Origin: Cyathus striatus
Lineage: Eukaryota; Basidiomycota; Agaricomycetes; Agaricales; Nidulariaceae
Direction: 5' to 3'
Length of the DNA stretch: 64,000 nucleotides
Assembly: GCA_025738555.1 (NCBI GenBank)
Contig: JAOVFP010000001.1
Coordinates: 186,001 to 250,000, forward strand
Positions 1 to 64,000 of this stretch are shown here, one piece after another. Within the stretch, counting starts at the first letter, position 1. Each line of letters begins with the position of its first letter. A model generated the notes under the pieces. That model had not been told where the DNA came from. It did no database searches and saw nothing but the letters and a program-made list of their open reading frames with translations. Position numbers and translations under genes: made by a program.

Positions 1-2382
1 GGTTCAAGATCTTATTGCAATCACTGAAACATAGTAGTAAGTAGATCTTGCATGAAAGTTCATAGGAGCACAGTAGGACACTTGAATGCCCACTCAGAAA
101 AACCTTTAGTCACATAGACATCCAGACTCTATAAAGAACTGGTCATAGAGCATAAGGTGGGGGATGCTCAAAAACAGAGCAGAGTTGCTAAAAGAACCCA
201 GGACCAGGGAAAAACCCACTCTCAGCCCTATCTGCCTTGGACCCATTAGCACCATCACTATCCTCACCACTCCCCACATCCCTCATAATCAAGCCCTTCA
301 CCCTCCCCTCAGCCTCTGACTCATCCCTCTCAGCACTCAAAAATGAGTCCACCTCTTCCTCCTCACTTCTGGCTGGAAGAAGCTGTGATGAAAATATTGT
401 CTGTTATAATCTGGGTGTTCGTGTTGAGGCACAGCCACATAGTTACATAATATAGTTATGTAATCATTCTCTGTATGTACACGTGTTGTAGTTTCTGTGA
501 AATACACAGCTTTGTTTGTCACTATTGTCGGTCAGCGTTTTCAATCTGGTCTTCCTCCATGGCCAGCTCTTCAACTCTCCCCTTCTATTCTTGACATTGT
601 CGTCAACCCCAAATTCAATGGTGCAGACATCGCCAAGTTGACCTGCTGTGACTGTGATGATAATCCCAAGCTTTGTGGGGGTGGGGAGGTCTGTAAAGGT
701 GTGGGATTAGGTGGGAGATGTTGGGATTAGAAAGATGGCACTCATTGATATTGTTGCTAGTGAAGTTGAGGAGACCACTGCACTTGCATTTGTGGTGCAT
801 GCATGCCTGCACAGCACCCAAACCTTGCCTGTCTCAGGCTGGTGGGTGATAACAGAATAATCTGCTCTGGCTCCTGCACATACCTCACTTGCAGGATCTG
901 CAAAGGTGCTTGAGCCTGAGGGTGGAATAAATTTGGCTGGATGGGAGATTTCTGGAACAGATCATGTTCCTGCTGTTGCTGTTGCCCTTGCTGAGATGGA
1001 GGAGACGGTTGAGGGTTCATTGCACATTGAGGATCAATTGAGGATCATACTCAAACTACATCCAACAATCAACACTATAAACCAAGCTGATAAAGAACAA
1101 AAAACATACAATAACAAACTCCTCCTCTCACCCACATCCTTATCAATGCAGTAACATATGTACAGTGTATCAACCCTATCCACCTTAATCAGCACTCATC
1201 CATAATATCACACTAAAAAATCAACTCACATATCCTCCACAAGCCCAACACAAAATTCCCAGAATCCCTACAAGCGCAGTAATGCCCCCACCAGCAGAGC
1301 AGCTCCAAAAGCCTGATTTGGTGATATTGGAGCTATACAAATCTATCATCATCATCAGTACAACGTACTTTACAAAAAGGAACAAAAAGAGAAAACAACA
1401 TACATTCATTCTTAACCCTCCTCCCCCTCTCCTGCTCCACACTCCTCACAAGTGCTCTTGACCTCCATAGCAAATCCCAAAACTGATCCCCAGTAATACC
1501 AACATAAACCAGCACATAAGCTCTCATGGCATCCATTACACACTCAATATACACCACAGTCCATCTAACACCAGTCATAGTGAATGGAATCAGTGTTGTT
1601 CAAGGTAATTGATACCTTAGGTGTTCGGCAGGAAGTGACTTTATTCATACCTAGCACCTGGGGGTTGAGGGATACTGATTGTATATATTCCTGCAAACTC
1701 CTATGATATGGGATGTACAGTAAAGACTGTAAATGGGAGATGAACTGTGGGGCTTTGCTAGGTTTGCTTAGAACTTGGCCTGTAACTGGTATTGTACAGC
1801 AAAGGCTGTAAATAGAAGATGAACTGGAAGGGTTTCTAGAGTATATGGCTAAAGCTGTATATGGTAACAATGACTGCTAGGAACACTAAGAAAGCTTGTA
1901 TGTACAGCAAAGGCTGTATAAAAAGATTGGTGCTGTGGTGAAGGTTGAAATAAAGTTGAGGGCCTTGGTTGTTTCTGACTGTAGCTTGGTGGCTGCAGCA
2001 CATAAACTAATATGTGCTGTTACTAAATAGATATGATAAAAGTGACATTGAGATTCAATACATTGAGTTGAGTTACTTTGATATTACTGTGAATTTATTT
2101 ATACAGTGAGTTGAGCTGCATCATTTACATTACTAATAGAACTGAAGAAAAGCACAATAGATTCTGTATCTAATGTGTAAGAATAACTACTGGGGATGAA
2201 CAGGTGAGTAAGATCCTAGCTAGTGGCAGGCTATTTGGTAATAGATAAAACTACTGTCCAAGGCTCAATTCCTCTCTCCTTTTATGCTCTTTTCCTCCTA
2301 CTGCTGACTAATCCTATCCAAAACCAATTCTACATTTTCCTTCAAATTTGGTAATGGTAGATCCATTGTCTTGAGGTGAAGG
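1..2382. other. CpG-poor DNA without a confident gene
   Basis: I see no gene I can support here. Open frames are short and match no family I recognise. One at 497-730 ends in a cysteine-rich tail (CCDC, then two more Cys) but has no visible exon context. CpG dinucleotides are scarce compared with 8-12 kb, as expected for repeat-derived DNA that has lost methylated CpG. A motif of about 20 bp, TGTACAGCAAAGGCTGTA and variants, recurs near 1716, 1794 and 1901, so this part is at least partly repetitive. Confidence 0.5.
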
Positions 2383-2760
2383 CTGCACAGAACAATGGTG
2401 TTCAAGGAGATGAGTCAGGTTTTGAACAATGCTGACAGAAAAATAGTATTACATTGTTCTGGTGATGAACAATGGAATTCTATTTATAGATCCTGACAAA
2501 CAATGGGCATGAAGACAATGTGTGAATAGGAGGACATTGTTCTGTACAATGGGTGCAAAAGAACAATGGAGTCCTATTATTAGAAACAATGGCATATCCT
2601 TGGTAAGTGAATGCATAGGCATTGTTCTGAACAATGGGTGTGAGGAACAATGGAGTTCTATTATTAGAAACAATGGCATGTCCTTGGTAATCAAATGCAT
2701 AGGCATTGTTCTTGAACAATGGGTGTGAAGAACAATGGTGTCCTATTTTTAATAGTATCG
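2383..2760. repeat. CAATGG-word array with an 85-bp tandem repeat
   Basis: The word GAACAATGG and its complement CCATTGTTC recur many times. Within the array a unit of about 85 bp beginning ACAATGGGTG starts at 2547, 2631 and 2716. The first two copies are complete and the third is partial. Forward and reverse-complement words are interleaved, so the array can fold on itself. It resembles the short-word arms of the other palindromic elements in this window, but I see no clear termini or target duplication. Confidence 0.7.
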
Positions 2761-4039
2761 ATTATTGGTCACCAAGAAGTTGGGTATTGGCTTGTGTTTC
2801 CATATTTTTGTTTCTTGAGAAGCAGTGCCTAGTGTATTTGGAAAGATCCAGATGATGTGGATTCCAGACATTGAGCCATATAGCTATATGTGTGTATTTA
2901 TGACTAATCAAGTTTCACCCATGACATTGGGCTAAGTAAAAGGGCATATAAAGGCGAGAGACATTTCATCACAATCGGTACACATTGAATGAGGAACATC
3001 AGTAGAGCAAGAAGATGGAGAAGGGTGAGTATAAGCAAAGAGAGGGCTATACTCTATACTCCCCAATGATGGACACGTGGAACATGTTAATGTGTTCATG
3101 ATAATATGGTTGAGGATATAATTGGTGGGGGTGCATTTTGACTTTGATGAGTAACTTCATCAGTAAAAGTATAAAAATAAAGAAGAGGAAAGAAGACACA
3201 CTCAGCAAAGTACCAACTGCCAACAATGCCAGCAGCAGTGACTCTCAAAATGCCCCTCACAATGCTGCAGCACCAAAGCCACACACCCACTGGTGAAGCC
3301 TCTGCTCTGTCCTGGGGGGACTGCCATACTTGTACCCTACCAACAGTAATTGGAAGAATACAGTGATGAATGGTATGCTTAGCAGAAGGGAGATGAGGAG
3401 GAGGAGGGGGGAGAGGAGGAGGATGTAGGGTTGATATGTTGCCAAGATGTGCATTGTGAATGTTAGTGTTCCACTTGCAAGGTGGATGTGTTTAGGGAGG
3501 TTAAGCAGTCATGCAAGTGTTTGGATGTTGTTGGATGTGGTTAGGATTTGGAAATGCCATGGTTTGGTCATCTGTGTGTGTGGGCAGCAATCAAGTAAGT
3601 CATACAACTTGAGGTGATCTATCGTAATTTGAGCAGGAGTTCAGGCACTTGTTAGCAGAACAATGAGCAGCAAGATGAATGGATAGTTCAGCAGGAAGGA
3701 GGGGGTAAGAAACTAATGTATAATGATAGAGTGATAGAACATACCATATTACAGAGGTGAATCAGTTTTAGTCCCATATGGAGGGTGGTGGGCAGCATGA
3801 GGGTTCATGTATGAGGACGATAGAGCGTCATGCCCACATGATTTGCAATCAGGCGAAATCAGGCAAATGAGCACAGTAATTACAGAGCACCAGGAAAACA
3901 TGAAAGATATAGAAAACAGGGTGATATTAATGAAAAGGGAAAGAATGAACGAGCAGGAAAGTTAGTGGTGAAGACGAAAATAAGAAGATGATGACAGGGT
4001 GAAAGGATCTGAGATGAGTGAAATTCATCAGCAGTCACA
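2761..4039. other. Intergenic, with one promoter-like motif
   Basis: A TATA-like box (CATATAAAG, 2945-2953) lies about 70 bp upstream of an ATG at 3015, and a splice-donor-like GTGAGT follows nine bases after the ATG start. This looks like the 5' end of a fungal gene, but no downstream exon with recognisable coding could be joined to it. A short Asn/Ser/Ala/Pro-rich frame lies near 3210-3296. Otherwise nothing recognised. Confidence 0.3.
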
Positions 4040-4155
4040 AGACTGTCACAAAGCTCCAGCCAATCAGGTTGAGATCCCATTCATGAACCTGTAAATCACC
4101 TTATAGGGAAATCCAGATGTCCCTATAACCCAACTACCTTGAAAGGTAGTGGGAA
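4040..4155 (-). repeat. Structured repeat, two hairpins (copy 1)
   Basis: This segment is the reverse complement of 27769-27890. It carries two short perfect inverted repeats: TTATAGGG/CCCTATAA (4101-4128) and ACTACCTT/AAGGTAGT (4133-4150). Both stems are kept in the distant copy while the loops differ. A CCAATCA box also lies in the shared part. It could be the structured end of a transposon or a small structured RNA. The sequence alone does not decide. Confidence 0.65.
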
Positions 4156-5423
4156 TAACGACACACACTAGTAGTCTGATTACAGGAGACTAATGAAGAG
4201 TGTCTGTGAGCCCAGATAACTTAGACGAATTGGTAATCCTGCTGGATCTGAGATGACGTTGTACATTTCTGTATATGCTTTTATGTTAGTAAGTATGCAT
4301 ATGGTCTGAAGGGAGAGAGAAGGATGTTGAATGTTGAACACAATAGCAGCAAGTGAACCCTTGGAACCTGGGACTGGGTTTAAATGAATATGAACATCAG
4401 ATGATTGGCTCCGAGGTCCGTGCGCATAATGACACGTGCATATTACATAATACAAGTCCACGGAGCGTTGTAACCTATGACTGCACTGGCCATCCTCTGT
4501 TAGCCGCTTGTATTTGCGTACGTATTACGACGCAAATGCTAGGCGTTGAATTCATGAAGCGAAAAGTTGGTAACTTAAGTGTCATAATGCGCAGCGCGAA
4601 CAGAACGATGAATTACTGAAGGAAAATAATAAGTATATTGAGGAGGCAGTTAGCGGAGGTTACAGAGTCTGTAGTTTGTAGCACTGGATGGACGTATCTT
4701 GCACCCAGTTTTTCACCTCAAACGAACCTCCACCAATATTCAAATCGAGAAAATAATCCCCGTTCCTCATGTTTGCAACGGGTGCGATGAACATGGCTTA
4801 AAATTGAATGTCAATGAACATACAGATGTTTTCGCTCCAGAGCGAGATTGTAAGATCAGTGGGTAAAAGTCAATAAGCAAGGGTACCAACTCCTCAATTA
4901 CCTCTTTGCCGCCCACCCGACAATATTGGTTGTGCGATGACTCGCTGGACTGCTACGCATCTGCTTTTGTGATAATATTCCAAGGCTTTGATAGAGAAAC
5001 GATCTGCTCGGAGGAATGAGAGGAATAGCGCTTGAAGCGTCACAGATTCTCTTCAGATAGGAATGCGCAATGATCGAGATGTAGGTTATTTGTCTGATGA
5101 TCGGAATGCATGAATAGGACTCATTCGCTAATTTGACAAGAGGGAATAAATAGCAGCCTGAAGTGGCGTCTTCGGTCACCAAGTATATTATTATAAGTCA
5201 TGAATATTCATGAATCATTGCCGTACATCAAAAGAACAATGGTAAAAAGCAAAAGCCGTTGTTGTGCAATGTAACTCTGCCGCTTTTGATAAAGCACTCA
5301 TTAATAGAAGATTGCACATATCAATGCTATCCGATCATATCGTATCTAAGCGCTTGAGTGTAAGTTTTTCCATCGGAAGGATTTTGACAGCGAAGACCTT
5401 CATAAAGCTCTTACTCTAGTTAC
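4156..5423. other. Intergenic, contains a CACGTG-type shared module
   Basis: Bases 4400-4460 carry a divergent copy of the module found upstream of both hydrophobins (GATGATTGG, then GTCCGTGCGCAT, then ACACGTGCAT). A 94-aa frame on the minus strand (5182-4898) is open but matches nothing I know. CpG content rises sharply after about 4400, marking the end of the CpG-poor block. Confidence 0.4.
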
Positions 5424-5780
5424 TCCTACCTCTATTAATGACGCTTATGCTCATATGATGTCTACTGATCGGGTTTATGGTGTGTTGATATAAATACCTC
5501 TCGGTTTCTCCCTCTTATAATTCAGCTGTCGTTATAACTATCCTTGTTTATGACATCATATACTGTTTCGTTGGTGAGGTATTAGTATGCACATTTATGT
5601 CACTTCAATAAACCAGTTAATATTATATAGTTGAAATACATTTGGTTGTGAGAGATAAGCATGACACTGTTTGCAAAATATCTCAAAGAATATTTGGTTT
5701 ATTCACAGCGGTATGAAATGGTCAATACCAAAGATCCTTTATGTCATAGCACGTTATTATGCCCCCTTATATCTTTTGTA

Positions 5781-7248
5781 CAGTACTTTACACTCCCCCC
5801 CTTCACCATGAATTCACATGAAATTCACCTAAAATTCACATATTCACATGAAATTCACGTGAAAATCACATGAAAATCACCTATTTAATATAAATTCACA
5901 TGAAATTCACATGAAATTACATGAACTTCATGTGATTTTAAATATTTTCCAAAAAGCATAGGTTCATGAACTTTCATGTATTTTAGGTGAAATTTAGGTG
6001 AAAATACAGTGAAATTCATATTAAAAATTGGAGGTCATTACACTACTGAGTGTGATACCCAGGGCTAAGTGTGACACCCAGAGCTGAGTGTGACACCTAG
6101 AGCTGAGTGTGACACCCAGGGCTAAGTGTGACACCAAGGGCTGAGTGTGACACCGAGGGCTAAGTGTGACACTGAGGGCTGAGTGTGACACCTAGGGCTA
6201 AGTATGACACTCAGGACTAAGTGTGACACCAAGGGCTGAGTGTGACACTGAGGGCTGAGAGTGACACCTAGGGCTGAGAGTGACACCTAGAGCTGAGTGT
6301 GACACCTAGGGCTGAGTGCAGTCATCAAACTTGTCACACATGTGTGAAAGTGTGACATATTGGAAAATGTTGGAAAAAGCGTGACATGTGTGACATGCGT
6401 GGGAAAAAATGTGACATTGGAAAATGTTGGGGAAAAAAGCGTGACATGTGTGACATACGTGGGAAAAGGTGTGACGTGCGTGACAAGCGTGGGAAAAGTC
6501 GGAAAGTGTGGCAAATGTGATGATTATGGTATGTGACACTTTTCCAAATATGTCACATTTTTCCCACGCATGTCACACATGTCACGCTTTTTCCAACATT
6601 TTCCAATATGTCACACTTTCACACATGTGTGACAAGTTTGATGACTGCACTCAGCCCTAGGTGTCACACTCAGCTCTAGGTGTCACACTCAGCCCTGGGT
6701 GTCACTCTCAGCCCTCAGTGTCACTCTCAGCCCTCAGTGTCACACTCAGCCTTCAGTGTTACACTTAGCCCTGAGTGTCATACTTAGCCCTAGGTGTCAC
6801 ACTCAGCCCTCAGTGTCACACTTAGCCCTCAGTGTCACACTCAGCTCTCAGTGTCACACTTTGCCCTCAGTGTCACACTTAGCCCTCGGTGTCACACTCA
6901 GCCCTGGGTGTCACACTCAACATGCAGTATTACTCTCTACTCTTGTATAAGCTTCACATGAGTATCACATGAATTTCACATGAACTTCACTGAGTGACAT
7001 GAATATCAGGTGAAAAATTCATGTGAATTTTCACTTCATCTTCACATGAAATTCATGTCACTTAGTGAAGTTCCGGTGAAATTCATGCAAAATTCACATG
7101 AAATTATTAGCAGTGTTCTCACTGAAATTCAACAAAAATAATGCAAAAAGTTCACCTGAAATTCACATGAAGTTCACATGAAATTCACCCATTCATGTGA
7201 AATTCATGTGAAATTCACGTGAAAGGGGGGGGGGAGCGTAAAGAGCTC
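5781..7248. mobile_element. hAT-like MITE with 8-bp target duplication
   Basis: The target site CTTTTGTA is duplicated at 5773-5780 and 7249-7256. The ends are imperfect inverted repeats that share CTTTAC(A/G)CTCCC, and the left end starts CAG. The outer arms are filled with TTCACATGAA-type words. The 8-bp duplication and CAG terminus fit the hAT superfamily. There is no transposase, so the element is non-autonomous. The DUF6533 paralogue at about 60200 serves as an empty site: its exon runs straight into the intron donor. A second inverted repeat is nested inside. Confidence 0.75.
6027..6925. repeat. Nested inverted repeat with GAGTGTGACACC arms
   Basis: The left arm (about 6042-6315) holds roughly eleven copies of a 22-23 bp unit, GGGCTGAGTGTGACACC and variants. 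The right arm (about 6650-6920) holds the same unit in inverse orientation. Between them lies a palindromic core centred near 6480 with GTGTGAAAGTGTGACAT and CCAATATGTCACAC-type words. The left boundary, GGAGGTCATTACACT, recurs at 23731, the start of another word-array element. The core recurs near 24470-24690 and 25880-26080. Open frames across it are repeat translations. Confidence 0.75.
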
Positions 7249-7830
7249 CTTTTGTAAGATTTATTTACAGATTTAAAAATAAATCATCGCTTAAAATTTC
7301 CAGGATCTACTCAGTAATTCGTATGAACATTCATATGCAATCTCACCAACACTTCGACTGACATCTAACTTTTATAGCTTCATAAATTACGGTCTTCCAA
7401 AGTTTGTCAACAACCATTCGTAATTCCACCATGACCCTACTGTCTCCCAAACTGAAAAGGGAATTAGATTTAGTTGTACTACTCACTATAATTAGGTTTG
7501 GAAGTAGGAGAAGCTGACCTACCCCCACAGTTATTGCGCAACAATATGATTTAGCCAATTGTAAGTATTTGAAATCGATTTGATAGTTGTCTTAATTCTA
7601 ATTAACAACAATAACGTAGTGGGGGAATGTATTGGATTGCAACTGATATTATATTTGCATTTCGTGTTAGTGCGTGTTTTGGAAATCGCAAACGAAGTAT
7701 CTTCATTCATATATGATAATAATGCAAGGCTTACAACCAATAGTACTTAGTAGTTTCTTTTCCAGCTATATCGTTGTTCAGCCAGTCATAGTGATATCTT
7801 TTGATCATTACTGATCCATATGAATTGATA

Positions 7831-9099
7831 GGGAGGCTTTTAATGCAATAAGGAACTGTTTAAACATACCATTATAAACTCCAGTTAATATTGATTAGCT
7901 CCTAAAAGCAATCTTGAGTTTAAGAGCTGGAGTTAAAGTCCCGAGCTGCCAGCTAAGATGTGTTACATGCCTTTAATCAGGGAATAGTACGAGCCATTAG
8001 TAAAGACAAATCAGAGAGGAGCTATATCTAATATGAACGTTACGGATGGGGAAACCCTGTTAAACACTACTCCTCTACAAATGGTTCCCATAAGCAAAAG
8101 CCCATATGTGTCTCCTGTTAGTTATCGGATGGCTGACGAACTTTAGTGGCTAAAATCTGATAGAACGGCCTGAGATCACTGGAAACTTGCTACTATGTTA
8201 TGATAGATCCTTACTTGTGAAAGCTGCATCAAAGATAAACGAGATCGGTGCTACCAATACGAGCGCTCAGCACAAAGGGTAGACGCTCCGAGATAAGCGT
8301 ACCAAATCCATACAAAGTCCGTTAGGCACTATGACTTGACGCGTTAACAACGGACAACAGGGACAACGTGGTTGGAGTTAACGGGACAAGCGCTCAATGG
8401 GAATTGCAGACCCTCGGAACAGATCTCTGGAAAATCTAGCGCCTATGCGTGGCTATTAAAAGCATCTAGGCGCCGCCTGGATCTTATGCCTCGTACCTGT
8501 GTTCATTACAGTAGTCTTTGTGATTCCGTAGATACTGTATTATTCTACGTTCTTTAATGCGACAAAAAATGTCAAAATGTCGGAAAGATCGAAATTGCCA
8601 TGCGAGTGGATGGACACGACCTGTGGACAGCTCCCAGTATGGCCCTGAGGTATGATACGCATTGAAAGTGGAGATATACAAAAGCAGAATTTCCTGTGCA
8701 TTCACAGAGCGTACATATGACATGTATGGATATTACTGGAAGAAGGTGACAGCAAGAATGTAGCACATAACGGCAATGAAAAATATATGTTCTGAAAATG
8801 CAGGCCATCAGTAGCGTCAGCACCTTATATGCTAATCTCGATCTCTCCGACATCGGAAGTTTAAGTCTTATTGCGTGTGCAGCGCGCTAAATGGTTGATT
8901 ATCGATGATAAGAACTTCTACATGCCTGATTCAACGTTTGATTTCGAATTTGTTGGTACTGCACTGCATACTGTGGAGCCAACAACCACCAACACTCCTC
9001 TACAGCGAAGTGTAGGTAACTCACACCCAAACATATTTAAAGAGGAACCTGAGAGGTATAGCTCTCGCTAATACCCCTCGAGTCTTATTCGGATTCACT
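7831..9099. other. Intergenic upstream of the ABC transporter
   Basis: CpG-containing, unique-looking DNA. Short frames exist on both strands (for example 8853-8572 minus and 8871-9071 plus). The 8871-9071 frame could belong to an upstream exon of the ABC transporter, but I see no motif that shows it. No RNA gene or repeat noticed. Confidence 0.4.
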
Positions 9100-11763
9100 A
9101 TGTATGAAGACTTGCACGAGAAGCCCTCTTCAAATGAAACACCCAACTTCCGAGTGGTTACAGAACAGCTTGGAGTATGGTATCTCTATGTGTCAGAGAG
9201 TAATGGCGTTAACATGAAGAATCATTGGAATAACCTTGTCTCTGGTCTCCCTTTATTTCGCATATTGGCAACGGAGATTTATCATCTTGACCCGATGTTA
9301 TTCATTGCCTTCATCTGTTCGAAGATGTGGTCTGGTTTTGAATCAGCATTGCTTACGTACATGTCTGGTCAAATACTTCGACAAGTAAGTGAGAATAGGT
9401 ATATCCTTTGCTCTTATGCTTACATTCGTAAACGATAGATTGAAGCCGGACTTTCTCATGGCCAACCTTTCATGCGCCCTTTAATTGCTGCTATTTCATG
9501 CCGTCTGGTCTGTCTTATGCTTGCAGCATATATCAGCTGGTGGATGTCAGTGCCTCTGTTGCGCACATTTTGGATTACTTACTCAACAACCATACAGAGA
9601 CAGCAGGGGGCTGGTTATGAAGAGCAAGGTACTCACCCACTTCGAATATTTATTAATGCGAGGTCAGTACCATCCTATTATATCACCTTGCCATCGCACG
9701 CGCTAGATCTTTGTGGTTTGTTTAGCTAATCTTGACATCGATCTACCTACATCTAAAGGTGAATTCATCAAGTTTTCTTTTTATTTTTATTTGTAAAATC
9801 GGACTTACAGAGCATATGATATGAAGACCTTAACTGCAAATCAAGTGCTACAGCATGCGGAGCCTGGCAGGCTTTTGACGGAATCCTGGATTTCTTGGTG
9901 GAGGCCCTTGGGTTTTTGAGTCAGATGGCCCTCATTGTAAATCTATCTCGCTTCTCTGGCGGTCCCTTTTTTTCTATATTATGTATTGCAAAACCTACAA
10001 TTTCAGTTCTCGGAACGAAAACCTTGTGGGATAAGGGTGAGTCGATATTTACGCATCCTTCCCGTGTGCAGCTAGTAGCACTAACTACACATCATACTTA
10101 CCTCGCAGCTTGCCTTGCATATGTCAATAATTCACATTATAAGCGGATGAAGGCCATGCAGCGTCTTTCCACAGAGAAGTATAGACAAGACATCATCAGC
10201 ACCGATCTTTCACAGCACATACTTAGCGGTATATATTTCAACTGAGATTTGGCTAAGGATCCTTGCTGTGTGCTCAATCTATCATTACAGAATATGCAAA
10301 AGCTCATGATCGACTAGGTAATGTGGTGACGGATCATCCATTCCTCATCTATGGTCAACATGCAACGGCTTGGTTTGAAATATTCCATAAGATAGTAGAG
10401 GACCTTCCTATGGTAAGTAGAATACATGGCCGACAGAGGTTAACACTTATATGGTGCAGGTGTACTGTGCAATTAATGCTGTCAGAAATCCCTCTGCATT
10501 CTCACTTTCAACAATTGCTATTTTGCAGCAATCTTCATCCAGCATTCGGAGTTCATTGGAGTTTATCTTTAGAAATGAGCAGATGTTTCGCAAAAATGTG
10601 AACACTATTCGGAATATCTACACAGCATCAGATATTCGCAGAACGATGGTGGATGGGTCACTCGCTTATCCCCAGCCTGAAACATCCAAGAAGGGAATGT
10701 TGTTCAGCCTCAGGTACGTAAGGACAAGAATTTTCATGTACCACCATAGTAATATATCTTTATGGACAGAGATGTCTCATTCCAATACCCAGGGAGCAAT
10801 AAGATCTCCAACTCCCTCAATAACATAAATCTTGAAATCAAGCCTGGAGAGCTGGTGGTTATAGTAGGAGAAAATGGAAGTGGGAAATCAACTTTGATTC
10901 GCATTCTTTCCCGTTTGTATGACCCCACAGCTGGAACTGTTCTCATTGACGGGGAGCCGGCCAGCTCATATAAGGTAGCGAACCTCCATAGAGCTACTGC
11001 CATTCTCAGTCAGGATAACCACATCTATCCGGTTACTCTGGGAGAGAACATTGGCTTAGGATGCGCTGAGAATGCTGGCGATAAAGAAATGATTGTTCAA
11101 GCTGCAGAACAGGGAGGTGCATCAGAATTCATCTCAAAACTTAGCGATGGGATGGACACCGCGTTGGAGCCATTGTTGGATACATTCGTATACAATATTG
11201 GCCATGAGCAAGATCATCCTCTACAAAAAAAGCTTGACGCTGTGCAGAAGAAGCTTGAGATCTCAGGGGGAGAGAAGCAGCGTCTTGTGGCGTACGTCGT
11301 TGTTCCAGAATATTTTGTTCAGCGATTAATAACGCTGTATTCTAGCGCTCGTACATTCATGAGGTTCAACTCTGGATCTGTGAACTTCGTTGCTGTTGAT
11401 GAACCTACTTCAGCTCTAGATGCAGGAGAACTTCATCTTTTTGAACAGCTCATTAAGATGCGTAATGGAAAGACCATGATTTTTGTTACTCATAAATTTG
11501 GACATTCGACGCGATATGCTGACAAGATAATGTGAGCACTTATGCATCCATTTAGTTCTTCTGCCGCCGTTCTAAACAAGAAATTTAGTTGCATGAAAGA
11601 TGGTTCCGTTGTGGAAATCGGGACTCACCGTGAACTGATACAGCTTAACGGAGAATATGCGAAAATGTACGATATTCAAGCACGAGATTTCTTGGTAGAA
11701 GAACACGCAATGAAAAAGAGCGGACATCAGGAAAAAAAGACAATGGAATATAGTAGTATGTAG
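9100..11763 (+). CDS. ABC transporter, half-transporter type, 11 exons
   Basis: A probable ATP-driven membrane exporter: an N-terminal membrane region followed by one nucleotide-binding domain. Exons read from GT/AG sites: 9100-9384, 9439-9545, 9598-9662, 9726-9758, 9827-10036, 10109-10228, 10291-10412, 10460-10713, 10770-11291, 11346-11531, 11589-11763. They join in frame to 692 aa. Hydrophobic stretches lie in the first 200 residues. The ATPase domain has Walker A GENGSGKST (432-440), Q-loop Gln480, signature ISGGEKQ (563-569, an LSGGQ variant), Walker B FVAVDE (586-591), D-loop SALD (594-597) and H-loop His621. It resembles a basidiomycete family of ABC-B-like half transporters with few clear membrane helices. 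All motifs are intact, so it is likely functional. Substrate unknown. The fifth exon uses an acceptor ending GAAG, because the nearer CAG would bring in a stop. The first ATG could lie further upstream. Confidence 0.85.
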
Positions 11764-13975
11764 TCCATATAGCAGCCATAACCGCCATGGGAAAGTCCCT
11801 GTTTGATAGCACTGTATAGCTCTCACTTCGCTTGTGGTAGCCTGTGATAGCTCGACGTAGCATCATGTGATCACCATGTAGTACGCTGTAGCAGTAAGTG
11901 AATGCAATATACGCAATGAAAGTAACCAATCTATCTGAACTACATAGTGTATGTAGGCTTTATACTTAAAAGACCATTACAACAATTACTATTCCCTATA
12001 TGCATCCACTTCTTTTGCTTTGATTGAAACCAATTATCACAAATATACATAGAATAAAAGCATATATAATATATTAGACTACGACAAACTAGTAATGCCT
12101 ACAACAAAATGACAAAACGACACTCCCATGTTCAATACCCAACCCCAATCCCAGACAGCCCTCAGATCCTTCTGCTCCCTACGTACTGCAAAAAGCACAG
12201 CATGGTCTCATCAAATCATATGAGATATCCATCTCCGGAACATTCTACAACTATACCAGGTAGCAAATATTAGTCACACAATCAAGCACAACGGCGCAAG
12301 GCACTCACCACAAACTCCCACGCAACCCCCAGCCCACATATCACCAACACACTCCAAAGCATACAAGACACGCATCCTGAGACCACAAACCCCAAGCGAC
12401 CTCCAGCCGACACAACACCGACACCCTCCAAGCATGCAAGACACATATCCCAAGACCACACAACTACACTAGGCAAAAAACGTTAGTCACACAACCGAGC
12501 ACAACAACGCAACAGACACACCATAAACCCGAGTGACCCCCAGCCCACGAGCACAAGCAGATTTCACCACTGTTGGTGGGAGGTAAGAGGAAGTAAGAGT
12601 AAGGAAGAAAGGGACATGCACGAAAAAATCTTCGAGCAAACCCGGAGCGGAGATTCATTTGTATCACGTGATTAATATGTAAGCGATTGGCTGGAAACAT
12701 CAACCGGCAAGCGCATGCGCAGCCGAGCACACCGCCGCACGCCCACCCGGCCCCTTCTTCATTTCCTCCTCCCGCTCATCATAGTCACATTAATCATGTT
12801 GATTTTAGTCACAAAATTCTCCATTTCATGTTACATTACTCAGTGCGGTATATATTATAAGTTAGAATAGGTAATCATCAAGGGATTCAAAGATGTAATA
12901 TGTAAATTAGGCCTGTTCATATTGAAATCATCAAATAATAGTACTTCTGCATCATTACAAACATGATATATGGCATTAGAGAAAAAGAATTTAAGGAACT
13001 TATATAGTTTACATTATACCATATATCATGTACAAAGGTATATGTAGTTGGTTGTCTAATGTATATGAATCTATACCTCCTTCACTCTTTCATCTGTAGC
13101 CTATAATGTTCTACGAAGCAGTTCAGTGCCAGTATATTGCGCAACGCATCATAAACTGCTGTTATGCAGTGCTATGCCGCCTATACAGAGCTGTGTGGCT
13201 TGGCGGATGATCGACATCGGCTACCAAGCTTGGCGCTTAGTTTGGTAGCCGGACCGGTATTTCCTGATGGAGTTTCCATCAATGCATGACATTATTTTCG
13301 TAACACCACTGTACAATCTATGTAATATACTGGCCCTGTAAATTATAAGAATGTATGGAGGCGTACCTAGTGCAGGGGGTACTTCATCGTCTTCCTGGGT
13401 AGGCAATCGCATAGCATGCAAGCACTCTTCTTTCATCTTCCTTGCCTGCTTCTATTTATCCTCCGATCCCTTAACCTCCTACCCTCTTTCTTGATCCATT
13501 ACGTCTCCTAAAACCGCGCCGCCTCTTCCTTTTTCTGGTTCATCTTCCTTTTCTTGAACTCCCGCTCCCTCTCCTCGAGCTCGTCAATCAGTCATTCAAA
13601 TATTCGATGTTCAGCTCCCGAGCCGCTGAGCTGCTAAGTGGGCTGAGCGGACTTTTCCGCCCGCCGCTGATATCAGCTCACCTTGAACACCTTGAAATTG
13701 AACCTGGAGATGCAGTTTGGCCACAACGCCACGTATAATCCCTTCTCCGAAAGTGGTATACTAGTAACCAACCGAAGAATCTACGTATAGGGTAAGAGAC
13801 TGACAAGCCTCATCCCTATTATCTCGAATAATCACTGTATATCACGGCGATTTGCTTCTCAACTTAACGTGAGTTAAAGATGCCACCAGCTTATAAGGAC
13901 AGTAAATCGATTGCTATATGAACAGACATTAATCATACTGTCAAATATCCATGTACCCAAAATGAATAACATCAG
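11764..13975. other. Long intergenic region
   Basis: No gene recognised. It includes a C/A-rich repeat block (annotated separately) and an AT-rich stretch at about 12840-13080. Near 13430-13600 are coding-like C/T-rich tracts that resemble the flanks of the duplicated segments at 41 and 54.6 kb. Short frames here are not supported. Confidence 0.4.
12262..12560. repeat. C/A-rich nested tandem repeat
   Basis: The string TTAGTCACACAA, followed by CACAACGGCGCAA-like and CCCCCAGCCCAC sequence, occurs at 12268 and again at 12483, a period of about 215 bp. Inside the first unit a repeat of about 76 bp (CTCCAA.GCAT.CAAGACAC.CAT) occurs twice. Frames across it are rich in Cys/Gly or His/Pro and are not genes. 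Confidence 0.6.
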
Positions 13976-14370
13976 AACTTCTTATCTCCCTCGAGTCCTA
14001 CCAAACGAAATCAGCAATCACGCCACATCCCAAAGCCACAATTAAAAAAGACGAGCCTTCGTCCCAATAATCCGCTCCTAATCAACCACCACTGCTTTAT
14101 ACTCGGATACTCCCTTCGAAATCGTACGTATGTAAGGTAGATGTGAAATAATAGGTTCTAGGAATGTGCTCTCTGATTCCGAATGGCCAGCCGGGAGAGA
14201 TCATACTTGAATGTGTAATGATCTCCCATTCACAATTTGCTGAGTTCGTGTTAGGGGAGGAGCATATCGAACCATCCCCCTTCCAAAGTCCAAAACCTCG
14301 ATATGGCGCCCCCCTGGGGCAGGAACCGAGAGACGAACATAATGAATCCCGCTCATAAGTGTCAGCCAAC
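13976..14370 (-). pseudogene. F-box protein C-terminal remnant
   Basis: Reading the minus strand, this segment parallels the C-terminal part of the intact F-box gene at 50463-48382. It keeps HYVRLSVPAPGGRHIEVLDF and a degraded downstream part, and its 3' flank (13976-14060) is also similar to 48400-48480. The frame shifts after the GRHIEVLDFGKG motif and the F-box is absent. It is a decayed duplicate. Confidence 0.7.
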
Positions 14371-14374
14371 TCTA

Positions 14375-15650
14375 TCCTGACTAGTCAACTCCGGAGAATG
14401 ACACAGATCACCGTGATACGAAGCATTGCGTTGATAGGCGGTGGCACTTGAAGGGGAGGAAGGAGAGCTGTACGATTGTTTATGAGTCCTTTGTACGAGA
14501 TGTTAGGTTCATGCTGAGGTGTCGTCGAAGGTGACGTGGCGAGGACCCAGGAGACATAAGAAAGACGGCGGTGGTGGAGAAGAGGGCGGTGGTGGTTGTG
14601 AGGGCTATTATTAATGTTAGCGCGATACGGCATCCTCTCATTCATGAAGTGTCTGGGACGTCAGGTCGACAGTTTTGTTGACGAACTCCACCAGCGATGA
14701 CCATAATGTCTAACCATCCGAATGTCTAGCGCTAGTTGTCTTCCGGAGGTGTTTGTGGCTGCGATCAGCGTTAGCGTTAGCAGTGTGGACGATACGAGTG
14801 AATCCCTTATTCACCTGGTGCCGATGTGCGTCATGGGTGCCTTAAGCAACCGAGATCCGCCTCCTATACCCACTTCCAATCGACCAGCTGTCAGTCCATT
14901 TCCAACAGCACAGGCATCAGTACCTAGACGCAATCTCCAACTATGCGTTGCGTCGAAGGCTGTTGTATTGCGAACCCACGGAGGGCTGGTAGGGCTCCTG
15001 GGCGTGAAGCTCTGTTGTTGTAGATGTTGGTTGGCTGTTGGAGCTCTGGAGGCTGAGGCGACGAGGATGGGAGGAAGGCGGTAGGACGCTGAATGCCATA
15101 CTACTCTTCGACAAGAAGCGTCCAGGAAGGGAAGAGCCTCCTCTAGTAACCGAGCTCCCACTCCCAATATCATACACTTCATCGACCGGCTACTTGACGT
15201 CATTCAGTTCGGCATGTGCAGTTCTGGCGGGTGGTTATGTGGAGAGGCGATGTGGGGAGGGGAGCGCTTCTTCCGATGAGACGAGAAAGGGCGAAGACTG
15301 GAGAGGCTTGGAGAGAGTTAGGAATGGGATATCTTCGAATTCCTCTTCGCGCGTTCGAAAAGTTGAACTTGATGAGTACCAGCTGGAACAAGCCGGGAGC
15401 CCACTCGAGCCTCGAACCGTTCCTTCCCGGTCTGGACACTTCTGTATATCATTTTATGCAATTAAGTACGCACAAGGGTTTGAATGGAGAGAAAAAGACC
15501 TTTTACAGCAGTGAGAGGCAAGTTGAAATTCAGGACAAGCAACTCAGCAACGAACATCGGATGGTGGGCCCCGACTCCGACTGCCGTTCCTGGTCCGTGC
15601 GGACATCAACATGTCACGTGTATGTTACAACGTTGCAACCTATGACATCA
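14375..15650. other. Segmental duplication, copy 1, upstream of hydrophobin 1
   Basis: This segment has related copies at about 41.7-43.4 kb and 54.7-56.15 kb. Shared landmarks are a GGCGGTGGCACTTG block (14438), a TTATTCACCTGGTGCCG block (14808), GGGCTCCTGGGCGTGAAGCT (14993), GGGAGCCCACTCGAGCCTCG (15395) and the module TCCGTGCGGACATCAAC-ATGTCACGTG (15593-15620). Long frames on both strands (for example 14811-15203 minus, 15038-15514 plus) do not align between copies as proteins, so I treat the segment as non-coding or decayed. Confidence 0.6.
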
Positions 15651-15895
15651 CTAAGAACCTAAGTTACATCCCCAGGACTTGGGCGGCCGGGACTACTTAC
15701 TCCTCAGAGAACTTCGCAAAGTTCTCTGACAGTATCTTCCTCCCGTCATACTCGACTTGCGTCCTACGTTCAACACCGAAAAAAGTAACATAGATGTGAC
15801 GTAGTATAGATTAATCACTACTGTACTATTTCGACCAACTGTTCGGTCACGCGTCACAACAGACCATGAACAGAACAGTCACCTCAGACAGGACT

Positions 15896-16015
15896 GAATC
15901 GGTTCGCGTTGCATATGGTACACAGTTAGAATATGGTTCTCACCCCGATGCGAAAAATAGCCTTTTTTAGAAGGTGTTAACATCGGGGTGTACCATATGT
16001 ACCGTGATCCGATTC
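15896..16015. repeat. 120-bp nested hairpin element
   Basis: Three inverted repeats are nested about one centre: GAATCGG/CCGATTC (outer), CATATGGTACA/TGTACCATATG, and CACCCCGATG/CATCGGGGTG (inner, 15941-15950 with 15981-15990). The spacer holds CTTTTTTAG. No protein. This is probably a tiny MITE or cruciform-forming insertion in the hydrophobin upstream region. I did not find the same hairpin in the other copy of the segment. Confidence 0.6.
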
Positions 16016-16927
16016 ACTATTGTCTGGGGTGAGTTGAGGTATATACTCACGCGTCACAGATGGGCGCGAATAGAGGTACAAAGGAAAATAATAAAGCTGG
16101 TTGCGAACAGTGCACACTGTTCGTCACACATTTAGTGGCCGTCAAACAGAGGTTCGGACCGTCACACTCCAATTGGTGCGAACAATTGGTCGAAATGGTA
16201 CAGTATGTACTCGGGGGAAACGCTAGGGAATCATACAAAGTAAATTGCCGATTTCTCACCATTTTCATTTTGAATTTGATTTTAACGTCGTCACTATTAC
16301 ACTGCTTTCGTTGAAAAAATAAATCAAAATAGAAGCTTTTTCCTCCACATGGCCCCCAGATTCCAGGTATCAAGAACGTCCTACATAATGATGTCCATGC
16401 GGATGATTTACGGCACGCTGCAGCTTCCGCATTAAAGGCGTTCCATTTCCCTCGAATACGTAGGTCCAACTTCAAGCTATTCTTAGACCAATACTCAAAG
16501 ATCGTCATGTTTTGTTGAAGGTGAATTCATTGTCCCGGTGCTTTCAAACTATACTCGAAGAAAGATCCAGGTAAACAACGTGAAGGTATAACTACGGACA
16601 GGCATTCTTTCTGATTCTTGATTCGGAACGGTTTCACAGGTACTTAGTCGAAATGAAGAGTACATCCGTCATGCTATCATTTCCACAACGTTGTTGAAAA
16701 TGATGTCGTCGGAGGTTCTCCCCCCGTTGGAGCCCTCTTGTTAAGCCTTCAATGCAATACAATTCTATGCTAGATACTCCACTTCGACATCGCACGCAGA
16801 AGAACAAACAAAGCCCTGCAATTTATATGTACAAACACAACCCTTTCAATGCTCACGGTCCCAATCTGGACCAAAATAAAAACATCTACAACTGCCCGAA
16901 GAAGTCTCATTACATTCACGAAAACGT

Positions 16928-16934
16928 TATAAAG
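16928..16934 (+). promoter_or_regulatory. TATA box of hydrophobin 1
   Basis: TATAAAG lies about 81 bp before the ATG and is followed by a pyrimidine/CA-rich leader. The paralogous hydrophobin has TATAAAG at the same relative place (44235-44241), with a similar leader (CTCAGAACAACCCACAA in the second copy). A conserved position in both copies supports a real core promoter. Confidence 0.7.
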
Positions 16935-17014
16935 AACTCGTACCTACCACTTCATAATCTTCAGAACAACCCACAAAGTCGTCGTTCACAACTCCCAATC
17001 CACAACTACCAAAC

Positions 17015-17465
17015 ATGCAATTCAAACTCTCCGCAATCACTCTCGCTCTCGCAACTCTTGCTGTCGCCACACCGACTCGTCGGAACGACACCCCCGCTAG
17101 CGATTGTGACACTGGTGATCTCCAGTGCTGCGATACCACCGGCACCGCTACCACCCCGAGCATTGCTACCCTCTTGACGCTTTTGGGAATAGTCGTGCCC
17201 GATATCACTGCTTTGATTGGTGCTACTTGCTCGCCTATCTCTGCTGTTGGTCTAGGAGGGAATTCTTGGTAAGACCTTTTTCACTTTTGTGTCTTGGATG
17301 ATGTCATTAATAAAAATGGTTTATAGCACTGCGCAGCCCGTATGTTGCACAGATAATTCCTTCAGTACGTTTCATAATGGCGTAATAATATTGAATACAC
17401 AACTGACTATTCATTTAGACGGCGTCGTTGCCTTGGGATGCACTCCCGTCAACCTCAACCTTTAA
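17015..17465 (+). CDS. Class I hydrophobin 1
   Basis: A small secreted amphipathic protein that self-assembles at hydrophobic-hydrophilic interfaces on aerial structures. Three exons (17015-17268, 17327-17364, 17419-17465) with introns of 58 and 54 nt encode 112 aa. Residues 1-19 form a signal peptide (MQFKLSAITLALATLAVAT). The eight cysteines fit the class I pattern: C-X6-CC-X32-C-X12-C-X5-CC-X12-C with a 7-residue tail. Exon junctions keep the cysteine of GGNSC and join F to NGVVALGC. It is about 90% identical in protein to the copy at 44316, with the same intron positions, so the two are recent duplicates. It has a TATA box upstream. It looks functional. Confidence 0.95.
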
Positions 17466-17604
17466 GTCGGGAGGCTGTAGGATGGAGACGAGTTGGGGAC
17501 TTTAGTACTATATAAATTGTACTGTGATGATAGTATGAAATAAGTTGGAGAGAACATTGCGTGAATTGATATAAGAAGCGTTATATCGGGTCCGAGCACT
17601 TATC
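17466..17604. other. Hydrophobin 1 3' flank
   Basis: Short 3' region, partly similar to 44758-44870 downstream of hydrophobin 2 (GTACTATA, GAGAT/AAATAAGTTGGAG). It ends where the inverted-repeat element begins. Confidence 0.5.
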
Positions 17605-18639
17605 TATGGAAAGCCGGACAACCACGCTCATCCACGTCAAGGAATTCAAGTTCCGACCTTCGGCACAGGGACTTGCCGCTAATCTTCGGTTCGAGTTTTT
17701 AGCTCAGTGTTAGCGAAATTAATTCCGGTCTTTCAGCTTTAAAATTACATGAATCCGTTATTTTAGAGACAGATAATATGATAATAATGTACTCGTGTAT
17801 GTATATGGTTATTCAGTTTCAAATTCAAGATCTATGATTTCCATGGCTGACATATATTATCACTGTTAATTCACTTGCTTTGTGCTCTCGCTGACTCTTA
17901 TTATGCTACAACTTCGTCTCAACGTGCTATCTCACTTGCTATGTTCTCAGCTCTCATTTCATTCATTAACTTTGTTTCCTTCACCTTAGGACACCCTATC
18001 GGACAGACGTCATGACAACTCACTTATTTTAATCTTTCTGAGGTACGCGCAATCGCACCTTCACCCCTTCAATACTAATACTGCGTAACAAAAATCGGCA
18101 AGATCATGTTTGTGTAACGTTTTGGTACACGTTGCATCTGCATCTCGACTGTGTCAGTGTCTGCTCAATCTCTCCCTGTCCACTTGTTCTCCATGGCCCT
18201 CCCTCAAAATATCCATTTTCTTGCACCGTTCCGACATCATACCCAACCCCGAGAAACATTTCAACACATCAAAACCTCTCCGCCACTGCAATGGCAGTCC
18301 CTGAACTTTGACAGTACTAAGTATATTGACACTATCCCTCAAAACCAAGTTTCCAGTTCGTGTTTTAAGGTATGTTATTTTACTTATTTATTATTTAACC
18401 TGAGTCCGTTGTTTTCCACCATTCCATAGTAGCTTGCTCATTTAGGATTAATTTCATTTAAGTTTAATTGAACATTGCTCTTTATATATGTGGCTTCCAG
18501 TGTATTTTTATGCAGTTATGGGCCGAATAAACTTCAATATATTCCCTGCTCGAACTCAGAATAATTGTCTATGATATCAGAGCTGTTTTACTCGTCAGCT
18601 TATGCCCATAACTAAGCTATATTCATTACTGTCACATCA

Positions 18640-19782
18640 CACTGCGTGCACGCCTCGATATTTCAATGTGAAATAGCTTTGAAATATCGTGGAAATATTC
18701 TTATTATTACATCATTATTTCACTTTGTAATACTCATAAAATTCACATATAATATTTCTCACATATTTGAAAGTCACAATAACAAAGAAATATTGAAACC
18801 CGGATCCCCATTTTCTTTCAAATCCTTTATTCAATATTTCAAAGGTTTTTCATCTATGAAATAACAAAGAAATATTTATTTGTCACACTGAGTAGTCACA
18901 ATGAGCTTTGTCTACCATTGTCTCATCTTTGTGACATACATATGTCACAAGGTTCTTATCTAAGAGATCTTAGCAAGATCTTAGTGGCATTGTGACATAT
19001 GTCACAGTCGTCACAGTTGTCGCAGTCGTCACAGTTGTCACAATCGTCGCAGTTGTCGCAGTTGTCACAGTTGTCATAGTCGTCACAGTCGTCACACATG
19101 TCGCAGTTGTCCCACAGTGTCACAGTTGTCGCAGTCGTCACAGTTGTCGCAGTTGTCACACTTGTCACACTTGTCCCACAGTGTCGCAGTCGTGACAACT
19201 GTGACAACTGCGATACATACTGTGGGACAACTGCGACATGTGTGACAACTGTGACACTGTGGGACAACTGCGACATGTGTGACGACTGTGACGACTGCGA
19301 CAACTGTGACAATGCGTGACAACTGTGACAATGCGTGACAAATGTGACAACTGTGACACTGTGGGACAACTGCGACATGTGTGACAACTGTGACGACTGC
19401 GACAACTGTGACGACTGTGACATATGTCACAATGCCACTAAGATCTTGCTAAGATCTCTTAGATAAGAACCTTGTGACATATGTATGTCACAAAGATGAG
19501 ACAATGGTAGACAAAGCTCATTGTGACTACTCAGTGTGACAAATAAATATTTCTTTGTTATTTCATAGATGAAAAACCTTTGAAATATTGAATAAAGGAT
19601 TTGAAAGAAAATGGGGATCCGGGTTTCAATATTTCTTTGTTATTGTGACTTTCAAATATGTGAGAAATATTATATGTGAATTTTATGAGTATTACAAAGC
19701 GAAATAATGATGTAATAATAAGAATATTTCCACGATATTTCAAAGCTATTTCACATTGAAATATCGAGGCATGCATGCAGTG
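18640..19782. repeat. Near-perfect 1.14 kb palindrome
   Basis: The outer arms (about 18652-19050 and 19370-19770) are close to identical inverted copies. A 72-aa open frame read from each arm differs at one residue, His versus Arg, caused by a CpG transition. The inner part is an array of GTTGTCACAGTCGTCACA/GTCGCAG words in one orientation up to about 19195 and the complement after it. The ends are CACTGC/GCAGTG. Very high arm identity suggests recent formation or gene conversion. Frames here are repeat translations. No convincing target duplication. Confidence 0.85.
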
Positions 19783-19869
19783 TCACAACTTCGTTTCAAA
19801 GTTCTCCATCCACTTGTTATGTTCTAGTAATCTTTATTTTGTTTCTCTCATTTTGTTGTCCTTCAGCTT

Positions 19870-20350
19870 AAGACAGTCTCTCTACTGAGTCGTTCCAGGT
19901 CTCTCTGTGTATCTCCTGGTCTCTCTGTGTATCTCTTCATCCCTCTTCATTACTACTGATCTCCCTGCATCGTTCCTGCTCACTATATATGGTTCCTGGC
20001 CTCTCGGCTTTGTTTCTATTCTCCCTTCAACATTATTTCTCTCTCTGCATCGTTCTTGGCCTCTCTGAGTCATCCCTAGTCTCCTTTATTTTTCCCTGCT
20101 CTCCCTGAATCACTCCTGGCCTCTCTGAATCGTTATTAGTCTCTTTTCATTATTCATACTCTCCCTGCAACATTATTTCTATCTCTGCATCGTTCCTGGC
20201 CTTCCTGAATCGTCATTAGTCTCTTATCTTTGTTCCTGGACTCTCTGAATTGTTTCTAATTTCTTAGCTTCGTTCCTATTCTTCATAACTTACCTCTGCT
20301 TTCCCTGCTTCTTTCCCACTCTCTCAGCTTCGATTTTTACTCTTTCTGCC
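19870..20350. repeat. CT-rich degenerate minisatellite
   Basis: Units of about 45-60 bp built on CTCTCTGCATCGTTCCTGGC and CTCTCTGAATCGTTATTAGT repeat about seven or eight times with drift. The strand is strongly pyrimidine-biased. The flanks resemble 17910-18010, so parts of the compound element are themselves duplicated. Confidence 0.6.
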
Positions 20351-20802
20351 TTGTTTCTTCTTTATCTTCTTTATTAAAATCTCTGTTTTTTTCCTAAGCT
20401 CTTTGACTTGTTCCAAAGTTCTCGACGATCAATGATACCAATATTTTATACATAACATATGTATATATACATACATGAATGGGCAAGAGAAGACTGAATT
20501 CATCATCTCAAGCCCAAGGTGTGGCGATTCAGAACCTTTATGATCAGATACAACTGATGTTTTATACATACATATACACACACAAGTACATTATTATCAT
20601 ATTATCTGTCTCTAACATAATGGGTCTGTACCGGCTGAAAAGAACATAGATCCTGAATTTAATTTTAAAGCTGAAAGACCGAAATTAATTTCACTAACAC
20701 TGAGCCGAAAACTCGAACCGAAGATTAGCGGCAAGTCCCTGTGCCGAAGGTCGGAACTTGAATTTCTTGACGTGGATGAGCGTGGTTGTCCGGCTTTCCA
20801 TA

Positions 20803-21131
20803 ATATACAGTATACTACACAGTAGTCGTTTTCCAAAGTTGAAATGTACATGATCGTATTTGCATTTAAAGGCAAGGGTTGTTTTTGTCATTTACTTTTG
20901 CTGAGCTGCAGCCAATTTATAGTGCTTTTCAAAACTAGTAGACCGTGAAGAAGTTCCTCTTCACGTATCACTAGGCCTTGATGCGAATGAAACTAAAAAA
21001 TGGGAAGATTGGGCTTCTCAAAGACAATGCGGAGAAGTTCGTTATTTATTCCATCAATCTTAAGTAGGTTAGCATTGTGAATGTGGGAGCATATGTTTAC
21101 TTGCATTGAGGATACTTTGTAATAAAATAAA
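20803..21131. other. 3' flank of the F-box pseudogene
   Basis: Read on the minus strand, 20830-20960 is similar to 47870-48030, the downstream flank of the truncated F-box copy at 47.3 kb. The duplication therefore includes the 3' non-coding region. No other feature. Confidence 0.5.
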
Positions 21132-23730
21132 CTACATAGACATGGGTATCATTTCTCCATAATCATTGATGAGCATTTCAACTTTGGACAGCCGCACCAC
21201 ATCTGATTGTATGAAATTCTTCAAACAACTAATTTCATCTGCACGAAGGTCCTTATCAAATGTGATATGCACAGATTTTAAAAAATGCATAGTGCTGGTA
21301 GAGTCTGACATCTCTGGTAGTTGCAGCTGAACAGGTGGAAGTTGAGACTTCAGCATGTATATCAATTATTCAATCACCTGGACATCTGGTATGTTTAGAC
21401 CAAAACCTATACCATGCACATATAAAATCTCCAGCCGAGGAAATAGATCTTCAATGTTGGTATAATTTCCATTTGTTAGCCAATTGACACCATCAGCAAA
21501 AGATTGAGGATTCTCCCAATGTAATTTCTTTATGTCTTTAAGCTCTTGAATCTGCCAGGTACTATCGACATATGTGGCATAAATTCTAAATTCCTCCAGC
21601 AAGCACCGGGATCGCTGAAGGAATTCAACCACAGAGTCAAGATTGAATTCCTGGTTCAGATGTAGCATCTTGAGATAAGGTGTTGTCAGAATCTCCAATG
21701 CATTCGTGTCCTTGAATCCATGTAGCTTGAGTGATTCTAGGCATGGAAGTTAAAGTACCTAGTTTAGCGCAACGTAGTATAAATTAAAATATATGTAATT
21801 TCACTCACACCACGTATGCTCACTAAGAAGGTGCTCGGTGGGTAAGACTCGGATGCAAAATGCTTCCGGGCGAAGTAAGGTAAAAGGGGAGGTGTCAGAG
21901 ACCGACATTCATGAAGGGAAACGGCTTAGCGAACACTTTGATGCGCGTTTTGATGCGCGTTCCTTAATCTCGGACTTAGCACGGGCTTATGACTTCTCAC
22001 TTCGCGTTGCACTTAGAATCTCAAAGCTCACACAAATACTAAAGCACGACGCTAGATGGTATTTCTCGGGGCACAGGAGACTGCCCTCCCTCTACTTTAC
22101 TCTACCTATTAAATATCATACAGGACTACGGCTAGAGGAACTATATAGTTAGGACAAATACAGTAATTTACATATTAGCTAAGCAGTAAGATAGACTTTT
22201 GGACTGGATACAGACGTCTGGGATGGACCAGAGTAATTCACGCATGTACAAACATACGAGCGCCAAGAATGCATCCATATGGGAAGATAGCGAAGAACAA
22301 TAAATCGTCCTGCAGGAAGAACGCTCCATACGGAGGCGTGATGCCGCGCACTTTGACTCGTGGAAATGGGAACCGCTGAATCAGCCTGCCGGGAATGCCG
22401 GATCTCAGGCCAGTCTAGGCGCCTATAGCGTGCTGATGCACAGCACTGGTACAGCGTGGTTAGATAGCGGCAACTGCCGTGGGTCTAGTGCTCATGCCTT
22501 TTCCTATGACGCAATAACATAGCTTCGATATCCTATTATTAGAATAGACGCGCGCTTAGCTCGATCTCCGGCCTTACTGGTAACTATTTCCCACCGATGT
22601 CGAGAATAAGCTCTGACCTCGGTGTTTCTATTCTTAGACGCTTTCCTACTTAGGCTAGTTATGTCCCTTATTAGCGCGAGTCATTCCCACGCTAGCTAAC
22701 GGTCCGGGACCTCTACCTTAGCTACTAATTACAACCCAGATATATTATACCGTTTGTAAGTAGCGCGTAGAATATAGAAATAATGTTTTTATAGTAGGTA
22801 GAAGTACACTAGGCGTATTAAAGTGTAATGGACCAAGCTGTCTCAGTAGACCCTTTCAAGCTCAAAGATGTAAGATTTGGCATACTTTGAAGTGTATGGT
22901 AAAGCTCATCAGAAGAGAATTTATTTATATCTGATTCAAATATTGTAAGCTGTGCACAGGGGAGGTTACTGAAAAATGCAAAAGGATTCGTTACTTCCTG
23001 GATAGTGATATGTATGAGTGAAGGGGCCAATTGAAAACTGATGTGGCCCTTAAGATCGATGAGTCCCAATTGCCATATACTGAGATATGTGAGATTCGGA
23101 GAAGATTTCAGAGTAACAGGGTCAGCTAAATTAGCAAGTTTTAGCTGCTGTAAATGTGTGAGTGACGTATGTGTTGGTATATGGGATTCTATGGCCTTTA
23201 AAAGCTCTCCATTCCGAATCGTGACATCCTTCCATCTATGAACACTTTGCACTATTGTTTTAATGCAGCTTTCACCCAGAAGTTCTGGGGTGCAATCACT
23301 TCCAATGGTAAAACAAAGTGGGACTTCCTTGGAAAGTGATATACACTTTTCAATAAATGGCCCAATCATAGCTATGACAGCCAATGACATATCAGAATTG
23401 GAGCTTGTGACGAAATTTGACCATAGAACAGCACAAGAATGGGTGATGGAGCGCCAGTAAGAGGATACTTGAGTTACCATTTGAATAAATGCATGTGAGT
23501 TGTAACAAACTGAAATGTGGTAGAATAGTAGGTGAGGTTGAAGGAATATCTGACACAGTAATTCTGCAGGCAATTTTTGAATAGGCGAGAATAGACCTTG
23601 TTCCTGTAATTGAAACTGCTGTAGTGCATTGTGTCAATTCTTCAGTGTTTCCAAAGATTGTTGAAGATGGCTAATCTCCTTATCCAAGTGGGATATCTCT
23701 GATTGTGCATAGGATATATTTGACTCTGGA
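21132..23730 (-). pseudogene. F-box protein gene, interrupted by an insertion
   Basis: Read right to left this is a coiled-coil plus F-box protein like those at 39158 and 47322. From 23726: ESN-SYAQSEISHLDKEI, a heptad-rich helix, a TGA where the paralogue has CGA (a CpG transition), then QKLPAELLCQIFLQPH (F-box core) and a leucine-rich tail. The frame runs to 22821 (...AWSIT), where a 1071-bp element is inserted, then resumes at 21749 as LPCLESLKLHGF and ends at 21132. Removing the element and one AAG copy restores the reading frame and matches the paralogue (SIVLPHLEKLEI). The gene would have served as a substrate adaptor of an SCF ubiquitin ligase. It is dead through the nonsense codon and the insertion, and its 5' end is cut by a word-array element at about 23731. 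Confidence 0.85.
21750..22820. mobile_element. Non-autonomous element, 3-bp duplication, copy 1
   Basis: 1071 bp. The left end is TTAAAGTACCTAG and the right end reads, in complement, TAATACGCCTAG. The target AAG is duplicated (21747-21749, 22821-22823). The boundary is confirmed because deleting the element plus one AAG restores the F-box reading frame. No transposase: the 104-aa frame at 21838-22152 matches a partly open frame in copy 2 but no known family. A 3-bp duplication is typical of PIF/Harbinger or CACTA superfamilies. This copy keeps many CpGs. Confidence 0.85.
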
Positions 23731-24700
23731 GGTCATTACACTGCCCCACAGAATCAGGTGGACTCCACCTGGAGTCCAGGTATTCCACCTGAAGTCCACC
23801 TGAAGTCCACCTGGACTTTACTGGACTCTACCTGGACTCTACATGAACTTTATATAGAAAAATTATAGGATTTAGATAGACTCCAGCTGGACTTCAGGTA
23901 AAGTTCAGGTAGAGTCCAGAAATAACTGGAATACACCTGGAGTCCACTGGACTTAGTCAACTGAGCTTCAGATAGACTCTACCTGGAGTTCACCTGGACT
24001 CTACTGTACAAAGTAGCTTAGACATTACCTGGGGTTCACCTGGACTCCAGCTGGACTCTACCTGGACTCTACTTGTACTAAGTAGTTGAGACATTACCTG
24101 GAGTTCACCTGGACTCCAGCTGGACTCTACCTGGACTCTACTTGTACTAAGTTATTGAGACATTACCTGGGGTTCACCTGGACTCCAGCTGGACTCTACC
24201 TGAACTCTATCTATACTAAGTCATTGAGACATTACCTGGAGTTCACCTGGACTCTACCTGGACTCTACTTGTACTAAGTCATTGAGACATTACCTGGGGT
24301 TCACCTGGACTCTACCTGGACTCTACTTGTACTAAGTCATTGAGACATTACCTGGGGTTCACCTGGACTCTACCTGAACTCTACCTGGACTCCACTGAAC
24401 TCAAGTGCTTAAGCTGTACTTAGACTCTATTGTTACAGTTGTAACATGTTTCCTACAGTTATCAAACCATGTGTGAAAGTGTGACATATTGGAAAATGTT
24501 GGGAAAAGCGTGACAAGTGTGGGAAAAGTGTGACATGCGTGGGAAAAATGTAAAATGTTGGAAAAGTGTGGCAAGTGTGATGGATATGATGTCACACTTT
24601 TTCCCACGCTTGTCACGCATGTCACACTTTTTTCCAACATTTTCTAACATGTCGCGCATGTCACACTTTTCCCACACTTGTCTATTTTTAGTTTTTTGAT
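23731..24700. repeat. GGACTCC-word arm with shared core, left half-element
   Basis: It starts GGAGGTCATTACACTGCCCC. Then come words of the type TGGACTCCACCTGGAGTCCA and five or six units of about 57-69 bp containing GAGACATTACCTGG..TTCACCTGGACTC (24030-24350). After TGTTACAGTTGTAACA (24431) comes the GTGTGAAAGTGTGACAT core, itself palindromic and centred near 24580. It has the same architecture as 25609-26459, but the right-hand arm is replaced by a coding fragment. Confidence 0.7.
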
Positions 24701-24787
24701 TATGAGAAATTGCTGTGTGTCTTCTGACTTCTAAGATCTTGGTTTGCATCAATCCCCCCCCACTCTTTCTCAACCACCACCACTATC

Positions 24788-25608
24788 TTGCTGTCTCAAA
24801 GCATTTTAACACTTCTACACACAACAGCTTGTCGTTCCACTCACTCTGCTACAACTCAGGCTTCTAGTGCCACTCCTACTGAGTCTGCTTCACTGTCAGT
24901 TGCTACACATGAAACTTGCAGTGAGTCTTGCAAGTGTGGAACTTCTGCTGCCAATCTTACAGCCCAACCACCAATAAAGAAGCAGGCCAAGGCCAACAAA
25001 CCTATTACAGATGATGAGGAGACTGAAAATATGCAGGAAAAACAGGGTAAAAAATTTGTAAAAGGCAAGAAAGTCAAAAAAACTCGGTATGGTTTCCTAA
25101 CTTTCTTTCACTGCCTCACTAATACTTTTTAGAAAAACTTCGGAAATGAAATGTGCTGAGGATGCTGCTGCAGATGAAGAGGGTATACCTGACCTTACTG
25201 CGTACATATTACATATATTTATACAATATTTATGTACTAATAATACTTAGTGCTGAAAGGGTGCTGGAGGAAAGCAGCCTTCCTGCTGCCCCTCCAAAGT
25301 GGGGTCCATCTTCTGATGTACCTCAACCAGCAGCTCCGGTTTTCACTGTCACTTGTAAGTGCTGTTCAGACATGAAAAAAGGTAAAAAATATTCATCTAT
25401 ATATATAAAATGTGTATCTAAATATTTATATCTTCTACAGTTGAAGAAGAAGAATCTGATGGATATGAAACCCATAATGAAAGTGAAAATAAAGGTTTGA
25501 ATTGATAGCTTACATATATATTTACTAACACAAGTTTTATTTCAGAAAATACTGAAGGTTCAAGTGATGGATCAAATGCAGGTCATGGAAATGAATCAGA
25601 ACAGTATA
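24788..25608 (+). pseudogene. Truncated acidic/charged protein gene
   Basis: A spliced coding stretch with no family I recognise. Exon 1 (about 24788-25087) is Ser/Thr/Ala-rich with a CESCKCG-like cysteine cluster and a basic segment (KKFVKGKKVKKTR). Further short exons follow (KTSEMKCAEDAAADEEG, 25133 on; VLEESSLPAAPPKWG, 25260 on; EEEESDGYETHNESENK, 25441 on; ENTEGSSDG, 25546 on), with introns that start GT and end AG. The reading frame runs directly into the palindromic element at 25609, so the 3' end is lost. It lies between two word-array elements and may be the 5' part of a protein carried by an autonomous relative. Confidence 0.45.
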
Positions 25609-26459
25609 TTGCACTGCTCCACGAGATCAGGTGGACTTCAGGTAGAGTCCAGGTAAAATCCTGGACTCCAGGTGGACTTCAGTGGACTTCAGATGGACTT
25701 CAGGTGGACTTCAGGTGGACTCTACTGGACTCCAGCTGGACTCTACCTGTACTAAGTAGTTGAAACATTACCAGGAGTTCACCTGGACTCTACCTGGACT
25801 CTACTGAACTCAAGTGCCTAAGCTGTACCTAGACTCTATTGTTACAGTTGTAACATGTTTCCTACATTTATCAAACCATGTGTGAAAGTGTGACATGTCA
25901 AAAAATGCTGAAAAGCGTGACATGTGTGACAACCATGGGAAAAAGTGTGACATATCATATCCACGCTTTTCAGCATTTTCCAAACATGTCGAATTTTTCC
26001 CACGGTTGTCACACATGTCACGCTTTTCCCACGCATGTCACGCTTTTTCAGCATTTTTTGACATGTCACACTTTCACACATGGTTTGATAACTGTAGGAA
26101 ACATGTTACAACTGTAACAATAGAGTCTAAGTACAGCTTAGGCACTTGAGTTCAGTGGAGTCCAGATAGAGTTCAGGTAGAGTCCAGGTGAACCCCAGGT
26201 AATGTCTCAATGACTTAGTACAAGTAGAATCCAGGTAGAGTCCAGGTAGAGTCCAGCTGGAGTCCAGGTGAACTCCAGGTAATGTCTCAATGACTTAGTA
26301 CAGATAGAGTTCAGGTAGAGTCCAGGTAGAGTCCAGGTAGAGTCCAGGTGAACCCCAGGTAATGTCTCAACTACTTAGTACAGATAGAGTCCGGCTGGAG
26401 TCCAGTAGAGTCCACCTGAAGTCCACCTGAAGTCCACCTGATCTCATGGGGCAGTGCAA
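25609..26459. mobile_element. Complete GGACTCC palindromic element
   Basis: 851 bp. The ends are TTGCACTGC(T/C)CCA.GAGATCAGGTGG in inverse orientation, flanked by TATA on both sides (25605-25608, 26460-26463). Because the flank CAGTATA/TATACTG is itself palindromic, a TA or TATA target is possible. The arms carry AGGTGGACT and TAGAGTCCAGG words. The core (about 25880-26080) has CATGTGTGAAAGTGTGACAT in both orientations. No protein. A Tc1/mariner-type MITE would fit the TA target, but the termini alone do not prove it. Confidence 0.75.
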
Positions 26460-26463
26460 TATA

Positions 26464-27290
26464 CTGTCCTATTCACACTCACAAGTATTACACTCACACT
26501 CAATATCCTTTAACTTGAGTATGAGTGTGATTGGTATTCTTACTCATGCTCACAAATATTACACTTGCATTCAACTTGAGTGTGAGTGTGGTATTCCTAT
26601 TCACACTCACAAGTATTACACTCACACTCAATATCCTTTAACTTGAGTATGAGCATGATTGGTATTTTTACTCACACTCACAAATATTACACTTGCATTC
26701 AACTTGAGCATGAGTGTGGTATTCCTATTCATGCTCACAAGTATTACACTCATGCTCAATGTCTGAGTGTGATTGGTATTCCTATTCATGCTCACAAATA
26801 TTACACTTGCAACTTACTTTTCCTCCCACATGTAAGTGAAGCCAAAATATAAATGCAACATATTATTTTTTGTGAGCATGAAGTAAAGACTTCGAGTGTG
26901 AGTTGATGACCTTGAGCATGAAAACTTAGACCCTGTGCATGAATGTATGGGCCCTGTGCATAAGATGTTGACCCTGAGCATGAAGTAAAATCTTGAGCGT
27001 GATGTGTGCATGCATGCTCAATCCATGCTCACACCTTGAGCATGAACATGAGTGTGCACACACATGCTTGAGCATGAAGTATAAATATTATTTTTCAAGA
27101 TTTGACTTCATATCTTGATTAGAAATATCACTCACATTCACAATATGACACAGCCATACAACACTAGTATGTACATTTGATTTACACTCTTTTTGACCCA
27201 CAAATGGGCTATTTAGAACTAAAATAAATACCTTGAGTGTGACACACTCAATCAAGCTCACTTTTGTGCATGCCCAGAATTTTCTATGTG
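26464..27290. repeat. GAGTGTGA / GAGCATGA word array
   Basis: 26464-26815 is a tandem of units of about 130-140 bp built from TATTCACACTCACAAGTATT, ACACTCACACTCAATATCC and TTTAACTTGAGTATGAGTGT. 26870-27290 switches to GAGCATGAAGTAAA and CCCTGTGCATGA words, ending with TTGAGTGTGACACACTCAA. It directly abuts the preceding element. No termini identified. Frames across it are repeat translations. Confidence 0.65.
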
Positions 27291-27718
27291 CCTGTTGAGA
27301 AAGGGGGCATCAAATTTCACTGGATTGTGAATGTGTAGGTACAGAGATTTTATAGAAAATTAAAATAAAGAATGTACTTAATAAGGATTGATTAATAAAA
27401 TGGAAATTAAGAGTGTTTAAATCATAGATTTATGAAAAGAAATGGTAAGGTATGAAACAGAGAACATACCAATGAATAAAAAGAAAATTTAAGGAATAAA
27501 AACATGGGAGAGATAGACACAGCCTTCAGTAAACTGTTTTTTGGCATTCAATAGGCCTTGGTAGTACTCTATATTGACAATCTTGAGTTCTTGTTGAGTA
27601 ATTGCAGTGTTGAGGGCAATGCAGTAGTGTCAGCATTGGAGGGAGAAAATGAGAGAAAGTGTGAACAATGCAAGTGAATGTGTCGATACACACATCACTT
27701 GATTACATAATGGAAATT
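27291..27718. other. Intergenic, nothing recognised
   Basis: AT-rich, CpG-poor DNA with no supported gene, RNA or repeat. Confidence 0.5.
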
Positions 27719-27758
27719 GTAATATGTTGATTTTTGTAGTACAGGTGAAACACCTGCT
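27719..27758 (+). repeat. 40-bp direct repeat with CAGGTG hairpin, copy 1
   Basis: Identical at 38 of 40 positions to 29688-29727. It contains the hairpin CAGGTG-AAA-CACCTG. The two copies bracket 1.93 kb that holds the structured repeat and the pectin methylesterase pseudogene. Confidence 0.7.
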
Positions 27759-27768
27759 GGAAATTCCC

Positions 27769-27890
27769 ACTACCTTTTAAGGTAGTTGGGTTATAGGGAC
27801 CTTTGGATTCCCCTATAAGGCAATTTGTGGATCGCAGTCAGGATCTCACTTTCTGGCTATGTGATTGGCTGAAGCCTTGTTACGCTCTGT
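27769..27890 (+). repeat. Structured repeat, two hairpins (copy 2)
   Basis: Inverted copy of 4040-4155. ACTACCTT/AAGGTAGT (27769-27786) and TTATAGGG/CCCTATAA (27791-27818) are both conserved, with changed loops. Downstream are CTATGTGATTGGCTGAAG and a second TGTGATTGG, i.e. inverted CCAAT boxes in tandem, which suggests either a promoter-like or a structured terminal region. Confidence 0.65.
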
Positions 27891-28000
27891 GATTGGTTCG
27901 AGGTCAGATTACTTGTGACATTCTGTGACATAGGGCTGACCAGTGACAAAGCACCTCGGAGTGAAAGCACCTGTAAGTATTGATTTTCTCTCATTTTTAC

Positions 28001-28160
28001 CCTTTCGCACTTGTTGTCATACCCCTGTATCACTCTTATCATCATCTCTCACCTCTGGTCATTCTAGCCATTGTCCTCCCTTGCACTTGTTGTCATACTC
28101 CCTTATCGCTCTTGTCATCATCTCCCGCCTCTGGTCGTTCCAGTCATTGTCTTCTCTATG
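28001..28160. repeat. Two-copy 75-bp tandem repeat
   Basis: GCACTTGTTGTCATAC, then C.TTATC..TCTTGTCATCATCTC, then CCTCTGGTC.TTC.AG.CATTGTC, occurs at about 28008-28078 and 28083-28153. A local duplication of C/T-rich DNA. Confidence 0.6.
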
Positions 28161-28557
28161 GTCCCTGTCTTCCTGATCCTCACTCTGCTTGAGTTTAATA
28201 TCATCCTGTAAGTTCTTTTTCTATACATTTCCTGTGTGCAGTACATCCTCACCTCCTCCTCCAACACCACCCCAGCTTATGTCGTCATCATGGTCATCTT
28301 CCAGCCCCCCTTCCCTCCCCTCCACTTTGTTGCATCAAGATGACAGCTTTGAATTCTTATCATAAAGAAACATGTCCTGCGTCTCACAATAGTGAACATC
28401 GTCATTGACCACCCACCTCATCTCCACACGATGCTGCACTTGTGTTATTTTTGTATATGTATGCTGTTCTTGCTGCCTCAAGAACCTCTCCGCCTTCTGG
28501 ATCGATAGTCGTATGAGCTAATAGGACTGCTACTGGGGGATTCAAAACCATTCAGTC

Positions 28558-29280
28558 AGCTGTGAATTATTTACCCAACAACAGCACTTCAAGGTCTACT
28601 TTCATCTACCCTGGGATGTACATGGAACAAGCATCTATAACCGATACTGGACCTCTCACCATTCGTCCTCCCCTCGACCCTTTCCTTTACTTGTACTTAC
28701 AAACAAAATCAGATCTTCAGCTACACTGTAGACACAAGCTCCTACAAAGGCAACATACTGAACATGCAATTCAACAGAAACGCCACTGCCGTAGGGTCAA
28801 ACGACCTAAGCAGAACACTACGCATCCATAAAACCGACTTCAAGCTATACAACGTGAACATTAAGAACACCATGGGTCTGGGTGTTTGAGCTATCACTAT
28901 CAGCCAATGCAGATCTTGTGTGGGGCTGTATGCTGGCGGGTTCTACAGGTACCAAGATACAGTTTTGGCAAACCAGGGCACGCAGGTGTTTTTGAAGGGA
29001 TATATTGAGGTGGGTCGATTCTTTGTTGTGTGAAAATCACAGATTGATAATGTTTTGTGTGTAGGGAGCAATAGCTTTCATCTTTGGTCGAGAAGAACTC
29101 GCTTACTTTGGTGGAAATACTATTGTAGTGAAAGGACAGGGCTTTATCACAGCCAGTGGACACAAATCAAACAATGCCAGTAGCTGTGTTTTCCTTCTCC
29201 TTCCCTACCCTCAATCCACTCATGGATACGCAATCATGGACATAGATTGTTGCAGCTTTCTGGCCAGATATTGATGTTGC
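28558..29280 (+). pseudogene. Pectin methylesterase (CE8) pseudogene
   Basis: The family de-esterifies pectin in plant cell walls. Recognisable blocks are VNYLPNNSTSRSTFIYPGMY near 28561-28620, a frame change, then LRIHKTDFKLYNVNIKNT near 28821-28875, YQDTVLANQGTQVFLKGYIE (28950-29010), a 56-nt intron (29011-29066) and AIAFIFGREELAYFGGNTIV. Lesions are frameshifts near 28650-28760 and a TGA at 28886 inside the conserved AI-L-S region. The motif normally DFIFG, which holds a catalytic aspartate, reads AFIFG. The YQDT aspartate remains. The C-terminal GRPW block is not found. A dead copy, possibly carried by a repeat, since direct repeats bracket it. Confidence 0.85.
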
Positions 29281-30155
29281 GTTGTGCTTAACCTCTCTCT
29301 ATCGGATGCCGAATTATGAAAATTGATCAGAAGAAAACAAGAAAACAGGTCCAAAACTGGAAATAAGGAGTGCGATGTTCTAATGAAGAAGATTGCACAT
29401 GGTTGAGGTTGTAGTGGTTAGAAAGCAAAAATCAGTGGAGATGAGAAAGCATTGGGAAACAAGTTTTGGTGAGGCACCTATTAATAAGGCTTTATGTTTT
29501 TTTCTTCTGCCTACGGCTTGCCCTTATTATTATGACCGATAGAATAAAATACTATATCACTTTTGTACATAGTTACAATATTCTTTTTCTGTGATTCTGA
29601 ACTCAACCAAAAATATTTTTCATATTCCAATATAACCAAATTCATGAGGTAGTGGGCCCTGCCGCTTGCCAGCCCTATTTCTTTATTGTAATATGTCAAT
29701 TTTTGTAGTACAGGTGAAACACCTGCTCTACAATGCACCTTAGAACTCCTCAGTCAAATGGGGTATAATATTTCTTTGTTTAGGCCTTAACATGTCTTAC
29801 ACCTTTACAACATGCCAAAATCCCTCCAGTTGCTTTCTATTTCCCTTGGATGAATTTAAAGTCTTACAGTCGAGTCCCACTAAAATGAGATTGTTTTTTA
29901 CAACTTAATAGAGTTCAAAATTGGCATTGTATTACTTGGAGAATCTCCATCTTTTGATATATTCCTATCCATTCTATGCTAGCTTCTCAATAGCTTTGAG
30001 AACATCTGATTTGAAGTGCTCAATATCATGCACTATGGCTAGTTCTGTTCCTTTTGAATAGCAAGGGGTGTTGTATAGAACCCTAATAAGTCTAGTGCAG
30101 ATTGAATTAAAGTACATACATTCTTTCTCACCCTATTTTCACAAATGAACCACTT
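29281..30155. other. Intergenic; holds the second 40-bp direct repeat
   Basis: No gene supported. 29688-29727 is the second copy of the CAGGTG-hairpin repeat. The rest is AT-rich and CpG-poor. Confidence 0.5.
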
Positions 30156-32530
30156 ATGACAACACATCTTTCCATGTTACTTCCACTTCCAATGGACGAA
30201 AATAGGCAGCAAAACTTCCTGCTACCCCAACCACCTAACCAGGCCCAAAGCTTCTCATCTCTCCCACCTTCTGTTCCAATGCTTATGATTCCTCATTCTT
30301 CTGATCACCATGCTCACTCTCCATCATTGATACCAGTGCTCTTTTCTCCCGACCCCCTATGGCAGTCCAATTATAGCCTTGAGACTAGCCCTCTTATGCA
30401 GTCCTCTGTGTTACCAAATACATCTGGATTGCCTTCCTCCCAAATTAGTATGTGAAGTCTCCAGGATGACAACAACATGCTATGAAACCAATGTATGCAT
30501 CTCCAACATGAAAACACAGCCCTAAAAGCACAAGTTGCTTCATTACGGTATGTTACTATTATCAGTTTCGATGTGTATATAGTAGAGTCTGACATTGGTC
30601 TTATAGAGAATCATATCAGACACTTGTAGCAGTAGTCCCACAGTTTGGTTCTGCATCCAGAACACAACTTGATCATAATGCGCCGTCGGCCCCGTCATCC
30701 TCACTTTCTTCGTTTGCATCCATGGTACTCTCTTGAGAACCACTGGAGATCCTCAAGCAAAGCGACTACCTGTTGGTGTGATTTTGGCACCAATGCTACT
30801 GGAACAAGCATACCTGAGCTTCAGCTGGGGTTTCCATCACAGTACCGGTACCTGTTGAGGGAGAGGAGCCAGACAAAGATGGTATTAATAATATGATGAA
30901 ATTCATGGAGGACCAGAATGGAGTTGTCATTGACAGTTACATGGCAGGATATATTCGAAAAGCAGTATCTACCATTTACTTCACTCTTAAGAAGCATGGT
31001 GAAGCCCCTGACAAATGGGGACAGGCCATGCCCTTTGCCACGAACTATTATGAACAGGAGATTGAGGGGAAGTTCCCTATGTTGCAGTTGTGCAAGGTGC
31101 ATTGTAAATCGGGTATGATAGCCACTCACTCATATTATGGGTGGGCACAAACCCACTTACAAAAAGGATCCAAACATGATGTGCCTGCCAAACCCAAGGC
31201 TATGAGAGGTAGGAAGGGAGCGAAAATGGCAATTGAGGTACCAGTTTGTACTTCCCACTCCCTGTAGATGTGATATGTGCTCATGACCTGTCATAGAACC
31301 CCACCCCCACTGCCAGCAGCATAGCTCCACCAGCTATTGTCGTTACTGATGAAAGCTGTGTGACCTCGACTCCCGCCACTCTAGCCCCACTTGATACCAA
31401 TCCCATTGCTTCTCGCAATGTAGCTGCAGCTTCTGCGAGTTTGGATACATGCTCTAATCTCAGCATAACAGTTGCCCACTCAATGTAAGTCAAAATTCTT
31501 CTAGTATTCTTCTTTTAAAGCATCCCCTCAATCTGCTCAACAGCTTTGATGATGATGATGACAATGATGACACCTCGTCTACTGAAAAGCTGTTGTCTGA
31601 GAATGTCATTAGTAGGGGTTTCCAACGATTTTGTATTCAATATCAAGCTAACTCATGAACCCTGTAGGTTCAAACCCACCCTGCGGTATAGGTGCTAGAT
31701 CGACAGCTACTCATGCTACTGAATACCCTATGGACCAAGTGCCACTTGGAGATACTGGAATGCAATTAAACAACAGTATGTGTGTCATTTCATTGTGGGT
31801 TGATTTCTACTTACACAGCCCCAGCTCCATGTGTCCCTGCCATTGGTTATATGCCGCAAATTGTATCCAATGGCGAAGGAGTTAGTTCTATTGAGCAAAT
31901 GGCTTCACCTGAGGTGAATGCCTGTAACCAACATATGTATATCATGTATGCTCATAGCTGCTCTGCCAAATACTTAAAGCAAGTTTTATATTTAGGCCTG
32001 AACTCGATCTTGAATGGAACCATGTCCATGGCCACCTCCATTGGAGTTACAGGCCCCTTGTTAACCCTGACAAACACAGCAGACGATATCAGCGGAGGAG
32101 GTTCACCTGAATTGAGCCCAGACCCCCTGTGCTACATACCCCCCCAGCCAACATGGGTTCCAGGAAGAATGTGCCTTCTCGTCACGATATCATGATTCCT
32201 ATGGAGTCGTTAACGCCACGGTGAGTCCTTCCTTTCCCACATTGGATAGGATAACTTATGTGTTGGTTTTGCAGTGACCTTTGTGCATGGGACTGGTGTG
32301 GAGAGTGTCCAGGCAGATTGAAGGCAGACTTCTCAAGCTACTGGGATGCACTTAAAGGAACTGCTTTGGCTAATGTACACTGTCCACAGGTGGGTTAGAA
32401 GATCATCTAATATTCTAATTTTGCGATTAGGAGTATAGTTTGAAATCGAAGCAATTGAAAGCTGCCTCTGCAAAGCCAGCTGCACGAAGCGGGGTTGCAA
32501 CGAGGCGCAACATGAATTCGAGAGCGTAAG
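30156..32530 (+). CDS. Multi-exon gene of unknown function
   Basis: A chain of coding-like segments on one strand. A Pro/Ser-rich part (30156-30455) precedes a better-conserved part (30893-31240) encoding MEDQNGVVIDSYMAGYIRKA, YFTLKKHGEAPDKWGQAM and a block reading FPMLQLCKVHCKSGMIATH. This last resembles a region common in repeat-encoded agaricomycete proteins (FPEL.LCE.DWK...IA...Y..W). Downstream come Thr/Ala/Pro-rich exons and a tail near 32275-32530 (CAWDWCGECPG, then KPAARSGVATRRN) ending in a stop after NSRA. Candidate introns lie near 31494-31670 and 32220-32275. Not all joins can be fixed by eye. Low CpG suggests repeat origin. It could be a decayed transposon accessory gene; no enzymatic motif is visible. 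Confidence 0.4.
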
Positions 32531-33057
32531 TAGTAACTACAAGGTGGTTAGACAGGGCTAGTTTAGTTAGATTACGCTAGATATTGCTATTTTGTTAGCT
32601 ATCATATTCTAGATCTCGGATCTCAGTAGACAAATTTAAATATCATGCTATTTTCATACACATTCCTTAGACATGGCTAGACAATACCGAAGGCCTTGTT
32701 ATATCATCTTAGAGGTACCTAGATATCATCATGAATACTCTATGCCCTTCTATAAAGTACTTAGAATGCACTATATAAAGTGTTATATATCCCTAGACTG
32801 GCATAGATATACATATACAACCACTTGACAAACATGTTGCAATGCTCCAATACATTACTAGACAACTCTTGATTGACAATATACAGTCATAGATCTTGCT
32901 ATACCTGCGTTGATAAAGCAATCTAGTGAAATCCTTAAAGTTCTAAGCATTAGATGATCCTAGATGGGCTTTGATGTCAGTAGAAAAAAATCTAGATATT
33001 CTCGATTTTCTATGTCGGTCTAGTCACTGCTAAGCATTATATTTTCATAGACTAGAC
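32531..33057. other. AT-rich flank of the DUF6589-RecQ element
   Basis: No gene. It contains CTAGATATTGCTAT and GCTATACCTGCGTTGAT words that recall the interior of the element at 45304-46356. The right flank of the big element (38775) has TTTTGACTGGGG, like that element's terminus. The large element may have landed in a relative of it. The last nine bases (AGACTAGAC, 33049-33057) are the left target-site copy. Confidence 0.4.
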
Positions 33058-33469
33058 TAGTCTCGGCTACCCAGCCATTAGCACTGGGCCAAATCCAAAT
33101 TAGGATTTCCCACTGTGAACGTCTGGGATAAAACCAACAGGTTTGGCAGGGGTTTGCATTCGGTGTTCTCGGGCTTCGCGAGCCCTCATCCACTGTCATT
33201 ATTTGATGGTTTTGTATATTAGTAATCGTATTAGTCACTTTTATGATGTAATTTTGATGTAACTAATTACATTATATAATCACATTGATTTCGATCGCAT
33301 CATGTTGATTTGAATCGCGTTGCAAGTGCATTGCATGCACATTGCACACGCATGCAGTAGTTTGATAGGTTTGAATCGCATTGCATGTGCATTCACCTCT
33401 ATTATCATTCCACTCATCATCTCCCCCCCTCATACCTCACTTTTATTACACTCTGCTTGCTGAGCTATG
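33058..33469 (+). repeat. Left TIR with embedded promoter
   Basis: Matches the complement of 38296-38746 along its length, except for a stretch of about 39 bp present only in the right copy. It contains words GATTTGAATCGC and TGCATGTGCATTGCA, then a pyrimidine-rich leader, and ends in GCTTGCTGAGCTATG, so identity stops exactly at the initiation codon of the DUF6589 gene. Confidence 0.9.
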
Positions 33470-36225
33470 CCTAAGTTGCCTAGATTTGGGGTTTATCTCC
33501 CTGATGGGATACAATTTCATTCAGACTACAGTGAACCTGAAGCCATGACCTCTCCTGGCCTACCACCTTCATCACCACTGCCTATTGACCCAAGTATATG
33601 TGATGAGTATCGTCTGGCTTTAAATCCAAGCTCTGATTTACTGGATGATGATCCTACTGATCAAGATTTTGAAGTTAAAAAAGAGCGAGGATCACCAACA
33701 ACTTTAGATCAGAAAATTCTTGGGACTATTGCACATATGCAAAATATGTATTCATGCCTTTCATTGGCTGAATTTTTCATTGGTCTTTTCAGATCAGATG
33801 ATGTAGCTCTAAAGGCATCAACTGGAATATTTTATGCTGGAGGTTCACATATCAAAATAATGGAAAATTGGTGGAATCATCAAGGTGGATTGAAAGATGA
33901 TGCAATGGTAGAATGGATTATGGAAAAGGCAGCCATTATATGTGCTCGTGAAAGCAGCCACCTCACCAATAGGGCATCTACTGGACCACATACTCAAAAA
34001 GCTGAGGAGCTTTGCCTTCCTATTGCTAAAATCAATGTTGCAAATGTGAATCAATTTCAAGCAAAACATCTTGGAGCCTTGTATGACAAAGTCACTCCAC
34101 ATTTTCAAAAATTGATTAAGGCTTTCATCACACTAGGTACAGACAATGATCCTAAAAGGAATAGAGACTTTGTATGTGTAATTTCTACTTCAGAGAGGAA
34201 CAGAGTACTTACAATGAATAGGGTCAGATAATGATTACTTCAATAGCACTAAATCTTCGGAGCCAGAAGACAAATTACCATCAAGCTATCAATTCATTGA
34301 TCTTCTGGGATAACCGCATGCCCAAACATCTCATCCAAATGCTTAATAAATTTGGAATTTGCACATCCTATGTGTTTCAAATTAATGGAATTAAGTCACT
34401 AAGTCAGAGTGCTGGTCAAATGGCAAAGGAAGCTGCAAACAACTCATTAAAAATTAAGATGCTACCTTATGATAATTTTAATTGGATATCAAATGCTTGG
34501 GAGTCAAGTGCTCTGCATAAATCTCAGACTCATGATCAAGTATCTGCACTACTGGTTATTCTACCAACACCTACTGGTCAAGATGCTAAAACTATAACAG
34601 CCATACCTTCATTTAAGGAGAAGGCAGGAGCACGTCACAAAATTAACTCATGTATTTCACTCACCAACATCACTCCCTCTAAATCTGATAATGATGCATT
34701 CCGGAAGAATGCAATTATACATGTTCAAAATATAATTGTGAATAATCTGGAGAACCTGAGTTACTTACAGAAGTTGGTTCCAAAGTTTGAAGACCAAAAA
34801 GCTATTCAACCACTAAAAACAGAAGAATATTATCTTCCAACATTTGATCAAGAGCAAGACTCAACAAAAGGAAATATGATTGTTCTTGAGCATTACTTTG
34901 GAAAGGTACTGGCAATACCAAAGGAAACCTTTGAGGATACAATGTTTACTGTACTTGGAGATCATCTGACTGTTGCACGTGATCGTGCAGCTCAAGACCA
35001 GCATGCTATTGATCTTTCTCCATATGCATTTGATCACCTTTCAAGTTTATGTATGGTTGGTGGTATAATGCATTATGAAATGAATTATATTTCAGCTCTT
35101 TCAGGAAATTTCTGGGGATCAGATGGAAACACGGATCCTGTTTCATTGTCAACATTTCACAAGTTATTACCAAACCGTATGGAAGTCAACTCTTGCAAAA
35201 TTAATTATTATGCATGGATGAGATTTTTGGATGTTATTCTTCAAGGTCTTGCACTTAGTGCAAGCATGGCAGTTACAAAAACATCTTCATTGAATGAATT
35301 AGAAAGTATTATTCAATCAGACTCCAAATTACTCACAGGAATTGCAACTGTTGTGGTTGATAATTTACTTGTTCAATCTCTGGATAGACTTGAGGACTTG
35401 AGCATAAAGAAACTTTTAGGAGATACAGTAACAGGTCATTCAATACTCTTGTTTCATGACTTAATGATGCTTCGAGAAATGCATGATGCAGTAAAGCGAG
35501 GCCATCCAACTCGGGTTCTTCAAATGATTAAATTCTGGATGCCCATGTATTATGCAGCAGGGTGCTATAACTATGCTAATGAATGTATGGAGATTTTGCA
35601 CAACATAATTCATTATTGGCCAAGCCCATATGCTGATGTTGCATTTAATGGAATGTTTTTTAATCCTCATGGACATAAAGAAAACTTTAAGCCCACTGAC
35701 TTACATGTGGAACATTTGAATGATCGTATTAAAGAACGTGCACATGGATCAAATGCTTCCCCATCTGTATTGGAGAAGATAGTACCAGCTATGGGATATG
35801 TTCAAAACTTAACAGACTCAGTATTTGAGGAAATGGGAGTAGAAGATCTTAATCAACGTCACAATCATGTGAAACAGAAGACTGACATTTCTATTGTCAT
35901 TCACCATATGCAAACTCACAATATCTTTGACTTTGCACAAGATAAAAAATCTACACATACTGTAATTGATTTATACCGCTATGGCTTACAATGTGTTAGT
36001 GGTTTGAATGGTGGGCATGAAAAACATTTGGCCAGAAACAAGTTGCAATATCGAGAATGTCACACAAATGATTCTTCAATCACCACAGATGAAATGGAAG
36101 ATGAAATAATAAATGAGACAGAATTAAACACAGGTGTGGAAATTATACTTGGTACAGAAGGTGAAGACTGGAATGATATTGAAAGATTTGGATTGAATGG
36201 CAATGATGGTGATGAGACTTACTAG
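33467..36225 (+). CDS. DUF6589-family protein, putative transposase
   Basis: Two exons: 33467-34171 and 34228-36225, with a 56-nt GTATGT...CAG intron (34172-34227) removing a stop, give 900 aa. Without splicing the frame would end at 34231. Family features: an N-terminal helical region (about 70-235); the ITSIALNLRSQKTNYHQAI segment after the junction; YDNFNW (316-321); LGDHLTVARDRAAQ (478-491); GGIMHYEMNY; and an acidic NECMEIL followed by TDLHVEHLN (725-733). DUF6589 proteins are abundant in agaricomycetes. Asp317, Asp480 and Glu687 or Glu690 are placed where an RNase H-fold DDE nuclease could have its triad, but this is inference. The gene is carried inside long TIRs beside a helicase, which supports a role in transposition. 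It starts at the first ATG after the TIR. Confidence 0.8.
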
Positions 36226-36291
36226 ATATCAATAGAATATATTGTATTACTGTACAAGATTTGACAAAAATAACTATTATTTACTACCAAA

Positions 36292-38298
36292 TTAAAATGC
36301 TTCAGGTCCCTGAGTCATTTGCCATTTCAACTCAGTTGGAATAGCTAATTCCACTTGTGAAGCAGGTTCAGACTCAGACTCATCACCACAAACATGATGT
36401 ACTGCAGAATGAAGTGCAATAAGAAGTGAAGGAGAAAGGGACTCAAGATGTAAAATGGAGGTCACTGCATAAAGATCATCAATATTCTTAATGGTAAGGG
36501 CTTTCTTTGCAATCACAAGTAGATCCCGCTTTGATACCAAAGACTCTGGTCCATAGGCAGGCCAGTCATCCTTCCAATCAGATAACCATATTGCCCACCT
36601 CCACTGAAAGAGAGCATCATAAATCTTTTGCACATTACTGTCAGAGATTTTAATTCGAGGTGCTTTTGAAATGTTCTCAGGCATGAAAGTATAGTGGCTT
36701 GTGAGAAGTGTTAGTTGGGGGTTGCAGTTCATACATGAGTGGCAAGGAATATCATCGCTGCGAGGTGGGTTTTCCAGCCACTTATCAGTGCACTGTTGTA
36801 AGCATTGATCAGTCTGAACAAGATCAAGAAGACCCATATCCTCATATTTAGGATTCTTAACAGTTGGGGAGTCTGATGTATCACCAGTCATTGATTTTTC
36901 AACTAGAATTACTCCAGTTGCAGTTGATCCTTTGCTTCGGGCTCCTCTACCTCTTCGCTGTTCCCATTGGACAATAGACAGTCCACGACATTGGTATTGC
37001 ACAACAAGTCCAACTCCTGGGAAGTCCATACCTGCACCAATCTTCTCTGATCCCAATAAAATTTTGATACGCCCTTTCAACATGCCAGTAATGCACTGCC
37101 ATTGATGTTCCTCAGACAGTCCAGCATGTAAAACATCAAGCCAGGCAATAGGAAGATTAACAGAGGACAGCTGTTTATGTATCCACCAGAACATATCTCT
37201 AAGCATATCAAGATCATCACAGTATATAATCATTGATAGCTGTTCAGCTAGATTTATTACAAATCCTAAATCAAGAAAAGATCTAGCAGAGTGCTGCATT
37301 CTCTTCACAATGGTTTTCAATTCTGGACGAAATTTTCTCAGGTTGATGAAATAATACTCAGGGAAAAAACCAGCATAAATAATAAGCACATCACGGTAGT
37401 GCCTTGGCAATGTTGCAGATAATGCTACCAAAGGAATTGTAGGGCCCAGAACTTGTCGTAGGAGATGTAAACGTGTGTAGGAGGGGCGCCATGAGACACT
37501 CTCATATATAGAATGTGCTTCATCAATGTAAACAGCTGAAAGGCGATCTTTAAATGAGACTGAATGAAGTATCTCAGCTATTTTTGGTGTCTCAAGCATC
37601 TCTGGGCATATATACACAACATGCATTTCATCATACTGAGCTAGTCTCTTGAGAATATCAAAACTTGAGTTTGTTGAGCAGAGAAATAAACCAGATATAC
37701 TTGAATTCTTATGACTGAGAAGAAAGATCAACTTAGAAAGGATAGTGTTAATAAAATATTCAAATGTGACACACCGATTCTCTCCTTGAACACCTAAGCT
37801 TGTAAATGGGACAATAACAAGTGAGATACCAGTCTTCTGTGCTAAGAGAGGTAGTATCCATAGCATTGACTTTCCAGCACCAGTTGGGGCTACCACACAG
37901 ATATCTAACTTTTGTTGCAGTATCCTATTTGCACCTTCAATTTGATAGTCATGCAGCTTTTCATTTTCTTGAAGCAAGTTATGAGAATGTGCCAAATTGT
38001 TCCATTCATTGGCAGAGAGATCTGGTATAGAGAAAACTCTTGGAGATGAGGGGAAATTTAATGCTTTTCCCCTTGATTTTCCAGAGGAAGCAATAACATA
38101 GGGTGAGAAAGAGGGAGCTTTAGGGGTAGAGATAAAGCCATTTCGAAAATTTTGTTTATTGAGTGTTGGTATATGTGAAATTAAGCTTGAAGTCTCTGCC
38201 TGGAACTGGACTGGAGTTGGAGTTGTTGGTTGTGACTCATTTTCATCAGTTCTTGCTCTCTTGTTGCATTGAGGAGGCCAGATTGGAATATCATCCAT
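36292..38298 (-). CDS. RecQ-like superfamily 2 DNA helicase
   Basis: 668 aa as one frame. A likely 60-nt intron on the minus strand (37774-37715, GTGTGTCAC...TTCTCAG) keeps the frame open and would give 648 aa; splicing joins VQGENR to HKNSSI and fits the family better. Motifs in the unspliced numbering: Walker A APTGAGKS (137-144), motif II DEAH (259-262), motif III SATLP (294-298), motif V region GAGMDFPGV (421-429), motif VI QRRGRGAR (447-454), and a C-terminal cysteine cluster (CHSCMNC) in the place of the RecQ zinc-binding part. The N-terminus has a basic KRAR cluster, possibly nuclear. It would unwind DNA 3' to 5'. It is convergent with the DUF6589 gene, 66 bp between the stops. Confidence 0.9.
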   Translation of the reverse strand: MDDIPIWPPQCNKRARTDENESQPTTPTPVQFQAETSSLISHIPTLNKQNFRNGFISTPKAPSFSPYVIASSGKSRGKALNFPSSPRVFSIPDLSANEWNNLAHSHNLLQENEKLHDYQIEGANRILQQKLDICVVAPTGAGKSMLWILPLLAQKTGISLVIVPFTSLGVQGENRCVTFEYFINTILSKLIFLLSHKNSSISGLFLCSTNSSFDILKRLAQYDEMHVVYICPEMLETPKIAEILHSVSFKDRLSAVYIDEAHSIYESVSWRPSYTRLHLLRQVLGPTIPLVALSATLPRHYRDVLIIYAGFFPEYYFINLRKFRPELKTIVKRMQHSARSFLDLGFVINLAEQLSMIIYCDDLDMLRDMFWWIHKQLSSVNLPIAWLDVLHAGLSEEHQWQCITGMLKGRIKILLGSEKIGAGMDFPGVGLVVQYQCRGLSIVQWEQRRGRGARSKGSTATGVILVEKSMTGDTSDSPTVKNPKYEDMGLLDLVQTDQCLQQCTDKWLENPPRSDDIPCHSCMNCNPQLTLLTSHYTFMPENISKAPRIKISDSNVQKIYDALFQWRWAIWLSDWKDDWPAYGPESLVSKRDLLVIAKKALTIKNIDDLYAVTSILHLESLSPSLLIALHSAVHHVCGDESESEPASQVELAIPTELKWQMTQGPEAF

Positions 38299-38746
38299 AG
38301 CTCAGCAAGCAGAGTGTAATAAAAGTGAGGTATGAGGGGGGGAGATGATGAGTGGAATGATAATAGAGGTGAATGCACATGCAATGCGATTCAAACCTAT
38401 CAAACTACTGCATGCGCGTGCAATGTGCATGCAATGCACTTGCAACGCGATTCAAATCAATGCATGTGATTTAAATCAACGAGATGCGATTCATATCAAC
38501 GTGATGCGATCGAAATCAATGTGATTATATAATGTAATTAGTTACATCAAAATTACATCATAAAAGTGACTAATACGATTACTAATATACAAAACCATCA
38601 AATAATGACAGCGGATGAGGGCTCGCGAAGCCCGAGAACACCGAACGCAAACCCCTGCCAAACCTGTTAGTTTTATCCCAGACGTTCACAGTGGGAAATC
38701 CTAATTTGGATTTGGCCCAGCGCTAACGGCTGGGTAGCCGAGACTA
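38296..38746 (-). repeat. Right TIR with embedded promoter
   Basis: Inverse copy of the left TIR, ending at the ATG of the helicase gene. It holds an extra stretch of about 39 bp of ATTTAAATCA/TCGTTGAT-type words near 38455-38500. It keeps CpGs where the left copy has TG or CA (for example CGCTAAC versus CACTAAT in complementary context), so the left copy is more decayed. Confidence 0.9.
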
Positions 38747-38756
38747 AGACTAGACT

Positions 38757-39157
38757 TCATTTCCTTAGATTGTGTTTTGACTGGGGTTGAGCGGCGAGCC
38801 TGTCACGCACCGGGGGGGGTGCCGAATTGATTTGATTGGTACAGTAGTCGGAGGATTGGCTCGTTCCTGGTACAAATATTTGCACTTGTGTACCTAAGGA
38901 GAGCTGTGCGGCGATTGATTATCTATTCTCTATTGCTCCCTCACCTCAAGGCTTCTTTACTCATCGATGGAATCACCACTTGATACTCTTCAAGGCGCTC
39001 AAATACAAGAGTTTATTATGTATGTTTCTGAATTTTAGATTCGACACTTACGACTCATTGCCCGTACTTCGAAAGAGCTCCAAGAGAAACATGTGTATCT
39101 TGTCACAGCTTCAGTGGTCCCCGATTTATTCTATCATACCTTCACGGACCATCAGAT
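38757..39157. other. Flank and 5' region of F-box copy
   Basis: 38757-38830 is the outer flank of the element. 39090-39150 resembles 47215-47275 (CAGTGGTCC..GATTTATTCT), i.e. a shared leader of two F-box copies. No separate gene. Confidence 0.4.
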
Positions 39158-40701
39158 TTGCATCGAAAAAATATCATCCCAGAAGGATCTAAGCGCGTAT
39201 TAAAGGAGTCAAATATCTCCTACGCAGAGTCCGAGGGAATACAACTGGATAAAGAGATCGCCCGTCTTCAACAAATAGTCGAAGCATTACAGCAACGCCG
39301 AGAGGCACTACGCAAGTTTGAAATACAGGAACGGTCTCTGTTTTCGCCTATTCGGAAACTGCCCATAGAATTGTTACACAGGATATTCCTCGGGGCACAG
39401 CCTCCTACACACTGGATTGATTGCGGCCATCCGCATACCTTCGTTCAGGAGATCACGGAGGTATCTTACTACTGGAGATCCGCCGCTCACTCATGTGCTC
39501 CTCTATGGGCCACCGGATTCCGTCATTTATCGCGAGAGCACAAACATTTATTCGGGGGATTTGTTGAGAAGTGCATCTTGCTTTCCAAGGATATGCTATT
39601 GGGTGTTTATTTAGTAAACCGATATTTGACGAGTGCTGGTGATCTGGGAGACAGCTGTATAGAAGCAATCGCAGCAAATGCTTATAGATGGGAATACTTC
39701 GTGGTTTGTAATGGGGACCAGCTGGACGCTATAATTAACCATATACCGAAAGATATGATATTGTCCCACCTAAAGAAGCTCTACATCCGAGTCGTACAAC
39801 TTGATACAACTCATTCTTTCTCTTTTAATCCAACCCCCGAGCTCAAACATATCAGGCTTCAGCATATCGAAAATCCAAATGTTCGAATTATACTTCAATC
39901 CGCTCCTTCTCTAACCCATGTCGATATCAGGCATGTCGTCAATCCTCTGGACATATTCAGTGACTTCCCCTGGTCGCAGATTACCCACTGCACCTTGGAT
40001 AATAATAAATTTTATCCAGATGAATTTTGCGATCTACTTCAAAGTATGACAAATATGCTGCATTTGAGCATAGGCGGGCCGACAGGTACTACACAATCTA
40101 TCGTGCTTCCACATTTAGAAAAACTAGAAATCGCGAGGAGCCAGAGCTATGGCCTGGACGTTCTTATAACCTGAAAGAGCCATATATACCCACGTATGCG
40201 GTGGAATTTCTTCAGCGATCTAAATGCTCATTGAAGGAATTGAAACTCATGAAGATGCATGTATTCGATATTTGGCACATCTCAGAACTCAGGACCGTTA
40301 CGAAATTGCATTGGGATCCTGGAAATTACATCTCCAAAGGTCTCCAATCGCTAACAAGTCCTTATCAAGATGAAGGATGGACTCTTTTCCCCATGCTTGA
40401 GACATTGATTATCGAATCCAGTATTAATATTGGAGAAATAGGCAAAGAATTGGTCACCATGCTGAAATCTCGACTTCGACCTAAACTGGCACACATATCA
40501 GGAAGGATGGAGTCCGGAACATTTGGGGATTTCACTGAAGACGTGACCTCTCTCAAACTTGTGAACATTACCCTCGATGATAGTTATCTTGATGAAGCTG
40601 AGGTTGCTATTTTAAGGGAATTTCTCCAGTCAGATGAGGTAAAGTCGTCTGGAGTTAAAATAGAGGTTGTAGGTAAGAAATTCTTATACTGTAGCGTGTA
40701 A
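39158..40701 (+). pseudogene. F-box protein gene with one frameshift
   Basis: Frame 1 (to about 40155) gives a coiled-coil segment (SYAESEGIQLDKEIARLQQI, then 15 further residues), the F-box core FSPIRKLPIELLHRIFLGAQ, and leucine-rich sequence up to LPHLEKLEIARSQSYGLDVL. The reading then moves to another frame (40170-40701) with YIPTYAVEFLQRSKCSLKEL and a C-terminal MLKSRL motif. The paralogue at 21-23 kb has continuous sequence across this point (EILTTPYLKMLHL), so about 7 nt appear to be missing here. It would be an SCF-type adaptor. It is either a recent pseudogene or an assembly error, because no other lesion is visible. Confidence 0.75.
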
Positions 40702-43480
40702 TGTCATTTTATACTCTTGCAGCAAGCAACCTCATATCTATACAATGTGGTCGTGAATGTCGTAAAATTGTGGTTCCATTTTTGCTTACTTCGCGTATGC
40801 GTAGCCGATGTACGAAACATTAAAGTTCTTGAAACTTGTCATTTCCATGAATGGAAACCAGGAAAGCAGTTCAAAAAGGCTCATGTACCTAAAAGGACGG
40901 GACTAACTGTAGATCAGTGTCAGTGTGATGAATAACGAATGAAAGAAACAAGGATTTCCAGGGAACATACAAGAAAAAGCAGGGAATTTAGGAGAAGGGG
41001 GGATGGAGCAACGAAATGGGTGAGAAGGGTATAGGAGGTCGTATAAGTGAACAAAAGGAAAAGAGGAGCTGAAACTCCCAGGAACCCCATCGCTCGAACC
41101 CTCCTGGCTACATCCCAATCTCATCTTCACCAACGAGATCGTCGAAATTACCTGGCGACACAGGTTTGGAGCATAGAAACGAGACCTCGTATCTGAATCA
41201 AAGGGTTCTTAAGCGTTACTGGATCGATGCTGTGTCGGTGGCGTCGACGGTCGATAGGGGTGGAAAAGATAACAATAGCGCCGAAAAGGCTGCGAAGACG
41301 ATGAATGAAGCTGAAGAAAGGCACTGTGTCTATACTGGGTCTATCGCAATCGTGACGGCATATTTTTCTCTGCATAGTGGTACACGTTCTCAAAAGAGCC
41401 TCAGCATTACATTGACCACTTGTTACGCCACTGGTGCTGGTTAATCCTAGCTACTTACATATCATCTTGTGCACCCAGCGGGACGAGAGAACGGGTGCTC
41501 CGAGCCAAGGTCCACCAAGCTTTCGAGGGCGATCAAAGGGCATGTATACGTCAGAGTTCTTCGTAGGCATTATTGAATCCAACCGAGGCGCTGATAGTGG
41601 CGACGAAGGTAGGGGTAGCTATGGTGGTGGTACTAGTAATTACGATGGTAGTGGTGGCGAGAAAGGCGAGGAGGATGAAGAGTGAGACTTGAGTGTCATC
41701 TTCCACGTGATGCATTGGGGACATCGGTCTGCACAATTGACAAGTCGACAAGCCAATGCCGAGACCACCTCCAGCAAACGAGCTCCCTCAGCCATGGGCC
41801 CTGCGGACTCACCCCCACCACCGGGAACGCAATGAGGCACAAATCACTACCCCATTCCGACCCGTCGACCCCCAAGAATGACTCCAACACCGTATTACGA
41901 AGCTTTGCGTACTTTTAGGCGGTGGTACTTGGAGGGACGAGGAAGCAGAGCTGTCAAATGCTTGATCCTTCTAAGACATTGTTGGTTCATGTTGAGCGTT
42001 GAGGAGTTGTCGATGGCGAGGAGGGCAAGGAGGGCCCGGGGGAGATGAAGATGGTAGTGTTGTGGATTCTGCAGGGCGGTGGTGGTGATGAAGAGGTGAA
42101 TGACACGTAGCTTTTAGTAAGGTTAGCATAAACCCCAACTTTCGAATCTCCAGCGATACGATAGATAGCTGCTCCCCCGCAGCAGGTGTCTGGGATATCA
42201 CGTCTGCGTTATCAGGTTCGACACTTCGTGATGCGCCTGTGGCTGCGATCTGCATTAGCATTAGCTGTATCGATGATATTAGTGAATTTCCTATTCACCT
42301 GGTATCGTTGTGCATGAAAATTGCCTTATCCAAACGAGTTCCCCTCCCAAACATCACTGAGCACCCACTTCCGATCGACTAGCCGTACCCCACCAGCTTC
42401 GACTTCAAACATCACATATCGCCCAATGCCTAACCACGACCTATAAGCTTTAAGCCAAACGCTGTTAGCAACTTCGTATGCATCCCCAAGGGCTGGTAAA
42501 GCGTAACTGTCATCTCTGTAGGCATCTATGACTGAGGTCTGAACGCGTTAGTGGTCTCGACGATACGAATGGAGGGTCTTATTCACCCAGTATCGTTGTG
42601 CACCGAAGCTTCCTCACGAAATCCAGATCCCACAACCCTCCCCAACTACAAATGAACACCAGCCTTCGATGGACCACCCCCGACTATCCGGTGCCAGCAC
42701 TATCGGTCGACCACTTCGAAGCCCATCAGCACCCCGAGTACCTAAGAGGAACATTGGCAATAATCTTGATCAGTGCCTCCAATTTCAAAGGAGTAAGTAG
42801 ACCAGCGGCCAATGCCTAACCACGAACACAGGGCCAGCTTTGTGTCGAAGACGGTCGTATTGAGCCCCCAAGGGCTCCTGGGCGTGAAGCTTCGATGGGG
42901 ATTATGAGGTGGCCGCCCCAATACCGAGCTCCCAGTCCTACTTTCGAACGAACCCCTGCTTTCCCATATCTACCGACCACCAGCAATCCCCACACCCTCC
43001 ATCGACAATATACCTCCAACACAGAACGCGGACAGCTGGATTGGATATGGAGAGGGATAAGAATGAAAGTCTCCATCTTCTCGTCTTCACGCGTTTGAAA
43101 AGTTGAAGTGCCGGGAGCCCACTCGAGCCTCGAACTATCCTACTCATAAACCTTCTGGGTCTGGGATGACTTTGTGAGTTTCTGTATGTTATTTCATGTT
43201 AGTAATTACGCAAAAATGGTTAAAGGGGAAGAAAAATACCTCAAATAGCAGCAAAATTCATCGAAATATGGGAATGGAACTTGGGAATGAGCTTGAAACT
43301 TCCCGGAAACAACGAGCATCGGATGATTGGTCCGTGCGCATATCAACATGTCACGTGCACGTGCATGTTACATTTACAATCTATGACATCATCGATGATC
43401 GAAACAAGCCCTACTTCATCGTACTCAACCCGCGTCCTACGTTCACGGACAAAAGACGCACATAGATGTAACATAGATAT
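40702..43480. other. Segmental duplication, copy 2, upstream of hydrophobin 2
   Basis: Related to 13430-15650 and 54300-56150. Landmarks: AAGTGAACA(A/G)AAGGAAAA near 41045, GGCGGTGGTACTTGG (41920), a TTCACCTGGTATCGTTGTGC block at 42294 and again as a local duplicate at 42584, GGGCTCCTGGGCGTGAAGCT (42872), and CCGGGAGCCCACTCGAGCCT (43112). The CACGTG module follows at 43320-43395. Frames, including a Gly-rich one at 41434-41685, are not conserved between copies. No gene called. Confidence 0.55.
43320..43395 (+). promoter_or_regulatory. CACGTG module upstream of hydrophobin 2
   Basis: The best-preserved of four copies of a module: GATGATTGGTCCGTGCGCAT, ATCAACATGTCACGTGCACG and TGCATGTTACA. Other copies lie at 4400-4460, 15555-15640 and 56110-56150, all on this strand. 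The centre is a near-palindrome around CACGTG, a typical bHLH site. Regulatory function is inference; it may simply mark a duplicated segment. Confidence 0.4.
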
Positions 43481-44234
43481 GACATAGGATGATAACAAGT
43501 ACCTGGGGGAACGCTAGGGAATCACACAACATAAATTGTTGATTCTCGCCATTTTCATTTTGAATTTGATTATAACGTCACTCTTGGTAAATAGCTTCAC
43601 TGCCTTCGTCGAATTTTTCCCTCCGCATGGTCCAATATATTTTTGTAATGGGTGACTCACAGAACTCCCAGCCTCTAGACATGAACAATCATGTTCCACG
43701 TGCGGGTGCTAGTATGTCTTCGAAATGTCTATTGACGTAGTGATCATGCGGACGATGTACGGCACCCACCGCATTAAAGGCGTTCATATTTTCTTCGAAT
43801 ACGTAGGTCCAACTTCAGGCTATTCATAGATCGACATACAAAAATCACCATTGCTTCGTTCAAGATGACTTCAGTACCCTGGTAACTCTGTTGTAATGGA
43901 AGAAACATCTACTGGTCAAACGAAATGAAGGTATAAACACGGACAGGCTTTCGATCTCTAAGTTCGAACGGTTTCAGCTATCATTTGCGCGGCGTTGTTG
44001 AACATGAATGATGTCGACGGAGGTTCTTTCTCCCTTGGAGCCCTATTGCTTGGCTTTCCAGTCATAGCAATACAATTCAGTATGCAGGATACTCCACTTC
44101 GACGTCGCACATATCAACACAAACAGAGTACCGAATTTACATGTACAAACATAACTCTTTGCTCACTGACTCAATATGGACGAAGATACTGCATACTACT
44201 ACCAAAAGTAGTCTCATTACATTCACGAAAACCC

Positions 44235-44241
44235 TATAAAG
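44235..44241 (+). promoter_or_regulatory. TATA box of hydrophobin 2
   Basis: TATAAAG 75 bp before the ATG, at the same place as in hydrophobin 1. Confidence 0.7.
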
Positions 44242-44315
44242 AACCCATACCAGCCACCTCATAATTCTCAGAACAACCCACAATCGTCGTTCACAACCAT
44301 CTAAAACTAGCAAAC

Positions 44316-44757
44316 ATGCAATTCAAACTATCCACAATCACCCTCGCTCTCGCAACTCTTGCTGTCGCCACGCCGACTCGTCGGACCGACACCCCCGCCA
44401 GCGATTGCAACACCGGTGACCTCCAGTGTTGCGATACCACCGGGACAGCTACCACACCGAGCATCGCGACCCTATTGACGCTTTTGGGCGTCGTTGTGCC
44501 CGATATCACTGCTTTGATTGGTGCTACTTGCTCGCCTATCTCTGCTGTTGGTTTAGGAGGCAATTCTTGGTATGACTTATTTTATGTGTGTGAAATCGAT
44601 GTCGTTAATAAAATGGTTTATAGCACTGCGCAGCCTGTATGTTGCAGCAATAATACATTCAGTAAGTTCTGCAATGGTATCAGTGTATACACATCTGACG
44701 ATTCATGTAGACGGTGTAATTGCCTTGGGATGCACTCCTGTCAATATCAACCTTTAA
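44316..44757 (+). CDS. Class I hydrophobin 2
   Basis: Exons 44316-44569, 44624-44661 and 44711-44757, the same lengths (254, 38, 47 nt) as hydrophobin 1. They encode 112 aa with a signal peptide (residues 1-19) and the same eight-cysteine spacing. Differences from copy 1 are conservative (for example SCTAQPVCCSNNTF versus SCTAQPVCCTDNSF; INL versus LNL at the end). Introns are 54 and 49 nt and have diverged more than the exons. It looks functional. It lies about 27 kb from copy 1 in the same orientation, with a duplicated upstream segment. Confidence 0.95.
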
Positions 44758-45029
44758 TTGGAGTGGCTATAGGACGACGGGTTAGGGATGTTTAGTACGG
44801 AATATGGTGTACTATGGCTACATACAAATGAGATATGTTGGAGAAAATTGTGTCATGAATATAAGTAGCATTCACTAGTTATCGGTCGTGTAAATGCAAA
44901 CTTCCTAGCTATATTTATTTTCTTTCCAAGCGGCTTTCCGATTTGATCTCTATAATCCAAGTCTATGATCATGGCTCGGGTTGGTTCGGGTTGGTTGATA
45001 ACTTTGAAGCAGGAGCAAGGGTGTTTCTT
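44758..45029. other. Hydrophobin 2 3' flank
   Basis: Partly similar to the flank of hydrophobin 1, including GGCTTTCCGATT and AAGTCTATGATCATGGCT near 44930-44980, which resemble the start of the compound element region (17606, 17825). No gene. Confidence 0.4.
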
Positions 45030-45232
45030 CTGTGGTTACTTCACCTTGTCTCCCTGATATACCGTTTCCTCAGCTAAAAATACTTGAACTTCATATATTT
45101 TGTATATTACCATATCGCATAGTCGAAGGCGTGATATCGATGCTACGAACGAGACTCTCGCCTACTACATCAAACACACTGCAGATTCAGGAGCTAATGG
45201 TGACTCTGGAAGACCAGAGAATCGGTTGAAAT
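45030..45232 (+). pseudogene. F-box protein C-terminal fragment
   Basis: The frame reads CLPDIPFPQLKILELHIFCI followed by VISMLRTRLSPTT, the leucine-rich tail and ML(K/R)(S/T)RL motif of the F-box copies at 40.4 and 47.6 kb. No F-box is present. An isolated 3' fragment just upstream of a TIR element. Confidence 0.6.
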
Positions 45233-45303
45233 TGGTTTATCTGTCCTCTGCATTTTTTTTTTTTTTTGAAATCCTTTATTTTATGTCGGTTATGGGGTAC
45301 CAT

Positions 45304-46356
45304 ACCCAGTCAAAAATCAGTCTAGGGCTGTTGAGCCGGATCGAGTGAGATAGAGCCAATCGGCTTTATCGAGGGACATCGAGTAAAAATAGCCAAGTCA
45401 CAAAATAAGTTCTTGGCGGCCTTACATATGCAAACTGTGAGATGCTTCGCTTTGACTTCGCTAAGAAAATTCTGAGCGTATCGAGGGATTTCTAGGCAAA
45501 ATGAGATTGTGAGATTGAAAACTTCAGTAGAAGGCATTCATTTCCCTTCTCCATCATTTACATATAATTGTGGCACTTACACACGACGTGTGGCAGACCC
45601 TTTTCTTTCCCTACCCCCAGCTTCTCGTACTTCTCATAAGTACTTACTTCTCTTTTCCAGCCCTCCCCTGCTTCATTTATCCGTTGGCAAGGCTACAACT
45701 CTATGCAACTTCAAAGGTACGTGTCTCCTCCTTTTATTGCGTCATCTCACAACGTAGAGCTAACCAGTTGGTAGTTACAGGTTACCGTGGTGGCGGCACG
45801 GCCTGCGGTTTCCCTCATCATGCGCCGCCACTCCCTCACTTCGACACTCAGCTTTCTTCAAACTCACATAGACATTCCATCTCGGAGGTTAGGACCACGG
45901 GCGTGCATCTAGTTTGGTATGTACTTAATTGATTGTCACCAAACTATCGCTAACTATGTGAAATCGTTGCTAGCCAGCTCACGCATAGAAAGACAGTACA
46001 AGCTGCTAGACGTAGTTGGTACAGTAGGTAGTATTAGACTAGTAGTTAGAAATATATGTGCCTATATAAATTCCAATATATGCTTTTTTAATATCTACAA
46101 ATTCATTGAAAGTGCTTCAACAACCAGAGATATAACTAGATTTTGACTACGTTAGCACTAGATGTTGCTATACCTGCCATTAAATTAGCATCTTGGCGAA
46201 TGAGACTTATTCTTGGCACTGGATTGGACTCGACATGCTTAGATATCACTCGTAAAAAATCGTTATATTCCAGATTTTCGTGGGATATCGAGTGATATCT
46301 AGTCTTCGATCTCACTGGATACCGCTTGAAATCCCTAGACCGATTTTTGACTGGGT
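45304..46356. mobile_element. TIR element with ACCAT target duplication
   Basis: 1053 bp. Inverted ends are ACCCAGTCAAAAATC(A/G)GTC followed by TAGGG. ACCAT flanks both sides (45299-45303, 46357-46361). The extra T next to the right copy makes 6 bp possible. The interior has CTAGATGTTGCTATACCTGCC and similar words but no transposase. A 15-T run lies just outside at 45253-45267. Superfamily not assigned. Confidence 0.65.
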
Positions 46357-46361
46357 ACCAT

Positions 46362-47321
46362 ATATCACGACACTGTAGCGTCTACTTGTGGAGTACAGTG
46401 TAGTAAGGAATGTATAGTAAAAGAGAGGTCAAAATCTAGCATAGATGTGTCCATCGGCTATATATAAAGAGATCCCCGGGATGTGGTACCAGGGCACGGC
46501 ACCAGGGGGAGGATAGTATCACAGGCATCTCGCGAGGAGCGCACACCGTGGTATGGTGTGGTGTTGGCACTTGGGCCAATGCGGTAACGCTGTAGTTGTC
46601 TGAGCTGGTGTTGTGTCATCCTTCCGTCCTCTGCATTAAAGATAGATATCGCTCACGAGAAGTCACTTTAGTTAGACTTGGCTAGGGAGGTTGGAGTAGA
46701 AGTCAAGTTAATATTTCATCAGTGGAATGTCAGATATTAGCGCTGATTTTATGTAATACATCTTGACGTACACCACATCTAAGCGCTCATGTGGCCACGC
46801 CATGTCGGAGTACTGACAAATACTTGCATACGCAGATCGATTGACAGTGCTCAATGGGGAGATCAGCTTTTAATCAGCTTAGTATGAAACAGTGTCGATA
46901 GGCTGTGGGCTGCTGTGGGAGGCTGTACGAAGTAAGTACATCATACAGTAGAGGCTGTGTTTCGCGAACCACTCGGACATAAATAGTCATGCATCATGAT
47001 TGCAGTCTGACGGTCAGAGGCCAGCACCCTTTTCCTGCTCATATACTATACCTTCTCCGGCAACAACGTCAAACGATAGATGGACTCACTGTGTAGTGTT
47101 CCTCTAGGGAGTCAGAGACAGGCATTGATCGTGTACGTTCAGGACTTACAGAACCCGCCTTAGATTGTTATTCATATACTATATGCGCATTATTAAGGGC
47201 CCCGAGGGAGATATGCCAGTCTTGTCGCAATCCCAGTGGTCCTAAATTTATTCTCTCCAATCTAAGAAGACCTTCATATACACATCGCAACAGTGCCATT
47301 CCAACTGGTGCGGATCGTGAC
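46362..47321. other. Intergenic region before the truncated F-box copy
   Basis: CpG-normal DNA. 47215-47290 is the F-box leader shared with 39100-39150. Nothing else recognised. Confidence 0.4.
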
Positions 47322-47740
47322 GTGGCAGAGTCAAATCTATCCTACGCGCAATCAGAGATATCCCACTTGGATAAGGAGATTAACCGACTTCAACAATCTT
47401 TGGAAACACTGAGGAATCGACGCGATGCACTACAGCATTTTGAATTACAGGAACAAAGTCTATTCTCTCCTATTCGAAAATTGCCTGCAGAATTGCTACG
47501 TCAGATATTTCTTCAACCTCACCTACACTCCAACCGCATTTCTATTTGTTACAACCCACATGAATTTATTCGAACGGCCACTCTCTAGATGGATACGCCA
47601 ATGCGGTCGAAGACCTGAAAGACATGCTGAAGTCTCGGCTCTCACCTGTTCATCCTGAACAATCAGAAACAGTGGACCCTGGCGCTGGCGGGAATTACGG
47701 GGGACCCATCCTCACGGTCGATACCTATTTAGACCATTAG
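47322..47740 (+). pseudogene. F-box protein gene with internal deletion
   Basis: The frame from the ATG at 47322 gives MAESNLSYAQSEISHLDKEI, the heptad-rich helix and FSPIRKLPAELLRQIFLQPH, the best-preserved F-box of the family here. After PHEFIRTATL a stop follows. Beyond it another frame resumes with GYANAVEDLKDMLKSRLSPV, the C-terminal end of the family. About 700 nt of leucine-rich coding are missing. A deletion derivative; the short F-box peptide could still be made. Confidence 0.75.
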
Positions 47741-48076
47741 TTATTATAAGTATTACGATAGCTGGTTAGTCAGTTAGGAGTATACGGCATGGCTACAAAG
47801 TCGATAGCACAGTGACATTTGCTGGTAGGATCTCCACTCATGTCCAGAATTGCAAGATGCACCAGATCTGAAGTAATTTAATAGTGCAAAGCATGTGTAA
47901 AGTGGCACTGGCTGCTGCTCAGCAAAAAGTGAATGCGAAAAACTAACAATTGTCTTTAAATGCAACATTCCAAAATATGATTATGTACATTTTAGCTTTG
48001 GAAAATGACTACTATGTAGTACAGATCGACGATACACCATTGAATCAGTATAAAAATATGAACACTCAATCCCAAT
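47741..48076. other. 3' flank of the truncated F-box copy
   Basis: 47870-48030 resembles the complement of 20830-20960 (F-box 3' flank). No gene. Confidence 0.4.
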
Positions 48077-48166
48077 TTCGGATGCGGGGAATCGAACCCC
48101 GAGCTGCCGCGATCCTGGTTCAGAGCCGTTGAGAGGCGGCAATGTTAGCCATTACACCATATCCGA
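48077..48166 (-). tRNA. tRNA-Glu (CTC) with an 18-nt intron
   Basis: On the minus strand the acceptor stem TCGGAT pairs with ATCCGA. The D arm is TGGTGTAATGGCTAACA, an A-box match, and the T arm GGGGTTCGATTCCCC is a B-box match. The anticodon stem GCCGC/GCGGC encloses the loop CTCTCAA, which gives anticodon CTC with U33. Eighteen bases starting after the first A of the loop's AA form an intron at the canonical 37/38 position. The mature length is 72 nt, without CCA as in eukaryotic nuclear genes. Confidence 0.9.
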
Positions 48167-48381
48167 GTCGTATGTTACTATGGGGTGGGCACCTGTTTTG
48201 CGGTCTGCTCATAGGGGGGATCTTGAGGACATCAAGTAGCTCAACTTATTAACTTCAAGAGAATCAATTGACTGTAATCATCAGGACTGGCGGCTTGAAT
48301 CGTATCATCATAATTTTCTAAACTTAACGCGAGTTGACAGTATGCCGCAAGTAGCAAGCAGTACGTTACTCAGACCACTGT

Positions 48382-50463
48382 CTATCCGAAATACAAAATA
48401 TCGAAAGTCTTAACCTCCCTCGAATCCTACCAGCCAATCGAAATCAGAAATCCACACGTCCAAAAGCTATAGTCAAAGGACAAACGAACCTTCAATCCAA
48501 TAATTCTCTCCTCATCAACCAACACCGCCTTATAATCGAACACCTCTTTCGAAGTCGTAAGGATATAAGGTAGACACGAAACCACAGGCTCCAAAAACGC
48601 GCTCTCGGAATCCGAATCGCCAGGAGTGATTGTACTAGGATGTATAACGAGCTCCCAATCTCGTAAGCTCCGTTCATCGATAGAATTGTGAGAGATCGCA
48701 TCGCGAACTCTCCCCTTTCCAAAGTCTAATACCTCGATATGCCGACCACCAGAGACAGAGACCGGAGGTGTAAGACGGACATAACGAGTCCCGCTAGTGG
48801 TTGTTATATACTCGGATATTTCTTGTGCGTAGGTGAACCATCGGGTTATGTTAGGACCCCAAGTTGACCAATGTACTGTGAATTCGTCAGGGTTGGGGTG
48901 GGTTTCGTTGGAGGATGACATCGATAGACCGTTGTCTATTATGTAGTTGTGTTCTACTGCTGAACTGGTTCGGTTGTTCATAGACGTTGGGGTGGCTGAG
49001 AGGGAGGGCGATAATGTTGGAGTAGATTGTGAACTCTCTGGATCAGATACCTCAAGAACCAATTCGACTTTCTGTCCCCCTTCACCCTCGGAATCATTCC
49101 CAACCCAATTTAAAACAGAAAAAACACCCCACTCCAATACCTCCTCCCTCTGAACCGGCTCCTTAGAACCACGCATAAAAGCCTCTAGGGAAGGCAAAAC
49201 GAGCCCAAGAAGCATATCCCGATGTACCACAAAAGCGAAACTCTCGAACGGCCGTTGGTCGAGTACGTAGCAGGTGTCGATCGTAAAGAGAATAAGGGCG
49301 TATTGCACGCGGTTTCTGAAGGGGAGACTGTATGATGAGGTTGTAAGAGGGGAAGGAGAGGAACAAAGAGGGGATGAGGGATCGTGTGGACTAGGTTCTC
49401 CGCGGGCTATGAAAGTGGATACTTCGATGCTATCGTTTAATTGTGGGAGGAAGAGGGTTTTGAGTGGCTGCAGGGGGAGATTTTCATCGGTGAGAGAAGT
49501 GGAAGAGGGAGGGACGTAGTAAGCGTCCAAGCTGAATTTATTGGGGTTCGGAAGGATGAATATGTCGTGTCGGAGGAATACGGCGCCAATGTTTGATACA
49601 TGTGTCGGTTTCTACATCATACATCAGATATATAATTGAAAAAAGAAAGAAGAGACGTGCGAATTTGAGGAGGCCAGACTTCCAGTTGTACACGTACATC
49701 AGTGGGCGGTGGTCCAGCGATTGAGGGTAATCGATACATAGAATAAGTGTGTCACCACTAATGTCGATCGTAATGCTCGGTGCGCCTTGATCAATTTCTA
49801 CATTGCATACATGGATGATGGGTTCGAGAGCGTGGGGGTGTGGTTGGTTGGAAGGCAAATGGAGGAGGTGGATGTCGAGGCCTGGTGGGAAGTGTGTTGT
49901 GCTCGTTCTGCTGTTGCAGTTAAGCTATTGGGAAGTTGGGGAGGGATAATGGAAGAGCGGGCTTACTAGCATAGTAGAGCCATTAAATCGTTCTCGTCGA
50001 TCGACAAGCCGAAGTCAGCTACCAGCTTCCCCACCGATATCATTTTCCATAGAACTTCTTCCTCCTGAAGACGGGGTAGAGAAGCATATTGAATAGCATG
50101 AGTCCCATCCCGACGAGTCCCACTACCAAGAAAATATGCTGTACGAGTAAGATCGTAGATCTCCGTAGACGGGAGTGTTACTTCTATATTGCGAATGAAC
50201 TTGTAGCTGAAAGAGTTCCATGCACGTTCACGGTCTTGGAGTAATGAGAGACGTTTTGATATGGGGACGCGGTCGTGGGGAAAGTCTTCGACTCCTGCTT
50301 TGTCTTTTGCGAGAGCGTATTGGAGTCGGGGAGTGCTTGTGATTGTGTGGTGGAGGAAGTGGGATGTCAGTGTGCATGCAAGTAGGGAGCGCGTCCGGAG
50401 GTGAGCGAGGATGTGGATGATAAGTTCGAGTGGGAGCGTTGTGAGGGTCGGTTTTGGAGGCAT
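48382..50463 (-). CDS. F-box protein, apparently intact
   Basis: Starts at the ATG at 50461-50463 (MPPKPTLTTLPLELIIHILA). Residues about 8-50 are an F-box, LPLELIIHILAHLRTRSLLA followed by a TSHFLHH-like segment, so an SCF adaptor is likely. Exon 1 ends ...LMALLCY at about 49969. A 56-nt intron with donor GTAAGC joins RTSTTHFPPGLDIHLLHLPS. A second intron near 49640 is uncertain; the frame resumes with KPTHVSNIGAVFLRHDIF. The large third exon continues to GLK at about 48493. A final 63-nt intron gives the end VKTFDILYFG. The C-terminal half has the GRHIEVLDFGKGR and PGDSDSES segments that recur decayed at 14 kb. The last donor (GTTCGT) is weak, and without it the protein stops at 48427. Confidence 0.7.
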
Positions 50464-51511
50464 TGGGGAGAGGATGGGTAGGAGAAGAGGAAGACATGGC
50501 GAGCTTGGGGCTGGGTGGATGGATGGACCTACAGTTGTAAACCAAGTGCAAACATGGTTGAACGCGGATCGTCGTTCCGAACCTGTATGTGGTGATATTT
50601 GTCGATATGTGGCAGGATGGTGGTTCACAAACACAGCAGTGAAATCAGCGCTTCAGCCAAGCTTCTGCTGGTTTTTTTTCCAAGTTTTTCCAATCATATG
50701 TATATCATTTCACATGTACTCTGTCGTATAAACGCTACCCGTTCACATTTTATTATGTGCGGTGCGATTTTGACTTTCACTACTTACTCAGGTCATATTC
50801 CTGTGGTTCCGCAAGCTATTTCGCCGGTTATATATATGGACTCATTGTGCGAAGGCGCTTCCAGTTAATTTTTACTGTGGCTTGTAGCTTCCGAAAAATG
50901 TTATCACCAGTGTGGTTTTTGTTGAATATAGCGATTATAGCTAAACCATGAATGACTTATGTCAGCACCCACATTGAAGCTTGAATATCGAGTCTTACTG
51001 TTGTCTCTACCGTTTGGGATAACTTTATTGACTATATATATATTGGTTATATATGATATCTTAAAACTTCTTAGGACGTGATTTTAATACTATACCTAAC
51101 TAAGATGCATTACTATCACCCACATCAACACATTCCACTAGAATGGTCCGAACGGACATCGTATACGATCAAAACGGATGATGGTTTGTTGATTCCTCAT
51201 ATCTGTTTTCATCGAATAACTTAGTCTATCTATTCGCGTGGAGGCTCTGTTCTTTGATCTTTACGATGAATTACTATGGTCTCTGGCACAGGGATGCATA
51301 CCAACCGATCAGAGTGCTCAGAACCATTGCATCTCGCCCTATCTACGCACCTCAGAGTGTCCCGGAACTGCATAGCACCAACTCCTTGATCTGATCTGTA
51401 GTTTATGAGTTTTCGGATCCTTGTGGTATAAGGCATAACAGCATCACATTTGCATACTGTTGTACGACGTCTCCAGATCCTCTCTGAAAACATCAAAGCC
51501 GCCACAAAACT
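50464..51511. other. Intergenic
   Basis: Probable divergent promoter region between the F-box gene and the membrane-protein gene. No repeat or RNA recognised, and no frame with visible homology. Confidence 0.4.
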
Positions 51512-52788
51512 ATGGCGAAAATTTCTCTAACAAAGGCATACCTTCTTGCAGCTCACTGCGAGGTAAGCTTAGCTGGTAGGTAATGGAATTCACAGCAGTT
51601 AATTCCTTGATACCAGGCATTAGCATATGGTAATGCTTCAGTACTAGCTGCAATATAAGCCGTTACTAACTCTTAACACAGGTCTCTTCCTCTGCCTCTT
51701 TGGAGTGACACTGTACTTGAAATTCAATCCCACTTATAATAAGGGAAGAAAGGACAATCATACATCGGTAATTATATCTCTATGTCTTGGTGTCAGAAGC
51801 GATTGAATGATCAATACATTGAAGGTCATGATGAGCATTTCGGCCATTATGTTTTTTACTGCCACATGTCATCTTGCTATTAATTGTTATCGCCTTCTTC
51901 TAGGCTACGCTGATGAACGTCTCGCTCCCTCTAGACCAGCTGTATATCTTAGCAACCACAAGACTTGGCACTATACTCTAAAAGATATTCTTTTTTGGGC
52001 TCAACAAACTCTTGGTAGTGCTGCGGCGGTGAGTTCCAGTTTACATGCCTCTATTGTAATGTTTTAAATAAACTGTAGATATATCGTACATGGGTACTAT
52101 GGAGCTATGACTGGAAGGTGGTCGTTCTGCCAATTATATTACTTACAACGAATATAAGTATGCTCTTCTCGCATGTTATCCATGTTCTAGCAGTCGCATG
52201 CTTACATTTGTGAATAGTTACCGGCTCCCTCATTTCCGCCGCATATACTAAAGAAGTATTCAATGTTGTTGTGTCAAACAGGTTGATCACAACATACTAC
52301 TCAGTTGCCTTTGTTTTGAGTGTTATCACTGTTGGACTCATGAGCTACCGGATCTGGATTACACACAGAAATGCAGCCGATTATCATGCTGGGGAAGGAA
52401 CACTAATCTCAATTATGTGGATTTTGATAGAGTCTGCTGCTCTTCAGATAATAACGGAATTTATACTTTTGGTTCTTTCCTTCTTACAAGAAAACTCTCG
52501 ATATATTGTACTTGAATGGATTACACCAATTGTTGTATCTTCAGCTAGCAGCACAAATATTCATGCATTTTTTAACACTCAGTTTGGATGTAGGGTATCA
52601 CATTCAACTCAATTGCTGTCCACATGAAACTCCAGTCTCTCGGGGGGGCAGGAGAACAGATGAAGGATACAAATAACCCTGTTCAGACTATTGGAAGTAT
52701 ACCTCTGCATTGTAATAAAATAAATGACACCAAAGAAATTGAGGATGAATTATCAAGTTCAAGAAGGACATCTGAAAGTTCCATATGA
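51512..52788 (+). CDS. Multi-spanning membrane protein, basidiomycete family
   Basis: A spliced gene encoding an integral membrane protein of a type common in agaricomycetes; function unknown. The first ATG gives MAKISLTKAYLLAAHCE. Exons (ends approximate) cover 51512-51575, 51682-51767, 51823-52029, 52079-52155, 52217-52534 and 52594-52788, with 48-110 nt introns. Hydrophobic segments include LFLCLFGVTLYLKF, IMFFTATCHLAI, VVVLPIILLTTNI, YYSVAFVLSVITVGLMSYRI and IITEFILLVLSFL. Family-like motifs are IYRTWVLWSYDW and GLMSYRIWITHR, and IVGITFNSIAVHM near the end. The last splice acceptor (GATGTAG) was chosen because it restores the GI.FN motif. A charged tail follows (EIEDELSSSRRTSESSI). It looks intact. 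Confidence 0.7.
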
Positions 52789-52863
52789 CATATTGAGATG
52801 GTTCCTCATAGGCAAGTTTCAGGGGAGTGCTACATTCATTAATATGCACAATTACTCTATATT

Positions 52864-54196
52864 TTAAAGTACCTAGTTTAGTGCAATGTAGTGTAAATGT
52901 AAATATTAATAATAAAACTCACACCATGTATGCTCACTAAGAAAGTGCTTGGTGGGTAAGACTCGGATGCAAGGTGCTTCTGGGCAAAGTAAAGTAATGA
53001 GGAGTTTTCAAAGACTGATGTTCAAGATGAAATGCGAGCTTAGCAAACACTTTGATGCGTGTTTTGATGCATGTTCCTTAATCTTGGACTTAGCACGGGC
53101 TTATGACTTCTCGCTTTCATTGCACTCAGAATTGTTGAAATAAATGATGCATCGACGATGACGATGATACATTTGGCCTCAAAGCACGCAAGGGGAGGAA
53201 AGCATGAGGCAAATGGATAAGTAAATACAGTATATAGTATACTACTTAAATACATAGAAAGCGGAGCACAATGTCTGTAGAATACATAAAAAGGTATAGT
53301 AAACTATCTAAAAGCATATGTGGAGGCGGCATGGAATGATAATCATTGTGACATTTGAATAGTTAATATAATTCTACAAGAATCTCTTTGCTCACACAAA
53401 TACAAATGCAAACTGCTAGGTGGTATTTCTCGGGGCACAGGAGACTGCCCTCATACTACTCTACTCTACCTATTAAATATCATACAGAACTACAGCTAGA
53501 GAAACTATATAGTTGATACAAATACAGTAATTTACACATTAGCTAAGCAGTAAGGTAGATGTTTAGACTGGATACAGGTGTCTGGGATGGACCAGAGTAA
53601 ATCACGGATACACAAACATATGAGTGCCAAGAATGTGTCCATATGGGAAGATAGCAAAGGACAATAACTTGTTCTGCAGGAAGAATGCTCCATACAGAGG
53701 CATGATGCCACACACTTTGACATGTGGAAATGGGAACTGCTGAATCAGCCTGCTGGGAATGCCAGTTCTCAGGCCTGGCCAGGTGCCTATGGTGTGCTGA
53801 TGCACAGGATGCACAGTGCTGGTACAGTGTGGTTAGATAGTGGCATTTGCCATGAGTCTAAGTCCTCATGCCTTTTCCTATAATGCGATAACATATGACT
53901 TAGATATCCTATTATTAGAATAGACATGTGCTTAGCTTGATCTCTGGCCTTACTGGTAATTATTTCCCACCAATGTCAGGAATAAGCTCTGACCTCAGTA
54001 TTTTTATTCTTAGACACTTTCCTACTTAGGCTAGTTATGTCCCTTATTAGTGCGAATCATTCCCACACTAGCTAATGGTCCAGGACCTCTACCTTAGCTA
54101 CTAATTACAACCCAGATATATTATACCGTTTGTAAGTAGTGTGTAGAATATAGAAATAATATTTTTATAGTAGGTAGAAGTACGCTAGGTGTATTA
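52864..54196. mobile_element. Non-autonomous element, 3-bp duplication, copy 2
   Basis: 1333 bp. The ends match copy 1 (TTAAAGTACCTAG; TAATACACCTAG in complement) and are flanked by ATT (52861-52863, 54197-54199). It is collinear with copy 1 except for about 270 extra bp at 53136-53390. At many sites where copy 1 has CG this copy has TG or CA (GCGCAACG versus GTGCAATG; GCGCGTTCC versus GCATGTTCC), so it has decayed by CpG transition. Confidence 0.85.
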
Positions 54197-54299
54197 ATTT
54201 GTCAACATTTAATTATATTAGACTTCAACTGTGATACTATGGATCAGCTTTAGTGTAAAGTTTCTCTGGGGCTAAATAAATTGTAATGTCATAGTAGGT

Positions 54300-56150
54300 T
54301 TGGATGACCACTGCCCAAGCCCCAAAGAGGAGCAAAATGAAGGCAGAGGTACATTATCACTCAAAAGGAATGTAATGGATTCCTTTTCAATAATATACTT
54401 TTATGTATCACTGCCAGAGACATACGAAGGGAGTAAGAAAAGGATGGAAGTGCCTGCACAATTGTGTCAGTATGTTGGTTCATGGGTGAGGGAAAAAGAG
54501 AATGTGGAGAGATGAAATGAAACAAGAGATAAGAATGAAAGAGAATAGGGGTATGTAGAGATCTGAGAAAGAAAGCAGATGGGAAACTAGGAAGGCAAGA
54601 TGGGCATAAGAAGCAATGTAAGTGAACAGAAGGAAAAAGGGAGGATGAAGATCAGATATGGAAACTAAAAAGAACAAATGTAGAAAGGAAGATAGATAGA
54701 AATCAGTGCATACCACACATACCCCTCAACTCCCATTAACTACTTCCCATTTACATCTTCAGAATCAACCCTATCTTGACTCCCAAGAATGATGCCAGTA
54801 ACCCCATTATGAAGATTTGCTTCTTAGATGGGCTGGATGAGGTATGAGGGTTGGGAGGTGTAAGATGGTTCAGACTTGATGTGTCCTTTGTAGGTAGTGT
54901 TGCCACAGCTTGGCTTCTATCAGCTAATGGCTTTTTGTATCTTGGCTTGAAGCCGAAATGAACAGCTACAGCTTGGCTTCATCAGCTTTGGCTAGCTAAT
55001 CAGCTAAGCTGTTGGCTAAGTTACCTATTTCTCTTTAGTTTCTAAACAAATGTCATAATAATAGAAAATGTAAGTATTCTACTTAAAATACACTGCAAAG
55101 ACATATGCAAATAGAGAATTAAATATTTACTACAACTGAATATTTGGCATTAATGACATTGTAGCTCAAAATACTTGGAAACAATGAAGCATGAGGTGGA
55201 GGATTATGTAGTTGCAGTGCTGTGAACCTGAACTTAATTAAAGTCACACTAGATCACAGCATTGTCATGTGTTGCACATCATTATGCATTAAGTCAATGT
55301 TAAGTAGAAAGTTTGGAAGTAGTTTGCACACATAACTGAACATATTTCAATATAATGACATTTTCCAACATTTACAGTTGTATATACTTACAAACAACCA
55401 AAATGTGCTGACAAAATCACACAACATATAAAATGTGAGAAATAGGTAGATAAGCCGCTGGCTTAGCTGGCTTTTAGCTGCAGCGAGCCACTAAATTCTT
55501 ACCCGTCCCTCAAATGAGCCCTGAAGCCATGAAATCAGCTTGGCTCAGCTTATTTTCGGCTTGGCTTAAACGGCTAGCGGCTTTCAGCCGAGCCGTGGCA
55601 ACACTATTCGTAGGTGTTATAGGTTTATGCTGACATGTTGTCGACGACGACGGGGGCTGCGAGGGCCTAGGGACGATGAAGATGGTGGCAAGAGGTGGAC
55701 GAATGACACATTGCTTTTATTAATGTTAGCGTAATGTCCAGCAAGTACGATGTCCTCTCACTCACTAGGTGTCTTTGGTCGTATAATTGTCCGCTTCGTG
55801 AGGCGTCGACGATACAAGCAAAGTTCTCATTCACCTGGTGTCGTAGTGTGCCAAAGGTACGTCGAGCAACTGAGATCATCCCAGCCCCCACCCTCCAACT
55901 TCAAATGAGCTCCGACTTTCGATTGACCAGAACCCTCAGCTATTCGTCGAAGGCTCGTATTGCACCCCTGAGGGCTGGTAGAGCCACGCCTTCTTTCCTT
56001 TAGGCGGGTTCCTGGGCATGACGCTCCGACGGGGGTTTTGAAGAGAGAAGAGTGCGACGCATGGTTGGTTGAGGCTGAACATGGGAGGAAGGCGGTGAGG
56101 ATGGACATATGGATGGTCGGTGCGCATATCAACATGTCACGTGCATGTTT
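54300..56150. other. Segmental duplication, copy 3
   Basis: Related to 13430-15650 and 40900-43400, with a 713-bp insertion (annotated separately). Landmarks: AAGTGAACAGAAGGAAAA (54631), CCCATTATGAAGATTTGCTT (54811), the GTCGACGACGACGGGGGCTG block (55641), TCATTCACCTGGTGTCG (55827), GGGTTCCTGGGCATGACGCT (56006) and the CACGTG module (56110-56150). No hydrophobin follows. The first part (54300-54890) is CpG-poor. Confidence 0.55.
54894..55606. mobile_element. hAT-like non-autonomous element
   Basis: 713 bp. The ends are TAGTGTTGCCAC(A/G)GC in inverse orientation, a typical fungal hAT terminus. The 8-bp target TTTGTAGG (54886-54893) versus TTCGTAGG (55607-55614) differs only by a CpG transition. 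Segment copy 1 (TTTGTACGAGATGTTAGG at 14494) shows the uninterrupted site. Subterminal words (AGCTTGGCT, TAGCTGGCT) are repeated. No transposase. Confidence 0.85.
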
Positions 56151-56159
56151 GTTTTCCCC

Positions 56160-57755
56160 CTTCAGCTCAGCGCTCAGCGCTCAGCATCCGCAAGGACCAC
56201 AACAGAACATATACCCGACACTAAAATAATCACAGCTTCCACAACAGGTCCTCGTCGTCATCACAGTACCTTAACAGAGATAGATTCCATTGCATTGCGT
56301 GGACAATGCTCTCGGCTTTGTGAAAGCCTATCACACAATTCCAACTGATCCGCAGCTCAATTTCCAATCAATCGCAACATCACATCGCTCATCATATACT
56401 TTGTGTGATTCATTCCGTTGACTTGCTTTACATAGCTCCGGCGTTGTCTAGCGTCGGCGGAAAGAAACGGAGTTAAAAAATCTTCTGCTCCTATCAGGCT
56501 GTCCATAATCGTATTATCCATCATTATTAATATCTACACTGGTATATATCATCGTATCCGAGTCGCACCGCCTGGCGTCTACGTACTGTAATTATATTCA
56601 TATCAATTTTTAAGATTACATATCGGTCGCAATCCCCATTTGTACTACGTAAGCATACAAAAAGTTTTCTACTCCAGATCTACGGAATAAATAATAGCAC
56701 ACTTCAGTGGTCGCTGCAAGTACAAGGGGTAGAAAACTCCAGGCAAATTTACGTTACGATTAGACAAATGTACTGCCTGTACCAATGTTTGAAGCCACAA
56801 TCAATGTAAGTATTTCCTTAAGTTAGCGCACTCTCCAGCGGATCTCCTGTGCCGAGGAGACTCGAGGGCAATCTAATGTAGTTGGTGGACGATATGGTGC
56901 GTATGAAACGGAAGATAGCAGCAGGGACTGTCAATGCAATGATCAACCATAGCGCTCAGTGCTATTGAATTGTACTATAATTCATCTTCAACAGGAAGCA
57001 CTTACGCAACTCATCTACCCTTTTATGAAATGTTACAGATACAGTCAACTCTGTACTAGTACATGCTGTGTATATACATACTCTGCAGTATTTAATACAT
57101 TTTCGGATCCACCAAGTCGGTTGGCGGGGAGTTATGTATTACATTCTAATATGCCATAGTACAAACTATTTTGGGAGGGCAAAATACATAACTTTACGTC
57201 TTATAAGGCTCCTGTCAATCCTTTTGTACGGAACCGACTTCAAACCACCCTTATATGTATATACAACTGATATTTTATCACAACAGAGGCATGTTTCAGT
57301 ATTAAATTTCATAAACACGACATGGTACTCTTAGGTTTTATCCCGGAGCCTGCTGGAACGCACTCAAATAACCATACCACCACTTGACACATCAATGCCA
57401 CCTGCATATTCCATCGAAATCCCATCATATAGTTTGATTCACTTGGAACTGCGTTCACTTGGTAGCATGAAATGTACATAATTCTAGTCTACAGAAGAAT
57501 ACACTGCCATTAAAAGAGGAGGTAAATTCCAAGCAAAATTCCAAGCAAAATTACCAATCGGTAATCATCAAAGCCAACTACACCGTCTGCACCAATGCGC
57601 GAGATTACAATCAAGGTAGGTATTTGTTCAAGTTAGCGTACTCTCCAGCAGATTCCCAATGACAAGGATCGAGGGCAATCTAATGCAGATGGCGGACGAG
57701 GTGGTGTGTACAGCATGGAAGATGTAAGCAGGGATTGTTAATGCAATGGACATCG
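56160..57755. other. Tandem paralogous segments of unknown nature
   Basis: 56690-56990 and 57480-57765 plus 59645-59690 are related: AGTTAGCG(C/T)ACTCTCCAGC, CGAGGGCAATCTAATG, then TGCTAT(T/C)GAA(T/C)TGTACTAT. Each begins with a short coding-like stretch (in the second, VIIKANYTVCTNARDYNQ) followed by a GTAAGT/GTAGGT donor-like site, so they may be exon pieces of an unknown gene. The rest, including a CGCTCAGCGCTCAGC repeat at 56167, holds nothing recognised. Confidence 0.4.
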
Positions 57756-57765
57756 ATAACAAGGC

Positions 57766-59644
57766 GGGCCGACAGTTTTTGACGGTACGCACGGTACTGA
57801 ACGGTACTCGATGTACCGTGCATGTACCGTGCAGTACTGATTAGTACCGTAAATGTACCGTGCATACCGCACATACCGCACAACAGATACTAATTTATGG
57901 TATAAATTGTAACCTAAATAAGCTATGTAAAATTAATTAAATACTTATTATTATGCTATAACACTCGTTAATGAGGGTATAATGTATGGGTTATCAAGAT
58001 TCTTCTTGCATCTTTGCCCTCATATACCCAATGAATTTAAGTATAGTAGTGTACTCATAGTATAATTAGGTATTGCTGCTGTACAATTGAGCTTACCAGA
58101 CATAATACTAATAATTATAACATTTCTCATCAATTAAAACGCAAAAATTCGAATTAAGATTTACTTGGAGAAAATTGTAAGTTTCATATATTGTAATGAC
58201 ATGTATTTATTCAATGTAGTACCGTGCATAAGTACCGTGCATACCGTGAAAGTACCGCGCACTGCTACAATGTACCGTACAAGTACCGTACACATCAAAA
58301 ACCACGTACCGTGCAGATACCGTGCACAAAAATCTGTACCGTACAGTACCGTTCATCAACAAAATACCGTAAATTGGTACCGTGAAGTACCGTGCATGTA
58401 CCGTGCGGTGTTGTAAATGTACCGTACAACAATTTTCATGTACCGTGCAGTGTCATCAATGTACCGTGCAGCATTAGTGTATTTATGTCAATAAATTAAT
58501 TGCACTTCTTGTGTATGTACTTCACTCTTACCCGCCCTCCCACTCAATATGCTTATCAATTAAGTATGTTGCTCATTAATGCCGACCTTCCCGCCCATCG
58601 TTTCCCACGCCTCCGCTTAACAATTATGTTGCTTAATTGATGTCAACCTCTCCGCTCATTGTTTCCCACGCCTCCGCTTATTAATTTCCTGCATGACAAC
58701 CTTCCCGCCCATCGTTTCCCACGCTCCCGCTAATCATATTCAGTCCCCTGCCCGCCCCTCTTCTCAAAAATTCCCACGGTATTTCCTTTGCTAAATACTC
58801 GCCCTCAACATTTCCCATGCATTTTAGTGTTGCCCGCTGCTGCTTATAGCTTCCCATGCTTCACCATCTCATCAGTTCATTGTTCCCCACCCTCCGCTTT
58901 CATTTTCCCACACACATATTGCTCATTCTTGGACTTTCCCTTAAATTATAACTGTAGGTTGTAGGATTCACTGTACAAAAGTATTAATTATTCCACAGTA
59001 GAAATTTGAATTATTTCGCATTTTCATATGATTACCCATTCTTATAATACCTAAGGTGCACCATAATGTATAAAGCGAAATATATTACATATATTACAAA
59101 AAGATTCAAGAGAAAATATTAAATATTGAGCTAAATAATGCGAAATTACTTGCTCACTGTTGAGCATGATGATGAGGAGGGTGTTCATCAACACATCACC
59201 CATCAATATGTGCAGCGGCCTTGAGGAAAGTGAGTTTGATGGCATTGATGAATGTCAATGACAGCAATTGCAAACATTGACAAAGGTGAGAAGAAGCGTG
59301 GGAATTTTTGAACAATCCAAAACGTTGAAGGAAATGACGGGCGGGGAGCCGGACAAAGGGGAGATAGGAGAGTAGTGTAGAGTAATTTTAAAACATTGCA
59401 GGGTACTCTTCTTTATTCAATATATAATGCTACTTGAATAATGCTCTATTTATATTTGAATTTTCTCCAATGATGTACCGTGCATAACCACAAATGTACC
59501 GTGCATAATGAGAAATGTACCGTGCATAACCAAAAATGTACCGTACATTGTACCGTGCATACCGTAAATAGTACCGTACAATTTTTGATGTACCGCACAG
59601 TACCGTGCAGTGTACCGTGCAGTACCGTCAAAAACCACTAGCCC
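57766..59644. mobile_element. TACCGTGCA-word element with 10-bp target duplication
   Basis: 1879 bp. ATAACAAGGC is directly repeated at 57756-57765 and 59645-59654. The ends are GGGC.....GTTTTTGACGGTAC in inverse orientation. The arms (57783-57880, 58217-58470, 59474-59632) hold about three dozen GTACCGTGCA/GTACCGTAC words in both orientations. The interior is AT-rich plus a tandem repeat. No transposase. The related segment at 56940-56975 shows the site without the insertion. A 9-11 bp duplication suggests a Mutator-like mechanism, but this is inference. Confidence 0.85.
58545..58740. repeat. Tandem repeat inside the TACCGT element
   Basis: Three units of about 60 bp with CTTCCCGCCCATCGTTTCCC and ACGCCTCCGCTTA, separated by ATTATGTTGCTTAATT-like spacers. 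Weaker copies continue to about 58920. Confidence 0.65.
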
Positions 59645-59758
59645 ATAACAAGGCTTGATGCTATCGAACTGTACTATGACTCGTACTGCACAAAACTAGC
59701 GGTGACTAAGCGACGTGCACTGAGTGATGTAATCTACATGTGAGGTCCTGAGCTTACA

Positions 59759-59766
59759 TATAAATA
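59759..59766 (+). promoter_or_regulatory. TATA box of the DUF6533 gene
   Basis: TATAAATA 66 bp before the ATG, followed by an A/C-rich leader. Position fits a fungal core promoter. Confidence 0.55.
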
Positions 59767-59824
59767 CACCACGAGACAACAGTGTGGTAACCTTCATACA
59801 ACCCAAGTGCGACATAAATTCATT

Positions 59825-61517
59825 ATGACAGACAGTGACATACAAATCGATCTTTTAATCGAGTACACTGAGGACACTCTGATGTACACCAGAGTTTACG
59901 GTGTGTAGCTTTATGCACCTTCTCCATTTCTTACTCTTATAAACTGACGTTTCAGCTGCCATTATAACTTTCCTCGTCTATGATATCATATACTGTTTCT
60001 TTGATGAGGTACTAGTATCCACATTTTACATTGTCACTTCGATAAACCTGCGAATAATTATAGGTGAAATACATTTGGTGGTCAGATAACTATAACAAAA
60101 TTTGAAATATATCTCACAGTATACTTCATTAATTTTCTAGTGGAATGAAATGGTCAACACCCAAGGTACTTTATATAATCACACGCTATTATATTCCCCT
60201 ATATATTTTGTAAGGTTCATTCTACGAATGAATAAATAACTTCTTTAATCTTTGACTCTACAGAATCTGGGAATTAACTCGTATTAACATTCACATTCAA
60301 CTCCAGCAACCCTAAAACTGAAAACTGAACTTTATAGCATCATATACGAACTTATTTCGAAATTTGTCAACAAATGTTAGTAATTCCGACATGTCTCTAC
60401 TGTCTGTCAAACTAAAACGGTGTAATTAGTTGTAGTTATATAATAACTATTGCACTTAATGGAATCTGACGCAATCTTGCAGTTGTCGTGCGACGATATG
60501 GTTCGTTGGATGGTAAGCAGTGCATGGACCAATCTTCTTAATTAAGATTACCACAAGCCACATAGTGGGGGGATATATTGGACTGCAACCGACATTATCT
60601 TTGCATTTCGAGTTAGTGCGTGTTATGGAAATAGAAGACGAAGTGAGCATCTCCATTTATCTATGATAATCATGGAATATTACTAAATAACAATTATTAG
60701 TGGTTTTTTTTCTAGCTATATCTCTATTTGGTCAGTTATAGTGCTATGTGTTCATCATTACTGACACATATGAAATATACTAGTACAATTCTTAGTTTGG
60801 TTCAGATAACTATCTTTCAATTGTTGAATCCCTAACAGGCAACTCTAGTTACTACTAACCACGAATATGTTGAAAGCCATAATAGCATCCGAAAATACTT
60901 TTATCATTCCGGGATACGGCATATGCTTGGAAAAAACAAATCCATACAGTGCATATCCTCTCCGATATTTGAACACTCTTTATTTTGGATACACTGCTGC
61001 ATTTCATAGTACGTTTAATATATGTATCACTCCACAAGAAATTATTAATTTCCTTGCAACAGTTATTTTATTCTTTCTAACGATCATTAAGCTAGGAAAA
61101 GAGACAATTCTCGCTCACGGGGGGCTGAGGAATCTTCTAAGAAATGAAAGAAGTACCTTTCCTATCATTACGTCATTTATCCGGGATGGAACACTATATT
61201 TTGCAATCGTCTTTTGTAAGGGATTCTTGGCAACAACTTCACATAATCTACTGATATATATGTAATGCAGCATATACAATAATTATGATGTGGTTTTCGC
61301 TGAACAGCTTTGCTCCGAGCAATCGCACTATCATCTATTTGGACCCGTAATTTCCTGTCCTACATTGTTCATTTCTTGAATATTTATATATGCTTCTAGG
61401 TGGTACGATGCAATGATGTCATTTGCGGTAGGTTCAATGTATATATTATCGATTCATATTGATATAGCTCTAGGGATCACGACTAATACTGAGTCTGCGA
61501 AAAATCTCGGATGTTAA
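59825..61517 (+). CDS. DUF6533-domain membrane protein
   Basis: Basidiomycete integral membrane protein of unknown function. Early exons: 59825-59900 (MTDSDIQIDLLIEYTEDTLM...), 59956-60008 (AIITFLVYDIIYCFFDE, the first DUF6533 helix), a 14-nt microexon 60064-60077, and 60141-60209 (GMKWSTPKVLYIITRYYIPL). Middle exons near 60483-60512 and 60558-60642 encode YWTATDIIFAFRVSACYGN. The last part is 60868-61213 (TVILFFLTIIKLGKETIL, then SFIRDGTLYFAIVFC), a 55-nt intron, AYTIIMMWFSLNSFAPSNRT, an intron ending TTCTAG at about 61400, and a final exon ending GCU-stop at 61517. All diagnostic parts are present, so it is the intact copy of the remnant at 5.4-7.8 kb. Joins around 60700-60870 are uncertain. 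Confidence 0.75.
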
Positions 61518-62145
61518 CGGAAGTGCAAGTGCACCAACGGTGTCTAGATCTATTTTTTTTGCCTAATCAGAGCTTAGGACAACAGACATGCTTCAGGATT
61601 ATGTGTAAAAACATAGTATCTATTAGTTGACTAAAGCTACTCCGTATAGTGCTTAAGTGCTTGGGTATAAATTAGAAGTAATGAATATATTTAAGTGTGT
61701 ATGCACAAGGAAACTACTGACCTTCAGCAGACGCTTGACCTTGGTTCAGTGCAGCTGACAAGACACATGCTCTACGGTTTCAAAATACGGGAATAGGGTC
61801 TCTCCACCCGTTCAACTTAAACTACATTTCTCCGCCTTAAGTCCTTTGCAGCAGCAGGATGAGATATGTATACAATGGCAGAACCAACTCTTGTCTTTGT
61901 GCGTTGTCAAGACCTCTTCAGCTCAAGGACTTAACTCCCAACAGTACTATCTACCAACTTCATGCAAGCATTCCTGTTATCCATCAATTCGCTTCGAGTG
62001 TAAGTACCAAAATCTCTATTCTGTCTTTGAGATACTTATATTCTGAATGCCCTAAACTATGGAAAGCCGGAGCACCACGCTCAAAACCATCAATATAAAT
62101 CAAATTCCGCGCTTCGGCAAACCATATGCCGATTTATGATCTAGA
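61518..62145. other. Intergenic; carries a compound-element terminus
   Basis: 62059-62090 repeats the end of the 17605 element (TATGGAAAGCCGGAGCACCA). A 66-79 aa frame pair at 61846-62098 spans it but has no recognisable match. Otherwise nothing. Confidence 0.4.
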
Positions 62146-62937
62146 TTTACAGCGCTTTGCATATCGATATAGACCTACGATTTTCTTAGTACACATCTGA
62201 GTTCCACCGGCAGCATGATCCGAGCCAGTCTGCTGGTAGGATCAACAGGCTATTCCTTAAAAGGGTTATGACGTCGTGGACGCTTACTGTATGACGCTCG
62301 ACGCGCCAGTTCTCAATCATCTGCGGCGGTCTCAAGCAATATGTCCCTTAGTCGTTGGAGACGATGAGCACCGAGGTTTGAGAACGCCACCACATATTGG
62401 CATAAGTACCTAGCATTAGTAGCTCGAGCTTCATAGGAGAGATTGTCAATATGTCTCATAATGCAATCAGTACTATCCAAACCCGAGACCACCTCCAGCT
62501 CATCCTCAAGATCCTGTACAACCATATCCTCCTTATTATGCCCATAATTCTCCAGAAACACAGCATCTCTTCCGATATACACCTCCCCACATCCTGCAAC
62601 CTTATCAGCAATTTGTTCCACCTCATTTTCTTCACCACCACGAGCAATATCTCCCATTTAATCCAGCTATGTTTCATAACTACGCTCTCCAGGCCAACGG
62701 ACCCATTATTCACGACCTTCGTGGCCCAGAATTGAACCCTGCCTAGGTGCAGGATGGGTGAGGAGACATAGCAGCGGTTGGGACACTGCAACGCGGTAGC
62801 GCAGTGGAGAGCAGCAGGGCAGCCAAGATCCAGTGGTTTGGCTGTGGATCCGGCAATGATGGCCGTATAACTCCGATGTATACTAACGAAATTTTAAGTC
62901 TATATCGATATGCAAAGCGCTGTAATTTTCGGTTGTG
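62146..62937. mobile_element. Candidate inverted-repeat element with a small ORF
   Basis: Inverse copies of about 70 bp: TTACAGCGCTTTGCATATCG and ATATAGAC at 62147-62175, with the complement at 62907-62935. Similarity continues inward to CATCTGAGTT/CATCGGAGTT. The minus-strand frame 62657-62313 (114 aa, MGDIARGGEENEVEQIADKV..., acidic) lies inside and matches nothing I know. No target duplication identified. Confidence 0.5.
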
Positions 62938-64000
62938 CTTTTTCGGTTACGAAATTCGGCTAAGGGCGGTCGGGCGTCGGGAGGCTTCGTTGGGGTTGCG
63001 ACATGGGTGCTTGAGTATACTTGGAGCATACAGGAGCATAACCTCCAGCATATTTTTGATAGGTACCATATTATAAGTTAAATAAATTAAAGGAATGTGT
63101 GAGGTCTGTAGAGCAGACATTGTGCCCTACAAGTACCATGTGGGATGAGTTGACAGTGCGACAAGTTCTGCAGTGCAATCGCATGCAATCATGTGTTGAA
63201 TGTGAAACAATTTCAACGCGTTATCATCTCTTCAACATGCTCTCCAACGCTCTCCATCTCTACTCCACTCGCCACAATTATCACCACTGAGACAACACCA
63301 AGGCCACTACAAAAATGTTCATAACACAGACTAAAGTATCTGAGAGAGCGCTCAACAGTGCATCAATTAGTTCACAACATTAGGGGAGTTCACACTTGGT
63401 GATACACGATACAGCTACAGTTATTTTGTAACATGTGCTAAGCTTTTCAGCAGGATTTGTAGTGTTTTGTAGTGACTGATCTATGGCAATGCGACAAAAC
63501 AGCCAAGTTTGAACTACTCTATTGGCACCTCAAGATCTTATCACTCTCTTGTCAATATCTCAATATACCCTCTCCCTCTCCTTATATTCTCATTCTGTAG
63601 AGCAGGAAATTTGCTTGCACTGCAAAAACATGTTTTCATTTCATTTTACATCTCCACACATAATCCGCATGTATCCCTACTTAAGTACTTGTACCCACTT
63701 TCTTTTAATACAAGTTTGCTTCCCCCACTTTCTCTTTCTCTCGCAACTTCACTTAGATCCTGGAGGGATAGGCAGATGTCTTCCCACTTGCAACTCTTTG
63801 TATAAGAATTCCTTCAACCAGGAATATTCTTCCATACATTCAATCTTTGCGTTATACTCCAAACAACTTAATTGTCTGTTGGCTCCGTGAATTGATTTAT
63901 TTATTTATTACTCACAGTTCACTATTTTAAGCACTGTATTCTCTCTCTTTTTTTACTTAAATACAGTGAAGTAACCATATCGCTTTTTATCTAAATAACT
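62938..64000. other. Window end, nothing recognised
   Basis: AT- and C/T-rich DNA. Frames at 63509-63890 are Leu/Ser-rich and overlap in two phases with no motif. No gene, RNA or repeat supported. Confidence 0.5.

What the first reader, a model, noticed from the sequence alone, without database searches (positions are those of the whole stretch)
33058..38746. A TIR element pairing a DUF6589 protein with a RecQ helicase
Long inverted repeats, a candidate 9-bp target duplication and two intact convergent genes make this look like a complete autonomous mobile element. DUF6589 proteins are common in agaricomycetes and generally have no assigned function. Being bracketed by TIRs suggests this one is a transposase, with the RecQ-like helicase as partner. 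I know of no named DNA transposon family with this gene pair. Three acidic residues (Asp317, Asp480, Glu687/690) sit in conserved blocks and could be a DDE triad.
Basis: partly seen in the sequence, partly recalled or inferred. Interest (0 to 1): 0.88.

Follow-up and report, generated by a model that had tools for sequence, protein, structure and literature searches.

The report
Mushroom jumping gene with helicase partner
This is a complete-looking copy of a fungal jumping gene that carries its own transposase (until now filed only as a protein of unknown function, DUF6589) and a RecQ-like DNA helicase; it most likely belongs to the already described but little-studied AcademH group.

Summary
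Window 33058-38746 is a TIR transposon with inverted repeats of 412/451 nt, a perfect 9-bp target duplication (AGACTAGAC) and two convergent genes, DUF6589 and a RecQ-like helicase. Other copies in the same 107-Mb genome confirm mobility: 11 of 14 elements with both ends have exact 9-bp duplications, 2 match at 8 of 9, 1 has none; 23 other places (70-76% identical) read across the window's joined flanks, an empty site. Within 6 kb, 73 of 93 DUF6589 loci have a helicase, all 73 convergent. A predicted DUF6589 structure (pLDDT 82.6) matches Hermes, P-element, Tn5, Transib and RAG1 best, and a D-D-E triad is conserved (window D319, D482, E689), so DUF6589 is best read as a DDE transposase. AcademH transposons (Kojima 2020) encode a helicase, occur in fungi and make 9- or 10-bp duplications; families here show both lengths. 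KolobokH (RecQ, TTAA) does not fit the duplications. Direct similarity to Academ transposases could not be tested. Verdict: a real element, new member of a known kind; the useful addition is a function for DUF6589.

The parts
33049..33057 (.). left target-site duplication AGACTAGAC
   Evidence: exact 9-bp match to 38747-38755; 23 repeats 70-76% identical elsewhere in the genome run through this junction without the element
33058..33469 (+). left TIR, 412 nt, begins TAGTCTCGGCTACCC and ends on the DUF6589 start codon
   Evidence: same ends in other copies
33467..34171 (+). DUF6589 transposase gene, exon 1
   Evidence: ORF; N-terminal homology to full-length DUF6589 proteins
34172..34221 (+). 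intron, 50 nt (GTATGT...GAATAG), inferred
   Evidence: one of 28 frame-restoring GT-AG choices listed; chosen because it gives ...NRDFGQIMITS, as in homologs P0003 and P0016; no RNA evidence
34222..36225 (+). DUF6589 transposase gene, exon 2; RNase H-like core with D319, D482, E689
   Evidence: PF20231 1.6e-88; model of homolog P0010 and its PDB matches; residue conservation
36292..38298 (-). RecQ-like SF2 helicase gene, convergent; likely 60-nt intron at 37715-37774
   Evidence: intron inferred from homologs P0121 and P0123
38296..38746 (-). right TIR, 451 nt, ends on the helicase start codon
38386..38521 (.). five copies of a ~16-nt motif GCGATTCAAATCAATG, the last four 19-20 nt apart; candidate transposase-binding array; the 39-nt difference between the two TIRs falls in it
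   Evidence: the repeat finder family D1, alignment; role inferred
38747..38755 (.). right target-site duplication AGACTAGAC

Best explanation
A 5,689-bp DNA transposon, most likely of the AcademH type. SHOWN by sequence: TIR element, 9-bp target duplication, several copies and deletion derivatives at different sites, a helicase facing DUF6589 in all 73 pairs found within 6 kb. PREDICTED: an RNase H-like fold for DUF6589 with a conserved D-D-E. INFERRED: DUF6589 binds the long TIRs (perhaps the ~20-nt repeats inside them), pairs the two ends, cleaves them with metal ions held by D319, D482 and E689, and joins them to target strands nine base pairs apart; host repair fills the gaps, giving the 9-bp duplication. 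The RecQ-like helicase is a dedicated motor that opens or processes the ends or the gapped product. Because each TIR ends exactly on the start codon of a gene, the two arms would also work as near-identical promoters, so both genes would be co-regulated and possibly repressed by transposase binding. Short copies with intact ends move in trans.
Confidence: 0.82

Rival explanations
1. A separate DDE transposon superfamily (DUF6589-RecQ), like AcademH in TSD length and helicase use but not related to Academ transposases.
For: No direct sequence link to Academ was shown; Pfam gives only DUF6589 above cut-off for the transposase; no held paper uses the name DUF6589; the named hits listed are all agaricomycetes (120 of 125 hits listed, 120 of 335; taxonomy recalled), whereas AcademH is said to occur in animals too.
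Against: TSDs of both 9 and 10 bp, the helicase and the fungal hosts match what is said of AcademH; distant relatives are beyond the word-based protein search and the lists are capped.
Confidence: 0.14
2. KolobokH element (Kolobok DDE transposase plus RecQ, fungi).
For: RecQ helicase and fungal host (PMC9587614 passage).
Against: Kolobok makes TTAA 4-bp duplications (same passage); none of the 15 exact duplications found here is TTAA or 4 bp. The helicase is a separate convergent gene.
Confidence: 0.02
3. Mutator-like element (MULE): long TIRs and 9-bp duplications, with the helicase as a captured host gene.
For: Long TIRs and 9-bp TSD (MULE features recalled, from no call).
Against: No MULE or Mutator Pfam hit up to E=1; the helicase recurs convergently at 73 of 93 loci, so it is no chance capture.
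Confidence: 0.02
4. Same element, but replicative (copy-out) rather than cut-and-paste transposition, with the helicase unwinding the donor element for synthesis.
For: A dedicated helicase is unusual for simple cut-and-paste (inference).
Against: Closest folds are cut-and-paste enzymes such as Hermes, P element and Tn5; ISCth4, also listed there, keeps the question open. Circular or abutted-end copies were not sought.
Confidence: 0.25

Closest known systems
AcademH DNA transposons (Kojima 2020, Mob DNA 11:15; not held, known here from its title and from passages in PMC10045372 and PMC10799480)
   Same: Helicase-encoding DNA transposon in fungi, 9- or 10-bp TSDs, low copy number in Basidiomycota.
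   Different: Sequence kinship of the transposases untested; here the helicase is a separate convergent gene (the arrangement in AcademH was not seen in any call).
KolobokH (PMC9587614, passages)
   Same: DDE transposase plus RecQ helicase, fungi.
   Different: Kolobok TSDs are TTAA; helicase described as downstream of the transposase domain.
hAT (Hermes) and P-element transposases
   Same: Best structural matches: RNase H core with an all-helical insertion before the last acidic residue.
   Different: hAT usually 8-bp TSDs, with 5-7 bp variants (PMC12730594 passage); P element 8 bp (recalled); no hAT or P Pfam domain here; no helicase in them (recalled).
Helitron
   Same: Encodes a helicase.
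   Different: HUH nuclease and single-stranded transposition (PMC12730594 passage); here TIRs, TSDs and a DDE-type enzyme.

Membership tests
AcademH | Encodes a helicase | tested here: met
   RecQ-like SF2 helicase; helicase within 6 kb at 73 of 93 DUF6589 loci
AcademH | 9- or 10-bp target-site duplications | tested here: met
   9 bp in the window, L042 and L049 families; 10 bp in L039/L040; some copies have none; criterion from PMC10045372
AcademH | DDD/E transposase | tested here: met
   predicted fold and conserved triad; no biochemistry
AcademH | Found in fungi (Basidiomycota) at low copy | tested here: met
AcademH | Transposase sequence related to Academ transposases | not testable with these tools
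   paper and Repbase sequences not held
KolobokH | TTAA 4-bp target duplication | tested here: not met
KolobokH | RecQ helicase | tested here: met
MULE | MULE/Mutator transposase domain | tested here: not met
   no such Pfam hit up to E=1
hAT | 8-bp TSD (5-7 bp in variants) | tested here: not met
   9 or 10 bp
hAT | RNase H fold with helical insertion | tested here: met

The most novel reading that the evidence does not exclude
DUF6589-RecQ elements are an agaricomycete-expanded DDE transposon superfamily of their own, in which a co-regulated RecQ motor driven from the same TIR promoter is an obligate part of the transposition machinery, possibly in a helicase-assisted replicative pathway.
Probability: 0.15. 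Interest if true: 0.7.

Novelty: new member of a known kind. Interest (0 to 1): 0.45.

Why it matters
Pfam lists DUF6589 as a family of unknown function, and no paper in the held library uses the name, although two searches alone gave 125 and 335 protein hits (overlap not counted). Identifying it as the transposase of a helicase-bearing transposon would explain an unexplained gene family, flag many predicted mushroom genes as transposon genes, and give concrete catalytic residues and ends for testing why a DDE transposon keeps its own RecQ helicase.

Tried and rejected
AcademH paper sought by DOI, PMC id and PubMed id: not held; its content is known here only through its title, passages in citing papers (PMC10045372, PMC10799480) and recall. 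Literature searches for DUF6589 (0 papers), 'Academ transposase' (0), AcademH (6), RecQ/TIR/Agaricomycetes/transposase (12), and others whose listings were capped or short showed no DUF6589-AcademH link in the listings or in the passages read (PMC12210899, PMC10799480, PMC10045372, PMC8290104, PMC9587614, PMC12730594, PMC9674265; passages only).

KolobokH, MULE, hAT and Helitron were considered and rejected as above.

Animal relatives were sought with a distant DUF6589 as query: 120 of 335 hits listed, named ones all fungal, so inconclusive. The first helicase query alone paired only 34 of 93 loci within 6 kb; two further queries raised this to 73. At 8 kb one locus has a same-strand helicase as its nearest. 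The L042 helicase query (228 aa) has no Pfam hit; it is taken as a helicase because it matches the window's helicase (C1:223255-223590, E 2.2e-7, 31%) and shows a DECH-type motif by eye. Dropped before the TSD count: 7 of the 20 regions fetched (L032-L038), where my end-motif scan did not find both ends. DUF6589 hits were merged from 105 to 93 loci and helicase hits to 113 loci before counting, from lists that I retyped; the genome search scores only the best candidates, so counts are lower bounds.

The contig-length test used 119 of 120 listed DUF6589 hits (one has no contig) and 40 of 117 helicase hits; the other 77 were the control. 'High-scoring' was set by me at the gap between 238 and 75 bits. 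Of the 21 matches one (P0151/P0114) joins different sources and may be coincidence, and same contig does not prove neighbours; consecutive gene names in Arthromyces matolae and Candolleomyces aberdarensis and eight contigs shorter than 5.4 kb suggest it. Recalled, from no call: MULE and P-element TSDs, absence of helicase in hAT and P, DDE chemistry, names of Pfam accessions PF16124, PF09382 and PF00570, and that the named species are agaricomycetes.

Full report
OBSERVATION. The window holds inverted repeats 33058-33318/38486-38746 (97%) and 33305-33469/38296-38460 (99%), which align as one pair of 412 and 451 nt, differing by a 39-nt gap and 7 substitutions. Six of the seven substitutions are CpG transitions, each with the CpG lost from the left arm, as expected if the copy has been methylated (inference). 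The flanks carry a perfect 9-bp duplication, AGACTAGAC. The gap lies among copies of a 16-nt motif, four of them spaced 19-20 nt.

GENES. DUF6589 needs one intron; of 28 frame-restoring choices, 34172-34221 gives 902 aa and a junction seen in homologs. Pfam DUF6589 matches at 1.6e-88; the only other hit, DUF3768 in the N-terminal ORF at 0.086, is below its cut-off. The minus-strand gene matches DEAD and Helicase_C and its PDB hits are led by RECQ5, RecQ and BLM; a 60-nt intron at 37715-37774 is likely, since its removal gives the reading found in homologs P0121 and P0123. Each TIR ends on the start codon of one gene, so the arms may also be near-identical promoters (inference).

COPIES IN THE SAME GENOME. 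The genome (107 Mb, 24 contigs) has 105 DUF6589 matches and 47 matches to the left TIR, both lower bounds. Of 20 regions fetched, 13 plus the window show both ends by my motif scan: 11 of these 14 have exact 9-bp duplications, 2 (L028, L029) match at 8 of 9 bases as read from the printed flanks, and 1 (L019) has none. The duplications differ from site to site. Two 853-bp derivatives at different places have different duplications, evidence of movement without own genes. The window's flanks, joined with the duplication kept once, gave 40 matches: the two flanks themselves, 23 places (70-76% identical) that run through the junction, and 15 short matches on the right flank only: the element landed in an older repeat. 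Four of the five full-length copies were aligned (the longer C4 copy was left out); they are 90.5-98.6% identical, and only in the window's copy are both frames open, read as they stand. The window's DUF6589 protein deviates at six columns that are otherwise at least 95% conserved, so its activity is not assured.

OTHER FAMILIES. Three further families were examined. L039/L040: two 5,722-bp copies with 10-bp duplications GCATGTTTTC and GATAACTTTT and ends TAGGCTC/TAGTCTCG, without long TIRs detected by BLAST. L042: 5,943 bp, 307-bp TIRs, duplication CCCGGAGTC; its sister copy on C14 has none. L049: 210-bp TIRs, duplication GACAAATAT; its sister L048 lacks the outer ~60 nt of the left end and shows no duplication. 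In each, DUF6589 faces a helicase; for L042 the helicase fragment has no Pfam hit and is identified by its match to the window's helicase (E 2.2e-7).

PAIRING. With three helicase queries, 73 of 93 merged DUF6589 loci have a helicase within 6 kb; all 73 are convergent; 20 have none found; at 8 kb one locus has a same-strand neighbour. Shifting the DUF6589 positions by 100-500 kb gives 2-3 of 93 in mixed orientations. In other genomes and metagenomes, 21 of 40 high-scoring helicase homologs share an exact contig length with a DUF6589 protein, against 0 of the 77 lower-scoring RecQ hits; in Arthromyces matolae and Candolleomyces aberdarensis the two proteins have consecutive names. The high-scoring helicases (238 bits and above) are well separated from the next hits (75 bits), and in the precomputed Pfam column they show only PF00270, PF00271 and PF04851, not the RecQ zinc, RQC and HRDC domains seen in many of the others (domain names recalled).

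WHAT IT IS. A helicase-bearing DDE transposon. A passage in PMC10045372 says that AcademH makes 9- or 10-bp TSDs, AcademX 3 or 4; passages in PMC10799480 put AcademH in Basidiomycota, Ascomycota and Mucoromycota at low copy. The four families here show both 9 and 10 bp. KolobokH has RecQ, but Kolobok duplications are TTAA (PMC9587614 passage), which none of the 15 exact duplications here is. Membership in AcademH is likely but not proved, because no Academ transposase could be compared.

MECHANISM. Shown: ends, duplications, movement of derivatives, recurrent partner. Predicted: fold and triad. Inferred: transposase-catalysed excision and joining 9 bp apart; helicase opening ends or processing the gapped product; joint expression from the TIRs. 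Cut-and-paste is preferred by fold kinship; replicative movement is not excluded.

NOVELTY. The element is a new member of a known kind. The assignment of DUF6589 as its transposase was not found in the held literature by the searches named, several of whose listings were capped.

Noticed in passing
window 32908-33057 and 38756-38793: The insertion site lies in an older dispersed repeat with at least 23 other copies (70-76% identical); just to the right, about 38797-38851, lies a different repeat with at least 15 matches at 90-94%.
   Followed up: partly
window 33058-33469 versus 38296-38746: Six of seven TIR substitutions are CpG transitions, all with the CpG lost from the left arm, suggesting methylation-driven decay.
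   Followed up: partly
L022 (G000:C4:4368709-4377441): A copy of this family is 8,733 bp, about 3 kb longer than the others, with an exact 9-bp TSD: probably a nested insertion.
   Followed up: no
L044/L045 (C14) and L019 (C12): Full-length copies without target duplications, although close relatives have them; recombination between copies or another insertion route.
   Followed up: no
L039, L040: DUF6589-helicase family with 10-bp TSDs and no long TIRs detected, unlike the window family.
   Followed up: partly
window 48077-48166 minus: ARAGORN calls an odd tRNA-like gene with an undetermined anticodon.
   Followed up: no
window 39158-40174 plus: 338-aa ORF beside the element; resembles an F-box type protein by eye only.
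   Followed up: no
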